Assembly (NCBI GenBank): GCA_937958695.1 | Contig: CALGNK010000014.1 | Location: forward strand, 1 to 64,000 | Direction of reading: 5' to 3' | DNA: 64,000 bases | From: an uncultured bacterium | GTDB taxonomy: Bacteria > DUMJ01 | Shown here: piece by piece, positions 1 to 64,000 of the stretch | Numbering within the stretch: the stretch's first letter is position 1 | Layout of the letters: each line of letters starts with the position of its first letter | Position numbers and translations under genes: made by a program | Notes under the pieces: model-generated | What the model was told of the DNA's origin: nothing | Seen by the model: only the letters and a program-made list of their open reading frames with translations | The model's database searches: none

Positions 1-21
1 AGGTGTGGTTATAGTTAATAA

Positions 22-143
<122 letters not shown>

Positions 144-149
144 TTTGAT

Positions 150-971
150 TTGAAAGGGGTGAAGGAGATTTCGAATCAGCTTAGATATAGAGATTTTTTA
201 TTTGTTTTTCTTATTTCTTTTGCTTTTATTTTTTTATTCCATGAATTTTCCCTTTTAAATGCCCGGATAGAAAATATCAATACGATAAGAGAGGCTCTAA
301 AGGGTAAAGAATCTTTCTATATCTCTGATAAAGCAAAAGTTTCATTAAATAGAGAAAACATCCCTCTAAGATCTGCAAAAATACGTATCCCATATGATAA
401 AAAGTTTTCTCTGGCTTTAGCTAGATGGTATGTAGAGAAAGAGAAAAGGCAGATTCCGTTTTCTACTTATAGACAATATACTAACTCAATACCTTATGGA
501 GCAATAAGGACTGAACCAGGTAAACCAGGAGAGGTTGAGATATATTGGAGGGTATACAAGAGAGGAAATCAAATATTAGATAGACAAAAGTTTAAAGAAG
601 TAATTATCTCTAAACCAAAACCTCAGATAGTCTATGTTGGTAGAGGTTATATGCTTGCCTCCAGGGGTCAGTTTGCAGGTAAACCTTATCTTGATATGAT
701 AGCAACTGCTTATGATCCAGGTCCTAGAAGTTGCGGAAGATATGCTAATGGTTATACATCAATTGGTTTAAGGGCTGGCTATGGTGTTGTTGCTGTTGAC
801 CCTTCTGTAATCCCCTTGAGAAAGAAACTCTATATAGAGGGATATGGTTATGCTATAGCAGGTGATGTTGGCAGATCTATAAAGGGACTTAGAATAGACC
901 TCGGTTTTGATACGTATAGAGAGGCAATAAATTTTGGTGTCAGAAAGGTTAGAGTATATATACTCGACTAG
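150..971 (+). CDS. G5 and 3D domain cell-wall protein (YabE-like)
   Basis: Exported or membrane-anchored cell-wall-associated protein, probably a peptidoglycan-cleaving or remodelling enzyme of the YabE/Rpf-like group. One hydrophobic segment (about residues 15-35) is followed by a G5 domain (about 100-168; the GKPGEVEIYWRVYKRGNQ stretch is typical). The C-terminal 3D domain (about 180-272) shows its conserved Asp residues in AYDPGP, VDPSVIPL, AGDVG and IDLGF. The neighbour is rsmA, as in Bacillus where yabE lies near ksgA. The TTG start given here lies only seven bases after the 5S gene and has no clear ribosome binding site; GTG at 159 is an in-frame alternative. Domain calls are solid, the exact substrate is inferred. 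Confidence 0.85.
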   Translation: MKGVKEISNQLRYRDFLFVFLISFAFIFLFHEFSLLNARIENINTIREALKGKESFYISDKAKVSLNRENIPLRSAKIRIPYDKKFSLALARWYVEKEKRQIPFSTYRQYTNSIPYGAIRTEPGKPGEVEIYWRVYKRGNQILDRQKFKEVIISKPKPQIVYVGRGYMLASRGQFAGKPYLDMIATAYDPGPRSCGRYANGYTSIGLRAGYGVVAVDPSVIPLRKKLYIEGYGYAIAGDVGRSIKGLRIDLGFDTYREAINFGVRKVRVYILD

Positions 972-1743
972 GCCTAAAAAATCTTTAGGACAGCATTATC
1001 TTAGGGATAGATCTGTTCTTAAAAAGATCATTGATTCTCTAAATCTAACTGGAGAAGAGGTAGTCTTAGAGATTGGTGCTGGTCATGGAGAGTTGACTTT
1101 TCCCCTTGCCCAAAAAAGTAAAGAGGTTTGGGCAGTAGAGATTGATTCTTCTAGTGTTTATCTTTTGAAAGAGAGATTAAAAGATTTTAATAATATCAAT
1201 ATTATACATGGGAATATCTTAGATTTTCAGAGTGATTGCTTTTTTGACCTAATAGTCGGAAACATCCCCTATTATTTATCTGGACTTCTCTTAGGGAATT
1301 TAAGTGAACGTTGGAGCTATAAAAGAGCGGTTTTTACTCTTCAGCGAGAAGTTGGCAAAAGACTGATAGCTAACCCTGGTACAAAGGACTATGGTGTATT
1401 AACTTTGGCTGTGTGGTATAATCATAAGGTAAGGATACTTTTTGAGGTACCTAAGGAGTGTTTTTATCCAGTACCAAAGGTAGATAGTGTAGTGGTGGAG
1501 TTAGAAAGAGTTAAAGATAGAGAGGTTGAAAAAGGTTTTTTTATGAAGGTTGTTAGGTCTGCCTTTAGTAGTAGACGTAAGATGTTAAAGAATGTTTTAT
1601 TAGATTTGGGTTTAGATAGGGAAAATATTATTGAAATATTGCAATCTTTAGGGATTGACCCTAGAAGAAGAGGAGAGACTCTATCCTTAGAGGAGTTTTT
1701 GAATCTCTCAAAAAGGATATATGAAACTACTCTCTCTGGCTAA
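934..1743 (+). CDS. rsmA: 16S rRNA (adenine1518/1519-N6) dimethyltransferase
   Basis: RsmA/KsgA dimethylates two adjacent adenines in the 3' hairpin of 16S rRNA during 30S maturation, using S-adenosylmethionine. The N-terminal KKSLGQHYLRD, the SAM-binding VLEIGAGHGELT (about 44-55) and the catalytic NIPYY (110-114) are all present, and 269 aa is normal for the family. The start is TTG 934 (or GTG 937) behind GAGG at 921-924, so the gene overlaps the upstream 3D gene by about 38 bases. It overlaps ispE downstream by 23 bases. Such overlaps point to one translationally coupled transcript. Confidence 0.95.
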   Translation: MVSERLEYIYSTRPKKSLGQHYLRDRSVLKKIIDSLNLTGEEVVLEIGAGHGELTFPLAQKSKEVWAVEIDSSSVYLLKERLKDFNNINIIHGNILDFQSDCFFDLIVGNIPYYLSGLLLGNLSERWSYKRAVFTLQREVGKRLIANPGTKDYGVLTLAVWYNHKVRILFEVPKECFYPVPKVDSVVVELERVKDREVEKGFFMKVVRSAFSSRRKMLKNVLLDLGLDRENIIEILQSLGIDPRRRGETLSLEEFLNLSKRIYETTLSG

Positions 1744-2596
1744 ACTTAATCTATATCTAGAAATAATTGGGAAAGAGTCAGATGGCTATCATCAGATAGA
1801 GAGCATTATGCAAACTATATCTCTGTCTGATAGAGTAGAGGTAGAGCCATCTGATGAACCAGGCATTTTTGTCTCCTCTAACCTCTCTTCTCTACCTACT
1901 GATGAGAAAAATCTAGCTTATAGGGCAGCTAAACTCTTTATGGAAAAATTTGGCTGGATATCTGAAGGAGTAAAGATTATCCTTGAGAAAAATATTCCAC
2001 TTGCCAGTGGAATGGGCGGAGGAAGTAGTAATGCTGCTGCTGTCCTAATAGCTATGGCTATTATGTGCGGCATAGATATATTGAATTCTATTTTATTAGA
2101 TATAGCTTCTAGTATCGGTTGTGATGTGCCATTTTTCCTCTATGGAGGAACAGCTATAGCAAGAGGAAAGGGAACAGAGATTACTCCTCTTCCCCCACTT
2201 GAAGGTATTCCTGTGTTAGTTGTAGTACCTGATGTTGAAGTTTCTACCCGTTGGGCTTATAAGAATATTGTAGTTCCCCTTTATCCCTTTAGAATCCCAT
2301 CAGTACTATTAAATATACTTAATAAGCATAATAAAATAATTGATATAAAGGATCTAAATAGATTCCTCTTTAATAGATTTTCCAGTCTTGTTCTAAAGAT
2401 ACCAAAGGTGAAAGAGGCAAAGGATATCTTAGAGTCCTTAGGGGTAGAGAATATAGCTCTTTCTGGTAGTGGTCCAACCCTGTTCTCTTTGCAAGAGGAT
2501 AAGGAAAAATGCGATAGACTTGCCAAGATATTGAGGGAAAAATTTAATCTTAGAGCCTTTAGTGTAGAGTTAGCTAGAGGGTTGATCAATGTATAA
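1721..2596 (+). CDS. ispE: 4-diphosphocytidyl-2-C-methyl-D-erythritol kinase
   Basis: IspE phosphorylates the 2-hydroxyl of CDP-methylerythritol in the non-mevalonate (MEP) isoprenoid pathway, so this organism probably makes isoprenoids by that route. It is a GHMP kinase: AKLNLYLEI at the N-terminus (Lys 8), the glycine-rich ATP loop PLASGMGGGSSNAAA (93-107), Asp 135 in SSIGCDVPFF, and the C-terminal LSGSGPT motif. The length of 291 aa matches the family. It is coupled to rsmA (23-base overlap) and to the next gene (8-base overlap), an order typical of Firmicutes. Confidence 0.94.
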   Translation: MKLLSLAKLNLYLEIIGKESDGYHQIESIMQTISLSDRVEVEPSDEPGIFVSSNLSSLPTDEKNLAYRAAKLFMEKFGWISEGVKIILEKNIPLASGMGGGSSNAAAVLIAMAIMCGIDILNSILLDIASSIGCDVPFFLYGGTAIARGKGTEITPLPPLEGIPVLVVVPDVEVSTRWAYKNIVVPLYPFRIPSVLLNILNKHNKIIDIKDLNRFLFNRFSSLVLKIPKVKEAKDILESLGVENIALSGSGPTLFSLQEDKEKCDRLAKILREKFNLRAFSVELARGLINV

Positions 2597-3347
2597 AGCT
2601 GTAGTTATGGCTGGAGGGGGAAAAGAGAGCTTAAAAAGTTTTAATAATCAAAGTATTACCAGTAAAAGCGCATTACCAATACTTGGTAAACCTATGGTTT
2701 CTTATATTCTAGATGCTTTAAAAGAATCAAAGAGGGTAGATAAGATCCTCTATATAGGAGACTTAGAGCCGTTATCAAAGCTCTCTATAAAAGTAGACTA
2801 TACACTTCCAGATTCTGGTGGTCTATTTCTAAACGTAATAAAGGCTTTAGAATTCTTTAGAGATGAGCATCAGGTGCTTATACTGACTTCAGATATACCA
2901 CTAGTTAAATCATACATGATAGATGATTTCTTATCTAAGTGTGACAAATCTGCCATCTTTTGCTACTCTTTTGTAAGAAAAGAAGACTTAGAAAAGCTAT
3001 TCCCAAATGCTTGCAGGACATATGTCAGACTAAAGGAGGGTACTTTTAATGGTGGGAATCTTATATTGGTTAATCCTTCTAAAATCCTAGCTAAAAGAGA
3101 CCTATTAGAAGAGATAGTCTCTAATAGAAAGAATCCTTTTTATCTGGCAAGGATCTTTGGCTTTATAGGAATAATAAGGTATATAATTGGGACTCTTGAT
3201 ATTCCTACGTTAGAGGCAAGGGCATCTAAGATATTAGGCGGAAATGCAAAGGCAGTTTTGATGGAATATCCCGAGATAAGTTTTGATGTCGATAATCAAT
3301 TACAGTTAGAGTTTGTGGAGGAGAGACTTGGCAGGCAGGTTATCTAG
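2589..3347 (+). CDS. MobA/GlmU-like nucleotidyltransferase
   Basis: A GT-A-fold nucleotidyltransferase of the NTP_transferase group, which transfers NMP onto a phosphorylated sugar or cofactor. The N-terminal AVVMAGGG loop and a Lys-Pro-Met substrate loop (GKPMVSYILDAL) are visible, with an acidic metal site in TSDIPLV. The length is 252 aa and there is no left-handed beta-helix, so it is not a full GlmU. Similar stand-alone transferases sit between ispE and purR in several Clostridia. The substrate cannot be read from sequence. It overlaps ispE by 8 bases and purR by about 20. Confidence 0.8.
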   Translation: MYKAVVMAGGGKESLKSFNNQSITSKSALPILGKPMVSYILDALKESKRVDKILYIGDLEPLSKLSIKVDYTLPDSGGLFLNVIKALEFFRDEHQVLILTSDIPLVKSYMIDDFLSKCDKSAIFCYSFVRKEDLEKLFPNACRTYVRLKEGTFNGGNLILVNPSKILAKRDLLEEIVSNRKNPFYLARIFGFIGIIRYIIGTLDIPTLEARASKILGGNAKAVLMEYPEISFDVDNQLQLEFVEERLGRQVI

Positions 3348-4179
3348 GCAAGAAAGGTTAATTATACTCTCACAAGAGCTTATAAAGAGGTCAGGAGAGC
3401 TCATCTCTTTAGATGAGTTAGCCGAGAAGTATAAGATAGCCCGTTCTACTATGAGCGAAGATCTTTCATTAATAAGAGAAGCCGTAGAATCTTGGGGAAC
3501 TGGCGAGGTACAGAGTAGTTCAGGGGTAGGTGGAGGCATCAGATTTGTTCCTATAATAAGTTCAGCTGAGGCAAGGATTTTTCTTCAAGGGATCAAAGAG
3601 AAACTAGAAGAAAAGGGTAGAGTTTTGCCAGGTGGTTTTCTCTATACTACTGACCTTTTTAATAACCCAAGTATTACCTCTAAGTTTGGCGAGATCTTTG
3701 CTACGGTATTTAACAGTTTAAGTCCAGATGTGATAGTTACTATGGAAACCAAAGGGATACCTACCGCTATAATGACTGCTAGATATATGGGATTACCTCT
3801 CGTTATTATAAGAAGAGAAAATAGGCCTACAGAGGGACCTACTGTATCTATAAATTATATATCTGGCTCTACCCAGAAAGTCCAACTAATGACCCTAGGT
3901 AGAAAGGCTCTTGAAGGAAGAGAAAGAGCTATATTTATAGATGACTTCTTGAGAGGAGGGGGGACTGTAAGGGGAGCTATAGCGCTGTTAAAAGAGTTTA
4001 ATGCTCAGGTAGTTGGGGTAGGAATAGTTATCTTAGGCTCTCCTAAAGTAAGGGAGGCATTTTCCATCCCTATTACATCTCTATTTATTTTGGAAAGTAT
4101 TAACGAAATTTCTAGTGAGGCCAAACTAAGTATTTCAGATTCGATATCTGAATTCTTTGGTTGGGAAAAAGAAGAGTAG
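3328..4179 (+). CDS. purR: Pur operon repressor PurR (Bacillus type)
   Basis: Transcriptional regulator of purine genes that senses PRPP. An N-terminal winged helix (about 1-70, with ARSTMSEDLSLI as recognition helix) is followed by a phosphoribosyltransferase fold. The PRPP-binding signature is FIDDFLRGGGTVRGA, and the VSINYISGS stretch is characteristic of Bacillus PurR. I chose TTG 3328 because GGAGG at 3317-3321 lies six bases upstream; an in-frame TTG at 3313 would add five residues but has no binding site. It overlaps the preceding gene. No purine biosynthesis gene lies in the window, so its targets must be elsewhere. Confidence 0.92.
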   Translation: MAGRLSRQERLIILSQELIKRSGELISLDELAEKYKIARSTMSEDLSLIREAVESWGTGEVQSSSGVGGGIRFVPIISSAEARIFLQGIKEKLEEKGRVLPGGFLYTTDLFNNPSITSKFGEIFATVFNSLSPDVIVTMETKGIPTAIMTARYMGLPLVIIRRENRPTEGPTVSINYISGSTQKVQLMTLGRKALEGRERAIFIDDFLRGGGTVRGAIALLKEFNAQVVGVGIVILGSPKVREAFSIPITSLFILESINEISSEAKLSISDSISEFFGWEKEE

Positions 4180-4193
4180 GAGGTAAGATATTA

Positions 4194-5138
4194 ATGACAA
4201 TGGAAAATCAGGAAAATCAAGCTCAAGAGACAAGTAAAGGACATGCTTTTAGTAGTAAGTGGTTTTGGATATTTGGAATAGTTATAGGACTATTGATTGC
4301 TTCAAATGTAATTATCTATCTTTGGTTTAATTCACCCTCTAGAAATGCAATAGTCTCAGTTAATGGCGAGGTGATCAGGAAGGATGAATTTATAGAAGCA
4401 GTAATGGATCAAGGAGGTAAAAATGTCTTAGATTGGCTCATTGAAGGCAGATTAATCTCACAGAAGGCAAAGGAGGAAGGTATATCAATCACTGATAAAG
4501 AGATTGAAGATAGGATATCTCAAATTAGAGATTCCTTTGGTTCTCAAGAAAAGTTCATTTCCTTCTTGTCTCTATACGGTTTGACTGAAGAATCTTTAAA
4601 GAAACAGCTTGTTCCTAGATTGTTGGCAGAAAAAATTATGATGAAGAATAAAACTGTAACCGATAAGGAGTTACTTGACTACTTCAATAAAAATAAGAGT
4701 TCCTTTGATGAGAAAGAACAGGTAAAACTGAGACATATACTGGTTAAGACATTAGAAGAAGCTCAAGATATCGAAAATGAATTGAAAAAAGGAACCGAGT
4801 TTAGTAAGTTAGCTCAGGAGAGGTCTATAGATACCGCCACCAATACTCAGGGCGGAGAAATGGGCTGGGTGGCTAGGGGTGTTTTGGACCCTGCCTTAGA
4901 GAAGATAGTATTTTCACTTAATGCAGGAGAGAGGACATCAATAATAAAGACTTCTTTTGGCTACGAGATAGCAGAAGTCTTAGATAAGAAATCTGCCAAG
5001 TCTGTGACATTCGAAGAGGTAAAGGATAGGGTCAAAGAGAGGTATATAGAGGATATTCTTCAACAGGAGTATTCCAATTGGATCCAGGAGTTAAAGTCTA
5101 GTGCAGATATAGTCTACTATGTAGATATAACAAAATGA
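4194..5138 (+). CDS. Membrane-anchored parvulin-type foldase (PrsA/SurA-like)
   Basis: A peptidyl-prolyl cis-trans isomerase that assists folding of exported proteins outside the membrane. After a short Gln/Glu-rich cytoplasmic tail comes one transmembrane segment (WFWIFGIVIGLLIASNVIIY), then a SurA_N-like chaperone region, then a PpiC/rotamase domain. The parvulin hallmarks are KLRHILVKT, GGEMGWVARGVLDPALE and KTSFGYEIAEV. ATG 4194 is preceded by AGGAGG at 4178-4183; an upstream TTG at 4161 overlaps purR and lacks a site. The absence of a lipobox fits a signal-anchor rather than a lipoprotein such as Bacillus PrsA. Confidence 0.88.
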   Translation: MTMENQENQAQETSKGHAFSSKWFWIFGIVIGLLIASNVIIYLWFNSPSRNAIVSVNGEVIRKDEFIEAVMDQGGKNVLDWLIEGRLISQKAKEEGISITDKEIEDRISQIRDSFGSQEKFISFLSLYGLTEESLKKQLVPRLLAEKIMMKNKTVTDKELLDYFNKNKSSFDEKEQVKLRHILVKTLEEAQDIENELKKGTEFSKLAQERSIDTATNTQGGEMGWVARGVLDPALEKIVFSLNAGERTSIIKTSFGYEIAEVLDKKSAKSVTFEEVKDRVKERYIEDILQQEYSNWIQELKSSADIVYYVDITK

Positions 5139-5401
5139 GACTAGATGTATTCTTAAAGGCATCTGGTTTAATAAAGAGACGTACAGTATCGAATGAATTA
5201 TGCGATAGAGGCTTGGTTCTAGTAAATGGAACAAAGGGAAAAGCTGGAAGGATAATAAAAGAAGGGGACATAATAGACCTTAAGATAGGTAAATATTCTT
5301 ATAAGATAGAAGTTCTTTCGGTCCCTGAAAAGAAGGTTAATAGATTAGGAGAGGAGAATTTCCGTATAATAGAGAAGACTGAAGAAGATATGGATGTATA
5401 A
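5135..5401 (+). CDS. rqcP: S4-domain ribosome quality-control factor RqcP-like
   Basis: Small S4 RNA-binding protein (88 aa) closely resembling RqcP/YabO and HslR. In Firmicutes RqcP binds obstructed 50S-peptidyl-tRNA complexes and works with RqcH in C-terminal Ala tailing. The S4 motif is seen in RLDVFLKASGLIKRRTVSNE followed by GLVLVNG and KAGRIIKEGD. It starts at an ATGA overlap with the foldase gene and overlaps the MFS gene by 8 bases. Assignment rests on length and the near-identical N-terminal pattern to YabO; no rqcH is in the window. Confidence 0.85.
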   Translation: MRLDVFLKASGLIKRRTVSNELCDRGLVLVNGTKGKAGRIIKEGDIIDLKIGKYSYKIEVLSVPEKKVNRLGEENFRIIEKTEEDMDV

Positions 5402-6581
5402 GATAAGAGATACTTTCAAGAAGGATTTGCTCTCTACTATTTTTGTTGGCGTTTTTTTTGCTTCTACTACACCTTTCTTCGGTGTAATAGCTAGGAGGTA
5501 TTTCTCTGCCTCTCCTTTTCACTTATCTATCATATCCTCTGCATCTGGAATTGGTCAACTTTTTACCTTTTATTGGGGATACATAATAAGAAACAGAAAA
5601 GATAAATTAAGAATGGTGGTCATTCCTGGGACATTAGCTAGAAGTATTTTTCTCCTTACCCCTCTAGTAAATTCGATCACTCTGTTTCTTATCCTTATAC
5701 TAATCTATCAGATCATTGACTTCATATCGACCCCAGCCTATGTAGAGGTTATAAGAGCTATGTATCCTGATATCTTAAGGGCTAGGCTTATGGGAATAGT
5801 TAGAATGGTTAATAGTCTAGTAGTAATAATAATTACCCCTATAGCTGGGAAGCTTATATCCTCGATAGGTTTTAGATGGACGTTCTTTTTTGGTGCTATA
5901 TTTGGCATAATTTCTAGTTTGATATTTAGCAAGATAAAGTTAAGACAACAGGATATTGTTTCTACAGATTCTTACGTTCCTATAAAATCTATATTATCAA
6001 TTCCATTTTTAGATAGGCGATTTGGCACTTATTTGGCGATATTTTTTATGTATGGTGTTGGTAACTGGTTATCAAGTCCGATATATCCTATTGTGCTTGT
6101 AGATAGGCTTCAAGCTACCTCTTTACAGGTTGGTTTTATTTCTACTGTCTCTTCTAGTGTATCTGCCATTTCTTATATCTTTTGGGGAAGATATATAGAT
6201 AGAGAGAATCCAATCCATGCACTAGTCCTAATATTTTCCTTAGATTTCCTTATTCCATTTGGTTATCTCTTAGCTTCTATAAAGCCTATTTATCTGTTTG
6301 TAATATGTTCAGCAGTAGTAAGTGGAATAGCTAACGCCGGAATTGACCTAAGTGTTATGAATGCAATTATGAATATTGCACCGAAGACAGAGATAGCTAG
6401 TTATATGGCATTACACTCGACTTTTGTTGGTATAAGAGGAGTAATAGGTCCTTTTTTAGGTGCAACCCTTTACTCATTCATAGGCGCAATAGGTGTATTC
6501 TCTATAAATATAACTACAACTATACTAGGAGGATTTTTGATGTATAGATTCTATAAGAGCCTTTATCAAGCATCTACTTGA
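5394..6581 (+). CDS. Major facilitator superfamily transporter
   Basis: Twelve-helix secondary transporter of 395 aa with two six-helix halves separated by a charged loop near residues 180-200. The FYWGYIIRNRKDKLR segment is the loop 2-3 motif region of MFS proteins, and a second copy of this pattern (FWGRYIDRENP) occurs in the C-terminal half. The substrate cannot be told; the LSPIYPIVLVDRLQ-type loops resemble uncharacterised Firmicute MFS proteins. It starts inside the end of rqcP and ends convergently against the DUF996 gene with a 16-base overlap. Confidence 0.85.
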   Translation: MYKIRDTFKKDLLSTIFVGVFFASTTPFFGVIARRYFSASPFHLSIISSASGIGQLFTFYWGYIIRNRKDKLRMVVIPGTLARSIFLLTPLVNSITLFLILILIYQIIDFISTPAYVEVIRAMYPDILRARLMGIVRMVNSLVVIIITPIAGKLISSIGFRWTFFFGAIFGIISSLIFSKIKLRQQDIVSTDSYVPIKSILSIPFLDRRFGTYLAIFFMYGVGNWLSSPIYPIVLVDRLQATSLQVGFISTVSSSVSAISYIFWGRYIDRENPIHALVLIFSLDFLIPFGYLLASIKPIYLFVICSAVVSGIANAGIDLSVMNAIMNIAPKTEIASYMALHSTFVGIRGVIGPFLGATLYSFIGAIGVFSINITTTILGGFLMYRFYKSLYQAST

Positions 6582-7144
6582 AGGCTCTTCTCTTCTAACG
6601 CTTCTATTTCTGATAGATTAAAGAATGCTACAGCTAAAAAGATGTCTCCTATAAATGATATTAGGATTCCTATAAGTATAATATAGGTTATAGCTCCCCA
6701 AAAGTAGAGACTCCCAGCTGTATTAAATTGCCCTACTTTTGTATAAGAGGATATGATATTGAAGCTTTTTCTCCAATTGTAAGCACTTATAATAGAAAGG
6801 ATGTAGGTGATGACGAACAATGTAAGGCTCACACCCATCATTGAAAGTGTAGACCTTGATTCCATTCCAATAATCTCTCCAAGTATTCCTATAGCCAATA
6901 ACCCAAATGAGAAGAAACTAGTTATAGAAGTTATTATACTAGCAATAAATCCCACAAGAAATCTATTATAGATTTCCCTATTATTGAATCTTTTAGACAT
7001 TTTACTAATGGCAACAAATAATAAGATTAATCCTATAATCTCAAGATAAACACTAATATTTGGAGTAGCCCTTAGTATAATAGGGACAGCTCCTAGTATA
7101 AGAAGAATAGCTCCTATACCACCAAACAATCTTTCTTCTTTCAA
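6566..7144 (-). CDS. DUF996 family membrane protein
   Basis: Integral membrane protein of 192 aa with about five hydrophobic segments and no charged catalytic motif. The C-terminal part (AGSLYFWGAITYIILIGILISFIG then LAVAFFNL, read in pieces) matches the DUF996 pattern common in archaea and thermophilic bacteria. Its function is unknown. It is monocistronic on the minus strand, with TTG as likely start behind GGAGG at about ten bases. Its 3' end overlaps the MFS gene on the opposite strand. Confidence 0.7.
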   Translation of the reverse strand: MKEERLFGGIGAILLILGAVPIILRATPNISVYLEIIGLILLFVAISKMSKRFNNREIYNRFLVGFIASIITSITSFFSFGLLAIGILGEIIGMESRSTLSMMGVSLTLFVITYILSIISAYNWRKSFNIISSYTKVGQFNTAGSLYFWGAITYIILIGILISFIGDIFLAVAFFNLSEIEALEEKSLQVDA

Positions 7145-7471
7145 TGCAAATCCACCTCCATTAAAGTCTTTTTATAGTATAAAGCAATATACCTATTTTA
7201 ATAAATTTTTAGTTCTTTTTCCAATATTCGTAAACGTTAAGAGATGTCTCCAATATCCCGATTAAATAAGAAGGTTATTTTGAGGAAGATCGGCCTCTTG
7301 CATAAAGTTAGTCTATAGGATATAATTTTATCAACATAAAAATGAAAGGTAGGTGAGGCCGGAAAAGAGATAGCGAAATTTAATTAATACATATAAATTT
7401 CTGTCTAGTTAACCCGAAAAGGGATAATTTATTAAAGAATTTAAAACTGAAAAGCTAGGAGGTATAAGTTT
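7145..7471. other. Intergenic region with leader of the importer operon
   Basis: A 327-base gap between the divergent DUF996 and solute-binding genes. It contains a good sigma-A-type promoter (7298-7326) and then a leader of roughly 140 bases. The leader holds an AT-rich inverted repeat with 8-bp arms (7375-7382 and 7394-7401) and a small CCC-GAAAA-GGG hairpin. CGGCCTC at 7291-7297, just upstream of the promoter, can pair with GAGGCCG at 7355-7361. I recognise no known riboswitch consensus and see no open reading frame. Confidence 0.55.
7298..7326 (+). promoter_or_regulatory. Sigma-A type promoter for importer operon
   Basis: TTGCAT at 7298-7303, a 17-base spacer and a perfect TATAAT at 7321-7326. 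Transcription would begin near 7333 and run into the solute-binding protein gene at 7472. Confidence 0.75.
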
Positions 7472-9409
7472 ATGAAAAGATTATTGGTAGGTTTACTTGT
7501 TTTAAGTTTGTTAATGGGTTTACTTTTTAGTTTTGGTCCTATTTCTTTTGCTCAGAAAAAGTACAATGAAGCACCAATGCTAGCTGAATTAGTAAAAGCT
7601 GGGAAACTTCCACCAGTTGAGCAGAGGCTTCCTGTAGCTTCTGACATTTATGTTGTAAAACCTGTAGAAGAAGTTGGCCAGTATGGTGGGACTTGGAGGA
7701 TGGTAGTAACAGATCCGGGAATGGGCTGGTGGAATATGGCAAACGCAGTAGAACCCCTTATAAGATGGAGACCTGACTTGAAGGGTTATCAACCTGGCTT
7801 AGCTAAGAGTTGGGTTTATAGTCCAGACGGAAAGACCTGCACTATAATTCTCCGTAAGGGTATAAAATGGTCAGACGGTCATCCCTTCACAGCAGATGAC
7901 ATTATGTTCTGGTGGAATGATCTTATATTAAATCCTGACTATCCAGAGAATCCTCCTAGATGGGCTTGGCGTCTTGGTAAGTTGATGACTGTGAAGAAGG
8001 TTAATGATTACACTATACAGTTCAATTTTGTTGCTCCATATTATACTTTTCATGCTGCAATGGCACAAGGTTTTTGGGAGAATGTTGGGTATTTAGCACC
8101 AAAGCATTATCTACAACAATTCCACCCAAAGTATAATCCACAGATGAAAGATTATACTAAACTTAGGGAAGTAAGAACTAGTACTCATTTAAATCCTAAT
8201 TACCCTGTACTTTATGCGTGGAGGCCTGTATCTTGGGATGCTTCAAAAGGTGTATTAATAGCTGAGCGTAATCCTTACTACTGGAAAGTGGATACTCAGG
8301 GCAATCAGTTACCCTATATAGATAGAGTTCAGATTAGAGTATTGCAAGATTCAAAGTTAATTCCACTCGAAGCTATCGCTGGAAACCTAGACTGTCAGAT
8401 AAGGGGATTTGAAATAAGAGATTTATCCCTCTTAATGGAGAATCAGGAAAAGGGAGGTTATAGAGTTATTAAGTGGGAGTATGGTGATGGTGGAGCTCCA
8501 ATGATTTTTATAGACTGGGATGTAAAGGATGCTAAATTACGTCCTCTATTTAGAAACCAAGATTTCCGTATAGCTCTATCTATAGCTATAAATAGGAATA
8601 GAATAAATCAAGTTGTTTACCAAGGTCTTGGTAAAATTCAAAACGCTACAATGTCAAAGTATTTGATGCATTATAGCCATCCTGAAGGAAAGAAGGTTCA
8701 TGAAGAATGGGCAAAGGCATATTCAGAGTATAACACAGCAAAAGCTAGGGAATTACTAGACAAAATAGGGTTGAAGGATGTTAATAACGATGGTTTTAGA
8801 GAGTTGCCAGATGGTACTCCGTTTAAACTTCTTCTTGATGTAGGTGCTACTTCTGCCTTAGAGACTATCGATGCGTGTAATTTAATAGCTGAAGACTGGA
8901 AAGCTATTGGGGTCAATACTGCAGTAAATGTTATATCAGGTGAACTTTGGGGAGTAAGGGGAAGAAGCGGAGAATTCCATTTCCAAGTATTTGGTTATGG
9001 TTCTGAGGTGGACCTCCTTACTTATCCTGATAATGTATTCCCGGTAGGTAATACAAGGTTTCATCCTCTTATAGGACTCTGGCAACAGACTGGAGGTAAA
9101 GAAGGGGAAGAGCCTACTGGAATTATGAAAGAACTATTAAATCTATACGAAAAGGCTATAGGAACACGTAGAGAAGTAGATAGAAATGGAGTGGTCTTAG
9201 AGGCAATTAAGTTACATATAAAGCATGGCCCATTTATATACGCTCCCATAGCGGATCTACCTGCTCCTATAGTAGTTAAGAATAACTTTAGAAATGTTCC
9301 AGGTATAGGAAAAGCTCCAAATGGAGTATTTTATAGACCTATTTTGGGACCGTGGGCTCCTGGATTTCCTGGAACCGCCGATCCTTGTCAGTTCTTCTTT
9401 AAAAAGTAG
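7472..9409 (+). CDS. ABC transporter substrate-binding protein, peptide family (SBP_bac_5)
   Basis: Extracytoplasmic solute-binding protein of the oligopeptide/nickel/oligosaccharide class, 645 aa. It has a cleavable signal peptide (basic MKR, hydrophobic stretch to about residue 22, then SFAQ). The family core is visible in YSPDGKTCTIILRKGIKWSDGHPFTADDI. The larger size and Trp-rich core resemble family members in thermophiles that bind oligosaccharides as often as peptides, so the ligand is uncertain. AGGAGG precedes ATG 7472. It heads a transcript with a UroD-like gene and two permease genes, but no ATPase gene follows. Confidence 0.9.
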   Translation: MKRLLVGLLVLSLLMGLLFSFGPISFAQKKYNEAPMLAELVKAGKLPPVEQRLPVASDIYVVKPVEEVGQYGGTWRMVVTDPGMGWWNMANAVEPLIRWRPDLKGYQPGLAKSWVYSPDGKTCTIILRKGIKWSDGHPFTADDIMFWWNDLILNPDYPENPPRWAWRLGKLMTVKKVNDYTIQFNFVAPYYTFHAAMAQGFWENVGYLAPKHYLQQFHPKYNPQMKDYTKLREVRTSTHLNPNYPVLYAWRPVSWDASKGVLIAERNPYYWKVDTQGNQLPYIDRVQIRVLQDSKLIPLEAIAGNLDCQIRGFEIRDLSLLMENQEKGGYRVIKWEYGDGGAPMIFIDWDVKDAKLRPLFRNQDFRIALSIAINRNRINQVVYQGLGKIQNATMSKYLMHYSHPEGKKVHEEWAKAYSEYNTAKARELLDKIGLKDVNNDGFRELPDGTPFKLLLDVGATSALETIDACNLIAEDWKAIGVNTAVNVISGELWGVRGRSGEFHFQVFGYGSEVDLLTYPDNVFPVGNTRFHPLIGLWQQTGGKEGEEPTGIMKELLNLYEKAIGTRREVDRNGVVLEAIKLHIKHGPFIYAPIADLPAPIVVKNNFRNVPGIGKAPNGVFYRPILGPWAPGFPGTADPCQFFFKK

Positions 9410-9422
9410 TTAGATAAAATCT

Positions 9423-9465
9423 GTTCCCTTCTCAAAGAATTTTACTTTGGGAAGGGAACTTTCTT
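9423..9465 (+). terminator. Intra-operon hairpin (attenuator or mRNA stabiliser)
   Basis: A 15-bp stem (9423-9437 with 9445-9459, one G-U pair) and a 7-base loop are followed by TTTCTT. It lies between the abundant-product binding-protein gene and the downstream genes, where a partial terminator would lower expression of the distal genes. Confidence 0.8.
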
Positions 9466-9476
9466 AAGGAGATGGT

Positions 9477-10538
9477 ATGATGACTTCTTATGAGCGTTTT
9501 AAAAAGATGTACGAGCATAAAGATGCGGATAGGATACCTATCATAGATATCCCATGGAGAACAACTATTGAAAGATGGCATAGAGAAGGAATGCCTGAAG
9601 GGGTAAGTTATGTTGATTTCTTCGGTTTGGATAAAGTGGCTAGTATAAGTGTTGATAATAGTCCGAGATATGAAGTTACTGTTATAGAAGAAACAGAGGA
9701 ATACATTATCACCACCACTCCTTGGGGGGCTACATTAAAAGAATGGAAATATGCAGATTCTACTCCAGAGTTTTTGGATTTCAAAATTAAAGATATGGAA
9801 AAATGGTTAGAGGCTAAAAAGAGAATGGAACCAAACCCTGATAGGATCCCATGGGATTATCTTGAAAAGAATTATAAAAGATGGAGAGAGGAAGGATATT
9901 GGATACAGGCTAATTTTTGGTTTGGCTTTGATGTTACTCACTCATGGACTGTGGGAACGGAGAGATTACTTATAGCCTTAATAGAAAATCCTGAATGGTG
10001 TATAGATATGTTTAATCATTTTCTAGATGTTGATATAGCTCTATTTGAAATGATTTGGGAGAAAGGTTATACGTTTGACTGTATAAGCTGGCCAGATGAT
10101 ATGGGATATAAAAATAATCAATTCTTTTCAGTTAAGACTTATAGAGAAGTTTTAAAACCTGTTCATAAAAAGGCAGTAGATTGGGCTCACTCAAAAGGCA
10201 TAAAGGTTCATCTACATTCTTGTGGTAATGTTATGCCATTTATTCCTGAGTTCATAGAGATAGGGATAGATGCATTAAATCCGCTTGAAGTAAAGGCTGG
10301 AATGGACCCTATAGAGATAAAGAAAGAATATGGAGATAAGCTTGTACTGCATGGAGGGATTAATGCGGTCTTATGGGAAGATATAGAAGCTATAGGAGCA
10401 GAAATGAGGAGAGTTATCCCTATACTAAAAGAGTCTGGTGGCTACATATTTTCTTCCGACCATTCGGTTCCGCCAAGTGTAAGTCTAGAAAATTTTAGAT
10501 ATATTGTTGAATTGGCTAAAGAATTGGGTAAGTATTAA
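9477..10538 (+). CDS. Uroporphyrinogen decarboxylase-like (URO-D/MtaA fold) protein
   Basis: A 353-aa TIM-barrel protein of the URO-D superfamily, which includes uroporphyrinogen decarboxylase and the corrinoid:coenzyme M methyltransferases. HLHSCGN near residue 244 gives the His-x-Cys zinc-type ligand pair of the methyltransferase branch rather than the HemE N-terminus RQAGR, which is absent. GGYIFSSDHSVPPSVS near the C-terminus is typical of uncharacterised members next to ABC transporters. No heme genes are nearby, so a role in heme synthesis is unlikely. It follows the hairpin at 9423 and has AAGGAG before ATG 9477/9480. The substrate is unknown. Confidence 0.82.
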   Translation: MMTSYERFKKMYEHKDADRIPIIDIPWRTTIERWHREGMPEGVSYVDFFGLDKVASISVDNSPRYEVTVIEETEEYIITTTPWGATLKEWKYADSTPEFLDFKIKDMEKWLEAKKRMEPNPDRIPWDYLEKNYKRWREEGYWIQANFWFGFDVTHSWTVGTERLLIALIENPEWCIDMFNHFLDVDIALFEMIWEKGYTFDCISWPDDMGYKNNQFFSVKTYREVLKPVHKKAVDWAHSKGIKVHLHSCGNVMPFIPEFIEIGIDALNPLEVKAGMDPIEIKKEYGDKLVLHGGINAVLWEDIEAIGAEMRRVIPILKESGGYIFSSDHSVPPSVSLENFRYIVELAKELGKY

Positions 10539-10561
10539 TCCTATATGGAGGGGTATAATTT

Positions 10562-11545
10562 ATGATTAATTTTATTATAAGAAGGATCCTATATATTATT
10601 CCCACATTAATAGGGATAAGTATAGTAAGTTTTATTGTGATAAATCTACCCCCTGGAGATTATTTAACTGCTAGAATAGCTCAGTTAGAACTACAAGGAG
10701 ATACTACCTCTAGGCATTATCTTGAACAGTTAAGAAGCTACTACGGATTAGATAAGCCGATATATGTTCAGTATTTTATATGGATTAAAAATTTTATAAG
10801 GGGAGATTTTGGTATCTCATTTGAATATAATAAACCTGTTAAAGACCTTATCAAAGAAAGACTCGCCCTTACAGTATTGCTCTCAGTTTTTACCATGTTC
10901 TTTACTTGGATAGTATCTATTCCTATAGGGGTATATTCTGCCACTCATCAATATTCTTTCTTTGATAGGATATTTACTTTGATAAGCTTTGCTGGAATGG
11001 CAACTCCAGGATTTCTATTAGCACTAGTTTTGCTGGTTTTTGTCCTTTTTAGATTTGGGACATCTCTCTTAGGCTTATTTTCCCCAGAATATGTAAATGC
11101 CCCATGGTCTTTTGGCAAGTTTATAGACTTACTAAAACATCTATGGTTACCAGTAGTTATAATAGGATTTTCTGGCACTGGAGGTCTTATAAGAATAATG
11201 AGAGGTAACCTTTTAGATATATTAGGACAGCCATATATATTTACAGCTAGGGCGAAAGGGTTAAAAGAATCTAGAGTAGTATGGAGATACGCTGTCAGAA
11301 TAGCAATAAACCCTTTAGTTAGTATAGCCGGGATGAGTCTTCCAGGAATTATAGGTGGAGAGATGTTAACCTCAATAGTATTAAATCTCCCTACTACAGG
11401 ACCTTTATTCTATAGAGCACTTCAGATGCAAGATATGTATCTTGCTGGTACCTTTCTTATGTTCCTCACTATATTTTTAGTTTTAGGAAACTTTTTGGCA
11501 GATTTAGCGTTAGCATGGCTAGACCCTAGAATAAAATATGAATGA
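10562..11545 (+). CDS. ABC importer permease, DppB/OppB type
   Basis: Inner-membrane permease of a peptide-class importer, 327 aa, about six helices. The N-terminus MINFIIRRILYIIPTLIGIS is the usual DppB start. The cytoplasmic EAA loop that docks with the ATPase is ARAKGLKESRVVWRYAVRIA. It pairs with the next gene (8-base overlap). The start ATG follows GGAGGGG at a usual distance. Confidence 0.92.
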   Translation: MINFIIRRILYIIPTLIGISIVSFIVINLPPGDYLTARIAQLELQGDTTSRHYLEQLRSYYGLDKPIYVQYFIWIKNFIRGDFGISFEYNKPVKDLIKERLALTVLLSVFTMFFTWIVSIPIGVYSATHQYSFFDRIFTLISFAGMATPGFLLALVLLVFVLFRFGTSLLGLFSPEYVNAPWSFGKFIDLLKHLWLPVVIIGFSGTGGLIRIMRGNLLDILGQPYIFTARAKGLKESRVVWRYAVRIAINPLVSIAGMSLPGIIGGEMLTSIVLNLPTTGPLFYRALQMQDMYLAGTFLMFLTIFLVLGNFLADLALAWLDPRIKYE

Positions 11546-12686
11546 AGGGGAGATAAAGATGGAAGAAAGAGAAAAAGACCTAGGATTTGAGTTCGAAGAA
11601 AAGATATATGCACTAACATATTGGCAGTTAGTATGGCTAAAATTTAAGAGGAATAAGATGGCGCTTTTTGGGGGAGTAGTTCTATTAATCTTTTATTTCT
11701 GCATGGTCATTTTACCCGAATTTTTTGCCCCATACTATTTGGAACATATATTCCTAGAACATATAAATGCTCCTCCGCAGAAGATTCGTTTTGTAGATAG
11801 TAATGGGAAGTTTCATCTTCGTCCATTTGTATATAAATTAAGTGGAGGTATAGATCCAAATACCTTTAGGAGGGTATTTATAGAAGATAATAGCACAATA
11901 TATCCTATCTATTTTTTTGTTAGGGGAGATTCTTATAAACTATTTGGTTTATTTCAGACTAATATTCACCTTTTTGGTACTGTACAAGGAGGGACGATAT
12001 TTTTATTTGGCACTGATAGGCAGGGGAGAGACCTACTTTCTAGGATAATTTATGGTGGAAGGATTTCTCTAACAATAGGTCTTGTTGGGGTTTTTCTTAG
12101 TATGATCTTAGGTTCAACATTAGGTATAATCTCTGGTTATTATGGAGGCGTTGTAGATAATATTATTCAAAGAATAATTGAGTTTTTAACAGCTTTTCCT
12201 GCTATTCCTCTATGGATGGCTTTAGCAGCAGCATTACCCCAAGATTGGTCGTCTATAAAGAGTTATTTTGCTATAACTATAATTTTGTCTATAATAGGTT
12301 GGGGTGGATTAGCTAGACAGATCCGTGGTAAGATACTTTCCTTAAGAGAGGAAGAGTATATATTGTCAGCAAGAATAATAGGATGTAATGAAAGAAAGAT
12401 CCTTTTTACACATCTACTTCCTAATTGTTTGAGTCATATAATAGTTATCGCTACCCTTGCAATTCCTGGAATGATTTTAGGGGAGACATCTCTAAGTTTT
12501 CTTGGTTTAGGGATTAAGCCTCCAATGACAAGCTGGGGTGTTCTTCTAAATGAATGCCAAAATGTAAGATCAGTTGTTCAGACTCCATGGCTTATCATTC
12601 CTGTAGCATTTGTAATAATAACAGTTCTTTCTTTTAATTTCTTAGGGGATGGCTTACGTGACGCAGCAGATCCTTATACTAGATAA
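11538..12686 (+). CDS. ABC importer permease, DppC/OppC type
   Basis: Second permease, 382 aa, with an N-terminal cytoplasmic tail, TM1, an extracytoplasmic stretch of about 110 residues, then five more helices. FGTDRQGRDLLSRIIYGGR is the classic DppC signature, and SARIIGCNERKILFTHLLPN is the EAA loop. It is longer than E. coli DppC (about 300 aa) because of the extracytoplasmic insert. No DppD/DppF genes follow; a 239-base gap and an amidohydrolase-like gene come next. The ATPases must be supplied from elsewhere, perhaps by the pair at 49409-51354. Confidence 0.9.
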   Translation: MNEGEIKMEEREKDLGFEFEEKIYALTYWQLVWLKFKRNKMALFGGVVLLIFYFCMVILPEFFAPYYLEHIFLEHINAPPQKIRFVDSNGKFHLRPFVYKLSGGIDPNTFRRVFIEDNSTIYPIYFFVRGDSYKLFGLFQTNIHLFGTVQGGTIFLFGTDRQGRDLLSRIIYGGRISLTIGLVGVFLSMILGSTLGIISGYYGGVVDNIIQRIIEFLTAFPAIPLWMALAAALPQDWSSIKSYFAITIILSIIGWGGLARQIRGKILSLREEEYILSARIIGCNERKILFTHLLPNCLSHIIVIATLAIPGMILGETSLSFLGLGIKPPMTSWGVLLNECQNVRSVVQTPWLIIPVAFVIITVLSFNFLGDGLRDAADPYTR

Positions 12687-12925
12687 AGAAGATTTTCTCT
12701 AATGTTATGGTAAGATATACCCACTTAAACATTTGATGTTTCCTGGACGGGGCGTAGAAGAGATCGGTACCTTATACTAGCGGAATTAGCTGTTTATTTT
12801 GAGGATAGACTAGGAGAATACCTGTAATTATGAGACACCAGGGAATTTACACAAGTTTCTTGACAGATCCCTAAATTATATTCTAGTATAATTGAGACAA
12901 TTAGGAAGTTCATGGGAGATTATTT

Positions 12926-13687
12926 ATGAGACTTGAATTCTTTGATGTTAATGTTTGGATAGGTAATTTAATGGGGGATAAATATGGAATCTCTATTACA
13001 TCGGAAGATCTAGTCAGAAAGATGGCGTCTTTGAATATAAAAAGGGCAATAGTATATCACATCTATCAAAGGGATATACATCCTGATGTTGGGAATAAGA
13101 TTTTGATTGATGAGATCTCTAATAAACCTTCGCTCTATGGAATACTAACAGTTTTACCATTTCAGATAAGAGAAATCAAAGATATAGACTTTGGCGAACT
13201 TAAACATCAAAAAATTGTTGGTTTTACCTTTTTCCCAAGGAGACATAATTATCTACTAAACAAGATCACCTTCGGAGATTTTCTATCTGAATTAGAATAT
13301 AGAAGATTTCCTGTCTTTTTTGACCTCTTAAGTGGTTTCTCTGTCAATTACCAAGATGTGTATGATATTCTGAATGATTTCCCTAAGTTGGTCTGTATCC
13401 TCTGTAATATTGGAATTTGGAACTCAAATAGATACACCTGGCCAATACTTGATAAGTTCCCTAATGTCTATATAGACTCAAGTTTACTCTCTCTTTACGA
13501 GGGAGGACTCGAAGAAACAGTCAAAAGGTTTGGTGGAAGAAGGATTGTTTTTGGTAGCGGATATCCTGAAAGATATATAGAGGCATCTATACTGCAACTC
13601 GTCCATTCGGAGATATCTGAAAAAGACAAAGAGAGGATAGCCTATAGCAATATCGAGAATATAATAGAGGAGATAAAATATGAGTGA
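12926..13687 (+). CDS. Amidohydrolase-fold protein lacking metal ligands
   Basis: A 253-aa protein whose length and strand order follow the Amidohydrolase_2 TIM barrel of its neighbour. At the position of the DxHxH motif it has FFDVNVWIG, where the neighbour has GH on strand 5 it has CNIGIWN, and the usual TDFP is SGYP. All metal-binding residues I can place are therefore missing. It may be a non-catalytic partner of the next gene, which it overlaps by 8 bases, or a lyase-like relative. ATG 12926 follows GGGAG. Homology is inferred from pattern only. Confidence 0.65.
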   Translation: MRLEFFDVNVWIGNLMGDKYGISITSEDLVRKMASLNIKRAIVYHIYQRDIHPDVGNKILIDEISNKPSLYGILTVLPFQIREIKDIDFGELKHQKIVGFTFFPRRHNYLLNKITFGDFLSELEYRRFPVFFDLLSGFSVNYQDVYDILNDFPKLVCILCNIGIWNSNRYTWPILDKFPNVYIDSSLLSLYEGGLEETVKRFGGRRIVFGSGYPERYIEASILQLVHSEISEKDKERIAYSNIENIIEEIKYE

Positions 13688-14468
13688 GCTTTGGGAAGAA
13701 TTCTTGGAAAATGGTAAAATAGAGAGATTTCCAATTATTGATATGCATTGTCATATGGGCTTATTCTATGGGAGTCATATGCCATATTCAGATCCGAATA
13801 CTATGGCAAAGAGAATGGAAAGAGCTGGAGTGAAATTAATCGTCTTTTGTCACCATCATATGCTTTTTAGTCCTGAGATAGGGAATAAAATCAATGTGGA
13901 GATTGCTAGGAGATATCCGGATAGATTTAGAGCATACTGTGGAATAAATCCAAACTATCCCAAAATGGTAGAGAATGATATAAAGACATTCAATAACTTT
14001 AAGGACGTCTATGTTGGATTTAAGCTTTTGCCAGATTACCATAGGGTCCCGCTCTCAGACAAGAGATACGAAGATGTTTTTGAGTTCGCTAATGAGAACA
14101 GCCTTATAGTTTTGACACATACATGGGGAGGAAGTATATACAGTGGAGCGGAAGAAGTGGAAGAAGTTTTAAAGAGGTATAAAAGTCTAATATTACTCTT
14201 GGGACATTCTCTACATGGAGATTGGGAAAGTGCAGTTAAACTTGCCAAGAGGTATAATAATGCTTATCTTGATCTATGTGCTGTCCTTGATGAGAGAGGA
14301 GTGATAGAAAGATTTATTAAAGAGGTTGATTTAGATAGAATTGTCTTTGGAACAGATTTTCCTTGGTTTAACCACCACTACTACATTGGTGCTTTGTTAG
14401 GCTCTGGCATTTCCGATTCTATATGTGAAAAGATATTATATTTGAATGCAAAAAAGTTACTAACTTGA
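13680..14468 (+). CDS. Amidohydrolase family metal-dependent hydrolase
   Basis: A 262-aa TIM-barrel hydrolase of the Amidohydrolase_2 group. Metal ligands are present: IIDMHCHMG at the N-terminus, THTWGG on strand 4-5, LLGHSLHG, and DRIVFGTDFPWF with the catalytic Asp near the C-terminus. It likely cleaves or decarboxylates a small organic acid or lactone derived from the imported substrate. It is co-transcribed with the ligand-less paralogue before it (overlap of 8 bases). Confidence 0.85.
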   Translation: MSELWEEFLENGKIERFPIIDMHCHMGLFYGSHMPYSDPNTMAKRMERAGVKLIVFCHHHMLFSPEIGNKINVEIARRYPDRFRAYCGINPNYPKMVENDIKTFNNFKDVYVGFKLLPDYHRVPLSDKRYEDVFEFANENSLIVLTHTWGGSIYSGAEEVEEVLKRYKSLILLLGHSLHGDWESAVKLAKRYNNAYLDLCAVLDERGVIERFIKEVDLDRIVFGTDFPWFNHHYYIGALLGSGISDSICEKILYLNAKKLLT

Positions 14469-14618
14469 GTAGTAAAGACATGAGATGAAAGACTGAAAGT
14501 AATGAAGTTTTGCTTAAGGTCTATTCAATTAATTAAAGAATTTTATAATGATCAAATTTCAGTTCTCTGAGAATTATATGATAAAATACTACTAATTAAA
14601 ATGAGATGGAGGCGTTGA

Positions 14619-15040
14619 ATGAAAGTTTCTCAGTTTAACAAGAATTACAATTTTTATAAAGGTGATCTGCATTCTCATTCAACAGTCTCTGATGGGAGAT
14701 TATCTCCAGAGGAACTAGTTAAAGTCTACTATGAAAGAGGATACAAATTTTTAGTTTTTACCGAACATTCAATATACTCCTATTGGAAAGAGTTAGAACA
14801 AGAGAACTTTATTGTTATTCCTGGGGTAAAGATAGCAATAGATGAAATATCTAGACCTAGATGTTACCACTTTGTTGGAATGTCTAAATTCTTCTCAGAT
14901 AAAGATAAGAAAGAAAGGATAAATGAATTTTACTGGAATGGACCTGAGAGTATCCAAAAGGCTATAAATACTATGTTAGAGTTGAATGTATTGACGAGAA
15001 TGGGAAAATAGCTTGGACTAATCCTATATTTCTATCTTAA
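14619..15040 (+). pseudogene. PHP-domain phosphoesterase (CehA/McbA type), internally deleted
   Basis: The first 120 or so residues are a PHP domain start: GDLHSHSTVSDGRLSPEELV carries the metal-binding HxH, and VFTEHSIY the next His. The reading frame then stops at 15009. In the frame starting at 14969 the sequence reads YYVRVECIDENGKIAWTNPI followed by FLS and a stop at 15038. That is the usual C-terminal tail of this family. The middle of the gene, with the remaining metal and catalytic residues, is therefore gone, and the two ends are joined out of frame near 14960-14972. The surviving open frame (130 aa) is unlikely to be active. Confidence 0.8.
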
Positions 15041-15099
15041 GTGGTATTTATATTTAAAAATATGTTATAATTAATAAAAAGTTTTAGTAGGAGGATAAT

Positions 15100-15573
15100 A
15101 TGCTTAAGATAGGAGAAAAAGCGATAGATTTTTCCTTACCCAATAAAGAAGATAGATTAGTTTCTTTAAAAGATTTCCTTGGCAAGTGGGTTGTATTGTA
15201 TTTTTATCCAAAGGATGATACCCCAGGATGCACTCTTGAAGCTATAGAGTTTACTAGTATGGCTAAGGAATTTGAGAAGCTAAACGGGGTGATCTTAGGA
15301 GTAAGTAAGGATTCGGTAAAATCGCATCAAAATTTTTCTAAAAAACACTCCTTGAATATAGAGCTGTTAAGTGATGAATCTGCTTCAGTTATAAAAGCCT
15401 ATGGAGCTTGGGGGAAGAAGAAGATGTACGGTAAAGAATATGAAGGTACGATTCGTTCTACATATATCATAAATCCGGATGGGATTATAATGTATGTATT
15501 TGAAGATGTAAATCCGAAAGGGCATGCAGAGGAGGTTCTTAAAAAGTTAAAAGAGCTACAGGAAACAAACTAA
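15100..15573 (+). CDS. bcp: Thiol peroxidase, Bcp/PrxQ type (1-Cys)
   Basis: A 157-aa peroxiredoxin that reduces hydrogen peroxide and organic hydroperoxides. The peroxidatic Cys lies in YPKDDTPGCTLEAIEF, with the Pro-x-x-x-Thr/Cys geometry of the family. It is the only Cys in the protein: the resolving Cys found five residues later in E. coli Bcp is Ile here. It must therefore work as a 1-Cys enzyme reduced by an external thiol. AGGAGG precedes ATG 15100, and TATAAT stands at 15066-15071 without a clear -35. It leads the photolyase operon. Confidence 0.92.
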   Translation: MLKIGEKAIDFSLPNKEDRLVSLKDFLGKWVVLYFYPKDDTPGCTLEAIEFTSMAKEFEKLNGVILGVSKDSVKSHQNFSKKHSLNIELLSDESASVIKAYGAWGKKKMYGKEYEGTIRSTYIINPDGIIMYVFEDVNPKGHAEEVLKKLKELQETN

Positions 15574-16940
15574 TTCCTAAGGAAAGAGTAAAATATCTAA
15601 ATAATAAACAACCTGATAAGGGTGATTACATAGTCTATTGGATGCAGGCATCCCAAAGGACAGAGTATAATTATGCCCTAGAGTATGCTATCCTACAGGC
15701 AAATCTTAGAAAGAAGCCCTTAGTGGTCTTTTTTGGCCTTACTGATAGATACCCGCAGGCGAATTTACGCCATTATAAATTTATGCTTGAAGGTTTAAGG
15801 GAGGTTCAGAAAGAACTTTCTGATAGGGGTATATCTTTTATAATTAAATTTGTATCTCCTGAGATAGGTGTCTTAGAGTTAGCAAAGAGAGCGTTAATAG
15901 TTATAGTTGATAGAGGATATACCAAGATTCAAAGATACTGGAGAAATTATGTAGCTCAACGTATTGGTTGCCCCTTAATACAAGTAGAAGGTGATGTCGT
16001 AGTTCCAGTAGAAGTGACATCTGAGAAAGAGGAATATTCAGCTTATACAATTAGGAGAAAAATTAAAGGTTATCTGGATTATTTTCTTAATCAGATGGAT
16101 TCTATAGAGTTAAAAAAGAAATCTATAGGAATAGTAGATATAGAGTCTGAGCCCTTAGACGAGAAAGTAATATTGAAAAAACTTAATATAGAAGATATTT
16201 CTCCTTCCATCTATTACAGGGGAGGGACAAGTGAAGCTAAGAAGCTTCTTGAAGATTTTTTGGAGAAGAAGATTGACTATTACCCAAAATATAGGAATGA
16301 TCCATCTAAAGATTATCTATCTCATATGAGTCCTTATCTTCATTTCGCACAAATCTCTCCAGTCTACATTGCCTTAAGGGTCTTAGAAACAGGAAGCCAT
16401 GGAATGGAGGCTTATCTAGAAGAGCTTATAGTTAGAAGAGAATTGGCAATAAACTTCGTTTATTACAACCCGGATTATGATAGGTTTAATAGCCTTCCCA
16501 AATGGGCTATAGATACTCTAAAAGAGCACAGTGATGATAAGCGCAAATATTTGTATACGCTTGAAGAACTTGAAGATGCCAAAACTCATGATAAATACTG
16601 GAATTCTGCACAAAAGGAGCTATTAATTACCGGAAAGATGCATAGTTATATAAGAATGTACTGGGGGAAGAAGGTTATAGAATGGAGTAAAACCCCTGAA
16701 GAGGCATTCGAAAGGCTTATCTATCTGAATAATAAGTATGCATTAGACGGAAGAGATCCGAATAGCTACGCTGGTATAGCATGGTGCTTTGGTAAACATG
16801 ATAGACCTTGGAAAGAAAGATCTATTTTTGGAAAAATAAGATATATGAGCGAAAAGAGCCTTGAGAATAAATTTGATATGATATCTTATATAGAAAAGAT
16901 AGATAAACTTCAAGGTTTAGCCTATGAAAGATTTTCCTAA
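15573..16940 (+). CDS. phr: Class II deoxyribodipyrimidine photolyase
   Basis: Repairs UV-induced cyclobutane pyrimidine dimers with blue light, using FADH-. The class II signatures are YWMQASQRTEYNYALEYAI, RHYKFMLEGL, SHMSPYLHFAQISP, KTHDKYWNSAQKELLITGKMH (in pieces) and LDGRDPNSYAGIAWCFGKHD. The first ATG (15642) would begin at the Met of YWMQ and delete the first beta strand. The frame is open upstream and codes for KERVKYLNNKQ...GDYIVYW, which matches the family N-terminus. The only plausible start is ATT at 15573, which overlaps the bcp stop as TAATT behind AGGA at 15560-15563. That start gives 455 aa, the normal length. Confidence 0.9.
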   Translation: MPKERVKYLNNKQPDKGDYIVYWMQASQRTEYNYALEYAILQANLRKKPLVVFFGLTDRYPQANLRHYKFMLEGLREVQKELSDRGISFIIKFVSPEIGVLELAKRALIVIVDRGYTKIQRYWRNYVAQRIGCPLIQVEGDVVVPVEVTSEKEEYSAYTIRRKIKGYLDYFLNQMDSIELKKKSIGIVDIESEPLDEKVILKKLNIEDISPSIYYRGGTSEAKKLLEDFLEKKIDYYPKYRNDPSKDYLSHMSPYLHFAQISPVYIALRVLETGSHGMEAYLEELIVRRELAINFVYYNPDYDRFNSLPKWAIDTLKEHSDDKRKYLYTLEELEDAKTHDKYWNSAQKELLITGKMHSYIRMYWGKKVIEWSKTPEEAFERLIYLNNKYALDGRDPNSYAGIAWCFGKHDRPWKERSIFGKIRYMSEKSLENKFDMISYIEKIDKLQGLAYERFS

Positions 16941-17874
16941 ACCTAATATCGTTATAAGTAAGTGTATAAATATTGAGGCGGTAAGGTATGATGGAGGTAT
17001 AGTGGATAACGAATTTGCAAAGATATTAGGTAGTTATGTAAACTATATTACTGTATGTCCAGAGGTATCTATAGGTTTAAGTGTTCCTAGGGATCCTATT
17101 GTTATAATAAAAGAGAACAACTCTTATAAGTTATATCAACCAAAGACTAATCTAAATTTGACAGATAAGATGGAGGAGTTTTCGAATAAATTTCTCGATT
17201 CTTTAATTGATATAGATGGTTTCTTACTTAAGAGTAAGTCACCAAGTTGTGGAGTATCTGGGACGAAGATTTTTGATGATCTATATTCAGATAAGCCTAT
17301 AGAGGAAGGTAGAGGATTTTTTGCCCAAAAAGCTTTAGAGAAATTTGGATATCTAGCAATAGAGGATGAACTTAGTCTAAAAATCATAGAGATAAGGCAT
17401 CATTTCTTAATAAAGGTCTTTGCATTTGCTGAATTTAGGGAGACAATAAATAGGCTCTCTTCTGTAAAAGAACTGATCGACTTTCATCAGAGGTATAAGT
17501 ATCTACTTATGGCTTATAGCCAAAGAGCCTTAAGAACTTTAGGAAGATTAATAGCAGGGCAAAAAGAGTTAAAACTTCAAGAACTTACTTCTATATACAG
17601 AAGAGAATTTTACAAAGCCTTTGCAGATGTTCCATCTAGAGGTTCTAATGTAAATGTATTACAACATATATTCGGATATTTTTCTAGATATCTAAGAAAT
17701 GTTGAAAAAGATAAGTTTTTTAGATTATTAGATGATTATAGAAATGGACTAGTTCATATTACAAGTCTTATAAGACTCTTAAGGGATTATAGTTTTAGAT
17801 TTGAGAATAGATATCTTATTACTCAGAGATATTTGAATCCGTACCCGGAGGAATTTCTAGTTTACGAAAATTAA
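16924..17874 (+). CDS. TudS (DUF523)-DUF1722 fusion, RudS-like tRNA thiouridine desulfidase
   Basis: A 316-aa two-domain protein. The N-terminal DUF523/TudS part (about 5-150) has Cys 14 (VISKCINIEAVRYDG), Cys 45 (ITVCPEV) and Cys 109 (SKSPSCGVSGTKIF), the pattern that holds a [4Fe-4S] cluster in TudS desulfidases. The C-terminal DUF1722 part (about 185-300) is YbgA-like. Fused proteins of this kind have been reported to remove sulfur from 4-thiouridine in tRNA, which limits near-UV cross-linking. It overlaps the photolyase gene by 17 bases, parallel to ybgA-phr in E. coli. The exact substrate here is inferred. Confidence 0.85.
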   Translation: MKDFPKPNIVISKCINIEAVRYDGGIVDNEFAKILGSYVNYITVCPEVSIGLSVPRDPIVIIKENNSYKLYQPKTNLNLTDKMEEFSNKFLDSLIDIDGFLLKSKSPSCGVSGTKIFDDLYSDKPIEEGRGFFAQKALEKFGYLAIEDELSLKIIEIRHHFLIKVFAFAEFRETINRLSSVKELIDFHQRYKYLLMAYSQRALRTLGRLIAGQKELKLQELTSIYRREFYKAFADVPSRGSNVNVLQHIFGYFSRYLRNVEKDKFFRLLDDYRNGLVHITSLIRLLRDYSFRFENRYLITQRYLNPYPEEFLVYEN

Positions 17875-17893
17875 GAGGAAGGGAGTGTTATAG

Positions 17894-18811
17894 ATGAAGT
17901 ATCTAGATCTTGGTGGAGAAAAGATAAGAGCTTCTGAGATAGCTCTGGGCTGTATGAGAATAGCTAATAAATCTATAAAAGAAGCACAAGAGCTTATAAA
18001 TACCGCATTAGAGGAAGGAATAAACTTCTTTGATCATGCAGATATATACGGTGGAGGTAAGTCTGAAGAGATATTTGCAGAAGCCATAGGTATGAAAGCT
18101 AATATTAGAGAACAAATTATAATTCAGACGAAGTGTGGTATTAGAAGAGGCTATTATGACTTTTCTAAGGAACATATCTTAAAATCTGTAGATGGCAGTC
18201 TAAAAAGACTCAAGACCGATTATATAGATATTCTACTTTTACACCGCCCAGATACATTAATAGAGCCAGAGGAAGTTGCCGAAGCTTTTTCTATACTTCA
18301 TACCAGTGGAAAGGTTAGAAACTTTGGAGTAAGTAATTTCCATCCATTGCAAATAGAACTACTGAGTAAATATCTAAATCAGAGAATTATAGTAAACCAA
18401 TTACAGTTAAGTATTGCCCATACTGTTATGATAGACTTTGGATTCAACGTAAATATGAAGACAGAACAGGCAATAAATAGAGATGGTAGTATCTTAGAGT
18501 ATTGTAGACTAAAGAATATTACTATACAGGCTTGGTCACCTTTTCAATATGGATTCTTTGAAGGAACCTTTATTGGAAGCGGCAAATTTAAGGAACTTAA
18601 CGAAAAGATTAATGAAATTGCTGATAAGAAAGGCGTTCCTAGTATTGCTATCCCCATAGCATGGATATTGAGACATCCCGCAAGGATACAGCCTATAGTA
18701 GGTACAACAAATCCTTCCAGGTTAAAAGATATATGTAAAGCCTCTGATGTTGAACTTACTCGAGAAGAATGGTACGAGTTATACCGTTCTGCTGGGAATA
18801 GGCTTCCGTAG
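17894..18811 (+). CDS. Aldo/keto reductase (YdhF-like)
   Basis: NADPH-dependent (beta/alpha)8 oxidoreductase of 305 aa that reduces carbonyl compounds. The catalytic tetrad is visible: Asp 47 and Tyr 52 in FFDHADIYGGG, Lys 80 in IQTKCGI and His 117 in LLLHRPD. The C-terminal IQPIVGTTNPSRL contacts the cofactor phosphate. The overall pattern (AQAWSPFQYGFF-like strand, LYRSAGNRLP end) is that of the YdhF group. It is the last gene of the bcp-photolyase operon, 19 bases after rudS, where it could clear reactive aldehydes; that role is a guess. Confidence 0.88.
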   Translation: MKYLDLGGEKIRASEIALGCMRIANKSIKEAQELINTALEEGINFFDHADIYGGGKSEEIFAEAIGMKANIREQIIIQTKCGIRRGYYDFSKEHILKSVDGSLKRLKTDYIDILLLHRPDTLIEPEEVAEAFSILHTSGKVRNFGVSNFHPLQIELLSKYLNQRIIVNQLQLSIAHTVMIDFGFNVNMKTEQAINRDGSILEYCRLKNITIQAWSPFQYGFFEGTFIGSGKFKELNEKINEIADKKGVPSIAIPIAWILRHPARIQPIVGTTNPSRLKDICKASDVELTREEWYELYRSAGNRLP

Positions 18812-18847
18812 AATTATAGGGCTTTATTGACAGAAAGCATAAACTAT

Positions 18848-20587
18848 TTATCGGCTTAGAATTAACTCTTCTATAATTCTCCTCCCATTCATACCAAACT
18901 CTTTGCATCTTTCTGGATTTTTAACAAAGAATTCTATAGCTTCTGCCAATGCTTTGATATCACCGTAGTCAACCAGTTTACCATTTACATTGTCTCTAAC
19001 CAAATATCTAACTCCAACAGTGTTAGTAGCAACAACAGGTTTTCTGGCAGCCAACGCTTCACATACGATCCTTGGGGGCATCCCTTCCTTTTCAGAGGTT
19101 AGGGCAACTAGATCTACAATGCTTAGAAGTTTAGGGATATCACTTCTATAACCAATGAAACGTATCTTATCGGAAAGTCCTTCTCTAGTCACAACTTGCT
19201 TTAACTCTTTTTCTAAGGAGCCATCCCCAACAACAAGACACAAGAGATTCTTATACTTAGGGAATAATAGCTTTAAGCCATCAAAGAGAAACTTGTGTCC
19301 CTTTATGGGTTCAAGTCTTGCTATAACACCTATAACAAACTCGTTGTTAATCTTCAGTTCATTCTTAAGATTCCTTCTCCTTACCTCGTCAATGCTGGAG
19401 AATTCTCTATCGAATTTATCTAGGTCTATCTCCAAATCATAGGATCCTATCTGTGTCTCGGCTAATTTATCTTTCAGTTTTGTAGCTATATCTGCCAAGT
19501 TACTTGCCATATCTGCAAGTCGTATATTTACATTTAATTGTTGTTCAGAGGCAGAGGCGATCTCTTTACTCCCTTTGGTTATCTCGCGACTAGACTCGAC
19601 AGTTTTCTCAATCCTATTAGTCATATCTTTTATATTATCAGCAATCACATTAAAAGTATTGGTCACTTCTTGTAGAATCATTTCTCCCCTCTCTACCTGC
19701 TGATTGCTTGAAGATATTGTACTAATGGTATTAGCCATCTTCTCTGAGAGTTCATCTATAGTAATCTTAATCTTTTCTAGAAAATCCTGTGTCTGATATG
19801 CTAACTGTCTTACTTCATCCGCTACAACAGCAAAACCTCTACCGTGCTCACCGGCACGTGCTGCCTCTATAGCTGCGTTTAATGCCAAAAGATTCGTCTG
19901 CTCTGCTATATTAGATATCACCTTTACTACGTTATTTATCTCACTGAAAGCCCTATTAAGCTCATCAATCATAGCCATTGTTTGATTTATTGCTTGAGTT
20001 ATATCCTGCATCTGTTCTGCCATACTGTTTATATTAGAAATTCCTCCGTATGCTAGTGTCTCAACATTTCTACTTCTTTCTACTATCTCCTCTATGTTTA
20101 GATTTAATTTATCTGTCTCTTGAGTAAGACTCTGAAGAGCAGAATTGACCTCCTCCATCGTATCTGAGGTTTGTTTGATCGTATCGTTTAACTGTCTACT
20201 TGAATTAAGAATCCTCTCAGAAAGAGAATCTAGCTCTTTTATTAGGTTGTTCATACTCTTTAATATAGAGTTAATAGCTAACGTGACCTTATTGAGGGTG
20301 CTATCTTTCTCTTCTGGTAGAATATTCTTAAAACCTTCTTTAGATATTTTCTCTACGTAATTTGCAAACTCCTCAAATCTTCTAACAAGATTTTCCTTTT
20401 CTTTATATATATTTAGGTTCTTATCAAGAGGCTTTAAGAGATTATAAGTGATAAATAGAGAAATACCTAGGAGAATTAGAGCTAAAGGAACCAATATTAA
20501 TGGTTTTGGTATAAATACTCCTAAAAGGATTAGAGAAAAGGTTAGAGCAGATATAACTAAGATAAGCCTCAGATTAATCTCTTTCAT
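18848..20587 (-). CDS. Methyl-accepting chemoreceptor fused to GT-B glycosyltransferase half-domain
   Basis: A 579-aa chimera in one open frame. Two transmembrane segments (about 6-26 and 30-50) have no sensor loop between them. A long coiled coil carries the chemoreceptor hairpin tip [20 protein letters not shown] (228-247) and [13 protein letters not shown]. From about 385 to 575 follows the C-terminal nucleotide-sugar-binding half of a GT4 glycosyltransferase: [32 protein letters not shown] and [20 protein letters not shown]. The N-terminal acceptor half is absent. The two Glu of the EX7E motif are separated by eight residues instead of seven because of a double Pro. It follows the GH3 gene by 24 bases. 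Function is unknown. Confidence 0.85.
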
Positions 20588-20611
20588 AGTCTTAGTTCCC
20601 TCCTCTATAAC

Positions 20612-22864
20612 TTATTCTACGATTACCTCACTATAGAATCTTCTATCCTTCGTTATAGTTTTTGTCTCTGAAACCTCAAATTTACCTGTTAATCTTATAT
20701 CCTCTGAGGATGAACCAATCATAACCTCGAATGTACCTGCTTCTACAATAAATCTCATTGCCTCATCGTAAAATGCTAGTTGGTCCATAAATAACCTGAA
20801 AGTAACCTTCTTTTCTTCCTGTGGCTCTAGGTGAACTCTCTTAAAGCCCTTTAACTCTTTTACGGGTCTTTCTACGCTTGCCCATTCATCGTGTATATAG
20901 AGTTGCACTACTTCGTCTCCAGCCATATTACCTGTATTTTTTATCTTAAGGCTTATATCTACATAACCTCCTGGCAAAACAACCCCTGGCTTAATTTCTA
21001 AGTCTGAATACTCAAATGTTGTATAACTTAATCCATATCCAAATGGGAATAAAGGTTTTGTATCAGTGGTTAGATATTCACTAAATGCGGATGGCTTCCT
21101 ATTATAATAAACTGGAATCTGCCCAACATCTTTTGGAAACGATATAGGAAGTTTCCCCCCTGGATTATAGTCTCCAAATATTACGTCTGCTATAGCATTT
21201 CCACCCTCCTCTCCAGGATACCAAGCTTCTATAATAGCTGATACATTTTCCTTCTCCCATGTTATTGAAAGTGGCCTTCCATTAGTAAGAACTAATACTA
21301 TTGGCTTACCAAGTTCTTTTAAAGCCTTTAAAAGTTCTCTTTGAACCCCAGGAAGGTTTAGGTCGATTCTATCATTGCCTTCTCCAGAGATTCCTCTCTT
21401 GAATAGTCCACTATTCTCTCCCATCACTGCTATAATGACATCAGATTTACTTGCTATATCTAAAGCCTCATTAAAACCTTCTCTCGATTCACTGTTAAGC
21501 TCACATCCTTTGGCATAAAGGATAGTAGTCCTAGAAAAGACTTTACTTTTAATGCCTTCTAAGACTGTTACCGTTCTTATCCCATCTGATACCCCAGCTA
21601 TATGTGAGGTATAACTATAGTCTCCATGTAAACTCTTGGTACTATCAGCATTTGGACCTATAACTGCTATACTCTTTACCTCTTTGCTTATGGGTAAAAT
21701 TCCATCATTCTTTAATAACACGATAGATTTTCTAGCAAACTCTCTTGCAAATGTCCTGTGCTCTGGATTATCTAGCATATCTTTTATTTTACTAGGGTCT
21801 GCATAGATATCATCTTCTAATAGACCTAGGAGTATCTTTGCCCTAAGGACTCTAGATACCGCGGTGTCTATAACAGACATAGATATTGCCCCTTCTTTAA
21901 CTGCTGATAATAGAGGTTCTCCATAGCACTTTATATCTGGTAGTTCTATCTCAATTCCTGCCTCCAACGCTTTTATGGCTGCAGTTTTTAGGTCCTTAGC
22001 GACTTTATGGAATGTGTGTAGCATCTCTATAGCTGAGTAGTCGGAAACCACAAAACCTTTAAATCCCCATTCTTCTCTAAGTACTTTAGTTAATAAAAAC
22101 TTAGAAGAAGCACAGGGAATTCCGTCTATCTCATGATAAGCGTTCATTAAAGAACCGACATTAGCTCTCCTTACCGCAACCTCAAATGGGAATAAGAAGA
22201 CCTCTCTTAACTCTCTTTCAGATACCCTAGCAGGTCCTAGATTTCTACCGCCTTCTGAAATACCGTATGCGGTAAAGTGCTTTGCAGTAGCTATTATACC
22301 TTCTCTCCAATCTTCACCCTGAAGCCCCTTAATATAACTCTCTGCCATCCTTGCTACAAGATACGGATCTTCTCCAAACGTCTCTTCAGTTCTTCCCCAT
22401 CTGGGGTCTCTAGGTATATCAAGAACAGGAGAAAGCCCCTGATGAACGCCAAATGCTTTCATTTCCTTTCTTATGATTGAGGTCATCTTTTGGATATCTT
22501 CTGGCTCAAATGTGCTAGCCATACCTATCGCCTGTGGAAATGTTGTAGCCCCTTTAGTCATAACACCAGATAGACATTCCTCGTGAATTATTGCTGGTAT
22601 ACCTAGCCTTGTTTCCTCCTTGAGAAATTTCTGTATCTCATTTATAATCTCTACAGACTCTAATGGATCTCTCTCAGCATATCCAGCAACCCTAGTTATC
22701 TGGCCTATCCCATTTTTCAAAAGCTCTCTAGCTTTCTCTTTGGAAAATTTTCCATTTTCTACTAACTTACCAGAAGGAACCGAACCAAGCTGTGCTATCT
22801 TTTCCTCTAAGGTCATCTTGGATAATAGATCTTCGATCCTTCTCTGTATCCACTTTTCTTCCAT
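20612..22864 (-). CDS. Glycoside hydrolase family 3 (beta-glucosidase/xylosidase-like)
   Basis: A 750-aa GH3 enzyme that releases terminal beta-linked sugars by a retaining mechanism. The order is TIM barrel (about 1-320) with nucleophile Asp in GFVVSDYSAIEML near residue 275, the alpha/beta sandwich with SKSDVIIAVMGENSG, and a C-terminal fibronectin-III-like domain (KNTGNMAGDEVVQLYI). KHFTAYG and the PRDPRWGRTEETFGEDPYL loop are classic for plant-type and bacterial xylosidase/glucosidase members. It has no signal peptide, so it acts on imported oligosaccharides in the cytoplasm. It sits one base after the pdxA2 stop, with AGGAGG before its ATG. Confidence 0.93.
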   Translation of the reverse strand: MEEKWIQRRIEDLLSKMTLEEKIAQLGSVPSGKLVENGKFSKEKARELLKNGIGQITRVAGYAERDPLESVEIINEIQKFLKEETRLGIPAIIHEECLSGVMTKGATTFPQAIGMASTFEPEDIQKMTSIIRKEMKAFGVHQGLSPVLDIPRDPRWGRTEETFGEDPYLVARMAESYIKGLQGEDWREGIIATAKHFTAYGISEGGRNLGPARVSERELREVFLFPFEVAVRRANVGSLMNAYHEIDGIPCASSKFLLTKVLREEWGFKGFVVSDYSAIEMLHTFHKVAKDLKTAAIKALEAGIEIELPDIKCYGEPLLSAVKEGAISMSVIDTAVSRVLRAKILLGLLEDDIYADPSKIKDMLDNPEHRTFAREFARKSIVLLKNDGILPISKEVKSIAVIGPNADSTKSLHGDYSYTSHIAGVSDGIRTVTVLEGIKSKVFSRTTILYAKGCELNSESREGFNEALDIASKSDVIIAVMGENSGLFKRGISGEGNDRIDLNLPGVQRELLKALKELGKPIVLVLTNGRPLSITWEKENVSAIIEAWYPGEEGGNAIADVIFGDYNPGGKLPISFPKDVGQIPVYYNRKPSAFSEYLTTDTKPLFPFGYGLSYTTFEYSDLEIKPGVVLPGGYVDISLKIKNTGNMAGDEVVQLYIHDEWASVERPVKELKGFKRVHLEPQEEKKVTFRLFMDQLAFYDEAMRFIVEAGTFEVMIGSSSEDIRLTGKFEVSETKTITKDRRFYSEVIVE

Positions 22865-23860
22865 TTAATAAACCTCCTTTCTATACTCTAGCTTTTTCCC
22901 TTTTACTAATTTCACTGCAAAATTAAAGGCATTCTCAAAGCTCTTTATAGTAGCTATACCTTTGTATGCTATGTCATATGCTGTCCCATGGTCAACTGAG
23001 GTCCTCACTATTTTAAGTCCTATTGTTACATTTACTCCTCCTTCAAAGTCTAATAATTTTACCGGTATATGTCCCTGATCATGATACATACAGACAACTG
23101 CAGAGTATAATCCATTATAGGCCTTCCAGAAGACTGTATCAGGAGGTATTGGACCTTCCACATTAATGCCCTCTCTCTTAGCTCTTTCGACCGCAGGCTT
23201 TATCTCTTTTTCATCCTCTTCACCAAAGGCAGAATGTTCTCCGGCATGAGGATTTAAGCCTGCTACTGCTATCTTGGGATTATCTATGAACTTCTTAATA
23301 GTTTCATAGGTAAGTAGGATGACTCTATATATATTCTCCTCCTTTACCATCTCTATAGCATCTCTCAAAGATAGGTGAGTAGATACATGTGTTACTATAA
23401 GTCTATCAGAGGCAAGCATCATAGTATAATTCTTTTCGCCACAGAGCTCTGCTATAAATTCTGTATGCCCTGTAAAATTAGGGAATGTAAGCCTAACTGC
23501 CTCTTTATTTATAGGGAGAGTAACTATCCCATCTAACTTTCCTTCTAAAGCCATTTTAGTAGCCTTTTCTACGTACATTATAGATGCATATCCAACTTTT
23601 TTGGAGGTCTTTCCAATAGTCAAATTACTTCTGTCTATTATACTTAGATCCAATACGTTTAGATGGCCTTCAGCTATATCAGTAAAAGAGTTTATCTTTT
23701 TTATTGGTACGTTATACTTTAAGTATTCATTGGTGAACAATAGGATATCATAATCACCAATAACAATAAATCCTTCTTTGATGCTACCTTTGGCAAAACT
23801 TTTAAGGACTATCTCAGGTCCAACCCCATTTGCATCTCCCATAGTAACGCCTATAAGCAT
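22865..23860 (-). CDS. pdxA2: PdxA2-type 4-phospho-D-threonate/erythronate dehydrogenase
   Basis: A 331-aa member of the PdxA family, NAD- and metal-dependent oxidative decarboxylases. Motifs are VTMGDANGVGPEIVLKSF at the start, TGHTEFIAELCG, NPHAGEHSAFGEEDE and MYHDQGHIPVKLL, which includes metal-binding His residues. It could be the vitamin B6 enzyme, but it lies six bases after a DUF1537 kinase gene. That pairing is characteristic of PdxA2, which oxidises 4-phospho-threonate or 4-phospho-erythronate to dihydroxyacetone phosphate and CO2. No other B6 gene is nearby, so the catabolic role is preferred. Confidence 0.85.
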   Translation of the reverse strand: MLIGVTMGDANGVGPEIVLKSFAKGSIKEGFIVIGDYDILLFTNEYLKYNVPIKKINSFTDIAEGHLNVLDLSIIDRSNLTIGKTSKKVGYASIMYVEKATKMALEGKLDGIVTLPINKEAVRLTFPNFTGHTEFIAELCGEKNYTMMLASDRLIVTHVSTHLSLRDAIEMVKEENIYRVILLTYETIKKFIDNPKIAVAGLNPHAGEHSAFGEEDEKEIKPAVERAKREGINVEGPIPPDTVFWKAYNGLYSAVVCMYHDQGHIPVKLLDFEGGVNVTIGLKIVRTSVDHGTAYDIAYKGIATIKSFENAFNFAVKLVKGKKLEYRKEVY

Positions 23861-23866
23861 CTTATA

Positions 23867-25114
23867 TCACCTATCAGTAATACCCTCTATGAGATTCAGT
23901 ATCTTCTCGATTACATCTTCCTCTCCAAAACCGCCAGCTTTTGAGATAAAGAATATGTCTTCCATGCTAGATAATACTGTTCCTTTATCTATCTCCAGAA
24001 TAGGGAAAAGATGGCTAATACCCATCTTTTCAGTTGTAGATAGTAATGTATCTCCACCAAATACAACCAAAGTATTCGTTCTTTCTATTAATCTCCTTAA
24101 AAGTTTATGCCCTATATCACCCAATCTCTTCGCTACTATAGAAGATAGATCTTCTAGAGTAATTGAATTAGCTTTTGCATATTCTTCATATATCTTTACA
24201 TCTGATGCCTTTTCTACAGTCCTTATAACTACTACCTCACAATTTCTAAGGCTAGAATCACTTAAAAAGAATCTCTTCTTTTTGAATACCACCTCTGGAG
24301 TGAGAACTACATCTAAGACCTTTCTCCTCTTTTTTATATACTCTATCTGTTTTAGTGACCTCTCATTTATACTCCCACAGATTACAATAAGCGGTTGAGC
24401 CTTTAAGTCAATTTTTGGCAGAGTTTTTTCCTTCTTAGAACCCATCAGCCTAACTAGAGTCTCTGCAAATCCTGCACAGCCTGCAGTACATTGGAGAAGG
24501 TTTTCCTCCTTAAGCATAAGTCCTATCTTTTCTAGATCTTCTCTAGTCTCTGCATCGAATATGTATACTCCAAACTCCAGATAACCATCCAATATACTTT
24601 CATATCTGTCCTTAGTAACTACAAATGTCTTTATATCTGCCTGCTCTCTTATAATATCCGGTATATAACTAGTCTTAATAGGATTTAATGGGTCTTGGGC
24701 AAATGCACTCTCTGATATAGGTACCCCATCTACATATTGGATTCCATCTTTAGTTATTCTTCCTTGCTCTGGATATGCTGGGATAAAAAAGATGGGGGAG
24801 TTAAAGACTTCCATAATAGCTTTAAACTCTACTCCGATATTTCCCCTAAGAGTCGAATCTGTTTTTTTATAAACGTAATTTAGTTTTCCATAAATATCTT
24901 TGATATTAGAAATTCTTATAAGTATTAAAACTTTATGGTAAGCATCTTTTGGATCTAGATGCCTGGTTTCACTATCAAGCACAACAACATCCACATCATC
25001 CTCTAAAAATACCGACTCTATCTCTACCCTCGTTAGATAACCATTTTTAGAGAACTGAACACCAGTATCGAGCGCTCCAGTCAAATCATCTGCAACTACA
25101 AGTATATTAGACAT
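23867..25114 (-). CDS. DUF1537 four-carbon acid sugar kinase
   Basis: A 415-aa kinase of the DUF1537 family (OtnK, DtnK and related), which phosphorylate four-carbon acid sugars at the 4-OH with ATP. The N-terminal domain begins ILVVADDLTGALDTGVQF and contains YKKTDSTLRGNIGVEF, both diagnostic. The C-terminal nucleotide-binding domain has VFGGDTLLSTTEKMG and the final AGGFGEED. With the PdxA2-type gene immediately downstream, D-threonate or D-erythronate is the most likely substrate. The spacing to the Cys-rich gene upstream is only three bases. Confidence 0.88.
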   Translation of the reverse strand: MSNILVVADDLTGALDTGVQFSKNGYLTRVEIESVFLEDDVDVVVLDSETRHLDPKDAYHKVLILIRISNIKDIYGKLNYVYKKTDSTLRGNIGVEFKAIMEVFNSPIFFIPAYPEQGRITKDGIQYVDGVPISESAFAQDPLNPIKTSYIPDIIREQADIKTFVVTKDRYESILDGYLEFGVYIFDAETREDLEKIGLMLKEENLLQCTAGCAGFAETLVRLMGSKKEKTLPKIDLKAQPLIVICGSINERSLKQIEYIKKRRKVLDVVLTPEVVFKKKRFFLSDSSLRNCEVVVIRTVEKASDVKIYEEYAKANSITLEDLSSIVAKRLGDIGHKLLRRLIERTNTLVVFGGDTLLSTTEKMGISHLFPILEIDKGTVLSSMEDIFFISKAGGFGEEDVIEKILNLIEGITDR

Positions 25115-25117
25115 AGC

Positions 25118-25315
25118 TTAGTCCTTATATATAGAAATAAATCTAGCTATAGAACGATCATAGGTTCTTTCTACATCTTCTGGAAAGTAGCACGCTGGTA
25201 ATTCTCCGTGGCTTCTATGGTATGCTATACATTCACAGCATATACCTTTTCTAGAACATGGCTCATAAGAACAATTGCATCTTTTCAGATTTCTGTTAAT
25301 ATTACATTCTCTCAT
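25118..25315 (-). CDS. Small Cys-rich protein, DUF6485-like
   Basis: A 65-aa protein with eight Cys: [19 protein letters not shown], then [11 protein letters not shown] and LPACYF. The arrangement matches DUF6485, a family of small Cys-rich proteins in anaerobes with no known role, and suggests a metal site. AAGGAGG precedes the ATG. It lies between the LarA-like and DUF1537 genes, with 14 and three bases of spacing, so it is part of the operon. A metal-delivery or redox role for a neighbour is possible but unproven. Confidence 0.75.
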
Positions 25316-25329
25316 ACACTATAACCTCC

Positions 25330-26562
25330 TTAGAATGGTATTAATTCTCCTTCTTTATCGCATATGTCTACAAAATCACCGATTATTTCTATTCTATCTT
25401 TTATCTCTTCTAGAATACTTTCTGAGATGTATAATTCGCTCAAGCTGAGAGTGTTTTTTATCCTTATAACTCTAGCTCTTTCAATATTTATAGGACCACA
25501 AGTCCTCAACGCCCATTCTATAGCAGTTCTTGAATCTTCAGCTATAATAGGTATCTTACCCCTAAGGACAAATGTACTTGTGATTGCATTCTGATAAGTA
25601 GCATTAAAATCTATCTTGCTGAAAAGCCTATTTGTAATAAAATCTGCAAGACCTAAACCTATAGCGTTTCCATGGGTCTTATCTGTAAGATCAGTAACAA
25701 CAATTCTAGTAATCTTTGGTTTATCAGGTTCTAGTTCTCCATCTATGTATATTCTGCCTATAATGTTTGTATCCATTCCTGCACCACTTATATCTTTTCC
25801 CATCTCATCAACTATCAGGAGATCTAGTTTATCCACAGGTAGAGAGGGCATATTCTCTCTAGCTATCTTAAGAAGTCTCTTGTCTGTCTCTTCAAAATCT
25901 TCAGGCATCACCGCTTCTAATATCATTGTTTCATCATAGGCATTTTCCACTATACCAATGCCAAATATGATATTTCCATGCTCTATAATTCTCTTTGCAG
26001 TTGGTGGGATTAGATATTTTAACCCATATGTCCCAAATCTATGTATCTCTATAGCCTGTTTATGTTTCCCTAGTCCTATTACACACATCTTTAATAATCC
26101 GCTTTCTACGTCACCGTGAAAATCTGTATGAGGTTTTATTCGATTTACTATAATAGTTCCATCTGCAGAATAGGCTATCTTATCCATAAAGACCCTATTC
26201 TCTAGTCCATCGGATGGCAATTCCACAACCTCCATAGATGACAAAATAGGGGCTCCAATAAGATCTTCTCTAACTCCATAACCTTCCAATAGTTTTTTCT
26301 GTCCCTCAGCGGTAGCTCCCCCATGACTACCCATAGCTGGAACAATAAATGGTCTTCCTCCTAGCTCTTTTACTACATCTACTGTAGCTTTTACAATCCT
26401 ATCTATATTTCTTATACCTCTACTACCAACTGCAATAGCTACTTCTGCCCCTGATCTTATAGATATTCCTAACTTAAGTATCTCAGTCCTTACCTTCCCC
26501 TCAATATCTTCTATACGTTCTCTATTAAAGAATTGTCTTACCTTTATTAATTTAGGAATCAT
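25330..26562 (-). CDS. LarA-like nickel-pincer racemase/epimerase (DUF2088)
   Basis: A 410-aa homologue of lactate racemase LarA, whose family interconverts 2-hydroxy acids with a nickel-pincer nucleotide covalently bound to Lys. VPAMGSHGGATAEGQ and NRIKPHTDFHGDVESGLLKM contain the His and Lys residues in the places expected for the pincer site and catalytic acid/bases. The HGG form of the first motif differs from the true lactate racemases, so a different 2-hydroxy acid is likely. In this operon a C4 sugar acid (C2 epimerisation) would make sense. Cofactor genes larB, larC and larE are not in the window. It overlaps the DUF1576 stop by one base. Confidence 0.78.
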   Translation of the reverse strand: MIPKLIKVRQFFNRERIEDIEGKVRTEILKLGISIRSGAEVAIAVGSRGIRNIDRIVKATVDVVKELGGRPFIVPAMGSHGGATAEGQKKLLEGYGVREDLIGAPILSSMEVVELPSDGLENRVFMDKIAYSADGTIIVNRIKPHTDFHGDVESGLLKMCVIGLGKHKQAIEIHRFGTYGLKYLIPPTAKRIIEHGNIIFGIGIVENAYDETMILEAVMPEDFEETDKRLLKIARENMPSLPVDKLDLLIVDEMGKDISGAGMDTNIIGRIYIDGELEPDKPKITRIVVTDLTDKTHGNAIGLGLADFITNRLFSKIDFNATYQNAITSTFVLRGKIPIIAEDSRTAIEWALRTCGPINIERARVIRIKNTLSLSELYISESILEEIKDRIEIIGDFVDICDKEGELIPF

Positions 26563-27806
26563 TAATACCTTATCTCCTTCTCAATAAGATGTGGTTTTAG
26601 GTCTCTTAGAAGAGCCACTATGACTATGGCTACAAGACCGCCGGAAAAACCATTATTGTAAAGGTTCATATAACCGTGCATCTCTCCAACATGCATAACC
26701 ATTGGAAGATGAAGCATACCTGCAAGTAAACCAATAAACGGTCCAAATCTTCCGCTAAATGGAGCCAGTGTTGTTCCAAAGAGCGCAGCCAAAGTTGGGC
26801 CAGGATCTGAATGAAGCCAGACCTTAGGAATACATATAAGATAAACTCCTAACATTATAGGTAACACATTCTTTATATGTTTTCCCAATGCGCCAAAGCC
26901 GACTATAGTAAAGATTCCTGCTATTACAGGACCATTTATATCTCCACCTATAAGTTTTACATATAATAGACCTAATAATCCAAGTATTCCCATATTTATA
27001 AGAACACTACCTAAACCTCCTATTTCAACAAAGTCGGTTATAAGTCTTCCACTCTCTCTTACTATCTTTTTTATACCTCTTATATCTTTATCTAACGATA
27101 GTCCAAGTACAATAAAAGAAAGAAAATATACGAGTAATATAGGAAATAATATCTCAGTATGCTCTTTACTCCAGTGCATAACTGGTGATATCTTAAAACC
27201 AAATCCTTTTAACATTATATAGTATATAGTTCCTACAATTCCACCTGTAGTCCCAACATTGTATAGATTATAACCTTGGTGTAGGCTATAAACGTGTTTA
27301 GCAAGTGCAGATACAAGCATACCCATAATGATGCCCATTATTATCCCCCATATAATACCAAAATTAAATCCAAAGGCGGTTTGACTTACCGTAGGTGCTA
27401 GTGTTGTTCCAAAGAGACAGGGAGCAATATAGTTCTTCAGTTGTCGTTTAGTAAGCTTAGAGAAAAGACAAACGCCGAAAATGATAGGCCAAATATTAAA
27501 TATGTTTTTCCCAAACATAGCAAAGCCAGACATAGTAAAGACTCCTGCTATGACTAAACCAGAGATGTTAACCCCACTGAGATATGAGACAACCACCCCA
27601 CTGAGACCTACAAGTCCGGCATTTATAAAGGTAGCCCCCAACCCTCCTATGGCTATATAGTCGGTTATAAGTATACTAGGAGATTTAAGTATATTCAAAA
27701 GACCAACACCTATCTCTTCGATTGGTGATAGAAAGAATCCAATAGCTATAAGCGCTAAGTGATAAACTATTAACATTAAAAGAATCTTAACTTTTATCTT
27801 GGACAC
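26562..27806 (-). CDS. DUF1576 membrane protein with internal duplication, putative transporter
   Basis: A 414-aa polytopic membrane protein with roughly ten to twelve helices. It is built of two similar halves. ITDYIAIGGLGATFINAGLVGL pairs with ITDFVEIGGLGSVLINMGIL. VIAGVFTMSGFAMFGKNI pairs with VIAGIFTIVGFGALGKHI. LFGTTLAPTVSQ pairs with LFGTTLAPFSGR, and YNLYNVGTTGGIVG with YMNLYNNGFSGGLVA. Inverted or tandem repeats of this type are typical of secondary transporters. The family has no established function. It lies between the helicase gene (20-base overlap) and the LarA-like gene (one-base overlap), so uptake of the operon's acid substrate is a reasonable guess. Confidence 0.72.
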   Translation of the reverse strand: MSKIKVKILLMLIVYHLALIAIGFFLSPIEEIGVGLLNILKSPSILITDYIAIGGLGATFINAGLVGLSGVVVSYLSGVNISGLVIAGVFTMSGFAMFGKNIFNIWPIIFGVCLFSKLTKRQLKNYIAPCLFGTTLAPTVSQTAFGFNFGIIWGIIMGIIMGMLVSALAKHVYSLHQGYNLYNVGTTGGIVGTIYYIMLKGFGFKISPVMHWSKEHTEILFPILLVYFLSFIVLGLSLDKDIRGIKKIVRESGRLITDFVEIGGLGSVLINMGILGLLGLLYVKLIGGDINGPVIAGIFTIVGFGALGKHIKNVLPIMLGVYLICIPKVWLHSDPGPTLAALFGTTLAPFSGRFGPFIGLLAGMLHLPMVMHVGEMHGYMNLYNNGFSGGLVAIVIVALLRDLKPHLIEKEIRY

Positions 27807-29358
27807 CTCCTCTAAGTATTTTTAGTTCTAAGATTCTATCGATCCTAAATGTTCTGTTCTCTTTTCTGTTATAACAATAACTGGCTACACCAAGAAACTT
27901 CTTACCATTGTAAGAGAATTCTCCTATTTCAAGAGGCTTTATAATTCTTCTAGACTTCTCATCATTGGGTTTTAGATAGGTTATAGATAAGTTTGCATCT
28001 TCCTCTATGGCTTTTTTAATTATATTTATCTTCTCCTCTAAAGGTGTTCTTTCTTCAGATAATTGATACTGGAATTTAGTTAAAAATTCTACGATGCGTC
28101 TATCTAGTAGAATATGAGACTTTTTTATTGGTTTTTTAAGGAAAATTCCCTCAAAGGATGTGCATCTACTAAGTGCTACATATACCTGTCCGGGGGCAAA
28201 GATTCCTCTAGCCAGATCTATAATAACCTTATCAAAAGTCTTACCCTGACTCTTATGGATGGTAACCGCCCAAGCAAGTTTCATTGGATACTGTGTAAAT
28301 GAGCCTATCTCTTCTGTCTCTATCATCTGCGTCTTTTCATTATATCTATAATGGAATATTTCCCATGTGTAAGGAAATATATCCTCTATGTTTCCATCTG
28401 GAAATTGGACCTCAATAACATCGTCTTCAATACCTTTACTAGACCTTATACCAATAACCTTTCCTATAGAGCCATTTACCCATCTTCCCTTAGAATCATT
28501 GTTTAGCATCATCACTTGAGCACCCTTTTTAATTTGAAGTACTAAATCCACAGGATATGAGCCTTCTTCAAACTCTCCCTCTATATAAGCCTCCCAAGTG
28601 TATAATTTACCTCTAAGTTTGCCAAGTTTTTCTCTATTAATCTTATCTGCTGTTTCATTTAGAGGGGTGAGATAGACCGTATAATCAGAATCTGGCGGAG
28701 GTTCTAATCCAACCCTACTATTTAAGAGAGCTAGACTCTCTTCTTTTATAGTATTATTTCTAATCTCATTCAAAAGTCTAATGAATCTCTCATCTTTTTG
28801 TCTATAAACTTTTTCTAGTTCTATAAATTCTAAAGAGACTTCCTTAAATACATCAGCATCAAAAAAATACTGACTTTTATATCTTTCAGTAAAGAATCTT
28901 TTCTCTTTTGAGGTAACTACAGGTGGGAGTTGGTACAAATCTCCTATAAATATCATTTGTATCCCACCAAAGGGCTCTCCCTCTTCTCTTCCATTTAACC
29001 GAAGAAAGTAATCAACACAATCTAGGAGATCTGACCTAACCATCGATATCTCATCAATTACAATAGTGTCTAATTCTTCGTAAAGCTTTCTCTTTTTAGG
29101 TGAAAGTCTATTTATATTCTGTATAGTTATATTCGGTTTAAAACCGAAAAAAGAGTGGATAGTCTCTCCACCAACATTTAATGCGGATACACCAGTTGGT
29201 GCAAGAACAGCTAGTTTCTTCTTTGTTATAGAACGAAAATAGTTTAGAAGGGTAGATTTTCCTGTCCCTGCTTTACCAGTGATAAATATATTTCTATCTG
29301 TGTTCTCCATCAAATCTATGGCCCTTTTAAACTGTTCATTCAGTTCGATATTAGTCAT
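27787..29358 (-). CDS. Pif1/RecD-like SF1B DNA helicase
   Basis: A 523-aa ATP-dependent 5'-3' helicase of the Pif1 group, which unwinds G-quadruplexes and forked DNA. Walker A is ITGKAGTGKSTLL (25-37), followed by LAPTGVSALNVGGETIHSFF and the Walker B stretch DTIVIDEISMVRSDLL. LPPVV and the C-terminal AWAVTIHKSQGKTFDKVIIDL and QVYVALSRCTSFEG (UvrD_C2) complete the helicase motifs. A WYL-like tail (SYNGKKFLGVASYCYNRKENR) ends the protein. It is the first gene of the long minus-strand operon and overlaps DUF1576 by 20 bases, although its function seems unrelated to sugar acids. Confidence 0.9.
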   Translation of the reverse strand: MTNIELNEQFKRAIDLMENTDRNIFITGKAGTGKSTLLNYFRSITKKKLAVLAPTGVSALNVGGETIHSFFGFKPNITIQNINRLSPKKRKLYEELDTIVIDEISMVRSDLLDCVDYFLRLNGREEGEPFGGIQMIFIGDLYQLPPVVTSKEKRFFTERYKSQYFFDADVFKEVSLEFIELEKVYRQKDERFIRLLNEIRNNTIKEESLALLNSRVGLEPPPDSDYTVYLTPLNETADKINREKLGKLRGKLYTWEAYIEGEFEEGSYPVDLVLQIKKGAQVMMLNNDSKGRWVNGSIGKVIGIRSSKGIEDDVIEVQFPDGNIEDIFPYTWEIFHYRYNEKTQMIETEEIGSFTQYPMKLAWAVTIHKSQGKTFDKVIIDLARGIFAPGQVYVALSRCTSFEGIFLKKPIKKSHILLDRRIVEFLTKFQYQLSEERTPLEEKINIIKKAIEEDANLSITYLKPNDEKSRRIIKPLEIGEFSYNGKKFLGVASYCYNRKENRTFRIDRILELKILRGGVQDKS

Positions 29359-29389
29359 AAATATCCACCTAGTTAGACAAACTTCTTTT

Positions 29390-29418
29390 ATTATACAGTA
29401 TTAAAGGAATTATAGCAA
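29390..29418 (-). promoter_or_regulatory. Promoter for the helicase-LarA-DUF1537 operon
   Basis: On the minus strand: TTGCTA (29418-29413), a 17-base spacer and TATAAT (29395-29390). The helicase start codon lies about 30 bases downstream. The -35 box is inside the palindrome at 29413-29428. Confidence 0.7.
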
Positions 29419-29428
29419 AGTTTTGCTA
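29413..29428. promoter_or_regulatory. Palindromic candidate operator between divergent promoters
   Basis: TAGCAAA and TTTGCTA form a perfect inverted repeat separated by GT (16 bp). It covers the -35 box of the leftward promoter and ends five bases before the -35 box of the rightward promoter. A dimeric regulator bound here could affect both. Confidence 0.45.
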
Positions 29429-29432
29429 ACTA

Positions 29433-29461
29433 TTGCCATCTTTTTATCTTGTTAGTATAAT
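29433..29461 (+). promoter_or_regulatory. Promoter for the ABC exporter pair
   Basis: TTGCCA at 29433-29438, a 17-base spacer and TATAAT at 29456-29461. The exporter gene starts 32 bases later, behind GGAGGAG. Confidence 0.75.
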
Positions 29462-29492
29462 ATATGTGGATTTCATTAAGGAGGAGATTTTA

Positions 29493-31289
29493 ATGCATCT
29501 ACCTTTACCTAACCTGATGGCATTTTTATCCCATATGAACCCGTATAGAAGATTCTATGTGATAGGTTTTACCGGGTCTTTGATAGAGATTATTACAAAC
29601 CTTTTTGGACCTTGGAGTGCTAAACTTATTATTGACAATATATTATCAGCTGGATCTCATAAGGATCAACTTATTCCATTTTTGGTAAGGATATCCCTTT
29701 TTCTTCTTGTTTTAGGGCTTATACGCGCTTTTGCGATATATGTACAGATTATGTATATAGAAAAGGCATCACAACTAATTGCTAAAGACCTTCGTAACAG
29801 ACTTTATAAGCACATACTAAAACTTCCATTTTCGTTTCACAATACTACTATGACTGGAGATCTGATGTCGAGAGCTACAAGTGATGTAAATTCGATAAGG
29901 GAGGCTTTAGGATTTGGAATATTAAATGCATTCTACTGTATCACATATTACGTTGGTATAATGCTTGTCCTCTTTTACTTAAATTGGAAGTTTACCCTTG
30001 TTGCAAGCGCTACATTACCTATTTTGATGTATGTGGGTATAAGATTTAGGAGTAAGATAAATCCTCTCTATGAAAAGATTCAGGAAGAAATAGCAAAATT
30101 TACTACAATTGTTCAAGAAAATATCTCCGGCATAAGGGTAATAAAGGCTTTCTTTAAGGAAAAGATGGAGATAGCAAGATTTACAAAGCAAAATCAAGTT
30201 TTATTCGATACAAATATGGCTATCGTAAAGCTCCAAGCATTTTACTATCCGTTTATGGACTTTTTAGAGGCTATGACTGTGGGATTGGTGCTCTTTTATG
30301 GAGGTAGGTCGGTAATTCAGGATAAAGCAACTATAGGACTACTCGTTGCCTTTAGTGGATATCTTTCTATGTTAATATGGCCTGTAAGACTTGTAGGTTT
30401 TACTTTAAGCCTCTTCCAAAGAGGTGATGCATCTGCTGGAAGAATACTCAAACTCCTATCAGAAAAATACCTTCCAGATTTGGGAAAGATAAAGATTAAG
30501 CCAGAAGAAATTAGAGGAGAAGTAAGTTTTGAGCATGTATACTTTAACTATCCGGATTCAGAAGAGTCTGTATTAGAAGATATAAACTTAGTGGCTAAAC
30601 CGGGAGAACTTATAGCCCTAGTTGGAACTACTGGTTCTGGTAAGAGTACGCTGGTTCAGCTTATACCTAGATTCTTTGACGTTACTTTTGGCAGTATAAA
30701 GATAGACGGAATAGATATAAGAGACATACCACTTTCAACGTTAAGAAAGATTGTAGCTGTTGTATTTCAAGAGACCTTTCTCTTTTCTGCTTCTATAAGA
30801 GACAATATTGCCTTTGGAAGACCAGATGCATCATTTGAAGAGATCGTAGAGTGTGCAAAATTAGCACAAGCTGATGAATTTATTATGGAGCTTCCAAATG
30901 GATATGATACTGTTGTTGGAGAGAGAGGACTTGGGCTTTCTGGTGGACAAAAACAGAGGATAGCCATAGCTAGGGCTCTACTTATGAATCCTAAAGTCCT
31001 TATATTGGATGATTCGACAAGTAGTGTAGACCAAGAGACAGAGATTAAGATCCATAAGGCTCTAGAAAATCTTATGAAAGGGAGAACGACATTTGTAGTA
31101 GCACAACGTCTATCTACTGTTAAAAGAGCTGACCAGATTATAGTCCTTGATAAGGGTAAGATTGTGGAAAGAGGTACCCATAGTGAACTTCTCTCTAAAG
31201 ATGGATACTACAAGAGGATATACGATATACAGTGGGGTCAAACAGAGTTATTACTTAGAGAGTTGAGAGAAGAAAGGAGTAGAGTATAG
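29493..31289 (+). CDS. Heterodimeric ABC exporter subunit with degenerate ATP site (TM287-like)
   Basis: A 598-aa half-transporter: six transmembrane helices (about 20-310) then a nucleotide-binding domain. Walker A is VGTTGSGKSTL and the signature is LSGGQKQRIAI. Walker B ends LILDDST, so the catalytic Glu is Asp, the hallmark of the degenerate-site subunit in heterodimers such as TM287 or BmrC. It exports hydrophobic compounds or drugs together with the next gene, two bases downstream. ATG 29493 is preceded by AAGGAGGAG; an upstream start at 29433 would fall inside the promoter and is rejected. Confidence 0.92.
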   Translation: MHLPLPNLMAFLSHMNPYRRFYVIGFTGSLIEIITNLFGPWSAKLIIDNILSAGSHKDQLIPFLVRISLFLLVLGLIRAFAIYVQIMYIEKASQLIAKDLRNRLYKHILKLPFSFHNTTMTGDLMSRATSDVNSIREALGFGILNAFYCITYYVGIMLVLFYLNWKFTLVASATLPILMYVGIRFRSKINPLYEKIQEEIAKFTTIVQENISGIRVIKAFFKEKMEIARFTKQNQVLFDTNMAIVKLQAFYYPFMDFLEAMTVGLVLFYGGRSVIQDKATIGLLVAFSGYLSMLIWPVRLVGFTLSLFQRGDASAGRILKLLSEKYLPDLGKIKIKPEEIRGEVSFEHVYFNYPDSEESVLEDINLVAKPGELIALVGTTGSGKSTLVQLIPRFFDVTFGSIKIDGIDIRDIPLSTLRKIVAVVFQETFLFSASIRDNIAFGRPDASFEEIVECAKLAQADEFIMELPNGYDTVVGERGLGLSGGQKQRIAIARALLMNPKVLILDDSTSSVDQETEIKIHKALENLMKGRTTFVVAQRLSTVKRADQIIVLDKGKIVERGTHSELLSKDGYYKRIYDIQWGQTELLLRELREERSRV

Positions 31290-31291
31290 AT

Positions 31292-33058
31292 ATGGAAGAA
31301 GGAAGGACTAAAGTTAGTAGATACTATGTAAAGAGACTGCTTTCATACTTAAAACCTTATATATCTTATCTAATCTTAGCGCTTCTACTTATCTTTGGCC
31401 TTATAGGGATATCTTTGTACGCTCCGATAGTTATCAAGATTACTATTGATAACTACATAATGAAGGGCGATTACCCTGGTATGTTAAAAATGATAGTTAT
31501 ACTGATAGGGATATACATAGCTAGCTGGATATTATCTAATCTAAGGACAAAGCTTCTTGCTCTTACAGGTCAGAAGGTCATATTTAAGATAAGACAGGAA
31601 CTATTTGAACATTTACAGAATCTTTCGTTTAGGTTCTATGACAATACCCCTGTTGGGAAGATTGTAACTAGGCTTACAGGCGATGTGGATGCTATGAGTG
31701 AGCTTGTAAGTGGAGGAATAATCAACGTAATATCAGAACTTGTGATGCTTGTAGGGATAGTGTATATGATGTTTAGACTCCATGTGCAACTTACCTGGGC
31801 AGTGCTTGCTACTCTCCCATTACTTATCTATATGTTTGCCGTTGTAGAAAGAAGACTACTAGAATCTGAACGTAATGTAAGAACCACTGCTACTGATATG
31901 AATATAAACCTAGAAGAGAGCATCTCTGGAGTTAGAGTAATACAAGCCTACAATAGAGAAGAGTATAATCTAGAAAGATTTAAAGAATACAACGAAAGAC
32001 ACTATAATGCTTGTCTAAACACTATTAGACTTATAGCCATACTTTGGCCAGGTGTAGAAGTCTTTTGGGTGTTAGCATCTATAGTTGTGGTAGGCTTTGG
32101 TGGTTATTGGCTTATAAAAGAGGCTATAACTATAGGTATAATAACTGCCTTTATATCGTATGTTGGAAATTTCTTCGGCCCAGTAAGAAGTTTAAGTCAA
32201 TTTTTACAAATTATACAGAGAGCTTCGGCAGGGGCAGAAAAGGTTTTTTCTATATTAGATACCGAGGTCGATATTAAAGACGAGCCAAATGCATTAGAAC
32301 TTCCTTCGGTAAAAGGAAAGGTAGAATTTAGGGATGTATATTTTTCATATGATGGTTCAGAAATAGTTTTAAAAGGGATAAATCTTACAGTAGAGCCGGG
32401 GCAGACGGTGGCTATAGTAGGGCACACTGGAGCAGGGAAAACTTCACTTGTAAACTTACTCTGTAGGTTTTATGATCCTACAGGTGGTTCGATTCTAATA
32501 GATGGTTATGACATAAAGAATGTAACAATTAAATCTTTAAGAAGACAGATTGGAGTAGTATTACAAGAGCCATTCCTATTTTCTGGAACTATAAGAGATA
32601 ATATGAAATACGGGAAAGAAACAGCTCAGGATGACGATATTTGGAGAGCTCTAGATATAATAGGTGCAGGCGAATTTGTGAGAAGACTACCCAAAAGGCT
32701 TGATACTACCATAGGAGAAAGAGGAATATCTCTATCTATGGGGCAGAGACAGCTCTTATCATTTGCAAGGGTAATACTGGCTGACCCTAGGATTATAGTT
32801 TTAGATGAGGCTACTTCAAATATAGATACAGAGACAGAGCAACAGATTCAATCTGCCCTAAGGACACTTCTTAGGGGGAGGACTGCTTTCATTATAGCCC
32901 ATAGATTGTCTACTATAAGAGAGGCAGATCTGATAGTAGTCATAGAAAATGGTAAGATTGTAGAGAAAGGTACACATGCTGAGCTTTTAGCACTTGGGGG
33001 TATATATTATAGGATGAATGTGGCTCAGTTTGATCCTACATTAATAGAAGTTATTTAG
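31292..33058 (+). CDS. Heterodimeric ABC exporter subunit with consensus ATP site (TM288-like)
   Basis: A 588-aa half-transporter with six helices and a nucleotide-binding domain. Walker A is VGHTGAGKTSL and Walker B is IIVLDEATS with the catalytic Glu. Its signature is LSMGQRQLLSF instead of LSGGQ. Together with the Asp-Walker B of the upstream partner this forms one inactive and one active ATP site, exactly the TM287/288 arrangement. Its stop overlaps the end of the convergent DUF4091 gene by 8 bases. The substrate is unknown. Confidence 0.92.
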   Translation: MEEGRTKVSRYYVKRLLSYLKPYISYLILALLLIFGLIGISLYAPIVIKITIDNYIMKGDYPGMLKMIVILIGIYIASWILSNLRTKLLALTGQKVIFKIRQELFEHLQNLSFRFYDNTPVGKIVTRLTGDVDAMSELVSGGIINVISELVMLVGIVYMMFRLHVQLTWAVLATLPLLIYMFAVVERRLLESERNVRTTATDMNINLEESISGVRVIQAYNREEYNLERFKEYNERHYNACLNTIRLIAILWPGVEVFWVLASIVVVGFGGYWLIKEAITIGIITAFISYVGNFFGPVRSLSQFLQIIQRASAGAEKVFSILDTEVDIKDEPNALELPSVKGKVEFRDVYFSYDGSEIVLKGINLTVEPGQTVAIVGHTGAGKTSLVNLLCRFYDPTGGSILIDGYDIKNVTIKSLRRQIGVVLQEPFLFSGTIRDNMKYGKETAQDDDIWRALDIIGAGEFVRRLPKRLDTTIGERGISLSMGQRQLLSFARVILADPRIIVLDEATSNIDTETEQQIQSALRTLLRGRTAFIIAHRLSTIREADLIVVIENGKIVEKGTHAELLALGGIYYRMNVAQFDPTLIEVI

Positions 33059-34784
33059 TTTCTAGCGCATCAAGGAGAGCTATTCTGAAATCATAGTAAT
33101 CCTTGCTATCTAGACTATAGAGTTCACTTGGATTCTTACTAGAGTTTGGATGAAAAGCTTTTATATCTTTAGTCTTAAATATTTTGTCCCATAATGACTC
33201 TAACAAAGCATTATTTTTCTCTTTTAGCATCATTATAAGTTCGTAATCCTCTATTCCTCTTTTCAAGCTCTTATACCTTAGCGTAAGTATAGGCCTTCCA
33301 TCATTGCCTGGATAGACAAAGTTGGTATCTCCTGCCCTCCAGTATGGAAATCTATAAGATATACGTTCCCTTGGTTTTTCTGGCCATACTGTATAGTTCC
33401 ATCTTAAGAAGCCATCGAGCTCTAAGAATGCTGTCAATATACCTATCAATCTGCTTTCTACTAAAGGTGAACTTATAAATGTATTTGGATAAGGAGGCCA
33501 GCAACAGACATACCATAGTATACGTCCATCTATCTTGTTTTTTAATTCTTTTAGCACCTCCCATTTTTCACATACTCCTGGTAATACTGGAACAAAATCA
33601 GATATTCTATCTTTGAATTCTTCTATAAATTCAGGATGATTTATTGCAGACTTAAATTTGAAATTAGGAGCTATCTCTTTAATAGTTTCTAAACTTCTTT
33701 TATATCTCTCTATATCCCCTGGCTCATCTGCTACTATCCTAACTTTGTCTATGAGTTTTTTCTCTATGAAGAATTGCTCCAGTGCTTTTATGTATGACTT
33801 TATATCTTTTCCGTTTCTAATATATTTAAAGGTCCCATCTGTCCTATCGTAGTATCTTATCCTTACCCCATCGGGATAATCATCGGCTAAAGTGCCATAG
33901 CCATACTCAGGGTCGAGCCATATATTTGTTAGACCAAAGACCTCCAATTCTTCATCAATACCATATTTCATACATAGATTTATATATCTTTCAACCGCTG
34001 AAAAGTCATAACTATATCCAGATTCATCCTTCTCGATTCGAATCATACTATACTCAAAAAGGTCTGAAGGATAGTTCTTTACACGATAGCATCTCTGACC
34101 TGACCAAGGAATCTCGGAAGCTATTATAGTTATTGCCTTCTGTCCTAGTTCTGATAAAGATTTTATATAATTCTCTAGGACTCTAAAATGTTCTTCACTC
34201 CAGAGATGAGCCTCATGTTTACGAGCTATATTTGATGGATGTTGCCATAGATCTAAATAAAATCTAAAGTTTCTAGGTTCGGGAAGTTCCACATCCTTTA
34301 CTGTGATGTCAAAATTAAATTCCTTTACCAATTCTTCATCTTCGAACATATATTGTTTGTATATCTTTACTTTACCTTTATAATTCCCAGGAGAGATATC
34401 TCTAGGGATTACCACTTCTATCCATACAGGTTGTATCTTATCTTTCTCTACAAAGATAACTTCGTCATTAAGTAATAAATCTGCCTTATATACCCTGTCA
34501 TCGTCCTCTATAAATCCAATAGGGTAGGTCTTTGTATATAGGTTAGCGATATTACACTCTACTCTGATATTTTTTATAGAACCTTTGGGTGAAAAGTTTG
34601 GCCTTTTGCCAACATTTAGATAAAAGTCTTCGTCTAACTTTAAAAGTAGTTGTAAGACTGCCCAATCGCCCTTACATACTACAATTCTATTAAAGATTTT
34701 TTCAAAGATTAGATCCTCCCCATAGTTATCTACCCCATAAATAGCCTTATAACCTTCATCTACAAGAGTAGCCTTTAACTTCAT
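33051..34784 (-). CDS. DUF4091 glycoside hydrolase-like protein
   Basis: A 577-aa protein without signal peptide. The N-terminal half (about 1-165) looks like beta-sandwich domains (SPGNYKGKVKIYKQ). It is followed by a TIM-barrel-like part with RFYLDLWQHPSNIAR and RIVADEPGDIERY, and the C-terminal DUF4091 region with FLRWNYTVWP, the FVYPG loop and a LKRGIEDYELIMML helix. DUF4091 proteins are annotated as glycoside-hydrolase-like, with little experimental evidence. It is monocistronic on the minus strand, with AGGAGG before ATG, and overlaps the ABC exporter gene end by 8 bases. Confidence 0.75.
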   Translation of the reverse strand: MKLKATLVDEGYKAIYGVDNYGEDLIFEKIFNRIVVCKGDWAVLQLLLKLDEDFYLNVGKRPNFSPKGSIKNIRVECNIANLYTKTYPIGFIEDDDRVYKADLLLNDEVIFVEKDKIQPVWIEVVIPRDISPGNYKGKVKIYKQYMFEDEELVKEFNFDITVKDVELPEPRNFRFYLDLWQHPSNIARKHEAHLWSEEHFRVLENYIKSLSELGQKAITIIASEIPWSGQRCYRVKNYPSDLFEYSMIRIEKDESGYSYDFSAVERYINLCMKYGIDEELEVFGLTNIWLDPEYGYGTLADDYPDGVRIRYYDRTDGTFKYIRNGKDIKSYIKALEQFFIEKKLIDKVRIVADEPGDIERYKRSLETIKEIAPNFKFKSAINHPEFIEEFKDRISDFVPVLPGVCEKWEVLKELKNKIDGRILWYVCCWPPYPNTFISSPLVESRLIGILTAFLELDGFLRWNYTVWPEKPRERISYRFPYWRAGDTNFVYPGNDGRPILTLRYKSLKRGIEDYELIMMLKEKNNALLESLWDKIFKTKDIKAFHPNSSKNPSELYSLDSKDYYDFRIALLDALETK

Positions 34785-34888
34785 CCGCTTTAATCCTCCT
34801 ATCTATTAGCTTTATACAGATTATACTTTAATTTTGCATATTGTGCTATAATCATCCTAAATAGATAAGTATAAAAGGGAGGGTTACT

Positions 34889-35455
34889 ATGGATGTAAAT
34901 GTAAAATACTTTGAGACAAAGGGTAGGGTGAATACTGATGAGACGTTAAAAGTTGCTAAGGAAAGAGCAAAGTCTCTAGGGATAAATCAGATTGTTGTAG
35001 CTTCAACATATGGGGAGACTGGAAGAAAAGCATTGGAAGTCTTTAAGGATATGGATGTAAACCTTGTTATAGTAACCATCTCTTCTGGATTTACCAAGGA
35101 AGGATGGATTATGCCTGATGATGTCAGAAAAGAACTAGAATCTAAAGGGGCTAAGGTTCTCACTTGTATTCATGCATTAGGGGATGATGTAGGTTCTACT
35201 TTTAGCGGTAAATTCGGTGGACATAACCCCAATGAGATAGTAGCAGATGTGTTAAGAAGATTTTCTCAGGGCATGAAGGTCGCTGTAGAGATTACTATTA
35301 TGGCTGCCGAAGCCGGATTAATAGATGTAAACCAAGAAACAATAGCTATAGGTGGAACCGATAGAGGAGCGGACACTGCAATAGTGGTAAAGCCATCTTA
35401 TGCGAGAGACTTTCTCTCTTTTGAGATAAAAGAGATCTTAGCTAAACCTAGATAG
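34889..35455 (+). CDS. Pyruvate kinase C-terminal-like domain protein
   Basis: A stand-alone alpha/beta domain of 188 aa that resembles the C-terminal (allosteric) domain of pyruvate kinase and occurs alone in many archaea and anaerobes. GINQIVVASTYGETGRKALE is the PK_C-like strand-loop, and GGTDRGADTAIVVKP is conserved in these stand-alone proteins. No catalytic barrel is present, so it is not a pyruvate kinase. Its role is unknown. It leads a small operon with an oxidoreductase eight bases later and rubredoxin. A TATAAT at about 34841 lies upstream, without a clear -35. Confidence 0.72.
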   Translation: MDVNVKYFETKGRVNTDETLKVAKERAKSLGINQIVVASTYGETGRKALEVFKDMDVNLVIVTISSGFTKEGWIMPDDVRKELESKGAKVLTCIHALGDDVGSTFSGKFGGHNPNEIVADVLRRFSQGMKVAVEITIMAAEAGLIDVNQETIAIGGTDRGADTAIVVKPSYARDFLSFEIKEILAKPR

Positions 35456-35463
35456 GAGGTAAA

Positions 35464-36603
35464 ATGGGAACAGTAAAATGTGCTTTTGTTGGTTGTGGAG
35501 GAATTGCAAATGCCCACTTGAAAGGATTAAGGATACTTTGGGAGAATGGTATAAGGACGTTCGAATTTCTAGCAGTCTGTGATATAGATATAGAACGTGC
35601 TAACAGAATGGCTGAGGGGATAGCGTTATTTCAAGGCTATAAACCAAAGATTTATACTGACGTCGATGAGATGTTAGAAAAGGAGACAGAACTTCAGGCG
35701 GTAGATATATGCACAACTCACAATGAGCATCATAAAGTAGCTATAAAGTGCCTTTCAGCTAAGAAACATATAACTATAGAGAAACCTTTAGCCCTCACTA
35801 TAAGATATGCACGTATGATTCTAGAATCTGCCAGAGAAAATGGATGTATTCTTCAGGTAGCAGAAAACTACAGAAGGGCATTATCAGAAAGGACTATAAA
35901 CTGGGTTATAAAGTCTGGTAAGATTGGGAAGCCAAAGATGCTTTTCTGGCTAGATATCTTTGATAGACCTTGGTACTGGGGCTGGAGAGACCATAAGCAT
36001 ATAGCTGGTGGAGGATGGACACTAGATGGTGGAGTCCACTTCGCAGATTTATTTAGGTACCATATAGGGGAGGTAGAAGAACTATACGCTGTCTCTAAAA
36101 CATATAATCCTATGCGATATAGAGATAGAGAAAATCCCTCTGAGTTAGTAAAGATAGATGTGGAAGATACAACTATGGCTATACTGACTTTTGAGAATGG
36201 AGTAACAGGGACATGGGTTCTTACAAATTCTGCCAAAGGAAAAGAAAAAAGGCTTAGAGCTATATATGGAGACAATGGTTCTATAGTGTGGGGAGAAGGA
36301 CTATATATAGAAGACAAATATATCCCTTTAGAAGAGTTAGAAGAGGAGTACCTAAATATCTTAGAGGAATCTGAAAGAGAAAGGTTATTTCCATTAGGAA
36401 TTAAGGATACCATAGCTATAGAGTTGAAGGAGTTTTTTGATGCAGTTTTAGGAAAGGGAGAGATAGAGACTACTGGAATAGTTGGCTTAAAGGATGAAGC
36501 TATAAGCATGGCTGTTTATGAGTCAAGTTGGATAAATGCTCCTGTAAAGATAAAAGATATAGAGGAGTGTAGGATAGAAAATTATCAAAAGACACTGATG
36601 TAA
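35464..36603 (+). CDS. Gfo/Idh/MocA family oxidoreductase
   Basis: A 379-aa NAD(P)-dependent sugar or cyclitol dehydrogenase. The Rossmann motif FVGCGGIANAHLKGL opens the protein, EKPLALT supplies the catalytic-site Lys-Pro, and GGGWTLDGGVHFADLFRYHIG contains the conserved His of the active site. The C-terminal domain carries DAVLGKGEIETTGIVGLKDEA. AGGAGG precedes the ATG. Substrate unknown; it is co-transcribed with the PK_C-like protein and rubredoxin. Confidence 0.88.
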   Translation: MGTVKCAFVGCGGIANAHLKGLRILWENGIRTFEFLAVCDIDIERANRMAEGIALFQGYKPKIYTDVDEMLEKETELQAVDICTTHNEHHKVAIKCLSAKKHITIEKPLALTIRYARMILESARENGCILQVAENYRRALSERTINWVIKSGKIGKPKMLFWLDIFDRPWYWGWRDHKHIAGGGWTLDGGVHFADLFRYHIGEVEELYAVSKTYNPMRYRDRENPSELVKIDVEDTTMAILTFENGVTGTWVLTNSAKGKEKRLRAIYGDNGSIVWGEGLYIEDKYIPLEELEEEYLNILEESERERLFPLGIKDTIAIELKEFFDAVLGKGEIETTGIVGLKDEAISMAVYESSWINAPVKIKDIEECRIENYQKTLM

Positions 36604-36615
36604 GGAGGAATAAAT

Positions 36616-36774
36616 ATGGGAAAGTGGCAATGCATAGTATGTGGGTATATCTATGACCCAAAAAAAGGAGATCCAGAAAATGGAATTCCACCAGGAACAC
36701 CATTTGAAGAATTACCAGAAGATTGGGTTTGCCCCGAGTGCGGAGCCCCTAAGGAAGATTTTGAAGAGATCTAA
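36616..36774 (+). CDS. Rubredoxin
   Basis: A 52-aa iron protein that transfers single electrons in the cytoplasm. Two Cys pairs hold the Fe: [10 protein letters not shown] near the N-terminus and [12 protein letters not shown] near the C-terminus. The core [18 protein letters not shown] is standard. ATG 36616 follows GGAGGA at 36604-36609. It is the last gene of the operon, right before a strong terminator. Rubredoxin is typical of anaerobes, where it serves oxygen- or peroxide-reducing systems; its partner here is not evident. Confidence 0.96.
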
Positions 36775-36783
36775 AAGGTTATA

Positions 36784-36809
36784 AAAGGGTAGACTTTTGT
36801 CTACCCTTT
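36784..36809. terminator. Bidirectional terminator
   Basis: A perfect 11-bp stem (36784-36794 with 36799-36809) and a TTTT loop. It has an A run on the left and T on the right. It serves the rubredoxin operon and overlaps the comF stop, so it can also end the minus-strand metG operon. Confidence 0.85.
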
Positions 36810-37479
36810 ATATTTCTCTAGCCAAAGTAACAACTTTTACCTCTTTTATTCCTCTATCTAAAAGAGTTTTACTGGCCTCATTTGTTGTTGCTCCTGTAGT
36901 ATATACATCATCTATCAGTAAAACCTTTTTGAACTTTAGATTTGGATCTGAAAGTAAAAATGCCCTATTTATATTATTCAATCTCTCTTCAACGTTTAGA
37001 TTAACAGATGGTTTAGTCTCTTTTATCCTTATAAGCCCTAATGACATTGGAATACCAACAATCTTACTTATCTCTAGAGCTAAGATCTCTGACTGATTAA
37101 AACCCCTAGACCTTAATCTTTCCTTTGATAGGGGAATAGGGACTATAAAGTCAGCATTCCATGCCAATTCTAATACAAATTCCCCAAGTATCTTGCCCAA
37201 GAAAACACCTACACTCTTTTTCTTTTCAAACTTAAACCTTATTATAGCTGTCCTTATGACACCATCATATAAGGCGTATGAGCAAGCCTTAGAAAAGTAA
37301 GGAGGAGAAATCTTACACTTGTAACATATCCCTTCTTTATCTATTGGACTGCCACATATCTCACATACAGGACCTTTTATAACAGAGATCTTTGATAGAC
37401 ATTCCCTACAAATAACATCTTTACTTATCTTCTTACATATGAGACATCTTGAGGGAAAAAGGAGTTCTTTAAGTAGCAT
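36808..37479 (-). CDS. comF: ComF family phosphoribosyltransferase-like protein
   Basis: A 223-aa protein of the ComF/GntX family, linked to DNA uptake in competent bacteria and otherwise of uncertain role. The N-terminal zinc-binding segment has four Cys pairs (CLICKKISKDVICRECL, CEICGSPIDKEGICYKCK). The C-terminal phosphoribosyltransferase motif is VLLIDDVYTTGATTNEAS. It is the last gene of the metG operon, overlapping tatD by 11 bases, and its stop lies in the terminator. Confidence 0.9.
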   Translation of the reverse strand: MLLKELLFPSRCLICKKISKDVICRECLSKISVIKGPVCEICGSPIDKEGICYKCKISPPYFSKACSYALYDGVIRTAIIRFKFEKKKSVGVFLGKILGEFVLELAWNADFIVPIPLSKERLRSRGFNQSEILALEISKIVGIPMSLGLIRIKETKPSVNLNVEERLNNINRAFLLSDPNLKFKKVLLIDDVYTTGATTNEASKTLLDRGIKEVKVVTLAREI

Positions 37480-38224
37480 ACCTTGGAAAGCATAGCTTAG
37501 TATTTTCTAAAATTACTCTAGATAGCTCCTCCAAATCTATTTCTTTTATCTTCGCTATCTTTTCTGCAATATATATTAGATATGCAGGTTCATTTCTCCT
37601 TCCTCTATATGGTTCTGGTGCAAGATATGGGGCATCTGTCTCTAAAAGAATCCTATCGAGTGGGCATCTTTTCACAACTTCTACAAGTTCCTTAGCATTA
37701 TGAAATGTCACAGGTCCATCAAAACCAATAAAAAATCCAATCGAGAGTGCTTCTTCTAAGTAATGTAAGCCTCCAGAATAGCAGTGAAAAACACCATTTA
37801 CTCTGTATCTCTTTAATATATCGAATGCATCCTTATATCCGTCTCTTATATGTAGGCTTACCGGCAGATCTAAGTCTTGAGCTAATAGAAGCTGTCTCTC
37901 AAAAGCTTCTATCTGTATATTTTTAGGAGATAAATTTCTATAGTAATCTAAACCTATCTCTCCTATGCCTAGGACCTTTCTATTGTCTTTTATGCTACGG
38001 ATCCAATTCAAGAATTCATCCGTGACTTCAGTAGCGGAGTGTGGGTGAATACCAAGAACTGCGTAGATATCATTATGTTGGAGAGATAAAAAGTAGGAGT
38101 ACCTACTAGATTGCACATCGTAACCTACACTGATAAAATTTAGAACCCCTACCCCCCTAGCTCTATTTAATATCTCCTCTAGGTTATTAAACTCATCAAA
38201 ATGGACGTGTGTGTCTATAAACAA
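37469..38224 (-). CDS. tatD: TatD family metal-dependent DNase
   Basis: A 251-aa TIM-barrel hydrolase; TatD-family proteins are 3'-5' exonucleases or deoxyribonucleases with two metal ions. FIDTHVHFDEF carries the HxH, GIGEIGLDYY the bridging Glu, PVSLHIRDG and FHCYSGG two more His, and LLETDAPYLAPEPYRG the catalytic Asp. The start codon is TTG. The location downstream of metG is conserved in Firmicutes (metS-yabD). It begins four bases after the MetG beta gene. Confidence 0.93.
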   Translation of the reverse strand: MFIDTHVHFDEFNNLEEILNRARGVGVLNFISVGYDVQSSRYSYFLSLQHNDIYAVLGIHPHSATEVTDEFLNWIRSIKDNRKVLGIGEIGLDYYRNLSPKNIQIEAFERQLLLAQDLDLPVSLHIRDGYKDAFDILKRYRVNGVFHCYSGGLHYLEEALSIGFFIGFDGPVTFHNAKELVEVVKRCPLDRILLETDAPYLAPEPYRGRRNEPAYLIYIAEKIAKIKEIDLEELSRVILENTKLCFPRYAT

Positions 38225-38228
38225 GAAT

Positions 38229-38555
38229 CTACTTTACCTTAGATCCAGGAGGCATCTCCTTATCTGGAGATAGAATAGAGATAACACCATCACTAGAGGC
38301 AGCAAGAATCATACCATTAGAAGTTATACCCCTAATGACAGCTGGTTTTAGATTAGCAACAATTACAACCTCTTTCCCAACGAGGTCTTCAGGCTTATAA
38401 ACTTCCGCTATACCCGCCACTAACTGTCTATATTCGCTACCTATATCAACGGTAAGCTGTAGAAGTTTTTTTGCCCCTTCAACATTCTTAGCATCCACAA
38501 TCTTGCCAATTCTTAAGTCTATCCTTTGAAATTCTTCTATAGTTATCTCTTCCAT
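38229..38555 (-). CDS. metG2: Methionyl-tRNA synthetase beta subunit (EMAPII tRNA-binding domain)
   Basis: A 108-aa OB-fold tRNA-binding protein. In most bacteria this domain is the C-terminus of MetG, where it promotes dimerisation and non-specific tRNA binding. Here it is a separate gene two bases after metG. Signature: FQRIDLRIGKIVDAKNVEGA, LVAGIAEVYKPEDLVGKEVV and LKPAVIRGITSNGMILAAS. CsaA-like chaperones are similar, but the position after metG supports the beta-subunit call. Confidence 0.9.
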   Translation of the reverse strand: MEEITIEEFQRIDLRIGKIVDAKNVEGAKKLLQLTVDIGSEYRQLVAGIAEVYKPEDLVGKEVVIVANLKPAVIRGITSNGMILAASSDGVISILSPDKEMPPGSKVK

Positions 38556-38557
38556 AG

Positions 38558-40102
38558 TTACACCTCTACTCTAGGGAATAATGGTTTTACCTCAGGTACC
38601 TTCCAGTTTGATCTTAATTTTCCCCAACCTTCCAAGGCTTCCTTTTTAAGAGAAGATTCTGGATCTAATCCAAGAGAGTTAAGGAAATATTCAGACACCT
38701 TGGGCATAAATGGATAAATCATTATTGCTATGTTTCTTATAGACTCAAAGACATTAAACATAACATTATTAAACTCTTCCCTCTTACCATCTCTTGCTAA
38801 CCCCCAAGGCGCCTTCTGGTCTATATACTTATTTACTGCCCCTATAAAATCCCAGATATCTGACAAGACCTTTGTGTACTCAAAATTTGTCATAGATTCA
38901 TCTAGATTCTTGATGATAGAATCCTTTAACCCTAACAGTTCATTTTCTACATCTCCTATGTTAGGGATAACTCCATCTCCATATCTATTTATAATTCCAA
39001 CGCTTCTAAAGAATAGATTGCCCAAGTCATTAGCCAAATCGGAGTTTACTCTATGTACAAAACTCTCATCTGAATACTCACCATCTAAACCTAGAGGGAC
39101 TTCTCTCATCAAGAAGTATCTTACCGCATCCACTGCTATATCCCAGTCAAACCCCTTATCGACTAAGCTATTAGCCATCTGAACAGGGTCTATAATATTT
39201 CCCTTACTCTTTGACATCTTCTCTTTTTTTACTGTCCAGAAACCATGGGCAAATACTTTCCTAGGGACATCTATACCTAAAGCCAAAAGTATACAGGGCC
39301 ATATACCAGCATGAAACCAGAGTATGTCTTTGCCTACTAGGTGAACTGCTGGCCAGAATGTCTCAAATCTCTCTTTATCATCTGGATAACCTGCAACAGT
39401 TAGATAATTTATAAGGGCATCAACCCAGACATATATAGAATACTCTTCGGCGAAAGGTATAGGTATTCCCCAAGTTAAGCCCTTCCTAGATATACATAAA
39501 TCCCTCATACCTTCCTTTACCCTATTTAGTAATTCTTGTCTTCTAGTCGTTGGTTGCACAAAGTCAGGATTATTCTCTATATGTTCTAGGAGTTTATTCT
39601 GATACTTTGACATCCTAAAGAAGTAATCGTCTTCCTTGTTCCAGATGACAGATCTTCCACAGTTAGGGCAATTTCCATTTACAAGTTCATCTGCCTGGTA
39701 GAATGTCTCACAGGGAACACAATACCAGCCCTCATATACTCCCTTATATATATCCCCTTGTTCGTATAGTTTATTTATGATATACTGGACAACCTTCTCG
39801 TGTCTAGCCTCTGTAGTTCTTATAAACTCATCATAAGATATATGAAGTTTCTTCCAGGTATCTTTAAATACCTGTGAGTACATATCCACATGATCTTTTG
39901 GGTCTCTGTTTTGAGCCTTTGCAGACTCTAGTATCTTCTGCCCATGTTCATCTGTTCCGGTAGAGAATAATACTTTGTATCCCCACATCCTCTTAAATCT
40001 AGCTATGACATCTGCTGTAATAGTAGTATAGGCGTGCCCTATGTGTGGAGATGCATTTACATAATATATAGGTGTAGTTACATAAAAAGTTCCTTCTTTC
40101 AT
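38558..40102 (-). CDS. metG: Methionyl-tRNA synthetase
   Basis: A 514-aa class I aminoacyl-tRNA synthetase charging tRNA-Met. The HIGH motif is PHIGHAYTT, the KMSKS motif is KEKMSKSKGNI. A zinc knuckle of the four-Cys kind is seen in CVPCETFYQADELVNGNCPNC. FFRMSKYQ and TWGIPIPF are typical of the Bacillus/Thermotoga form. It ends without the fused tRNA-binding domain, which is encoded by the next gene. It begins three bases after the DUF1292 gene. Confidence 0.96.
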   Translation of the reverse strand: MKEGTFYVTTPIYYVNASPHIGHAYTTITADVIARFKRMWGYKVLFSTGTDEHGQKILESAKAQNRDPKDHVDMYSQVFKDTWKKLHISYDEFIRTTEARHEKVVQYIINKLYEQGDIYKGVYEGWYCVPCETFYQADELVNGNCPNCGRSVIWNKEDDYFFRMSKYQNKLLEHIENNPDFVQPTTRRQELLNRVKEGMRDLCISRKGLTWGIPIPFAEEYSIYVWVDALINYLTVAGYPDDKERFETFWPAVHLVGKDILWFHAGIWPCILLALGIDVPRKVFAHGFWTVKKEKMSKSKGNIIDPVQMANSLVDKGFDWDIAVDAVRYFLMREVPLGLDGEYSDESFVHRVNSDLANDLGNLFFRSVGIINRYGDGVIPNIGDVENELLGLKDSIIKNLDESMTNFEYTKVLSDIWDFIGAVNKYIDQKAPWGLARDGKREEFNNVMFNVFESIRNIAIMIYPFMPKVSEYFLNSLGLDPESSLKKEALEGWGKLRSNWKVPEVKPLFPRVEV

Positions 40103-40105
40103 ATA

Positions 40106-40339
40106 CTAGTTTACCTCTCTGTCTTCAAGCTCAGAGGTGAGATATATCTCTACCTCCATAAATTCTTCATCTGTTAACTCTCTCAGCACTCCTCCATCTA
40201 TCCTCATAATAAAGGCGTCCACTGTTTCTCCTTGTGGTGCTAATATTATATACTCCTTATCCTTTATACTAAAAATATCTATCACTTGAAAATTATTATA
40301 GTTACCGAACTCATCCATTACCTTAATCAAATCCTCCAT
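40106..40339 (-). CDS. DUF1292 family protein
   Basis: A 77-aa acidic protein of the DUF1292 (YrzB-like) family, which is nearly restricted to Firmicutes and has no known function. The pattern DEFGNYNNFQVIDIFSIKDKEYIILAP followed by an acidic tail is typical. It heads the metG-tatD-comF transcript, with AGGAGGG before ATG. A TATAAT lies about 50 bases upstream, but no convincing -35 box. Confidence 0.8.
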   Translation of the reverse strand: MEDLIKVMDEFGNYNNFQVIDIFSIKDKEYIILAPQGETVDAFIMRIDGGVLRELTDEEFMEVEIYLTSELEDREVN

Positions 40340-40433
40340 TTATACCCTCCTTATTAGATGGAGTTGGACCCTCTTATTTGTTTGTATATTATATCATTTT
40401 AATATGTAAAGAGTCTACAGAATGTTTGAACTA

Positions 40434-41642
40434 TTAAATAAGGAAAGACATCACCGCCCCAGATACAACAGGGACACTTAGGTTATCATCTACTGGGAAA
40501 GGGAATACCTCAACAATAGAAGCTACTATAGCACCAAAAACACCTATCCACAAAGGCAGTATATTTGCTAACCATAAGAAATAAGCGGAACTGATAGATA
40601 TGGAGAGAAAGCCTATAGAGCCTTCTAGAGTCTTCTTTGCATCTGAGTTAAAGATAACCCTTTTACCATAATTCATCCCCACTATCTTTGCCATCATATC
40701 TCCAAAAACTAGAAAGCTTAAACTTGCTATTGCAATGCTCTCTTTAAATAGAAGGAAAGTCAAAAAGACACCAAGTAGAAAGGTTGTTATAGAAGAAATT
40801 CTTCGCTTCTCTTTTACCTTATACACCCTAAATCCTTTAGTTATCTCTTTATTTAGAATATCTCCAACCCTTTTATGTAAGATTCTTAAAGAGTCTGCTA
40901 TAAAGGAGGCAAAGAGAACTACCCCTATTAATGTTATCAATGCTCTTTTGCTTATAGCCATACCTAAAAAGAAAAAAGACATTCCAGCAGGACGTATAAA
41001 GATCCTCCATAGTGGGAGATTCTCACTCCTAATAGTAAACATCTTTAATCTTCTCATGTTCATAATACTTACAAGAAAGATAAAAGATATTAGACAGAGA
41101 AGAAAAACTAGCTCGCTAGACAGTTTAACTAAAAAGATTAAGGTCAAGGCAACCATAGGTAAGACTGTTACTGCTAAAAAGTTTTCATCCCAAGTTGAAC
41201 AATAGATACAAATGGTAAAAAAAGATAGGTATATTAAAGAGCTTAGAAGTTCTAAAGGAGATATATCCCTAATAGCTATTTTGGCTAAGACAAATATGAG
41301 CATTCCCGTTGCTGTGGCAACCCCTCTTCCTCCCTTAAATCCCAGATAAAATGGAGCTACATGACCCAATATTGCTGATATACCTGAAAGATAGACGATC
41401 GATTCCTGTGACTGAAAGACTTCTTTAGCTATATACATAGCAAGGAGTCCTTTTGAACAATCATAAAGTCCAGTTATTATTGCCATATGGAATCCCAACG
41501 TCCTTTTTACATTTGTAGTCCCTGGATTTCCATCCCCTAGGGTCCTAATATCTATTCCATTCTCCCACTTGGGGATAAGATACCCTGGTAGTATAGAACC
41601 TAGAAGGTAACCTATAATGATGGGGAAGAGTTTAATCATCAT
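40434..41642 (-). CDS. PlsY acyltransferase fused to CTP-dependent lipid kinase-like domain
   Basis: A 402-aa membrane protein with two enzyme-like halves. The first (about 1-200) is PlsY, the acyl-phosphate:glycerol-3-phosphate acyltransferase, with GSILPGYLI, LGDGNPGTTNVKRTLG and HVAPFYLGFKGGRGVATATG. The second (about 215-402) resembles the SEC59/DGK1 CTP-dependent dolichol/diacylglycerol kinase group: VFGDMMAKIVGMNYGKR, KKTLEGSIGFL and FPFPVDDNLSVPVVSG. PlsY alone is about 200 aa. Joined, the two could make and phosphorylate glycerolipids. It overlaps the end of the upstream GGDEF gene by 11 bases. Confidence 0.85.
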   Translation of the reverse strand: MMIKLFPIIIGYLLGSILPGYLIPKWENGIDIRTLGDGNPGTTNVKRTLGFHMAIITGLYDCSKGLLAMYIAKEVFQSQESIVYLSGISAILGHVAPFYLGFKGGRGVATATGMLIFVLAKIAIRDISPLELLSSLIYLSFFTICIYCSTWDENFLAVTVLPMVALTLIFLVKLSSELVFLLCLISFIFLVSIMNMRRLKMFTIRSENLPLWRIFIRPAGMSFFFLGMAISKRALITLIGVVLFASFIADSLRILHKRVGDILNKEITKGFRVYKVKEKRRISSITTFLLGVFLTFLLFKESIAIASLSFLVFGDMMAKIVGMNYGKRVIFNSDAKKTLEGSIGFLSISISSAYFLWLANILPLWIGVFGAIVASIVEVFPFPVDDNLSVPVVSGAVMSFLI

Positions 41643-43413
41643 TTAAGACTTTTTCTATAAATATTTTGGTTAAATCTGGGTCAAACTGGCTTCTACTGCA
41701 TCTCTTTAACTCTTCTATAGCCTCTTCTGTAGATTTAGCCTTTCTATAAGGTCTTTTGCTCCTCATAGAAATGAAGGCATCTACAATAGAAATTATTCTA
41801 GATATAAGAGGAATATTATTATCAGTTAAGCCTTGTGGATAGCCAGTCCCATCCCAGCGTTCATGATGGCAAAGTATATAGTCTGCTATACTAGCAAATT
41901 CTGGAGTCGAAAGCGCTATCCGATACCCAGCAGAGGTATGCTTTTTTATGATCTCCCACTCTTCTTGAGAAAGTCTATCTTTTTTTAAAATCTCCTTTGG
42001 CACCGTTATCATACCTATGTCATGAAGTCTAGCTGTAAGTATAAGGTCTTCCAAATCTTTACCATTTAAACCAAGGGCTTTTCCAAATTTAGTAGAAAGC
42101 AATTCTATCTCTTCTATATGTTCTAGAGATTCGTAGGTATTACTGTAAAATGCATCTATTAGAAAGTTCATAATAGATTCTCTTATCTTTCTACTCTCTG
42201 CAAGTTTTCTTTGATACATATTATCTTCTGCTTTTCTGATTATATCTTCAATGTCTTCTTCAGGTCTATACTTTATTGCATAACCTATTGAGATAGAAAG
42301 AGGGATTTTAAGAGATTTGGAAGTCTGAAAATTATCATAGATTCTTTTAGTTATATTATTTAGGGTCTCTTCAGTTACGTTTGGGAATAGGATGATAAAC
42401 TCGTCTCCTCCCCACCTAGCTATTATATCTTCCTTCCTACAGGACATTTTTAATATCTTCCCCGCTTCTACTAAGAGTCTATCCCCTTCTTCATGACCAA
42501 AGACATCATTTACTAACTTGAGCCCGTTTACATCACCCATTAGAATACCTAAGGGTAAAGACCTGGAAGTGTCTAAACGTCTTAGCTCTTCTTGAAAGAA
42601 TGTCCTATTATATAGTCCGGTAAGGATATCATGAAAGCTTAAAAATCTAAGCCTTTCTTCAAGTTCTTTCTTCTCTGTTATATCCCTTACATGTTCAACC
42701 ACCCCAATAACACTTCCATTATGATTATGGAGCGGATATACGTATAACTCTAACCAACCGCTATCCCCTTCAGGCCCAACGTATGGGACAATAGCCCTAT
42801 TCAAAGTATTATTCTCCATAGCCCATACTGTCGGACAAAAACTACATATAGAATCCCTTTTTTGATAGGCAAAGTAACATTTCTTCCCTTCAAGAGGGAC
42901 CATATGAGGATAGAGTTGATTTATCCTGTTATTTACTTTTACTATGTTTAGGTCTTTATCTAGTATGCTTAATCCGTCCTGAATGGAGTTAAACATAGAA
43001 GTAAGAAGCTCTTCTCTTCTTTTTAGTTCTAGCTCTATCTCCTTCGATTTGGTCACATCCTGAATAAAACCTTGCAGTATACTCCCTTCGCTATGATTTA
43101 CTAGAATGGCTACATCGTCAATCCAACGTATATCTCCATTTTTATTTACAATCCTGTATACATTCTTAGATATGTATTGGGGGATAGTAAGCAATTTGTA
43201 CCTATCTTCCTCGAATTTTGGTAGGTCTTGAGGGTGTATAAGCTTTGACAAATTTACCCTATTTTCATAAAAATCTTCCTTTGAATAACCAGTGATTTCT
43301 TCTACCCTCCCTAGTAGGAATAAGACCCTAGACGTTTTTTCATCTACCTCATATAGAAAACCTTCAAGATTCTCTATAAGTCGATATAGCCTCTTATAGT
43401 TATCACTTACCAA
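41632..43413 (-). CDS. PAS-PAS-GGDEF-HD-GYP cyclic-di-GMP signalling protein
   Basis: A 593-aa cytoplasmic sensor without membrane segments. PAS 1 covers about 5-120 and PAS 2 about 130-250. PAS 2 contains Cys residues in GKKCYFAYQKRDSICSFCP, a pattern that could bind metal or heme. The GGDEF domain (about 255-415) has the intact active motif RWGGDEFIILFP for cyclic-di-GMP synthesis. The HD-GYP domain (about 420-593) has ARLHDIGMITVP, IIKKHTSAGYRIA and HHERWDGTGYP, the phosphodiesterase motifs. Both activities may be present. It overlaps the PlsY-kinase gene, an unusual link of c-di-GMP with lipid synthesis. Confidence 0.92.
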   Translation of the reverse strand: MVSDNYKRLYRLIENLEGFLYEVDEKTSRVLFLLGRVEEITGYSKEDFYENRVNLSKLIHPQDLPKFEEDRYKLLTIPQYISKNVYRIVNKNGDIRWIDDVAILVNHSEGSILQGFIQDVTKSKEIELELKRREELLTSMFNSIQDGLSILDKDLNIVKVNNRINQLYPHMVPLEGKKCYFAYQKRDSICSFCPTVWAMENNTLNRAIVPYVGPEGDSGWLELYVYPLHNHNGSVIGVVEHVRDITEKKELEERLRFLSFHDILTGLYNRTFFQEELRRLDTSRSLPLGILMGDVNGLKLVNDVFGHEEGDRLLVEAGKILKMSCRKEDIIARWGGDEFIILFPNVTEETLNNITKRIYDNFQTSKSLKIPLSISIGYAIKYRPEEDIEDIIRKAEDNMYQRKLAESRKIRESIMNFLIDAFYSNTYESLEHIEEIELLSTKFGKALGLNGKDLEDLILTARLHDIGMITVPKEILKKDRLSQEEWEIIKKHTSAGYRIALSTPEFASIADYILCHHERWDGTGYPQGLTDNNIPLISRIISIVDAFISMRSKRPYRKAKSTEEAIEELKRCSRSQFDPDLTKIFIEKVLNDD

Positions 43414-43535
43414 TCAAGTCTCCTCCCTAGAAGATCTTTTTTACTATTTTACAGTATCGAAAATGTTTTTTCAAGGTTTTGTATAGGATTAAATGTTCTT
43501 GTGGTATAATGGTATAATAAGTTAAGGATTATACA

Positions 43536-44429
43536 ATGCATCATACGCATGAGGTTAATAAGAATAATCTTATAATTGCTATACTGTTGAATTTCTCCAT
43601 CACCGCTGGAGAAATAATTGGTGGTATTATCTCGGGAAGTTTATCACTCCTATCTGATGCCCTCCATAACTTTAGTGATAGTATTAGTATAGTTATTAGT
43701 TACTTGGCTTTAAAGGTCTCGAAAAGAGAAAATAACGAAAAGCTTACATTTGGCTATAAGAGAGTGGAAATTCTGTCAGCTCTTTTTAATGCTGTTATTC
43801 TTTTGGCAGTATCAGCATTCCTATTTAAAGAGGCGTTTATAAAACTCAAGAACCCAGAGCCTATTAATAGTTCTCTAATGATAATAGTAGCAATAATAGG
43901 CCTTATAGCTAACCTTATCTCAGTTTTGATACTAAGAGAAGACTCCCATAAGAGCCTTAATGTTAGGTCCGCATATATACATCTATTATCAGATACGCTT
44001 TCGTCTATAGGCGTTGTTGTTGGTGGATTTTTGATACATTTCTATAAGTTCTATTATATTGACCCAATTTTAACTTTCATTATAGGTGTATATATAATTA
44101 GAGAAACTCTTGCCATAATTAGTGAAACGGTAGAGATACTGATGCAGGCAGTTCCAAGAGGTATAGATTTGAAAAAGATAAAAGAAGAGATAGAATCTCT
44201 AAATGAGATAAAAGACCTGCACCATGTTCATATATGGAGACTTAATGATTCAAACATACACTTCGAAGCTCATATAAATCTAAAGGAGAATCTTACTGCA
44301 ACTGAGATAGTCCCATTGTATAGTAGAATAGAAGAGATATTAAAAGATTACGGGATAACACACTCTACTATTCAGATAGAATACGAGTGTTGTAGTGGGG
44401 TAGGACTAATTAAAAAGACAAGTCCATAA
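43536..44429 (+). CDS. Cation diffusion facilitator (zinc/cobalt efflux)
   Basis: A 297-aa CDF transporter exchanging Zn2+ (or Co2+/Cd2+) for protons. Six helices; site A is formed by LLSDALHNFSDS on helix 2 and YIHLLSDTLSS on helix 5, matching CzcD. The N-terminal MHHTHEVNK has His residues, and the C-terminal cytoplasmic domain has HHVHIWRL and HFEAHINL, which bind zinc. A double TATAAT (about 43501 and 43509) lies upstream but no clear -35. The binding site AAGGA is weak. Confidence 0.93.
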   Translation: MHHTHEVNKNNLIIAILLNFSITAGEIIGGIISGSLSLLSDALHNFSDSISIVISYLALKVSKRENNEKLTFGYKRVEILSALFNAVILLAVSAFLFKEAFIKLKNPEPINSSLMIIVAIIGLIANLISVLILREDSHKSLNVRSAYIHLLSDTLSSIGVVVGGFLIHFYKFYYIDPILTFIIGVYIIRETLAIISETVEILMQAVPRGIDLKKIKEEIESLNEIKDLHHVHIWRLNDSNIHFEAHINLKENLTATEIVPLYSRIEEILKDYGITHSTIQIEYECCSGVGLIKKTSP

Positions 44430-44452
44430 AGATTTGTCAATTTGTATCTGTC

Positions 44453-44481
44453 TTGAGTATTACTTTATAAAAAAGTATAAT
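44453..44481 (+). promoter_or_regulatory. Sigma-A type promoter
   Basis: TTGAGT at 44453-44458, a 17-base spacer and TATAAT at 44476-44481, 38 bases before the start of the DUF7309-like gene, which could extend into the MacAB cluster. Confidence 0.7.
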
Positions 44482-44519
44482 CTATTTAAGAATTTAAAAA
44501 CTAAGGAGGTCTTTATACT

Positions 44520-45551
44520 ATGGGAATTGATACCCCTTCTATAGAGGAGTGGCGTAAGCTTTTTGATCTAGCTATAAAATTTAGAGAGATAAAGAGTTGG
44601 GAGTGGATGGATTATACGAATATCTTTGGCGTCCAGGATCCAAATACTGGTAAAATCTGTTATTTTAATGTTGCAGACATCTTAGGAGAGGATGGTAAAT
44701 TCTATGCTTTAGCGTTATATCCCGGAGACAGCGGTTTGATCTCTCTATTAGAAATTTTAGAAGAAAAGCGCGGAGAAGAAGAACAATTCTACTTTAGTGA
44801 TATTATAGTAGTTCAATTTTCTGATAGAAATTTTCTCAGTAAAGAAGACTTAGAAGTAATAAAAACTTTAGGGTTGAGATTTAGGGGAAAGGGTGAATGG
44901 ATATCTTTTAAGAGAGTATTACCAGGACGTCTCCCACGAATTATTAATAGAGAAGAGGCAAATTTATTACTCTCCACTTTAGAACAGGCTATAGATATAT
45001 GTCTTATGTATAGAGATAACCCTGAGTTAAAAGATAGGGATGAGACTCTTATAAGAACAAGTAAAAAGATAGATTCACTTGTTACCTGGGAGGACTCTTG
45101 GATTAAGCTAGATTACCCTGAGGAAGAGCTGACCATATATAACCCTAGTGAAGTAATAGAAACAGTCAAAAATATCATTAAACCCCAAAAAAGTCTAGAA
45201 GAATGGGCTATAGACTTTCTTTTCTTACCTAATCCAGTGAAAGATGATGAAGAGTCTGAAGATATATATTTCCCTTATCTAGGAGTAGTAATGAATAATA
45301 TGACAAAAGTAGGTATCAACCTAGAAATGTATAAATATTCCAGAGAAGAGCGACTAACTTACCCAGTTGAACTATTTGTTAATACTGTCGAAGTGACTAA
45401 TCATCTTCCAAAGTCTATAGTTGTAAGAGACGAGGATATCTACAATGTACTACTAGAAATTGTTCGAACTTTGAAGATAGAACTAAAATTAGTAGAAAAT
45501 ATAGAAGCTATGGAAGCTTTTCAAGAGTTAATTAGGGGATACACAGAGTAA
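44520..45551 (+). CDS. DUF7309/DUF6930-like protein of unknown function
   Basis: A 343-aa soluble protein. The N-terminal section (KSWEWMDYTNIFGVQDPNTG, then LALYPGDSGLISLLEI) fits the DUF7309 pattern. The middle (ISFKRVLPGRLPRIINREEA and LLSTLEQAIDICL) resembles DUF6930-type regions that accompany SEC-C and pRiA4b-ORF3-like proteins. No catalytic motif can be named. ATG 44520 is preceded by AAGGAGG. The gene is 42 bases before the ABC ATPase gene and may share its transcript, but no functional tie is evident. Confidence 0.6.
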   Translation: MGIDTPSIEEWRKLFDLAIKFREIKSWEWMDYTNIFGVQDPNTGKICYFNVADILGEDGKFYALALYPGDSGLISLLEILEEKRGEEEQFYFSDIIVVQFSDRNFLSKEDLEVIKTLGLRFRGKGEWISFKRVLPGRLPRIINREEANLLLSTLEQAIDICLMYRDNPELKDRDETLIRTSKKIDSLVTWEDSWIKLDYPEEELTIYNPSEVIETVKNIIKPQKSLEEWAIDFLFLPNPVKDDEESEDIYFPYLGVVMNNMTKVGINLEMYKYSREERLTYPVELFVNTVEVTNHLPKSIVVRDEDIYNVLLEIVRTLKIELKLVENIEAMEAFQELIRGYTE

Positions 45552-45593
45552 TAGAATAAAATGGCCATCCTCTTCGTCTAAGTTATTAGGACT

Positions 45594-46280
45594 ATGGGAG
45601 AATTGATCTTTATAGAAAACATAAGTAAAGTATATAAGATGGATGGCGTAGAAACCGTGGCTTTAAATGGAGTAAGTCTTACCATCAATAAGGGGGACTT
45701 TAAAGCTATTATGGGTCCCTCTGGCTCAGGGAAGTCTACAATGATGCACATTATAGGATGCCTAGATAGGCCAACTTCAGGTAAAGTTCTGTGGGAGGGA
45801 AAAGATGTCTCACAACTTTCGGATGATGAGTTAGCTTTAATAAGGAATCAGAAGGTAGGATTTGTCTTCCAAAGTTTCTATCTGTTACCCAGATATACCG
45901 CACTACAAAATGTAGAACTCCCTCTCATATATAGAGGACTTCCTCCTAGAGAGAGAAGAGAAAAGGCGAAGATGTTGTTAGAGAAGGTAGGGTTAGGGGA
46001 TAGGATAGACTATCGTCCTACTCAGTTATCTGGAGGACAACAACAGCGAGTTGCTATAGCCAGGGCGTTAGCTGTTGAACCTGTAATATTATTAGCAGAT
46101 GAACCTACGGGGAACCTTGATAGTAAATCCAGCCATGAAATTATGGACCTTATATCAGAACTTCATAGCCAAGGTTTGACCATAGTCCTTGTAACTCATG
46201 AGCATGATATTGCGAGTTATGCTAGAGAGATAGTTAGAATGTCTGATGGCAAAATAATTGGTATAGAAAAACGTCCTTGA
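45594..46280 (+). CDS. MacB/LolD-type ABC exporter ATPase
   Basis: A 228-aa ATPase of the MacB/LolD/FtsE group. Walker A is GPSGSGKSTMMHIIG, the Q-loop FVFQSFYLLPRYTALQNVELP, the signature LSGGQQQRVAIARAL and Walker B LLADEPTGNLD. These short stand-alone ATPases power mechanotransmission by FtsX-like permeases. It is followed by HlyD and MacB-type genes 13 bases apart, forming a tripartite-like exporter. Confidence 0.94.
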   Translation: MGELIFIENISKVYKMDGVETVALNGVSLTINKGDFKAIMGPSGSGKSTMMHIIGCLDRPTSGKVLWEGKDVSQLSDDELALIRNQKVGFVFQSFYLLPRYTALQNVELPLIYRGLPPRERREKAKMLLEKVGLGDRIDYRPTQLSGGQQQRVAIARALAVEPVILLADEPTGNLDSKSSHEIMDLISELHSQGLTIVLVTHEHDIASYAREIVRMSDGKIIGIEKRP

Positions 46281-46293
46281 GGTTAGGGGAGAG

Positions 46294-47595
46294 ATGAAGA
46301 TGAAAAGGAAGAGATGGTTAATAGTAGTAATTCTATTAGGACTTTCCATAGGAGGTTATTTATTCTTATCCTCTAGAAAAGCCCAAAAGCCTGCAGTTGC
46401 ATCAATTGAGACCTATACGGTGTCAAGGGGAGACTTGTTAGTTTCCGTATCCGGCAGTGGAGTGCTAGAGGCAAAGGATACTGTAGATGTTACTAGTGAG
46501 GTGGGGGGAACGGTAATTTGGGTTGTTGAAGAAGGTTCAAGAGTAAAAAAAGGGGATATTTTGTGTAAGATAGATCCTCACGATTATGAGTTAGCTCTCA
46601 CTCAAGCAGAATTGAATTATAAAAATGCAAGACTAAAACTAGAGCAGGCAAAGATTGATTTAGAGAATCAGAGAAAACAGTTAGAACAAAATCTCTTTGA
46701 TGCTAGCATTAGTAAAGATAATACATATATAGAACTTCAGAAAACCAAAAGACAGTTAGATGATGCTGAAAGGTTATATAGGGTAAATGCTATTACACTT
46801 AATGAATTAAAGACCTATAGGGATAATTATAATAGAGCATTGAATTCTTATACTCAGGCGCTAGAAAATATTCGTCTCTTAGAATCTACAAAAGCCTATA
46901 AATTGGCTCAATTAGAAAAAAGTGTTGCTTTAGCTGAATCCTCTTTAGAGCAGGCTAAGCTTGATTTAGATAAGGCAAAACTGAACCTAAGCAAAACTAT
47001 TATATATGCCCCAATAGATGGTATAGTTGCCGATATCTCCGTTAAAAGAGGTGGACAAAATATAGCAAAAGAAACTACTCTTATGAGTGTATTGGATACT
47101 AGTACTATGAAGATAAAGTTAGAGGTAGATGAAACTGATATTCCAAAAGTCAGAATAGGTTTACCTGTAAGAGTTACCTGTGAGGCATTCCCCGATAAAG
47201 AGTTTAATGGTAGAGTGACAAATATATCTCCTAGGGCAACTATATCTAATAATATAGCTATTTTCAAGGTTCAGGTTGAGATTCCTAACCCTACTGGTGA
47301 ACTTAGGGCAGGTATGACAGCTGAGGGAGAGATTATATTGAAAGAAAAACGTAATGTGCTTTTAGTCCCCTTAAAAGCGGTAAAAAGAACTGAAAGAAGA
47401 GCTTACGTTGAAGTTTTAAAAGATAATGGAGAAAAGGAGCTAGTTAGAGTAACATTAGGTGAAGACGACGGTGTAAATATTGTTATAGAAGATGGATTAA
47501 AAGAGGGCGATAAGGTAGTGTTAGCTTCCACTAGTAGTGGTGCTTCAAATAATGTTAGATCCCCATCTCCCTCTCCTTTTAGAATTTTCAGGTAA
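46294..47595 (+). CDS. MacA/HlyD-type membrane fusion protein
   Basis: A 433-aa periplasmic-adaptor-like protein anchored by one N-terminal helix (WLIVVILLGLSIGGYLFL). The lipoyl half-motif VTSEVGGTVIWVVEEGSRVKKGDILCKID is followed by a coiled-coil hairpin (about 95-235, Leu/Glu/Lys-rich) and the second lipoyl half IIYAPIDGIVADISVKRGGQN (in pieces). Beta-barrel and membrane-proximal domains complete it. It works with the ATPase and permease on either side. In a single-membrane cell it would act outside the cytoplasmic membrane. Confidence 0.93.
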   Translation: MKMKRKRWLIVVILLGLSIGGYLFLSSRKAQKPAVASIETYTVSRGDLLVSVSGSGVLEAKDTVDVTSEVGGTVIWVVEEGSRVKKGDILCKIDPHDYELALTQAELNYKNARLKLEQAKIDLENQRKQLEQNLFDASISKDNTYIELQKTKRQLDDAERLYRVNAITLNELKTYRDNYNRALNSYTQALENIRLLESTKAYKLAQLEKSVALAESSLEQAKLDLDKAKLNLSKTIIYAPIDGIVADISVKRGGQNIAKETTLMSVLDTSTMKIKLEVDETDIPKVRIGLPVRVTCEAFPDKEFNGRVTNISPRATISNNIAIFKVQVEIPNPTGELRAGMTAEGEIILKEKRNVLLVPLKAVKRTERRAYVEVLKDNGEKELVRVTLGEDDGVNIVIEDGLKEGDKVVLASTSSGASNNVRSPSPSPFRIFR

Positions 47596-47607
47596 GGGGT
47601 AAGAAAT

Positions 47608-48834
47608 ATGCTCTTACTTGAGATATTAAAGATGGCTTTAGAAAGTTTTAAACTTAACAAACTTAGGACCTTTCTTACTGCTCTAGGGATAATGATCGGT
47701 GTAGCTGCGGTGGTAGCTCTAATGGCATTGGGAGAAGGAACAAAGGCAAGTATAGAGAAACAGTTTACCTCATTAGGGTCTAATCTACTTATAGTAAACT
47801 CTGGTAGTAGGCCAAGAGGACCAGGTTTGATAAGATTTGGCCCTGTTAGATCTACTTTAACAAATAAAGACTATGAGTCTCTTCTAAAAGACTTAGATAG
47901 TAATAGTATAACAGCAATAGTGCCAGAGAGCTCTAGAAATGCGCAGGTTAAGTATCTTTCTGTAAACGCAAATGTAAACGTTATTGGCACATCCCCCGAA
48001 TATGTAATAATGAGAGATTGGGGAATTAAAGATGGTTCTTTCTTTACTACAAGAGAATTCTCTGGTAAGAAAAGGGTAGCTGTCCTTGGTTCTTCTATAT
48101 CGGAGACGCTCTTTGGTAATGATAGTCCCATAGGTAAGAAGATAAAGATTAATGGAATGAGCTTTCAGGTAATAGGAGTGATGGAACCACAAGGTCAAGC
48201 CGGTGGATTTATGAATATGGATGAACTTGTATTTATACCTCTCTCAACCTATCAACGCAAGATAGAAGGTGGAGATAGGATAAGAACTATATATGTATCG
48301 GTTAAAGATATCAGTCTTATGGATAAGGTCCAAACGAAGATAGAAGAGATTATAAGAAGGAATCATAAGATTACCAATCCAGATAACGACGACTTTAATG
48401 TTCAAAATCAGGCAGCATTTATCAGTGCAGTGTCTTCTGCTACTCAAACTATGACTATGTTTCTAGCTGGTATAGCAGCAATCTCTCTATTAGTTGGTGG
48501 TATTGGCATTATGAATATTATGCTGGTAAATGTTACGGAAAGAATAAGGGAGATAGGTATAAGAAAGGCTATAGGTGCAAAGGCAAGGGATATACTAATG
48601 CAGTTTCTTATGGAGTCAATGTTAGTCTCTGTAGCTGGAGGCTTAATAGGAATTATCCTAGGAATAGTTTTAGGTATATTTATAAGCAAAACTGCTAGCA
48701 TAAGTGTAAAGGTAACTGCTACTCCTATAATCTTATCATTCTCAGTTTCTGCTGTTGTTGGTATATTTTTTGGTTATTACCCTGCAAAAAGAGCAGCTGG
48801 ATTAAATCCCATAGAAGCGTTGAGATATGAATAA
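47608..48834 (+). CDS. MacB-type ABC permease
   Basis: A 408-aa permease with the MacB architecture: one helix near residues 20-40, a large extracytoplasmic MacB_PCD domain (about 45-270), and three C-terminal FtsX helices (about 280-400). The start LKMALESFKLNKLRTFLTALGIMIG is diagnostic, as are GGIGIMNIMLVNVTERIREIGIRKAIGA (in pieces) and the end YYPAKRAAGLNPIEALRYE. Substrates of this class include antibiotics, peptides and lipoproteins. Confidence 0.94.
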   Translation: MLLLEILKMALESFKLNKLRTFLTALGIMIGVAAVVALMALGEGTKASIEKQFTSLGSNLLIVNSGSRPRGPGLIRFGPVRSTLTNKDYESLLKDLDSNSITAIVPESSRNAQVKYLSVNANVNVIGTSPEYVIMRDWGIKDGSFFTTREFSGKKRVAVLGSSISETLFGNDSPIGKKIKINGMSFQVIGVMEPQGQAGGFMNMDELVFIPLSTYQRKIEGGDRIRTIYVSVKDISLMDKVQTKIEEIIRRNHKITNPDNDDFNVQNQAAFISAVSSATQTMTMFLAGIAAISLLVGGIGIMNIMLVNVTERIREIGIRKAIGAKARDILMQFLMESMLVSVAGGLIGIILGIVLGIFISKTASISVKVTATPIILSFSVSAVVGIFFGYYPAKRAAGLNPIEALRYE

Positions 48835-48846
48835 GGAGGAGTTAAA

Positions 48847-49404
48847 ATGATAAGGAGCTTGAAGCTTGTAATTATAGTTCTTTTATTTACACTATTTTTA
48901 GCATCAATTTCTTATGCCCAACAACAGGATGGTCCACCTAGACGAGCTTTTGGTGGCAATCCAGAGTTACAATATCTACTCAGACTTATTAATGACCTAA
49001 ACGAACTGGAGAAGGATAAAAAGTTAGCATTAACTAAAGACCAAGCTAAAAAATTAGTCCCTATACTGCAGGATTTGATGAAAAAAGAGACTCTCCCATC
49101 AAAAGAAGCAGAGAAGTTTATCGATAAGATAGAAGGGATCCTTACAAATGCCCAGCTTACATTTTTAGATAAGCTCCAGCTGGAAAGACAGGAAAGGTTT
49201 AGACAGCTAAGGCAACAACAGCAACAAAACCAATCTCAGGGAGGACGAGGATTTCCACAGAATAGGCCTCCCCGAGAGATAGATAAAGATATGGAGAAAG
49301 TCATTCAAGGTTGGATGCAGGGAAAGCCTCTAAATCCATACTACTATGTAAAGGCATTTAAGGATAGACTCAATGAATTTATAGAAAGATTAAAAAAGAA
49401 GTAA
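48847..49404 (+). CDS. Secreted helical protein linked to the MacAB exporter
   Basis: A 185-aa protein with a clear signal peptide (hydrophobic LVIIVLLFTLFLASISYAQ). The mature part is helical and charged, with LTKDQAKKLVPILQDLMKK and LTNAQLTFLDKLQLERQERF, somewhat like the LTxxQ pattern of Spy/CpxP proteins. A Gln-rich linker (about 118-130) follows. It starts 12 bases after the MacB-type gene with AGGAGG before the ATG. It could be a chaperone-like accessory or the exported partner; I cannot assign a family firmly. Confidence 0.6.
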   Translation: MIRSLKLVIIVLLFTLFLASISYAQQQDGPPRRAFGGNPELQYLLRLINDLNELEKDKKLALTKDQAKKLVPILQDLMKKETLPSKEAEKFIDKIEGILTNAQLTFLDKLQLERQERFRQLRQQQQQNQSQGGRGFPQNRPPREIDKDMEKVIQGWMQGKPLNPYYYVKAFKDRLNEFIERLKKK

Positions 49405-49408
49405 CTAT

Positions 49409-50383
49409 TTAACTGTATAACCAGCATCTAACCCAATGCTTGTCTCTTATCTCTAATTCTTTTGGCCTTTCTCTATTACATATGTCCTTTACTTGAGGGC
49501 ATCTGGGTGCAAACCTACATCCTTGCGGAGGATTTACTAAGTCTGGTGGCTCTCCAGGTGGAACCTCTTTGAGTATGTTTCTATTCTCCGGATTTGGATC
49601 AGGTATTGCGTTTAATAATGCATTGGTATATGGATGTAGGGGGTTAGATAGCAACTCTTTAGTAAGAGCTCTCTCGACGATCTCTCCAGCGTACATAATG
49701 AATATCCAGTGAGTAAACATCCTTACAGTGGCAAGGTCATGAGTTATGTATACAAGACTAGTCTTATGTCTATCCTGTATACCTTTTAATAGCTCTAATA
49801 TCTCAACTCTAACAGATGCATCTAGCATAGAGACAGGTTCATCTGCTACTACAAGTTTTGGCCTCATAATGAGAGCCCTGGCTATAACAACCCTCTGCAT
49901 CTGTCCTCCACTTAACATATGTGGATACTTAGGAGCAAAATCTTCAACCGGCGTAAGTCTTACCTCCTCTAATGCTTGATATATTAAATCCCTTCTTTCC
50001 AACTTATTCCCTATATTGTGTATTATTAGCGGTTCTTCAAGTATCCTATAAATAGTAAAGTGAGGAGGTAATGCCCCAAATGGATCTTGCTGAACTAGAC
50101 CTGTCTCTCTTCTGTACCACTTTATATCTTTTAAGTCAGAGTTACTTATATCCTTTCCATCAAAAATAATCTTACCACCAGTTGGCTTATAGAGTCTGAG
50201 TATAGTTTTACCAAGGGTAGTTTTTCCACTCCCACTCTCCCCAACAAGTGAAATTGACTCCCCAGTATTCAGTGTAAAGTTTACCCCATCAACCGCCCTG
50301 ACATACACAGGTTTAGAGAATAATCCCTTCTTTATGTCAAACCAAACTTTTAATTCTTCTACTCTAAGTAATTCATTATTCAT
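49409..50383 (-). CDS. oppF: Oligopeptide ABC importer ATPase, OppF/DppF type
   Basis: A 324-aa ATPase. Walker A is GESGSGKTTLGKTIL, signature LSGGQMQRVVIARAL and Walker B LVVADEPVSMLD. The C-terminal oligopeptide-family region has the Cys pattern CRFAPRCPQVKDICNRERP. It is the last gene of the minus-strand Opp operon, two bases after oppD. It may also serve the ATPase-less importer at 7472-12686, which is inference. Confidence 0.93.
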   Translation of the reverse strand: MNNELLRVEELKVWFDIKKGLFSKPVYVRAVDGVNFTLNTGESISLVGESGSGKTTLGKTILRLYKPTGGKIIFDGKDISNSDLKDIKWYRRETGLVQQDPFGALPPHFTIYRILEEPLIIHNIGNKLERRDLIYQALEEVRLTPVEDFAPKYPHMLSGGQMQRVVIARALIMRPKLVVADEPVSMLDASVRVEILELLKGIQDRHKTSLVYITHDLATVRMFTHWIFIMYAGEIVERALTKELLSNPLHPYTNALLNAIPDPNPENRNILKEVPPGEPPDLVNPPQGCRFAPRCPQVKDICNRERPKELEIRDKHWVRCWLYS

Positions 50384-50385
50384 TC

Positions 50386-51354
50386 CTATTTACCCTCATT
50401 CAAATAGCATTTAGCAAAATGTCCTTCTTTTATCTTATAAAAAGGTGGCTCTTTAACTTTACATATATCCATAACTAATGGACACCTAGGATGAAATCTA
50501 CAACCTGAAGGTGGTTCTATCAGACTTGGAGGAGAACCAGGAATAGATTTTAGATTTTTTTCCTCTCTAAGTGTAGGCACACTATCTAACAGTAGCTTTG
50601 TATAGACGTGGGAAGGATTTTTATAGAAGTCTTCGACTGGGCTAATTTCAACTATCTCACCAGCATACATAACCGCCATCCTATCTGCCAACTCGCTAGT
50701 AAGTGCTATATCGTGAGTAATAAAGATATATGTTAGATTAAGTTCCTTCTTTAGCATCTTTAGTAGATTCATTATATTTTCCTGAGTTATTATGTCTAGA
50801 GCTGAGGTTGGCTCATCCAACAGTAGAAGCTTTGGATTTGTTATTAGAGCCATTGCTATGACAACCCTCTGTTTCATTCCACCGCTTAGCTCGAAAGGGT
50901 ATCTTTCTGCAAAAGAAGGAGATATACCAACTAGACTTAATACTTCTTTAGCTCTATTAAAAGCAGATTCTTTGTCTGCATCGAAATGAACCATAAGTGG
51001 TTCTGCAACTTGAAATACTACCCTTAAAACTGGGTTTAGAGAGTTCATCGCCCCTTGAAAGACCATAGCCATCTCTTTCCATCTTATCTCTTTCCTAAAT
51101 GTTTCCTCATCTAAAGATAAGATGTCTCTTCCGTCTAAAATTATCTTTCCTTCTACTTTTTTTATGTTCCTTGGAAATAGTCTAATAAGTCCACGTGCCA
51201 AAGAACTTTTACCACATCCAGACTCTCCTACTATAGCTAGAGTCTCCCCCTTTTTTAACTCAAAATTGACATTATTTACTGCCTCTACATCTCCTTTTCT
51301 GGTTCTATAAGAAATACTAAAGTTTTCTACCCTTAGTAGATTATTATTTTCCAT
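50386..51354 (-). CDS. oppD: Oligopeptide ABC importer ATPase, OppD/DppD type
   Basis: A 322-aa ATPase. Walker A is GESGCGKSSLARGLI, Q-loop MAMVFQGAMNSLNPVLRV, signature LSGGMKQRVVIAMAL and Walker B LLLLDEPTSALD. The C-terminal oligo_HPY part includes GCRFHPRCPLVMDICKVKEP. It pairs with OppF. It begins four bases after the OppC-like gene. Confidence 0.93.
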   Translation of the reverse strand: MENNNLLRVENFSISYRTRKGDVEAVNNVNFELKKGETLAIVGESGCGKSSLARGLIRLFPRNIKKVEGKIILDGRDILSLDEETFRKEIRWKEMAMVFQGAMNSLNPVLRVVFQVAEPLMVHFDADKESAFNRAKEVLSLVGISPSFAERYPFELSGGMKQRVVIAMALITNPKLLLLDEPTSALDIITQENIMNLLKMLKKELNLTYIFITHDIALTSELADRMAVMYAGEIVEISPVEDFYKNPSHVYTKLLLDSVPTLREEKNLKSIPGSPPSLIEPPSGCRFHPRCPLVMDICKVKEPPFYKIKEGHFAKCYLNEGK

Positions 51355-51358
51355 AACA

Positions 51359-52759
51359 CTACAGCTCCTTCAGCTTTGGATTGACTATCCTATCTAGAAC
51401 GAATCCTAATAGAGAGAAAGATATGGCTGTAAGTATCAAGAGGAATGAGGGTATCAAGACCCAATAGAAATAACCCTTATATAGAGCACCGTTAGAAAAT
51501 GCATCCTCTATAACCCTACCCCAAGTAGGTTGTGTAGGATCTAAGACACCAAATAGAGAAAGTACAGCCTCAAGAAATACATACACAGGAACAGAGGCTA
51601 CTAGTCCAGGGACTACAGGTGGAAGTATCTTTGGAATTATATACAAGAATATTATTCTCCAGTTACTAGCTCCATAAGCCTGTGCAGATTCGATATAAGG
51701 TAATGTCCTAACCTGTAAGACTAATGCCCTGGTAGTCTTTATGCCAAAGCCAAATATACTTAAAAGAACGACCACAACAAGTAGACTCCAGAGACTTAAT
51801 TTATAGAATAGGGATATCATTATCATAATAGGCAAGAATGGTAGAACCATATAAACTTCAGTAAGCCTCTGAATAAGGGCATCTGTCCAACCACCAAACC
51901 ATCCACTTATAGTTGCTATTATCAAATGTATAATAGTAATACTTAAGGATGCTCCTAATCCAAAAGATAAATCTAGAGGTGCACCCCATAATAGGGCAAT
52001 GTGAATAGGTCTTCTTAAATGGTCTGTCCCTGCTATACCATAGACGGAACCATAAAAGAGAGCGTCTAGTGTAAGAGAATCTTCTCTATCTTTCAATTCT
52101 GCCTCTAAAACTAATGAATAGTTCCCTTTTAAGACCTCTAGTTTATTGGTATACTTCATAAAAAGGCCCCTAGTGGTGGTTATAGAGAAGTCTATGGGTT
52201 CGCTTATCTTAGACCTTATGTGCGAATCTAATCTATTTTCTAGAGAAAAGTCATTACCAAGATATAGGATATCATCCTGTGATCTTAACTTATGTTCCTT
52301 GAGAAGTATCTTATCTCCATCAGGTCTAATTAGATATAACCTTACTGTCGGGGCACTTCTCTTATATTTAGCGTTAAAGAATACGTTAATCTCTGTAGGG
52401 AAATCATCATAATTAAAGACAAAATCTTTCTTTATTTCTCCTCTAAAGACATTCCCATCCTGAGTGATATTGGTATTATTAACATCCATATATAACTCTA
52501 TATTCCTTGGTTTTTTCTTCCTAGAAAATATGTTCCACCAGACAGGTTCAGCATTCCTTGGATTCTTTAAAAATGCAGTGCTACTATTCCATAGAGCTAT
52601 CGTCTCATCATAGGGTAATGCTATTACTGTATATATAATAAGAATTCCAAAGAGAGCTAGTATAATAAGTGCAGATACCCCCGCTTTATAACTTAAGACC
52701 TCTTTTAAGATACCCCTAAGACTGTATTCAGATATAATCTCTTGTCCTTTCATCTTCAC
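51359..52759 (-). CDS. oppC: Oligopeptide ABC importer permease, OppC type with long insert
   Basis: A 466-aa permease, much longer than usual (about 300). After the first helix (about 30-50) there is a hydrophilic extracytoplasmic insert of roughly 200 residues with beta-rich sequence (RSAPTVRLYLIRPDGDKILL). The normal core then follows with IAGTDHLRRPI, a diverged form of the GTDxxGRD signature, and the EAA loop AQAYGASNWRIIFLYIIPKI. It overlaps the OppB-like gene by four bases. The insert could contact the binding protein. Confidence 0.9.
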   Translation of the reverse strand: MKMKGQEIISEYSLRGILKEVLSYKAGVSALIILALFGILIIYTVIALPYDETIALWNSSTAFLKNPRNAEPVWWNIFSRKKKPRNIELYMDVNNTNITQDGNVFRGEIKKDFVFNYDDFPTEINVFFNAKYKRSAPTVRLYLIRPDGDKILLKEHKLRSQDDILYLGNDFSLENRLDSHIRSKISEPIDFSITTTRGLFMKYTNKLEVLKGNYSLVLEAELKDREDSLTLDALFYGSVYGIAGTDHLRRPIHIALLWGAPLDLSFGLGASLSITIIHLIIATISGWFGGWTDALIQRLTEVYMVLPFLPIMIMISLFYKLSLWSLLVVVVLLSIFGFGIKTTRALVLQVRTLPYIESAQAYGASNWRIIFLYIIPKILPPVVPGLVASVPVYVFLEAVLSLFGVLDPTQPTWGRVIEDAFSNGALYKGYFYWVLIPSFLLILTAISFSLLGFVLDRIVNPKLKEL

Positions 52760-53811
52760 CCCTGTATCCTCATTCTAGGATCTACTATTGCATATATGAT
52801 ATCTAAAGCAAGAACAGTTATAGCCAAAAGATAAGCATAAACAACAGTTACCCCAACTATTACTGGAGCATCAAAATAGCTAATTGCCTGTGATATTACT
52901 TGTCCTAACCCAGGCCAGTTAAAAACAGCTTCAGTGACTATAGCTCCTGTCCAAGAGGAAATAACACTAAGTGCAAAACCTGTAATTACTGGGGGCAGTG
53001 CAGGTCTTAAAAGATACCTAGTTTCTATCTGCCTTGGTGTAAGCCCCTTTGCCTTAGCAACTTCTACGTAATCCTCTGTGGAGTATATAAGAAAGAACGT
53101 CCTCTCTTGATATATGCCCAAAAATAGACTAGCTATAATCCAAGATGACAAAGGTAGTATCATATGCTTTAAAACACTTAAGAAATAAGGTATAGCTCCA
53201 GATGGTGGTGGATAATCGACTAATCCTCCTGCTGGTAATATATGTAACCAAGAATAAAAAATCATTATCAAAAATATTCCATAAAACCATCCAGGAATAA
53301 CCGATGTTGGTGAAAGGGCTATAACAAGCTTATCCCAGAAGGAACCATATTTTCTAGATAACCTCAGACCTAGAAATAGATGTAGAAAGAAATTAAAAAC
53401 TGTTGCCGTCGTAAATAGAAGAACTGTTACAGGAAGCCTTTCTAGAATAATATTTCTTACTAGGGAAGAACCACTATCACTTGTCATATACATAGCCCTT
53501 CCAAGGTTTAGAGTAATCGCATCCTTAAGATGATACATACTTCTGATAGGAAATGGCAGATCTAGTCCTCTTCTTTTCATCTCATACTTAAATCTACTCT
53601 CCAAAAGCTCCTTTTGCTTTTCTTCAGATAGATTTCTAAACGAAGGGTCATCCTTATATCTCATTGCTATACTCATCCTAAGCTCTGTCTCTACTAACTT
53701 ATCAACATATCCACCGGCATTAGCTATGACTATAGTTAGATATACCGCTACTAATACAGTCAAAAATAGAGATAATCCTCTTTTTAATATATACTTTAAT
53801 AAACTCTTAAT
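52756..53811 (-). CDS. oppB: Oligopeptide ABC importer permease, OppB type (ATT start)
   Basis: A permease of 351 aa with an extracytoplasmic insert after the first helix (about 40-125) and the EAA loop AKAKGLTPRQIETRYLLRPA. The first usual start codon (TTG 53763) would cut off the basic N-terminus and part of helix 1. The frame is open upstream for 16 codons, giving IKSLLKYILKRGLSLF, which is what an OppB N-terminus looks like. The only candidate start there is ATT at 53811-53809, ten bases after AAGGAGG. The ATG closer to that site is in another frame and stops after four codons. Confidence 0.88.
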   Translation of the reverse strand: MKSLLKYILKRGLSLFLTVLVAVYLTIVIANAGGYVDKLVETELRMSIAMRYKDDPSFRNLSEEKQKELLESRFKYEMKRRGLDLPFPIRSMYHLKDAITLNLGRAMYMTSDSGSSLVRNIILERLPVTVLLFTTATVFNFFLHLFLGLRLSRKYGSFWDKLVIALSPTSVIPGWFYGIFLIMIFYSWLHILPAGGLVDYPPPSGAIPYFLSVLKHMILPLSSWIIASLFLGIYQERTFFLIYSTEDYVEVAKAKGLTPRQIETRYLLRPALPPVITGFALSVISSWTGAIVTEAVFNWPGLGQVISQAISYFDAPVIVGVTVVYAYLLAITVLALDIIYAIVDPRMRIQG

Positions 53812-53842
53812 TGATAATCATCCTCCTTCCTTTTTGCATTCT

Positions 53843-53871
53843 ATTATACAATTAAAAACCCAGAGGGACAA
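53843..53871 (-). promoter_or_regulatory. Internal promoter before oppB
   Basis: On the minus strand: TTGTCC (53871-53866), a 17-base spacer and TATAAT (53848-53843). The -35 box lies in the loop and arm of the terminator, so it could restart transcription of the permease and ATPase genes. Confidence 0.5.
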
Positions 53872-53884
53872 TACCCTCTGGGTT
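53851..53884 (-). terminator. Rho-independent terminator/attenuator after the binding-protein gene
   Basis: On the minus strand a perfect 11-bp stem (AACCCAGAGGG with CCCTCTGGGTT), a 6-base loop and TTTTTAAT. It separates the solute-binding gene from the permease genes and probably allows partial read-through. Confidence 0.88.
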
Positions 53885-53913
53885 ATAGAAGGTCTAATAA
53901 AGATTTCTATATA

Positions 53914-56016
53914 CTACTTAAGGAACTTAGAGTTCTTGAGTAGTGCGGTATGAGCTACTACGTCTACCTTTTCTAAGAAGTATGGCCCATTACTTACCCA
54001 GAAATGCCCATACTTCTCATAGAACTTCTTAATAGATGAGAATCTTTCTTTAGCTATAGCTGGGTCTACATACTTTCCTACAAAGTTCTTAAATGGAATA
54101 TATCCTTCCTTTTCGCTTCTTTCTACTACGTCCTTAAGAACAGATAGGCTTGGTCCACCGATATAGTTCATCCACTCTACATTCTTTGCTTTTGCCTTGT
54201 CGGCACTGAATGCAAGTTTGCCTTCCTCTTCTGCCCTCATTCCAATTGCATAAAGGTGCCATGGATAATAACCAGAAACAGCAAATGCAACGGCAGTAAG
54301 TTCAGCATCAAGTTCAGAGTAATTAATGTAGTATTCAATAACTAAAGGATTTGTCTTTACTATCTTCCATGCTACAAACTGATCTCTCCAAGAATTAAAT
54401 GTATCTACATAGGATTCATCGTAGAGTTTACTATCTTTACTTGCTCTTTCAAATCCTAGAATCCAGTCTACTATAAAGTCAGCAGTGCTCATAATTGAAC
54501 CATCATGATACTTGTCCTTACCGATAATGTCGTCATAGTTCACAACTACCTTTACTTTTGCTTCCTTTACTCCTGCCTCTCCTGCAGTTACCACGTTCTG
54601 TTTCTTCACATCCCAACCATACCAGGCATCAGATGGAACGGTAACCTTATCAACCTTTGTGAGTTTGAGCCATGTAGTATCGGGATTCTTAAATGTTGGA
54701 ACATCCTTCTGTGCTGTAACCTCTGCGCTCTTTATCTTAAATAAGATTGGTAAACCTGTCTGTGGATGCCATATAAATGCTCTACCTATCGTTGCTTCAA
54801 CTAGCATGTTATCGTAGATCCAGTTAGATCCAGCTACTGGATTCCATGGGTCTATTATAACTTCTGTACTTCCAACCCTCATCCTTCCACCAGTCTTATC
54901 AGCAAGTTTCAATGTGTATGGCCATACCCTTGCTGAATACCCGCCTGCATAGTCTGCTATAGCATCTACACCTTTACGTCTTACCCAGGCAGAGTTCTGA
55001 TCAATTAACCAGACTCTTACCGAATCTTTAATTGCAAGGTGTAGAGCCTTAGTCATAAGTAAGTTTCTCTCTTTCATACTTGCAAAGTTCTTATTAGCTA
55101 GTTTATTTGCTAAGTCTCTAAACTCCTTAGTTGGCTTGTAAGCCCTCCAAAGTGGAGAGAAGGACATAGAAGAATCAGGCAGATAGAAGAACTGGAAATT
55201 ATCAGCGGTATCTCTAGCAACTACAGTGGTGATCCATCCACCTGTATAGAGATCCCACTGTCCCTCTGAGGGTTCTCCCCTCATCCAAATAGGAGAAGCC
55301 TCTCTAGATGTTTTATAAAGTCTTTCTACCGTAAAGCCTAGTTTCTCTAGCTGACCAGAGATATAGTCTCCTATAGCCTTTCTTCTATCTTCGGTTCTAA
55401 TGATGAATTTTACTACGACTGGTTTCCCTTTATAGTACCACTTGCCACCCTTTAACTCTGCTCCCATCTTCTTCATTTCATCAGATATGATCTTTTGTCC
55501 TCTTGCAAAGCTATACTTATATGTAGTTTCTATGGTGGAGATTGTAGTCTTGTATCTTTCATACTCAGGGAAGCCTTTGCTTAGAGGAACGAACTTAGGA
55601 GTGGCAAGTCCGCCCATTATCTCATCTATAATATACTGTCTATCTATTACCAAGTTCATCGCTTCTCTTATCTTGGCGTTACTAAAAGGATTAAGTCTAC
55701 CATCTTTATACTCTGGTCCTACTGGATTGAATGTTAATTCGTTATAAAGACCAAAAGACATCGAGTAAGCAAGTTGTGGATTTTCTTTGACCCTTCTAAA
55801 TAGAACTGGATCGTCGATGTCCTTGAAGAAGATATCCATATCCCCCTTAGTCATCATATCGATGGCTTTAGCTAAATCTTTCTCTGGGAAAAAGACTACC
55901 TCATCTAGCCATCCATCCTTGTTTACATTGACTGTTTGAGCATTAATAAACAGTGGCATCAAAACAAAGATTGATGCTACTAATAGCCCAACCAGTCTTC
56001 TCCACACTCTATTCAT
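53914..56016 (-). CDS. ABC transporter substrate-binding protein, peptide family (SBP_bac_5)
   Basis: A 700-aa extracytoplasmic binding protein with signal peptide (RRLVGLLVASIFVLMPLFINAQ). The family fold is indicated by SNAKIREAMNLVIDRQYIIDE and by the Trp/Tyr-rich lobes, although the N-terminal lobe is diverged. ATG 56016 lies eight bases after GGAGG; the in-frame GTG at 56025 is too close to that site. It heads the Opp operon (binding protein, OppB, OppC, OppD, OppF). The ligand is uncertain, perhaps large peptides or oligosaccharides. Confidence 0.9.
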   Translation of the reverse strand: MNRVWRRLVGLLVASIFVLMPLFINAQTVNVNKDGWLDEVVFFPEKDLAKAIDMMTKGDMDIFFKDIDDPVLFRRVKENPQLAYSMSFGLYNELTFNPVGPEYKDGRLNPFSNAKIREAMNLVIDRQYIIDEIMGGLATPKFVPLSKGFPEYERYKTTISTIETTYKYSFARGQKIISDEMKKMGAELKGGKWYYKGKPVVVKFIIRTEDRRKAIGDYISGQLEKLGFTVERLYKTSREASPIWMRGEPSEGQWDLYTGGWITTVVARDTADNFQFFYLPDSSMSFSPLWRAYKPTKEFRDLANKLANKNFASMKERNLLMTKALHLAIKDSVRVWLIDQNSAWVRRKGVDAIADYAGGYSARVWPYTLKLADKTGGRMRVGSTEVIIDPWNPVAGSNWIYDNMLVEATIGRAFIWHPQTGLPILFKIKSAEVTAQKDVPTFKNPDTTWLKLTKVDKVTVPSDAWYGWDVKKQNVVTAGEAGVKEAKVKVVVNYDDIIGKDKYHDGSIMSTADFIVDWILGFERASKDSKLYDESYVDTFNSWRDQFVAWKIVKTNPLVIEYYINYSELDAELTAVAFAVSGYYPWHLYAIGMRAEEEGKLAFSADKAKAKNVEWMNYIGGPSLSVLKDVVERSEKEGYIPFKNFVGKYVDPAIAKERFSSIKKFYEKYGHFWVSNGPYFLEKVDVVAHTALLKNSKFLK

Positions 56017-56064
56017 TTTTTCCACCTCCAGTTTTTACTGATTTTTTAGTTTAAAACAATATCA

Positions 56065-56094
56065 ATAATACTAAATTTTATACCTATTTGTCAA
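56065..56094 (-). promoter_or_regulatory. Promoter of the Opp operon
   Basis: On the minus strand: a perfect TTGACA (56094-56089), an 18-base spacer and TATTAT (56070-56065), about 50 bases before the binding-protein start. Confidence 0.65.
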
Positions 56095-56135
56095 CAGTCT
56101 CTCGAATTCTAACCTTTAATCATTTTTCACCTAAG

Positions 56136-56163
56136 TTGTTTTTATCTAAGAAAGTAGTATAAT
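56136..56163 (+). promoter_or_regulatory. Promoter of the ferredoxin gene
   Basis: TTGTTT at 56136-56141, a 16-base spacer and TATAAT at 56158-56163, 41 bases before the ferredoxin TTG start. Confidence 0.6.
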
Positions 56164-56204
56164 ATTCTTGTTTTAGACCTACTTAAGATTTGGAGGTGAT
56201 TTTA

Positions 56205-56447
56205 TTGGCATTTAAGATTACTGCAGATTGTATTGAATGTGGAGCCTGTGTAACTGTATGTCCAAATGAGGCTATTACAGAAGGTTCCCCTTATGTTATC
56301 GATCCTGATAAATGCACCGAATGTGTCCCTGTGTATGATACACAGCAGTGCGCCGAGGTCTGTGCAGTAGGGGCTCCTCAGCCAGACCCTGATCATGTGG
56401 AGACAAGAGAACAATTAGAAGCTAAATATAAGAGGCTACATCCATAG
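56205..56447 (+). CDS. 2[4Fe-4S] ferredoxin (YfhL type)
   Basis: An 80-aa electron carrier with two cluster motifs. The first is CIECGACVTVCPNEAI. The second is CTECVPVYDTQQCAEVC, with the longer loop between the second and third Cys typical of YfhL-type ferredoxins; the usual Pro after the last Cys is Ala. The start is TTG 56205 behind TGGAGGTGA; a TTG at 56190 would overlap the ribosome binding site. It is a single-gene unit between its own promoter and a strong terminator. Confidence 0.94.
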   Translation: MAFKITADCIECGACVTVCPNEAITEGSPYVIDPDKCTECVPVYDTQQCAEVCAVGAPQPDPDHVETREQLEAKYKRLHP

Positions 56448-56454
56448 AATTTTT

Positions 56455-56486
56455 AGGAGGGGAATTCCCCTCCTTATTTATTTTTT
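56455..56486 (+). terminator. Rho-independent terminator of the ferredoxin gene
   Basis: A perfect 8-bp GC-rich stem (56455-56462 with 56467-56474), an AATT loop and a T-rich tail (TATTTATTTTTT). It overlaps the stop of the convergent MucB-like gene. Confidence 0.9.
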
Positions 56487-57386
56487 CATACTGTTTGCTA
56501 CTTCTAGTAGCATATCCTGAGGTGGGTCTCCTATAACAATAAAGTGTATCCCTAGACTTTCCCATTCAATATAACCCTTATTTTCTAGAGGAAGATTTTG
56601 TCTTGCCCACCAGGGAATCTTTATCTGATATATCGACATAAATCCTATTCCATCTGAAAATACAATTTGTGCAGTCTCATCTTGAGGTATATCAGCTCCT
56701 ATAAGTTCATAACCAACAGGTAGAATAGTTGGTAGTACTAAATCTATACCTAGCTTTTTAGCTACTTCTTGAGGGGATAGAAGCTTCTCCCTAGTTGGGA
56801 TTTTTATCCCTCTTTCAAAAAGGGCCTCTATAGCTTTTTTCTTACCGGAATTGGGATTGATCTGTAGACTTTCTATCTCTCTAGCCCTTATAAGATCCCC
56901 TTTTTGATTTCTATCTTCTAATTTCATTAGTATCCTAGGAGACGTTCCAATCCAGACGGTTCTCTTTATACCACTTTTATATCTTGGGTTGAATGAAATC
57001 TTCATGACCTTTATATTATTTATATTTTCATATCCTTCGAATACAACGTAATAGTTCTTATTTATCAGACTTGTATCTTTTGAGAATCTATAAGCCCAGA
57101 GTAAAGCTCCTATGTTTACGGGTTCTTCGGTAACCACAGAGTACATATTTCCCTTTTTTATAATGTAAATCTTAGAGACTTTCCCTTTTATACTAAAGCT
57201 CGTATAATCTCCAATCTTTAATACTTCTATCCTGTCAGAAGAGTTGCCTACGGTAATCCTGACAACAGCAAAATAATCTACTTTAGGCTCCATACTAGCT
57301 ATATATTCAGAGATAAGACTTCCTGAGGTTATCTCTATTAAACCTATGGTGGATATAAGCAAAAAGAAGAGTATTATCCTTTTCAT
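56478..57386 (-). CDS. MucB/RseB-like regulatory protein
   Basis: A 302-aa exported protein with signal peptide (IILFFLLISTIGLIEITSG). The N-terminal two-thirds resemble the LolA-like domain of MucB/RseB (WAYRFSKDTSLINKNYYVVFEG, ILMKLEDRNQKGDLIRAREI). The C-terminal part (LPTILPVGYELIGAD, IYQIKIPWW) resembles the small domain of such proteins. RseB binds the anti-sigma factor and delays its degradation. Overlap of four bases with the anti-sigma gene supports this role, though similarity to E. coli RseB is weak. Confidence 0.72.
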   Translation of the reverse strand: MKRIILFFLLISTIGLIEITSGSLISEYIASMEPKVDYFAVVRITVGNSSDRIEVLKIGDYTSFSIKGKVSKIYIIKKGNMYSVVTEEPVNIGALLWAYRFSKDTSLINKNYYVVFEGYENINNIKVMKISFNPRYKSGIKRTVWIGTSPRILMKLEDRNQKGDLIRAREIESLQINPNSGKKKAIEALFERGIKIPTREKLLSPQEVAKKLGIDLVLPTILPVGYELIGADIPQDETAQIVFSDGIGFMSIYQIKIPWWARQNLPLENKGYIEWESLGIHFIVIGDPPQDMLLEVANSMKK

Positions 57387-57793
57387 CTGTCTGATATAAA
57401 TATTACTCCCATATCTCCAGAGGAGATTATATTATGTTGGCTTATTAGCAATTGTTTTCCCTTATCAAGATTTCCTCTATACCTGTTTCTTACTATACCA
57501 AGAGACGTACCAAATATAAGAGATATCACTAAGCCAATAGTGGCAAGCTTTAATCTAAAGTTGTAACGTCTTTCAGTCTTGGGCCTTATCTTTTCTAAAA
57601 CCTCCATAGTAAAGGTCTGGGTATCGAATTCTATATGGCTTGCTTTTATCCCTTGCTCTATCAAAAGTAGGTCATTTAATATCTCCTTACAGGTAGGGCA
57701 CATATTTATATGTTCCTCTATTTCTTTTATCTTCCAATCTGGTAACTCTTTATCTATAAAGGAAGAGATATCTTCAAAACTAGGATGATTCAT
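57383..57793 (-). CDS. Zinc-finger anti-sigma factor (RsiW/ChrR-like ZAS domain)
   Basis: A 136-aa single-pass membrane protein. The cytoplasmic N-terminus has the ZAS motif EEHINMCPTCKEIL (His-x3-Cys-x2-Cys), which clamps an ECF sigma factor. One helix (LATIGLVISLIFGTSLGIV, about 83-101) leads to a short external tail. It overlaps the sigma factor gene by 14 bases and the MucB-like gene by four. Regulated proteolysis of this protein would release the sigma factor. Confidence 0.88.
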   Translation of the reverse strand: MNHPSFEDISSFIDKELPDWKIKEIEEHINMCPTCKEILNDLLLIEQGIKASHIEFDTQTFTMEVLEKIRPKTERRYNFRLKLATIGLVISLIFGTSLGIVRNRYRGNLDKGKQLLISQHNIISSGDMGVIFISDR

Positions 57794-58382
57794 CCTTTAC
57801 CTCCAAATAATATTTTAGCTTATCTCTCATCAATTTTCTCGCCATATTTATTCTAGATTTAACTGTTCCTATATTAATGTTCAGTGTTTCTGCTATCTCT
57901 TCATATGTTAAATTCTCTACAGCCCTTAGCCAAAGGGTAATCCGGTAATGTTCAGGTAAGGTTTCTAAAGCCTTTTCTATAACTTCATTTAACTCTATTT
58001 TACTATAATTATCCTCTGGCGAATATTTCACATCAGGAAGATCTATACTAGGCTCACCTTCTTCGACATCATCTAGAGATGATTCTAACCCTTTTCCTCT
58101 CTTTCTAAGCTCCTCATAACAAGCATTGACAGTAATCTTTCTTATCCAAGGGTATAGATTTTTACTACTATCAAAACTCTTTATATTCTTCCATATAGAA
58201 ACAAATACTTCCTGAGCTACATCCCAACCATCATCTACAGACCCCATTATCCTTGTAGCAAGGTTTATTATCCGGTTGGAATATCTATTTAATATCTCCT
58301 CAAAAGCCTTCTCATCACCCTTTTGAGAGAGCTTTATAAGAGTCGAATCATCATAATCTTTATAATTTTTAGCCTTATACAT
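57780..58382 (-). CDS. RNA polymerase ECF sigma factor (RpoE/SigW-like)
   Basis: A 200-aa group 4 sigma factor. Region 2 has FEEILNRYSNRIINLATRIMG and DVAQEVFVSIWKNI for -10 recognition. Region 4 has LPEHYRITLWLRAVENLTYEEIAETL (in pieces) and GTVKSRINMARKLM, the -35-binding helix-turn-helix. It is the first gene of a sigma, anti-sigma and MucB-like operon that likely responds to envelope stress. A TATAAT lies about 15 bases upstream of the start region; no clear ECF-type autoregulatory site is visible. Confidence 0.93.
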   Translation of the reverse strand: MYKAKNYKDYDDSTLIKLSQKGDEKAFEEILNRYSNRIINLATRIMGSVDDGWDVAQEVFVSIWKNIKSFDSSKNLYPWIRKITVNACYEELRKRGKGLESSLDDVEEGEPSIDLPDVKYSPEDNYSKIELNEVIEKALETLPEHYRITLWLRAVENLTYEEIAETLNINIGTVKSRINMARKLMRDKLKYYLEVKDESS

Positions 58383-58509
58383 CCTTCCCCTAAAACTATT
58401 ATATCAGGAAAGGATGCGTAATAAAATCTATCTCTTTTTCTCTACTAATAGTATGTAGATATTATCATCTAAGTTCGAGTTTAAACTTTGTACTAAATTA
58501 ATGCTTTAT

Positions 58510-59604
58510 TTATAAAAGTCTAAATGGGATAAACTTCAAAATCTTCTTAAAAATCTGAGAGTAGGATGTCCTTTCATTGAGAAGGTTAGATAGTATAGCT
58601 CCCATATCAAATCTATCCATTAAGTTAAAGATTCTGTCTTGAAATCTATAGAATATACCACTTATCATCCAAGCTAAGAATAATTCACGAGCCATAACAC
58701 TGTAGATTTTTTCTGTATAGATAGAGAGAGGCTTATTCTTCTTTATGCACTCTAGAATAGTCTCTTCTGCTATCTTGGCACTCTTTACCGCATTCCTTAT
58801 CCCTTCCCCACTAAATGGGTCCGTTATATGGGCAGAATCACCAACTAAGACTATTCTTTCATTGGCAAGTCTTCTCTTACCTCTATAAAAGGCGATCGGA
58901 TGTGCTAGAAGAGGGATATTCGTATGGTTGAGATCTTTTAAAAGTATCGATAAGACCTGTGGCATCTTCCTAGGAGAGAAGGCATATGCTCCGAGGCCTA
59001 CAGATAAGGTTCTATTCTTAGGGAAAATCCAGCCATAACCCATAGGAACCAAACCCATAAAGAGAGAGATGATAGGCTCAGGATTTTTGTATGGGATGTC
59101 TTTTTGTATAGCTAACGGGACTCGATATCTAAAATTAGCTCCTATAAACCTCGCTATCTTCGAACCTATACCATCAGCTCCTATAAGATATCTTGATTTA
59201 AACTTATGTCCAAGATTCGTCTTGATAGTTAGAGAGTTATTTTCTTCTTCGATTTCTATTACCTCTTCGCCTTCTAAAAGTTCAGCTCCATTATGGCATG
59301 CTAATTGAGTAAGCCTATAATCAAATTGGTCTCTATGGACCGTAAAAATACTATTACTAGGTATGCTATACTCTCTTACCCTTTCTCTATAGTATACCTT
59401 AATCTTTTCTATATTAAATGCATCAAAATATGAGGGGGAAAGATCTAAAAGTTCAAATGTATATCTAGGCGTTCCCCCTGCACAGACCTTATATCTAGGT
59501 AACCTCTTCTTTTCTATAATTAATACATCTAATCCTCTTTTAGCAAGGAATAGTGCAGAGCTAGATCCACTAGGTCCAGCTCCAACAACTATTACATCAT
59601 GCAA
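58510..59604 (-). CDS. Geranylgeranyl reductase family FAD-dependent oxidoreductase
   Basis: A 364-aa flavoprotein of the GGR family, which saturates polyprenyl chains of lipids or quinones. The FAD Rossmann motif VVGAGPSGSSSALFLAKRG and the family-specific PRYKVCAGGTPRY are at the start. IGADGIGSKIARFIG and VGDSAHITDPFSGEGIRNA follow. The organism uses the MEP pathway (ispE above), so a menaquinone or polyprenol side chain is a likely substrate. It is the last gene after rmuC and pspC, separated by three bases. Confidence 0.88.
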   Translation of the reverse strand: MHDVIVVGAGPSGSSSALFLAKRGLDVLIIEKKRLPRYKVCAGGTPRYTFELLDLSPSYFDAFNIEKIKVYYRERVREYSIPSNSIFTVHRDQFDYRLTQLACHNGAELLEGEEVIEIEEENNSLTIKTNLGHKFKSRYLIGADGIGSKIARFIGANFRYRVPLAIQKDIPYKNPEPIISLFMGLVPMGYGWIFPKNRTLSVGLGAYAFSPRKMPQVLSILLKDLNHTNIPLLAHPIAFYRGKRRLANERIVLVGDSAHITDPFSGEGIRNAVKSAKIAEETILECIKKNKPLSIYTEKIYSVMARELFLAWMISGIFYRFQDRIFNLMDRFDMGAILSNLLNERTSYSQIFKKILKFIPFRLL

Positions 59605-59607
59605 AGA

Positions 59608-59994
59608 TTATTTCCACCCTCTTATCAGGAAGTATAAACCGGCTATAAGAATGAGTACCCCTATAAAAACCCCAGGGCTTACCCAATGTAGCCAGGGGAT
59701 ACCTGCAGTCCATATAATAGCAACAATACCTATTATGATAAGTATTATACCAAGCGTTACTGGACTGTGGGGTTCTACGTGAGAGGCTACCCCAGAGTTC
59801 CCAGCTTCTTCTGGTTTTTCTGGAATAATGATAACTGCTAATATGTACAGAATTAAACCTAGACCGTTGGCTAGCACTAGTAATGCCATTATAAGCCTCA
59901 CTATAGCAGGATCTATATTTAGATATTCTGCTATACCTCCACATACTCCGGCTATCATCCTATTCTTTCTTGACCTATAAATCCTTCTATCCAT
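59608..59994 (-). CDS. PspC domain membrane protein
   Basis: A 128-aa protein with an N-terminal PspC domain (RRIYRSRKNRMIAGVCGGIAEYLNIDP, in pieces) and three hydrophobic segments. PspC proteins take part in phage-shock and membrane-stress responses. I chose ATG 59994 because GGAGGGG sits four to five bases upstream; a longer frame from 60024 begins inside rmuC without a site. Nearby genes encode an ECF sigma module, so this area looks envelope-stress related. Confidence 0.85.
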   Translation of the reverse strand: MDRRIYRSRKNRMIAGVCGGIAEYLNIDPAIVRLIMALLVLANGLGLILYILAVIIIPEKPEEAGNSGVASHVEPHSPVTLGIILIIIGIVAIIWTAGIPWLHWVSPGVFIGVLILIAGLYFLIRGWK

Positions 59995-60829
59995 TTTTCC
60001 CCTCCATCTCATTTGAATTTTCAATATAATCTGTTATCCCTCTAATCTTATATATTATCTGTTTTCCTTCATTATAAGCATTATTTACCATCGTTATTGA
60101 TCGAGCGATATTATTCTCCAACAATGTTTCCAATTTGTTTAAGGATGTTTTTATCTCGCTCAAATAAATCCCTACCTTCTCTGTATCTAGATTGCGAGCG
60201 TAGCTCTTATGAAGACTGTAAAGAGAGAGTATATATGGTATCGTCATACTGTAAGGCATAATAAGGACCCTATTTTCTCTGTAAGCTCTTATATGAGCCT
60301 GTTTACACTTTGCAAATACACTATCAGGAACGGCTGCTATAGCCATTGGTATGGTGGATGCTGGATCTATATACTGCGATACCTCTTTTGCCTTTTTGGC
60401 TATAGCTTTCTCTATATCATAAGACTCTTCATCTAAGCCAATCCATTTTGAATCTATAGGTAATCTCTTACCGTCACTTAATATTATTGCATATTCTACT
60501 GGTTTTCCATTCACCTTAAAATTTATATCTATCATCTCAGGAGGAAACTGTTTTAGAGACTCTAAGAGTATATTCTCGCCCATCTCTCCTTTAGACTTAC
60601 TTCCCAGCAGTGCAGATTCTAATCTCTTAGTAATTCTCTGAACTTCTTCATCAATCAGTCTTTGTGCCTCCAATTTTAGATAAGTTTCTTGTAACGTTCT
60701 TAAGATATTCTCCGCCTGAACCTTTATGGCTCCAATATCCTCTCTAGGAAGACTTTTATCCTTTCTGAGAAAATAGATTAAGAGTATTATTAATGCTATA
60801 GCTAGCAAAAATAGAGAAACTTCTAACAT
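59987..60829 (-). CDS. rmuC: RmuC family DNA recombination protein, short form
   Basis: A 280-aa RmuC-like protein, shorter than E. coli RmuC (about 475). One N-terminal membrane helix (VSLFLLAIALIILLIYFL) precedes a coiled coil and the nuclease-like core with SKGEMGENILLESLKQFP and LPIDSKWIGLDEES. The PIDSKW motif belongs to the PD-(D/E)XK-like site. The family limits inversions at short inverted repeats. It is the first gene of the rmuC-pspC-GGR transcript. Confidence 0.85.
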   Translation of the reverse strand: MLEVSLFLLAIALIILLIYFLRKDKSLPREDIGAIKVQAENILRTLQETYLKLEAQRLIDEEVQRITKRLESALLGSKSKGEMGENILLESLKQFPPEMIDINFKVNGKPVEYAIILSDGKRLPIDSKWIGLDEESYDIEKAIAKKAKEVSQYIDPASTIPMAIAAVPDSVFAKCKQAHIRAYRENRVLIMPYSMTIPYILSLYSLHKSYARNLDTEKVGIYLSEIKTSLNKLETLLENNIARSITMVNNAYNEGKQIIYKIRGITDYIENSNEMEGKNG

Positions 60830-60918
60830 ACCTCCTCCTTAATGTTAGTTTTATTCTACACTATTAAGAGTTTACGGTCAATTACTAATTACTTACAACA
60901 ATATAGAAAATTTTATGT

Positions 60919-60941
60919 TATAATGTTTTTGGAGAAACATT
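60919..60941 (+). promoter_or_regulatory. -10 box with overlapping inverted repeat, candidate LacI-family operator
   Basis: TATAAT at 60919-60924 is overlapped by an inverted repeat with 7-bp arms, AATGTTT (60922-60928) and AAACATT (60935-60941), and a 6-base centre. It lies about 70 bases before the LacI-family gene and would block transcription when bound. No good -35 box is seen. Confidence 0.5.
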
Positions 60942-61011
60942 TTTATGGCTGATTTTCTTTTAAGTGTCCTTTTAATATGAATACTTCTGGGCTAAAAGAG
61001 GGTAAGAGTAT

Positions 61012-62028
61012 ATGATTGCCAAAAAGGGGAAAGTAAGTATAATAGATGTTGCAAAAAAGGCGGGTGTATCTCCTGCTACTGTATCTCGTGTACTTAATAA
61101 AACAGCTAAGGTAAGTCCTAAACTTACAAAAAAGGTCCTATCAGCAGTTAGTGAATTAAACTATGTCCCAGATCCATTTGCTCATGGATTAAAGACGAAA
61201 AGAACGAGGAGTATTGGACTTATCATCTCGGATATAACAAATCCTTTCTTTCCAGAGTTGGCAAGAGGGGTTGAGGATTATGTTAGCTCTATGGGATATT
61301 CTTTAATACTATGTAATACAGATGCTAAGCCAGAGAGCGAAAAGAGATATGTTGAGTTACTGCTCAACAAAGGTATAGATGGACTTATGTTTACCTCTTT
61401 AAGAGTAGGAGAAGATTTTATTAGATCCCTTCTGTCCGATTCTGTTCCCTGTGTTCTTGTTGGACGTAAACCAGAGAATATAGAGGGATTAGTCTATGTG
61501 GTAACTGATAATTATAAGGGAGGTTGTATAGCTGGAGAATATCTGATTAGCTTGGGGCATAAAAGGTTTGTTCATGTCTCAGGTCCTCTGGATAATTCTG
61601 CTGGTAGAGAGAGACTCTCTGGTTTTATAGATACCCTTAAAAAGCATAAAGTTAAAGAAGAGAATATCAGGGTAATAGAAAGTGACTTTACTATGGAAGG
61701 CGGATATAAGAGTGCTGGAGACATATTAAGATTAAAATTTCTTCCTACTGCAATCTTCTTTGCCAATGATGCTATGGCTATAGGAGCCCTACAGAAATTT
61801 TGGGAGGAGAAGATAGACATACCGGAAACATTTTCTATTATAGGTTTTGATAATATTAAGGTTTCGAGTCTTGTTTCCCCTCCGCTTACAACTATAAGTC
61901 AAGAGATATATAAAATTGGCCAAATCTCTGCTAGAGAATTGATAAAGATTATAGAAGGAGAAAAGGGGGATTCTACTATACTTGAACCTAAACTTATAGA
62001 AAGGAGATCTTGTAAATGTATAGAGTAA
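61012..62028 (+). CDS. LacI/GalR family transcriptional regulator
   Basis: A 338-aa repressor. The helix-turn-helix is SIIDVAKKAGVSPATVSRVLN (in two pieces, about 9-29), with the hinge GLKTKRTRSIGLIISDITNPFF. The periplasmic-binding-like sensor domain shows FANDAMAIGALQ and IIGFDNIKVSSLVSPPLTTI. It probably controls the following two sugar genes, with which it forms an operon (13-base overlap), and itself through the inverted repeat upstream. The effector is unknown; the gene context suggests a four-carbon polyol or related sugar. Confidence 0.93.
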   Translation: MIAKKGKVSIIDVAKKAGVSPATVSRVLNKTAKVSPKLTKKVLSAVSELNYVPDPFAHGLKTKRTRSIGLIISDITNPFFPELARGVEDYVSSMGYSLILCNTDAKPESEKRYVELLLNKGIDGLMFTSLRVGEDFIRSLLSDSVPCVLVGRKPENIEGLVYVVTDNYKGGCIAGEYLISLGHKRFVHVSGPLDNSAGRERLSGFIDTLKKHKVKEENIRVIESDFTMEGGYKSAGDILRLKFLPTAIFFANDAMAIGALQKFWEEKIDIPETFSIIGFDNIKVSSLVSPPLTTISQEIYKIGQISARELIKIIEGEKGDSTILEPKLIERRSCKCIE

Positions 62029-62795
62029 GTTTTGTTATCCCCTATGAGAATAATGAGAAGCTAGAAAGATATGCTAGTCTTATGAGTTCTCTTGGTTATA
62101 CCGGTATAGAGCTTGGTATAAAAGATCCTAGTTTATTAGACCCAGAAGAGATAAAAGATGTTATATCTAAATTTAACCTTGTAGTTCCTGCTCTAGGGAC
62201 AGGAAGGGCTTTTACCGAAGATGGAATATCGCTCTCTAGTAAGGAGAAAAGTATAAGAGATAATGCAGTAAAAAGGCTTATGTCTCATATAGAATTGGCC
62301 GAAAAACTTTCTAGTATGGTAATAGTAGGGCTCATAAGGGGTAATGTGTACGATAAAGAAGGGATAAATTATGTTAAGGCTCTTCTTAAAGATATATGCC
62401 AATATGGGAAGGGAAAAGGGGTAAGGATTCTTTTAGAACCTATAAATAGATACGAGGTTAACTGGCTTAACACTATAGAGGATGCGTATAATTTCATAAG
62501 AGAAATAGATGTAGAGAACCTTGGGCTACTTATTGATACCTTCCATATGAATATAGAGGAACCTTCGCTTGCAAGCTCTATATTTAGGTTTAAAGATCTA
62601 GTATTGCATATACATATCGCAGATAGTAATAGATTTTATCCTGGTGCCGGGCATATAGACTTCAAAGATATATTTAGAATTTTATCTTCGATAGGATACG
62701 ATGGCTTTATTTCCGCAGAACTTATAAATAAGCCAGATATAGAAACTGCTATTACAAAAACTATAAGGTTTTTAAAAAGTATAATTCTTTTATAA
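62016..62795 (+). CDS. Sugar phosphate isomerase/epimerase-like TIM barrel
   Basis: A 259-aa AP-endonuclease-2-fold protein. Metal-binding residues are in LLEPINRYEVNW (Glu), LLIDTFHMNIEE (Asp, His), LVLHIHIADSNRFYPGAGHID (His, in pieces) and FISAELI (Glu). This set is the same as in D-tagatose/D-psicose 3-epimerases and hydroxypyruvate or tetrulose isomerases. The substrate cannot be read. Position between a LacI regulator and a tetritol-dehydrogenase-like gene favours a ketose isomerase step. Confidence 0.85.
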   Translation: MYRVSFVIPYENNEKLERYASLMSSLGYTGIELGIKDPSLLDPEEIKDVISKFNLVVPALGTGRAFTEDGISLSSKEKSIRDNAVKRLMSHIELAEKLSSMVIVGLIRGNVYDKEGINYVKALLKDICQYGKGKGVRILLEPINRYEVNWLNTIEDAYNFIREIDVENLGLLIDTFHMNIEEPSLASSIFRFKDLVLHIHIADSNRFYPGAGHIDFKDIFRILSSIGYDGFISAELINKPDIETAITKTIRFLKSIILL

Positions 62796-62806
62796 GGAGG
62801 GAATTT

Positions 62807-63868
62807 ATGCGTGCAATAGTAAACTATGGGCCACTTGATTATAGATTAGAAAATGTCCCAGACCCTATTCCAGGACCAGAGGAAGTTATTATTAAAGTAA
62901 AGGCGAGCGGATTATGCGCTAGTGACCTTAAATGTTATCATGGAGGTCCTTCATTCTGGCAGGGTAATCCCCCGTACGTAAAACCCCCTGTAATACCGGG
63001 ACATGAATTTATAGGAGAAGTTGTAGCCCTTGGTGAAGGGGCAAAAGAAAAATATGGACTTGAGATAGGAGATAAGGCAGTAGCAGAGCAGATCCTTCCC
63101 TGTTGGGAATGTAGATTCTGTAAAACGGGAAAATATTGGATGTGTGAGAGGAACTATGTCTTTGGTTTTCAGGGTGGTATTGATGATGGAGGTATGGCGG
63201 AGTATGCTAAGTTTCCCAAAGGTTCTATTATTCATAAGGCTCCAAAGGATTTGCCGGATGAGTATGGAGCACTTATAGAGCCGTTATCGTGCGCAATCCA
63301 TGCTGTAGAAAGAGGAGAGATACAGCTTGGAGATACTGTAGTTATCTCTGGTATGGGACCTATAGGACTTATGATGCTACAGGTTGCAAAGCTAAAGAAT
63401 CCAGGGCTTCTCATAGCTTTAGATACGAGAGACTTTAGGTTAGAGATAGCCCAAAAACTTGGAGCAGATATCGTAATAAATGTAGCTAAAGAAGATGCTG
63501 TAAAAAGAGTAAAAGATTTAACAGATGGATATGGGTGTGATGTATATATTGAGGCAAGTGGATATCCAAAGTCTGTTCCCCAAGGATTAGATATGATTAG
63601 GAAATTGGGGACCTTCGTTGAGTTTGGCGTATTTGCTGAGCCAGCTACTGTAGACTGGACAATAATTGGTGATAGAAAAGAATTGAATATACATGGTTCT
63701 CATCTTGGACCGTATAGATACCCACTTGCTATAGAGTATCTTGCAAAGAATATAATTCGAGGTGACCTTATAGTTACCCATAAGCTCCCTTTGGAAAGTT
63801 TTAAAGATGCTATTAAGATTGCAGAAGACCCAAATAGCAACTCTATAAAGATACTAATCATACCCTAA
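62807..63868 (+). CDS. Zinc-dependent alcohol dehydrogenase, erythritol/threitol dehydrogenase-like
   Basis: A 353-aa medium-chain dehydrogenase. Catalytic zinc ligands are in GLCASDLKCYHG (Cys), PGHEFIGEV (His, Glu) and EPLSCAIHAVE (Glu). Structural zinc Cys are in CWECRFCKTGKYWMC. The NAD-binding GMGPIGLMMLQVA and Asp at the end of strand 2 (ALDTRD) favour NAD. The pattern GHEF, EQILPCWECRFC and YWMCERNYVFGFQGG resembles enzymes annotated as erythritol/L-threitol dehydrogenase. AGGAGG precedes ATG 62807. It belongs with the LacI and isomerase genes. Confidence 0.85.
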   Translation: MRAIVNYGPLDYRLENVPDPIPGPEEVIIKVKASGLCASDLKCYHGGPSFWQGNPPYVKPPVIPGHEFIGEVVALGEGAKEKYGLEIGDKAVAEQILPCWECRFCKTGKYWMCERNYVFGFQGGIDDGGMAEYAKFPKGSIIHKAPKDLPDEYGALIEPLSCAIHAVERGEIQLGDTVVISGMGPIGLMMLQVAKLKNPGLLIALDTRDFRLEIAQKLGADIVINVAKEDAVKRVKDLTDGYGCDVYIEASGYPKSVPQGLDMIRKLGTFVEFGVFAEPATVDWTIIGDRKELNIHGSHLGPYRYPLAIEYLAKNIIRGDLIVTHKLPLESFKDAIKIAEDPNSNSIKILIIP

Positions 63869-63884
63869 GTTAGGAGGGATTTTT

Positions 63885-64000
63885 ATGTTTGTAAGATGGA
63901 GGATGACTCCAAACCCTATAGTTATAGACCCCGAGGTAAGCATATTAGATGCTTTACATATTATGAAAGAAAAAAAGGTAAGGAGACTTCCAGTAGTTGC
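63885..64000 (+). CDS. CBS domain protein (partial, cut by window edge)
   Basis: The first 38 residues of a CBS-domain protein: MFVRWRMTPNPIVIDPEVSI followed by LDALHIMKEKKVRRLPVV. This is the usual opening of AcuB-like CBS-(ACT) proteins that bind adenosine nucleotides. AGGAGGG precedes ATG 63885, 16 bases after the dehydrogenase stop. The gene continues past the window. Confidence 0.85.
   Translation, partial: MFVRWRMTPNPIVIDPEVSILDALHIMKEKKVRRLPVV

Follow-up and report, generated by a model that had tools for sequence, protein, structure and literature searches.

A membrane-anchored chemoreceptor that may use half of a GT4 glycosyltransferase as its cytoplasmic sensor

The question raised by this locus is what half of a glycosyltransferase (GT) could be doing at the end of a chemoreceptor. 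The initial annotation of the window, i.e., the whole stretch of 64,000 nucleotides that was analyzed, described one open frame joining a chemoreceptor (MCP) to the donor-binding half of a GT4 enzyme, and this was borne out. On the minus strand, the ORF runs from an ATG at 20587 to a stop at 18848-18850, and its product contains the Pfam domains MCPsignal (PF00015; residues 192-350, 1.1e-41, over the cut-off) and Glycos_transf_1 (residues 406-570, 9.8e-35), the latter covering 168 positions (4-171) of a profile of 172. The features of the gene are as follows:

18848 to 20587, minus strand: MCP-GT4 C-domain fusion gene, a single uninterrupted ORF of 579 aa
20599 to 20605, minus strand: Shine-Dalgarno-like GAGGAGG, 11 bases 5' of the ATG
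20435 to 20569, minus strand: two transmembrane helices with a 4-residue turn, residues about 7-51, and no periplasmic domain
20234 to 20383, minus strand: putative divergent HAMP-like segment, residues about 69-118, a weak profile match
19469 to 20299, minus strand: MCP cytoplasmic hairpin, residues about 97-373, from MCPsignal and alignment to other MCPs
19799 to 19903, minus strand: predicted CheA/CheW-contact tip, residues 229-263, near-identical to other MCP tips
19373 to 19468, minus strand: linker, residues 374-405, being GT4 interdomain segment from IDLDKF (387) on
18878 to 19372, minus strand: GT4 C-terminal donor-binding Rossmann domain, residues 406-570, from Pfam, AlphaFold2 and Foldseek
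19058 to 19087, minus strand: EX8E motif, E501-GMPPRIVC-E510, one residue longer than EX7E

The acceptor domain of the GT had been described as missing, and indeed the N-terminal GT4 domain is absent, leaving the C-domain alone. The alignment of full-length GT4 enzymes to the fusion protein begins at about residue 387, in the interdomain segment, and what the protein contains is therefore the C-terminal half of such an enzyme; moreover, the ORF stops short of the crossing C-terminal helix of the full-length enzymes.

The phylum is sampled by three genomes of one genus, that of the window and two others (G001 and G002). A search of relatives for the same MCP-GT order, proposed at the outset, found it full-length at the same genomic place in the two other species, with 79% and 76% identity, and both have a similar AGGAGG-type sequence. 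The refuting condition named at the outset, absence of the fusion from every other genome, thus fails. By the Nei-Gojobori method, dN/dS was 0.067-0.072 in the GT half, on a par with the MCP core (0.064-0.090), and reached 0.38-0.50 in the transmembrane segment, indicating that both halves are under strong purifying selection and that the GT half, at about 0.07, is neither decaying nor useless.

Next, the receptor part was analyzed. Hydropathy gave a single hydrophobic block (residues 3-54), broken only by the turn IPKP, and therefore no external domain, in agreement with the two membrane helices without an external sensor that had been described. Residues 69-118 may be a divergent HAMP, as a profile comparison aligned them colinearly, over 46 columns, with the HAMPs of the other MCPs in the genome (E 8.5e-4 in a single comparison, at a probability of only 24%); Pfam HAMP found no match in the fusion protein, even at a loose threshold. 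The full methyl-accepting signalling hairpin of the first description was also recovered, with PF00015 over the cut-off and a tip that is invariant in the three species and matches those of the four other MCPs almost residue by residue. The tip can be expected to contact CheA/CheW. The hairpin is about three heptads per arm shorter than in three of the four other MCPs, and the strict methylation-site motif is absent from the protein, in which one relaxed site, at 141, is kept in the three species; its coupling to the array of the other MCPs, and likewise its adaptation, are thus uncertain.

The window's genome contains one CheA, one CheR, flagellins and five MCPs, the fusion included. All four other MCPs have an extracytoplasmic Cache sensor and a HAMP (below the cut-off in one). 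One of them (L102, in G000:C36) is double-ended, with a Cache sensor and a C-terminal zinc-binding CZB domain, which means that this cell already employs a C-terminal sensor. Several neighboring MCP frames, a CheR and a CheA-type frame of 916 aa were observed in G002:C130 (L106, L108-L111, L035); this second chemosensory cluster was not seen in the window's genome.

The isolated GT half, for which modelling had been suggested, was predicted with high confidence by AlphaFold2 (40 sequences), at a pLDDT of 93.7 and a pTM of 0.90, and thus a folded domain is predicted C-terminal to MCPsignal. A full-length model from three sequences was set aside (mean pLDDT 49). The top Foldseek match was HepE, with UDP and UDP-glucose (TMq 0.83-0.84), followed by the C-domain of LpcC alone (5i45), MshA and BshA. 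HepE, solved with UDP-glucose, was the best match by sequence as well as by structure, and this match gives a weak hint at UDP-sugar specificity. Several further matches were GPCR entries, which we took as matches to the glycogen synthase domain inserted in these receptors; this GT-B C-domain folds alone and for that reason serves as a fusion partner (PMC9334595). That such isolated C-domains fold alone, as in 5i45 and the glycogen synthase domain, counts in favor of reading the GT half as a sensor.

The acidic motif had been noted to be one residue longer than EX7E, and this holds for the three species: all copies read E-G-[MV]-P-P-R-I-[VI]-C-E, the two glutamates enclosing eight residues. 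In contrast to the EX8E of 3/3 fusions, EX7E spacing was found in 39/39 close non-fused GT4 relatives, i.e., 37 aligned homologues and 2 closer ones (one at 44% identity), all within the limit of E <= 1e-15. Downstream, GGxxE is changed to xGxxY, the glutamate being replaced by Tyr at 528 in all three species. R424 and K429, at GT4 phosphate-binding positions, do not vary among the three species, and neither do the GDG loop, E501 and E510. The two motif glutamates of GT4 enzymes point toward the donor. In GnaT, replacement of the first motif glutamate nearly abolished activity, and replacement of the second reduced it (PMC12856342); the second one touches the ribose of the nucleotide in WsaF (PMC3898925).

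The extra residue had been interpreted as suiting binding without catalysis. Three features support the non-catalytic side of this claim: there is no acceptor domain, the motif is altered, and the glutamate of GGxxE is gone. As for the binding side, a glutamate pair that is shifted but kept agrees with a domain that binds but does not carry out normal transfer; a change or loss of binding is another possible meaning, and the extra residue together with the change at 528 might abolish nucleotide-sugar binding, beyond catalysis alone. A distant GT4-like partial frame (L051:3-920) with the sequence D-PQPPLKTI-E also has eight residues between the acidic residues, and therefore the longer loop alone is no proof of lost activity; a PP-lengthened motif loop may occur elsewhere in the GT4 superfamily.

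Sequence and model together suggest, with a little better than an even chance, that this protein is a membrane-anchored chemoreceptor whose sensor is the cytoplasmic C-terminal GT4 donor-binding half. We read the GT half as the sensor on four grounds: no other part of the protein is a candidate input domain, and the half is predicted to fold, is constrained, and keeps the donor-phosphate contacts; it would also be the simplest input domain, since the other four MCPs have Cache sensors and the fusion has none. For ligand binding, ligand identity, signal transmission and behavior, we infer the following course. The short membrane hairpin would serve as an anchor only, and the Rossmann cleft would take up a small intracellular metabolite, the likeliest being a nucleotide sugar (UDP-glucose, for example) or the corresponding nucleotide. 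The bound ligand would act via the short linker on the base of the MCP hairpin, CheA activity at the conserved tip would change in turn, and movement would thereby be coupled to the internal carbohydrate status. A nucleotide sugar or nucleotide is probably the first candidate ligand, and the sensing of UDP- or GDP-sugars is plausible, as the predicted fold, the residues that bind phosphate and the nearest structures (HepE, solved with UDP-glucose) all agree with it. The more specific proposal, that a de-catalyzed GT4 half gauges the intracellular nucleotide-sugar level and steers motility, as a new class of chemoreceptor sensor, is tentative, and we rate it somewhat below an even chance.

The main rival is that the GT half is a protein-interaction or clustering domain that binds no metabolite and, for example, docks the receptor to a GT complex, a sugar enzyme or a second copy of itself. 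The active-site changes common to the three species agree with such a role, as does the loss of the N-domain, which presumably exposes a surface free for partners. However, a pure scaffold needs none of the donor-site R, K and motif glutamates, which are always kept, and we regard this explanation as unlikely, albeit one to be taken seriously.

A second possibility concerns the ligand, and here the upstream genes have to be considered:

20612 to 22864, minus strand: GH3 glycosidase, the immediate upstream gene, a neighbor in all three species
22865 to 23860, minus strand: PdxA-family dehydrogenase (PdxA2-like), a neighbor in all three species
23867 to 25114, minus strand: four-carbon acid sugar kinase (DtnK/OtnK-like, D-threonate/tetronate), kept in G001
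25330 to 26562, minus strand: LarA-type nickel-pincer isomerase, kept in G001
26562 to 27806, minus strand: DUF1576 membrane protein, kept in G001

The G002 contig ends before the position of the kinase. The DUF1576, LarA-like, kinase, PdxA, GH3 and fusion genes lie on one strand with spacing from a 1-bp overlap to 215 bp; this order fits the sugar-catabolism operon that had been assumed, which stands as a candidate operon. The gap between the fusion and GH3 genes is 24 bp in the window versus 106-125 bp in the relatives. The genes adjoining the fusion gene do not make nucleotide sugars, which speaks against the nucleotide-sugar sensor reading. With the four-carbon acid sugar genes and GH3 kept as neighbors, the ligand could be of a different kind from nucleotides and nucleotide sugars, for instance a sugar phosphate or a compound formed in the neighboring tetronate/GH3 pathway, and the altered motif could have shifted the specificity. 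This is, nonetheless, quite improbable, given that the diphosphate-binding residues are conserved and that the nearest structures are UDP-sugar enzymes.

Downstream of the fusion gene, the surroundings differ, with an AKR gene in two species and a nitroreductase gene in G001. In this region of the window, a PHP-type phosphoesterase gene is broken (14619-15034), with residues 1-119 and 277-302 of its homologue side by side; the intact G002 homologue has 303 aa and lies directly beside the AKR gene, and thus the window's genome has an internal deletion. The stretch from this PHP remnant to the AKR gene contains peroxiredoxin, photolyase-like and DUF1722/2-thiouracil-desulfurase genes (15100-17874), which are absent from the corresponding place in G002. 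Elsewhere in the window, a 402-aa membrane protein (40434-41642) is, by eye, what we take to be PlsY (glycerol-3-phosphate acyltransferase) joined to a second membrane-enzyme half.

Split GT-B enzymes such as Alg13/Alg14 exist, and with both acidic residues of the motif retained, the GT half could likewise be an enzyme subunit, a membrane-anchored donor half to which a separate protein would supply the acceptor half in trans. No acceptor-half gene was found beside the fusion in any of the three loci, though, and the EX8E spacing, the missing GGxxE glutamate and the fusion to an intact MCP, which this explanation leaves unaccounted for, make it very improbable. Finally, the GT part starts in the interdomain segment and lacks the terminal helix, as a deletion would leave it, but with the same join at the same place in three separately assembled genomes (76-79% identity) and purifying selection on both halves (dN/dS about 0.07 in the GT half), misassembly and the recent deletion fusion that the initial annotation had offered as its alternative are rejected, and a decaying accidental fusion likewise retains a negligible chance.

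The search for further proteins of this kind found no MCP-GT spanning protein beyond the genus in 386 domain-wide genomes and in 51 and 396 genomes of two phyla. In these large surveys, scoring was limited to the few best candidates of each genome, and a fusion that arose independently may show in them as two separate rows; convergent MCP-GT fusions elsewhere are possible. In a plasmid collection, 1275 records matched either half and none covered 80%. The scan of genome contigs matched both halves only in the G002 orthologue, the rest being MCP-only matches, and a search of viral contigs with the GT alignment gave two loci only. One GT match (G212, L044), in a 556-aa frame within a long-frame region without MCP, was rejected, as it looks like an ordinary GT4.

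Known cytoplasmic chemoreceptor sensors are mostly PAS, GAF, globin or zinc domains. Like the fusion, some MCPs have a transmembrane anchor and no periplasmic sensor, with the membrane hairpin followed by cytoplasmic signalling parts; most of these have either a domain of the PAS or GAF type or no such domain, whereas the fusion has a GT half at its far end. In following the signalling hairpin and facing the cytoplasm, the putative sensor of the fusion resembles that of chemoreceptors bearing a C-terminal ligand-binding domain (LBD), e.g., MCP-CZB. These receptors are a recognized but poorly characterized group, with at least 17 LBD types at MCP C-termini, and the GT4 donor half is not named in the main text of that source (PMC7390727). 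We therefore describe the fusion as a candidate C-terminal-LBD receptor with a GT4 half and do not call it a new category, the comparison being with that main text. No GT example among C-terminal MCP sensors was found in the portions of the literature searched or in about 830 genomes.

The nearest solved GT4 enzymes are HepE/Alr3699 (4xso, 4xsp, 4xsr, 4xsu), PglA (8dqd), MshA and BshA. They share with the fusion the C-terminal Rossmann fold, the R/K phosphate-binding residues and the two motif glutamates; the fusion differs in having no acceptor N-domain, no crossing helix, EX8E, Tyr in place of the GGxxE glutamate, and attachment to a receptor. With regard to the proposed role, OpgH of E. coli and UgtP of B. 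subtilis are glycosyltransferases that read UDP-glucose as a nutrient signal (PMC3723540), which makes a nucleotide-sugar read-out biologically plausible. Like the role proposed for the fusion, theirs is that of a glycosyltransferase acting as a nucleotide-sugar sensor for cell behavior (PMC3723540); unlike the fusion, they are whole enzymes that regulate FtsZ, and not receptors.

The GT half is a soluble domain of about 200 residues that is predicted to fold alone, and is thus directly testable. Should it be the sensor, it would tie movement directly to nucleotide-sugar pools, a known proxy of nutrient status in cell-size control. It would also show half of a common enzyme turned into a receptor input, and the protein would stand beside the UDP-glucose sensors OpgH and UgtP as their counterpart in motility.

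What the first reader, a model, noticed from the sequence alone, without database searches (positions are those of the whole stretch)
23867..27806. Four-carbon acid sugar operon with a LarA-like enzyme, DUF1576 and DUF6485
DUF1537 kinase plus PdxA2 is an established pair for D-threonate/D-erythronate degradation. Here they are joined in one tightly packed operon to a LarA-like nickel-pincer protein, a membrane protein of unknown function and a tiny Cys-rich protein. A coherent hypothesis is that DUF1576 imports a C4 hydroxy acid, the LarA-like enzyme epimerises C2, and the kinase and dehydrogenase yield dihydroxyacetone phosphate. That would give functions to three uncharacterised families.
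Basis: partly seen in the sequence, partly recalled or inferred. Interest (0 to 1): 0.7.

Follow-up and report, generated by a model that had tools for sequence, protein, structure and literature searches.

The report
Tetronate operon with predicted nickel epimerase
A bacterium of an unclassified lineage keeps a kinase and dehydrogenase known to break down four-carbon sugar acids beside a relative of the nickel enzyme lactate racemase, and this grouping recurs in distant phyla, which suggests that the nickel enzyme flips one carbon so that both forms of the acid at that carbon can be eaten.

Summary
The genes are real. A DUF1576 membrane protein, a group-22 LarA homologue, DUF6485, a DUF1537 kinase and PdxA2 follow one another on the minus strand; PdxA2 lies just outside the given coordinates. 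The LarA assignment holds: NCBIfam NF052515 (535 bits, cut-off 400), a confident model with the LarA fold, and invariant residues matching catalytic and cofactor residues. larE-larB-larC lie together on the same contig, 5.6 kb past the window end. The single PdxA is probably not the B6 enzyme, since PdxS is present. LarA22-DUF1537 adjacency recurs in Bacillota, Gemmatimonadota and Bacteroidota (with PdxA in the last two), and all these LarA22s fall in one supported clade. So the core, LarA22 as C2-epimerase feeding a D-threonate/D-erythronate kinase and PdxA2, is supported though unassayed. DUF1576 and DUF6485 do not hold up as conserved parts: both sit there only in this genus. DUF6485 occurs in 30% of sampled genomes and was not seen beside these genes elsewhere. 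DUF1576 as importer remains possible, because a GntP permease takes its place in Bacteroidota. Tight packing is no evidence; it is normal in this window. Class: new variant of a known pathway.

The parts
26562..27806 (-). DUF1576 membrane protein (414 aa, two repeats of the family domain); possible C4-acid importer
   Evidence: PF07613 365.6 bits, two stretches; conserved in place only within the genus; AlphaFold model failed, pLDDT 38.7
25330..26562 (-). LarA homologue of group 22, predicted nickel-pincer-dependent 2-hydroxyacid C2-epimerase (410 aa); invariant R48, H80, H145, K158, H174
   Evidence: NF052515 535.6 bits; AF2 model pLDDT 93.7; Z 21.0 to LarA 9eia/9eid, next non-LarA Z 6.0; invariant residues
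25118..25315 (-). DUF6485, 65-aa Cys-rich protein; probably a passenger
   Evidence: PF20095 37.7 bits; 102 of 336 genomes, no conserved neighbours
23867..25114 (-). DUF1537 four-carbon acid sugar kinase, nearest to D-threonate kinase (DtnK/DenK type)
   Evidence: PF07005 and PF17042; NF047819 D-threonate kinase 198.7 bits vs NF043035 3-oxo-tetronate kinase 93.1 bits, both under cut-off
22865..23860 (-). PdxA2-type 4-phospho-tetronate 3-dehydrogenase
   Evidence: PF04166 341 bits; nearest solved chains 2hi1 (4-hydroxythreonine-4-phosphate dehydrogenase 2) 255 bits and 6e85 (D-threonate 4-phosphate dehydrogenase) 250 bits vs 1ps6 175 bits; only PdxA in genome and PdxS present
27787..29358 (-). 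PIF1-like helicase with C-terminal WYL domain, first gene of the co-directional run; not part of the pathway
   Evidence: adjacency kept only within genus
20612..22864 (-). GH3 glycoside hydrolase, co-directional, starts directly after PdxA2; link to the pathway unknown
   Evidence: adjacency seen in one same-genus genome, the other stretch ends before it

Best explanation
This is a catabolic module for four-carbon aldonic acids (tetronates). The DUF1537 kinase phosphorylates D-threonate and/or D-erythronate at C4. PdxA2 oxidises C3 and the product decarboxylates to dihydroxyacetone phosphate. The group-22 LarA homologue carries the nickel-pincer nucleotide made by LarB/LarC/LarE and inverts C2 by proton-coupled hydride transfer. 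It thereby interconverts D-threonate (2S,3R) and D-erythronate (2R,3R), which differ only at C2, so that one kinase/dehydrogenase pair serves both. Shown here: gene content, family membership, LarA fold of the model, invariant residues at the expected positions, larEBC in the genome, and recurrence of LarA22-DUF1537(-PdxA) in distant phyla. Inferred: the reaction and the exact substrate. DUF1576 may import the acid (weak); DUF6485 is probably a passenger.
For: NF052515 hit. AF2 model pLDDT 93.7; Foldseek E 4e-10 to malate racemase 7s91, and all 17 hits under 0.001 are LarA-family chains; Z 21.0 to LarA of I. pallida, next non-LarA fold Z 6.0. R48, H80, H145, K158, H174 invariant in 34 group-22 sequences; the K158-H174 spacing (16) equals K184-H200 of LarA; hhalign pairs H80 with the LarA H108 column (weak). 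larE/larB/larC adjacent in the genome. One PdxA only, and PdxS present. LarA22-DUF1537 in L038 (Bacillota), LarA22-DUF1537-PdxA in L039 (Gemmatimonadota) and L045 (Bacteroidota); GntP permease (PF02447) directly upstream in L045 and convergent in L039. All DUF1537-linked LarA22s fall in one clade of 17 (SH-aLRT 99), which also holds Spirochaetota LarA22s beside a glycerate 2-kinase. KEGG orthologues K22129/K22024 are named for both D-threonate and D-erythronate (PMC13185595). LarA homologues epimerise 4-deoxy-threonate/4-deoxy-erythronate at C2 (PMC11770544).
Against: No group-22 member has a measured activity in the papers I could read. The DUF1537 kinase is below the NCBIfam cut-offs for D-threonate kinase (198.7 of 450) and 3-oxo-tetronate kinase (93.1 of 350), so its substrate is not assigned. 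Most group-22 LarAs are not next to DUF1537: only 3 loci outside the genus. The nearest LarA22s outside the genus (L128, L187, about 60% identical) sit with split transketolase and Zn-dehydrogenase genes instead. The genome has two other LarA homologues, so larEBC could be there for them. Residues matching LarA D72 and K298 were not resolved.
Confidence: 0.55

Rival explanations
1. LarA22 acts on the 4-phosphates: the kinase phosphorylates one epimer (for example D-erythronate), LarA22 converts 4-phospho-D-erythronate to 4-phospho-D-threonate, and PdxA2 takes only the latter.
For: Same gene context; explains why kinase, epimerase and dehydrogenase travel together.
Against: The LarA substrates reported in the papers read are free acids. 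No phosphate site was tested in the model.
Confidence: 0.12
2. LarA22 of this clade is chiefly a glycerate racemase or a broad short 2,3-dihydroxyacid racemase/epimerase; tetronates are only one of its substrates.
For: Spirochaetota members of the same clade lie beside a glycerate 2-kinase relative and, in two of three, tartronate semialdehyde reductase (488.8 bits, cut-off 397, in L040) and GntP. Some LarAs racemise glycerate well.
Against: The window and three other lineages pair it with a DUF1537 acid sugar kinase, not a glycerate kinase.
Confidence: 0.18
3. The genes are co-directional by chance or through general packing, and LarA22 serves another pathway.
For: Tight packing is the norm in this window: 38 of 47 co-directional gaps are 30 bases or less. 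The run includes a helicase, a GH3 and an MCP/glycosyltransferase gene. DUF1576 and DUF6485 are there only in this genus.
Against: LarA22-DUF1537 adjacency, co-directional and in the same order, in four separate lineages.
Confidence: 0.12

Closest known systems
DtnK/DenK + PdxA2 pathway for D-threonate and D-erythronate (Zhang et al. 2016, PNAS; full text not held, read through PMC10971088 and PMC13185595)
   Same: DUF1537 kinase next to a PdxA2-type dehydrogenase; the genome's only PdxA, with PdxS present for B6
   Different: An NPN-dependent epimerase is part of the cluster; the permease slot holds DUF1576 here and GntP in Bacteroidota
LarA superfamily of NPN-dependent racemases/epimerases, group 22 (NCBIfam NF052515)
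   Same: Family score over cut-off, LarA fold, invariant catalytic and cofactor residues, larEBC in the genome
   Different: Group 22 has no reported activity in the papers read; it is so divergent that Pfam Lar_N does not hit the protein and a 34-sequence profile finds no solved LarA by sequence
GntE, D-gluconate 2-epimerase (Thermotoga maritima LarAH20; PMC7583248)
   Same: NPN-dependent C2 epimerisation of an aldonate so that it can enter another catabolic route
   Different: Six-carbon substrate, other LarA group; here the partner enzymes are for four-carbon acids
[quoted passage not shown]
   Same: DUF1537-family kinase on a four-carbon acid skeleton
   Different: No aldolase-type OtnC, OtnI, LtnD or DenD gene next to the kinase here; the kinase scores higher with the DtnK model than with the 3-oxo-tetronate kinase model

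Membership tests
LarA superfamily (NPN-dependent racemase/epimerase) | Curated family model over its cut-off | tested here: met
   NF052515 535.6 bits, cut-off 400
LarA superfamily (NPN-dependent racemase/epimerase) | LarA fold | tested here: met
   Model pLDDT 93.7; Z 21.0, rmsd 4.4, 322 residues to 9eia_B; next non-LarA Z 6.0
LarA superfamily (NPN-dependent racemase/epimerase) | Lysine and histidine that bind NPN and nickel (K184, H200 of LarA) | tested here: met
   K158 and H174 invariant in 34 sequences, same spacing of 16; assigned by spacing and motif, not by superposed coordinates
LarA superfamily (NPN-dependent racemase/epimerase) | Two catalytic histidines (H108, H174 of LarA) | tested here: met
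   H80 and H145 invariant; H80 pairs with the H108 column and H145 falls at or next to the H174 column in a weak hhalign alignment
LarA superfamily (NPN-dependent racemase/epimerase) | Other catalytic residues D72 and K298 of LarA | tested here: inconclusive
   R48 (perhaps R75) and K256 are invariant, but no reliable residue pairing was obtained
LarA superfamily (NPN-dependent racemase/epimerase) | larB, larC, larE in the genome | tested here: met
   L023:7562-10318; NCBIfam TIGR00268, NF033503, TIGR00299 and NF052512 over cut-off
LarA superfamily (NPN-dependent racemase/epimerase) | NPN-dependent inversion at C2 | not testable with these tools
   needs an assay
DUF1537 four-carbon acid sugar kinase | SBD_N and NBD_C domains | tested here: met
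   PF07005 164.7 bits, PF17042 51.8 bits
D-threonate kinase DtnK (NF047819 equivalog) | Score over the equivalog cut-off of 450 | tested here: not met
   198.7 bits; so not filed as DtnK, only as nearest to it
PdxA2 (4-phospho-tetronate 3-dehydrogenase) | PdxA family, nearer to PdxA2 than to PdxA | tested here: met
   254.8 and 250.1 bits to 2hi1 and 6e85 vs 175.5 to 1ps6; yet below the equivalog cut-off of NF002891, D-threonate 4-phosphate dehydrogenase (293.7 of 583), and over that of the general pdxA model TIGR00557
PdxA2 (4-phospho-tetronate 3-dehydrogenase) | Not the B6 enzyme: separate B6 route present | tested here: met
   PdxS found on C11, one PdxA only; PdxT and PdxJ not searched
DUF1576 as tetronate importer | Conserved neighbourhood with tetronate genes beyond the genus | tested here: not met
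   none of 7 loci outside the genus
DUF1576 as tetronate importer | Transporter fold | tested here: inconclusive
   model pLDDT 38.7; no solved relative by sequence; no hhalign match to GntP

The most novel reading that the evidence does not exclude
The group-22 LarA clade is the first NPN-dependent tetronate C2-epimerase, merging D-threonate and D-erythronate catabolism, and DUF1576 is a new carrier family recruited to import these acids in place of GntP.
Probability: 0.22. Interest if true: 0.65.

Novelty: new variant of a known kind. Interest (0 to 1): 0.5.

Why it matters
Group 22 is present over its cut-off in 37 of 386 sampled genomes, yet the papers read report no reaction for it. A four-lineage link to a characterised kind of kinase, with PdxA in three of the four, gives it a narrow, testable substrate list, and would add a nickel-dependent entry step to tetronate catabolism.

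Tried and rejected
(1) Operon packing as evidence: rejected, packing is the norm in the window. (2) DUF6485 as pathway part: rejected on distribution and context. Outside the genus DUF1576 is followed in 4 of 7 loci by a 115-134 aa protein with no Pfam hit over its cut-off. (4) A profile of 34 group-22 sequences against PDB sequences gave only spurious matches, so LarA membership was tested by fold. (5) hhalign of group 22 to the genome's other LarA gave a weak, partial alignment. (7) Extra surveys centred on G238 and G150 reached only 4 and 3 genomes. (8) The 2016 PNAS paper and the supplementary tables of the LarA papers were not available, so whether DUF1537 was already noted beside group 22 could not be checked. 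(9) The careful tree did not finish; the quick tree was used.
Full report
What is there. Minus-strand genes from 29358 down to 18848 form one co-directional run: PIF1-like helicase with WYL, DUF1576, LarA-like, DUF6485, DUF1537, PdxA, GH3, MCP/glycosyltransferase. The five families named in the finding are all present; PdxA lies just outside the given coordinates. In two same-genus genomes the order from helicase to PdxA is kept (one contig ends inside PdxA), and GH3 follows in the one whose contig reaches it. Packing itself says little: the median gap between co-directional neighbours in the window is 3 bases.

Is the LarA-like protein a LarA? Pfam finds nothing, but NCBIfam NF052515, 'nickel pincer cofactor-dependent isomerase, group 22', scores 535.6 bits against a cut-off of 400. 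The AlphaFold model is confident (pLDDT 93.7). Foldseek's 17 hits below 0.001 are all LarA-family chains, and VIA-align gives Z 21.0 (rmsd 4.4, 322 residues) to I. pallida LarA against 6.0 for the first non-LarA fold. In 34 group-22 proteins R48, H80, H145, K158 and H174 never vary. The LarA residues are H108 and H174 (catalytic), K184 (thioamide link) and H200 (nickel) (PMC7583248, PMC12611868, PMC11770544). K158-H174 has the same spacing as K184-H200. The counterparts of D72 and K298 were not resolved.

Can the cell make the cofactor? larE, larB and larC are adjacent at C14:69562-72318, 5.6 kb past the window end, each over its NCBIfam cut-off. They also have other possible clients: a LarA nearest the LarAH10 and malate-racemase models on C1, and a group-18 'putative hexonate epimerase' on C50.

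Kinase and dehydrogenase. The DUF1537 protein is nearer to D-threonate kinase than to 3-oxo-tetronate kinase but below both cut-offs. The PdxA is nearer to PdxA2 and D-threonate 4-phosphate dehydrogenase than to the B6 enzyme among solved structures. It is the genome's only PdxA, and PdxS is present, so a role in B6 synthesis is unlikely. KEGG names these orthologues D-threonate/D-erythronate kinase and 4-phospho-D-threonate/4-phospho-D-erythronate 3-dehydrogenase (quoted in PMC13185595). The two acids are C2 epimers (established chemistry), and C2 is the position LarA enzymes invert. LarA homologues have been shown to epimerise 4-deoxy-threonate and 4-deoxy-erythronate, slowly (PMC11770544).

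Neighbourhoods elsewhere. LarA22-DUF1537 adjacency occurs in L038 (Bacillota, contig ends in the kinase), L039 (Gemmatimonadota, followed by PdxA) and L045 (Bacteroidota, followed by PdxA). In L045 a GntP permease precedes LarA22, in the place DUF1576 holds here; in L039 a GntP gene lies convergent to PdxA. In a tree of 69 group-22 proteins all DUF1537-linked rows fall in one clade of 17 (SH-aLRT 99; quick tree). The same clade holds Spirochaetota proteins beside a glycerate 2-kinase relative, two of three also with tartronate semialdehyde reductase and GntP, Chloroflexota ones beside GH4 or an FGGY kinase, and G238 (L128). G386 (L187), found after the tree was built, is 62% identical to the window protein; both L128 and L187 have split transketolase and a Zn-dehydrogenase beside LarA22. 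Hence the clade looks like one of sugar-acid catabolism, with tetronates the best supported substrate for this operon and glycerate a live rival. Inside the clade 3 of 14 non-genus rows have DUF1537, outside 0 of 52 (Fisher 0.008, rows not independent).

DUF1576 and DUF6485. DUF1576 is rare (11 of 386 genomes, three of them this genus and one a sub-cut-off match), and its seven other loci show no LarA22, DUF1537 or PdxA; four have a 115-134 aa protein next to it. G143 has both DUF1576 and a LarA22, 1.7 Mb apart. Its structure could not be predicted from the three sequences allowed. The importer idea rests on membrane character and on the GntP replacement in one lineage. DUF6485 is in 102 of 336 genomes without a conserved neighbour; in the non-genus genomes that also hold a group-22 LarA over its cut-off it lies on another contig or, in G143, 0.4 Mb away.

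Verdict. The core of the interpretation, a nickel epimerase feeding a tetronate kinase and PdxA2, is supported by comparative evidence and unassayed. The claim that this would give functions to three uncharacterised families shrinks to one, the group-22 LarA, with DUF1576 possible and DUF6485 unsupported. Malate has no support here.

Noticed in passing
window 18848-20587: One ORF joins a methyl-accepting chemotaxis signalling domain (residues 192-350) to a group 1 glycosyltransferase domain (406-570), an unusual pairing; may be a fusion or an assembly join.
   Followed up: no
L148:8397-9677 and L149:8273-9436 (same genome, other contigs): Two further LarA homologues: one nearest the LarAH10 and malate-racemase models beside a DHDPS-like aldolase, and a group-18 putative hexonate epimerase (601 bits, cut-off 500).
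   Followed up: partly
L040, L043, L044: Spirochaetota group-22 LarA divergent from a MOFRL glycerate 2-kinase relative; two of the three also have tartronate semialdehyde reductase and GntP: a candidate glycerate racemase cluster.
   Followed up: partly
L128, L187: Group-22 LarA (about 60% identical to the window's) beside split transketolase subunits and a Zn-dehydrogenase, with TRAP or ABC transport genes nearby.
   Followed up: partly
L085, L086, L087, L089: DUF1576 is followed by an uncharacterised 115-134 aa protein family in four genomes outside the genus; the pair may be the family's usual form.
   Followed up: partly
L033, L190: Group-22 LarA followed by a class V aminotransferase, an FGGY kinase and a Zn-dehydrogenase in two genera of one family.
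   Followed up: no
window 27787-29358: PIF1-like helicase carrying a C-terminal WYL domain.
   Followed up: no
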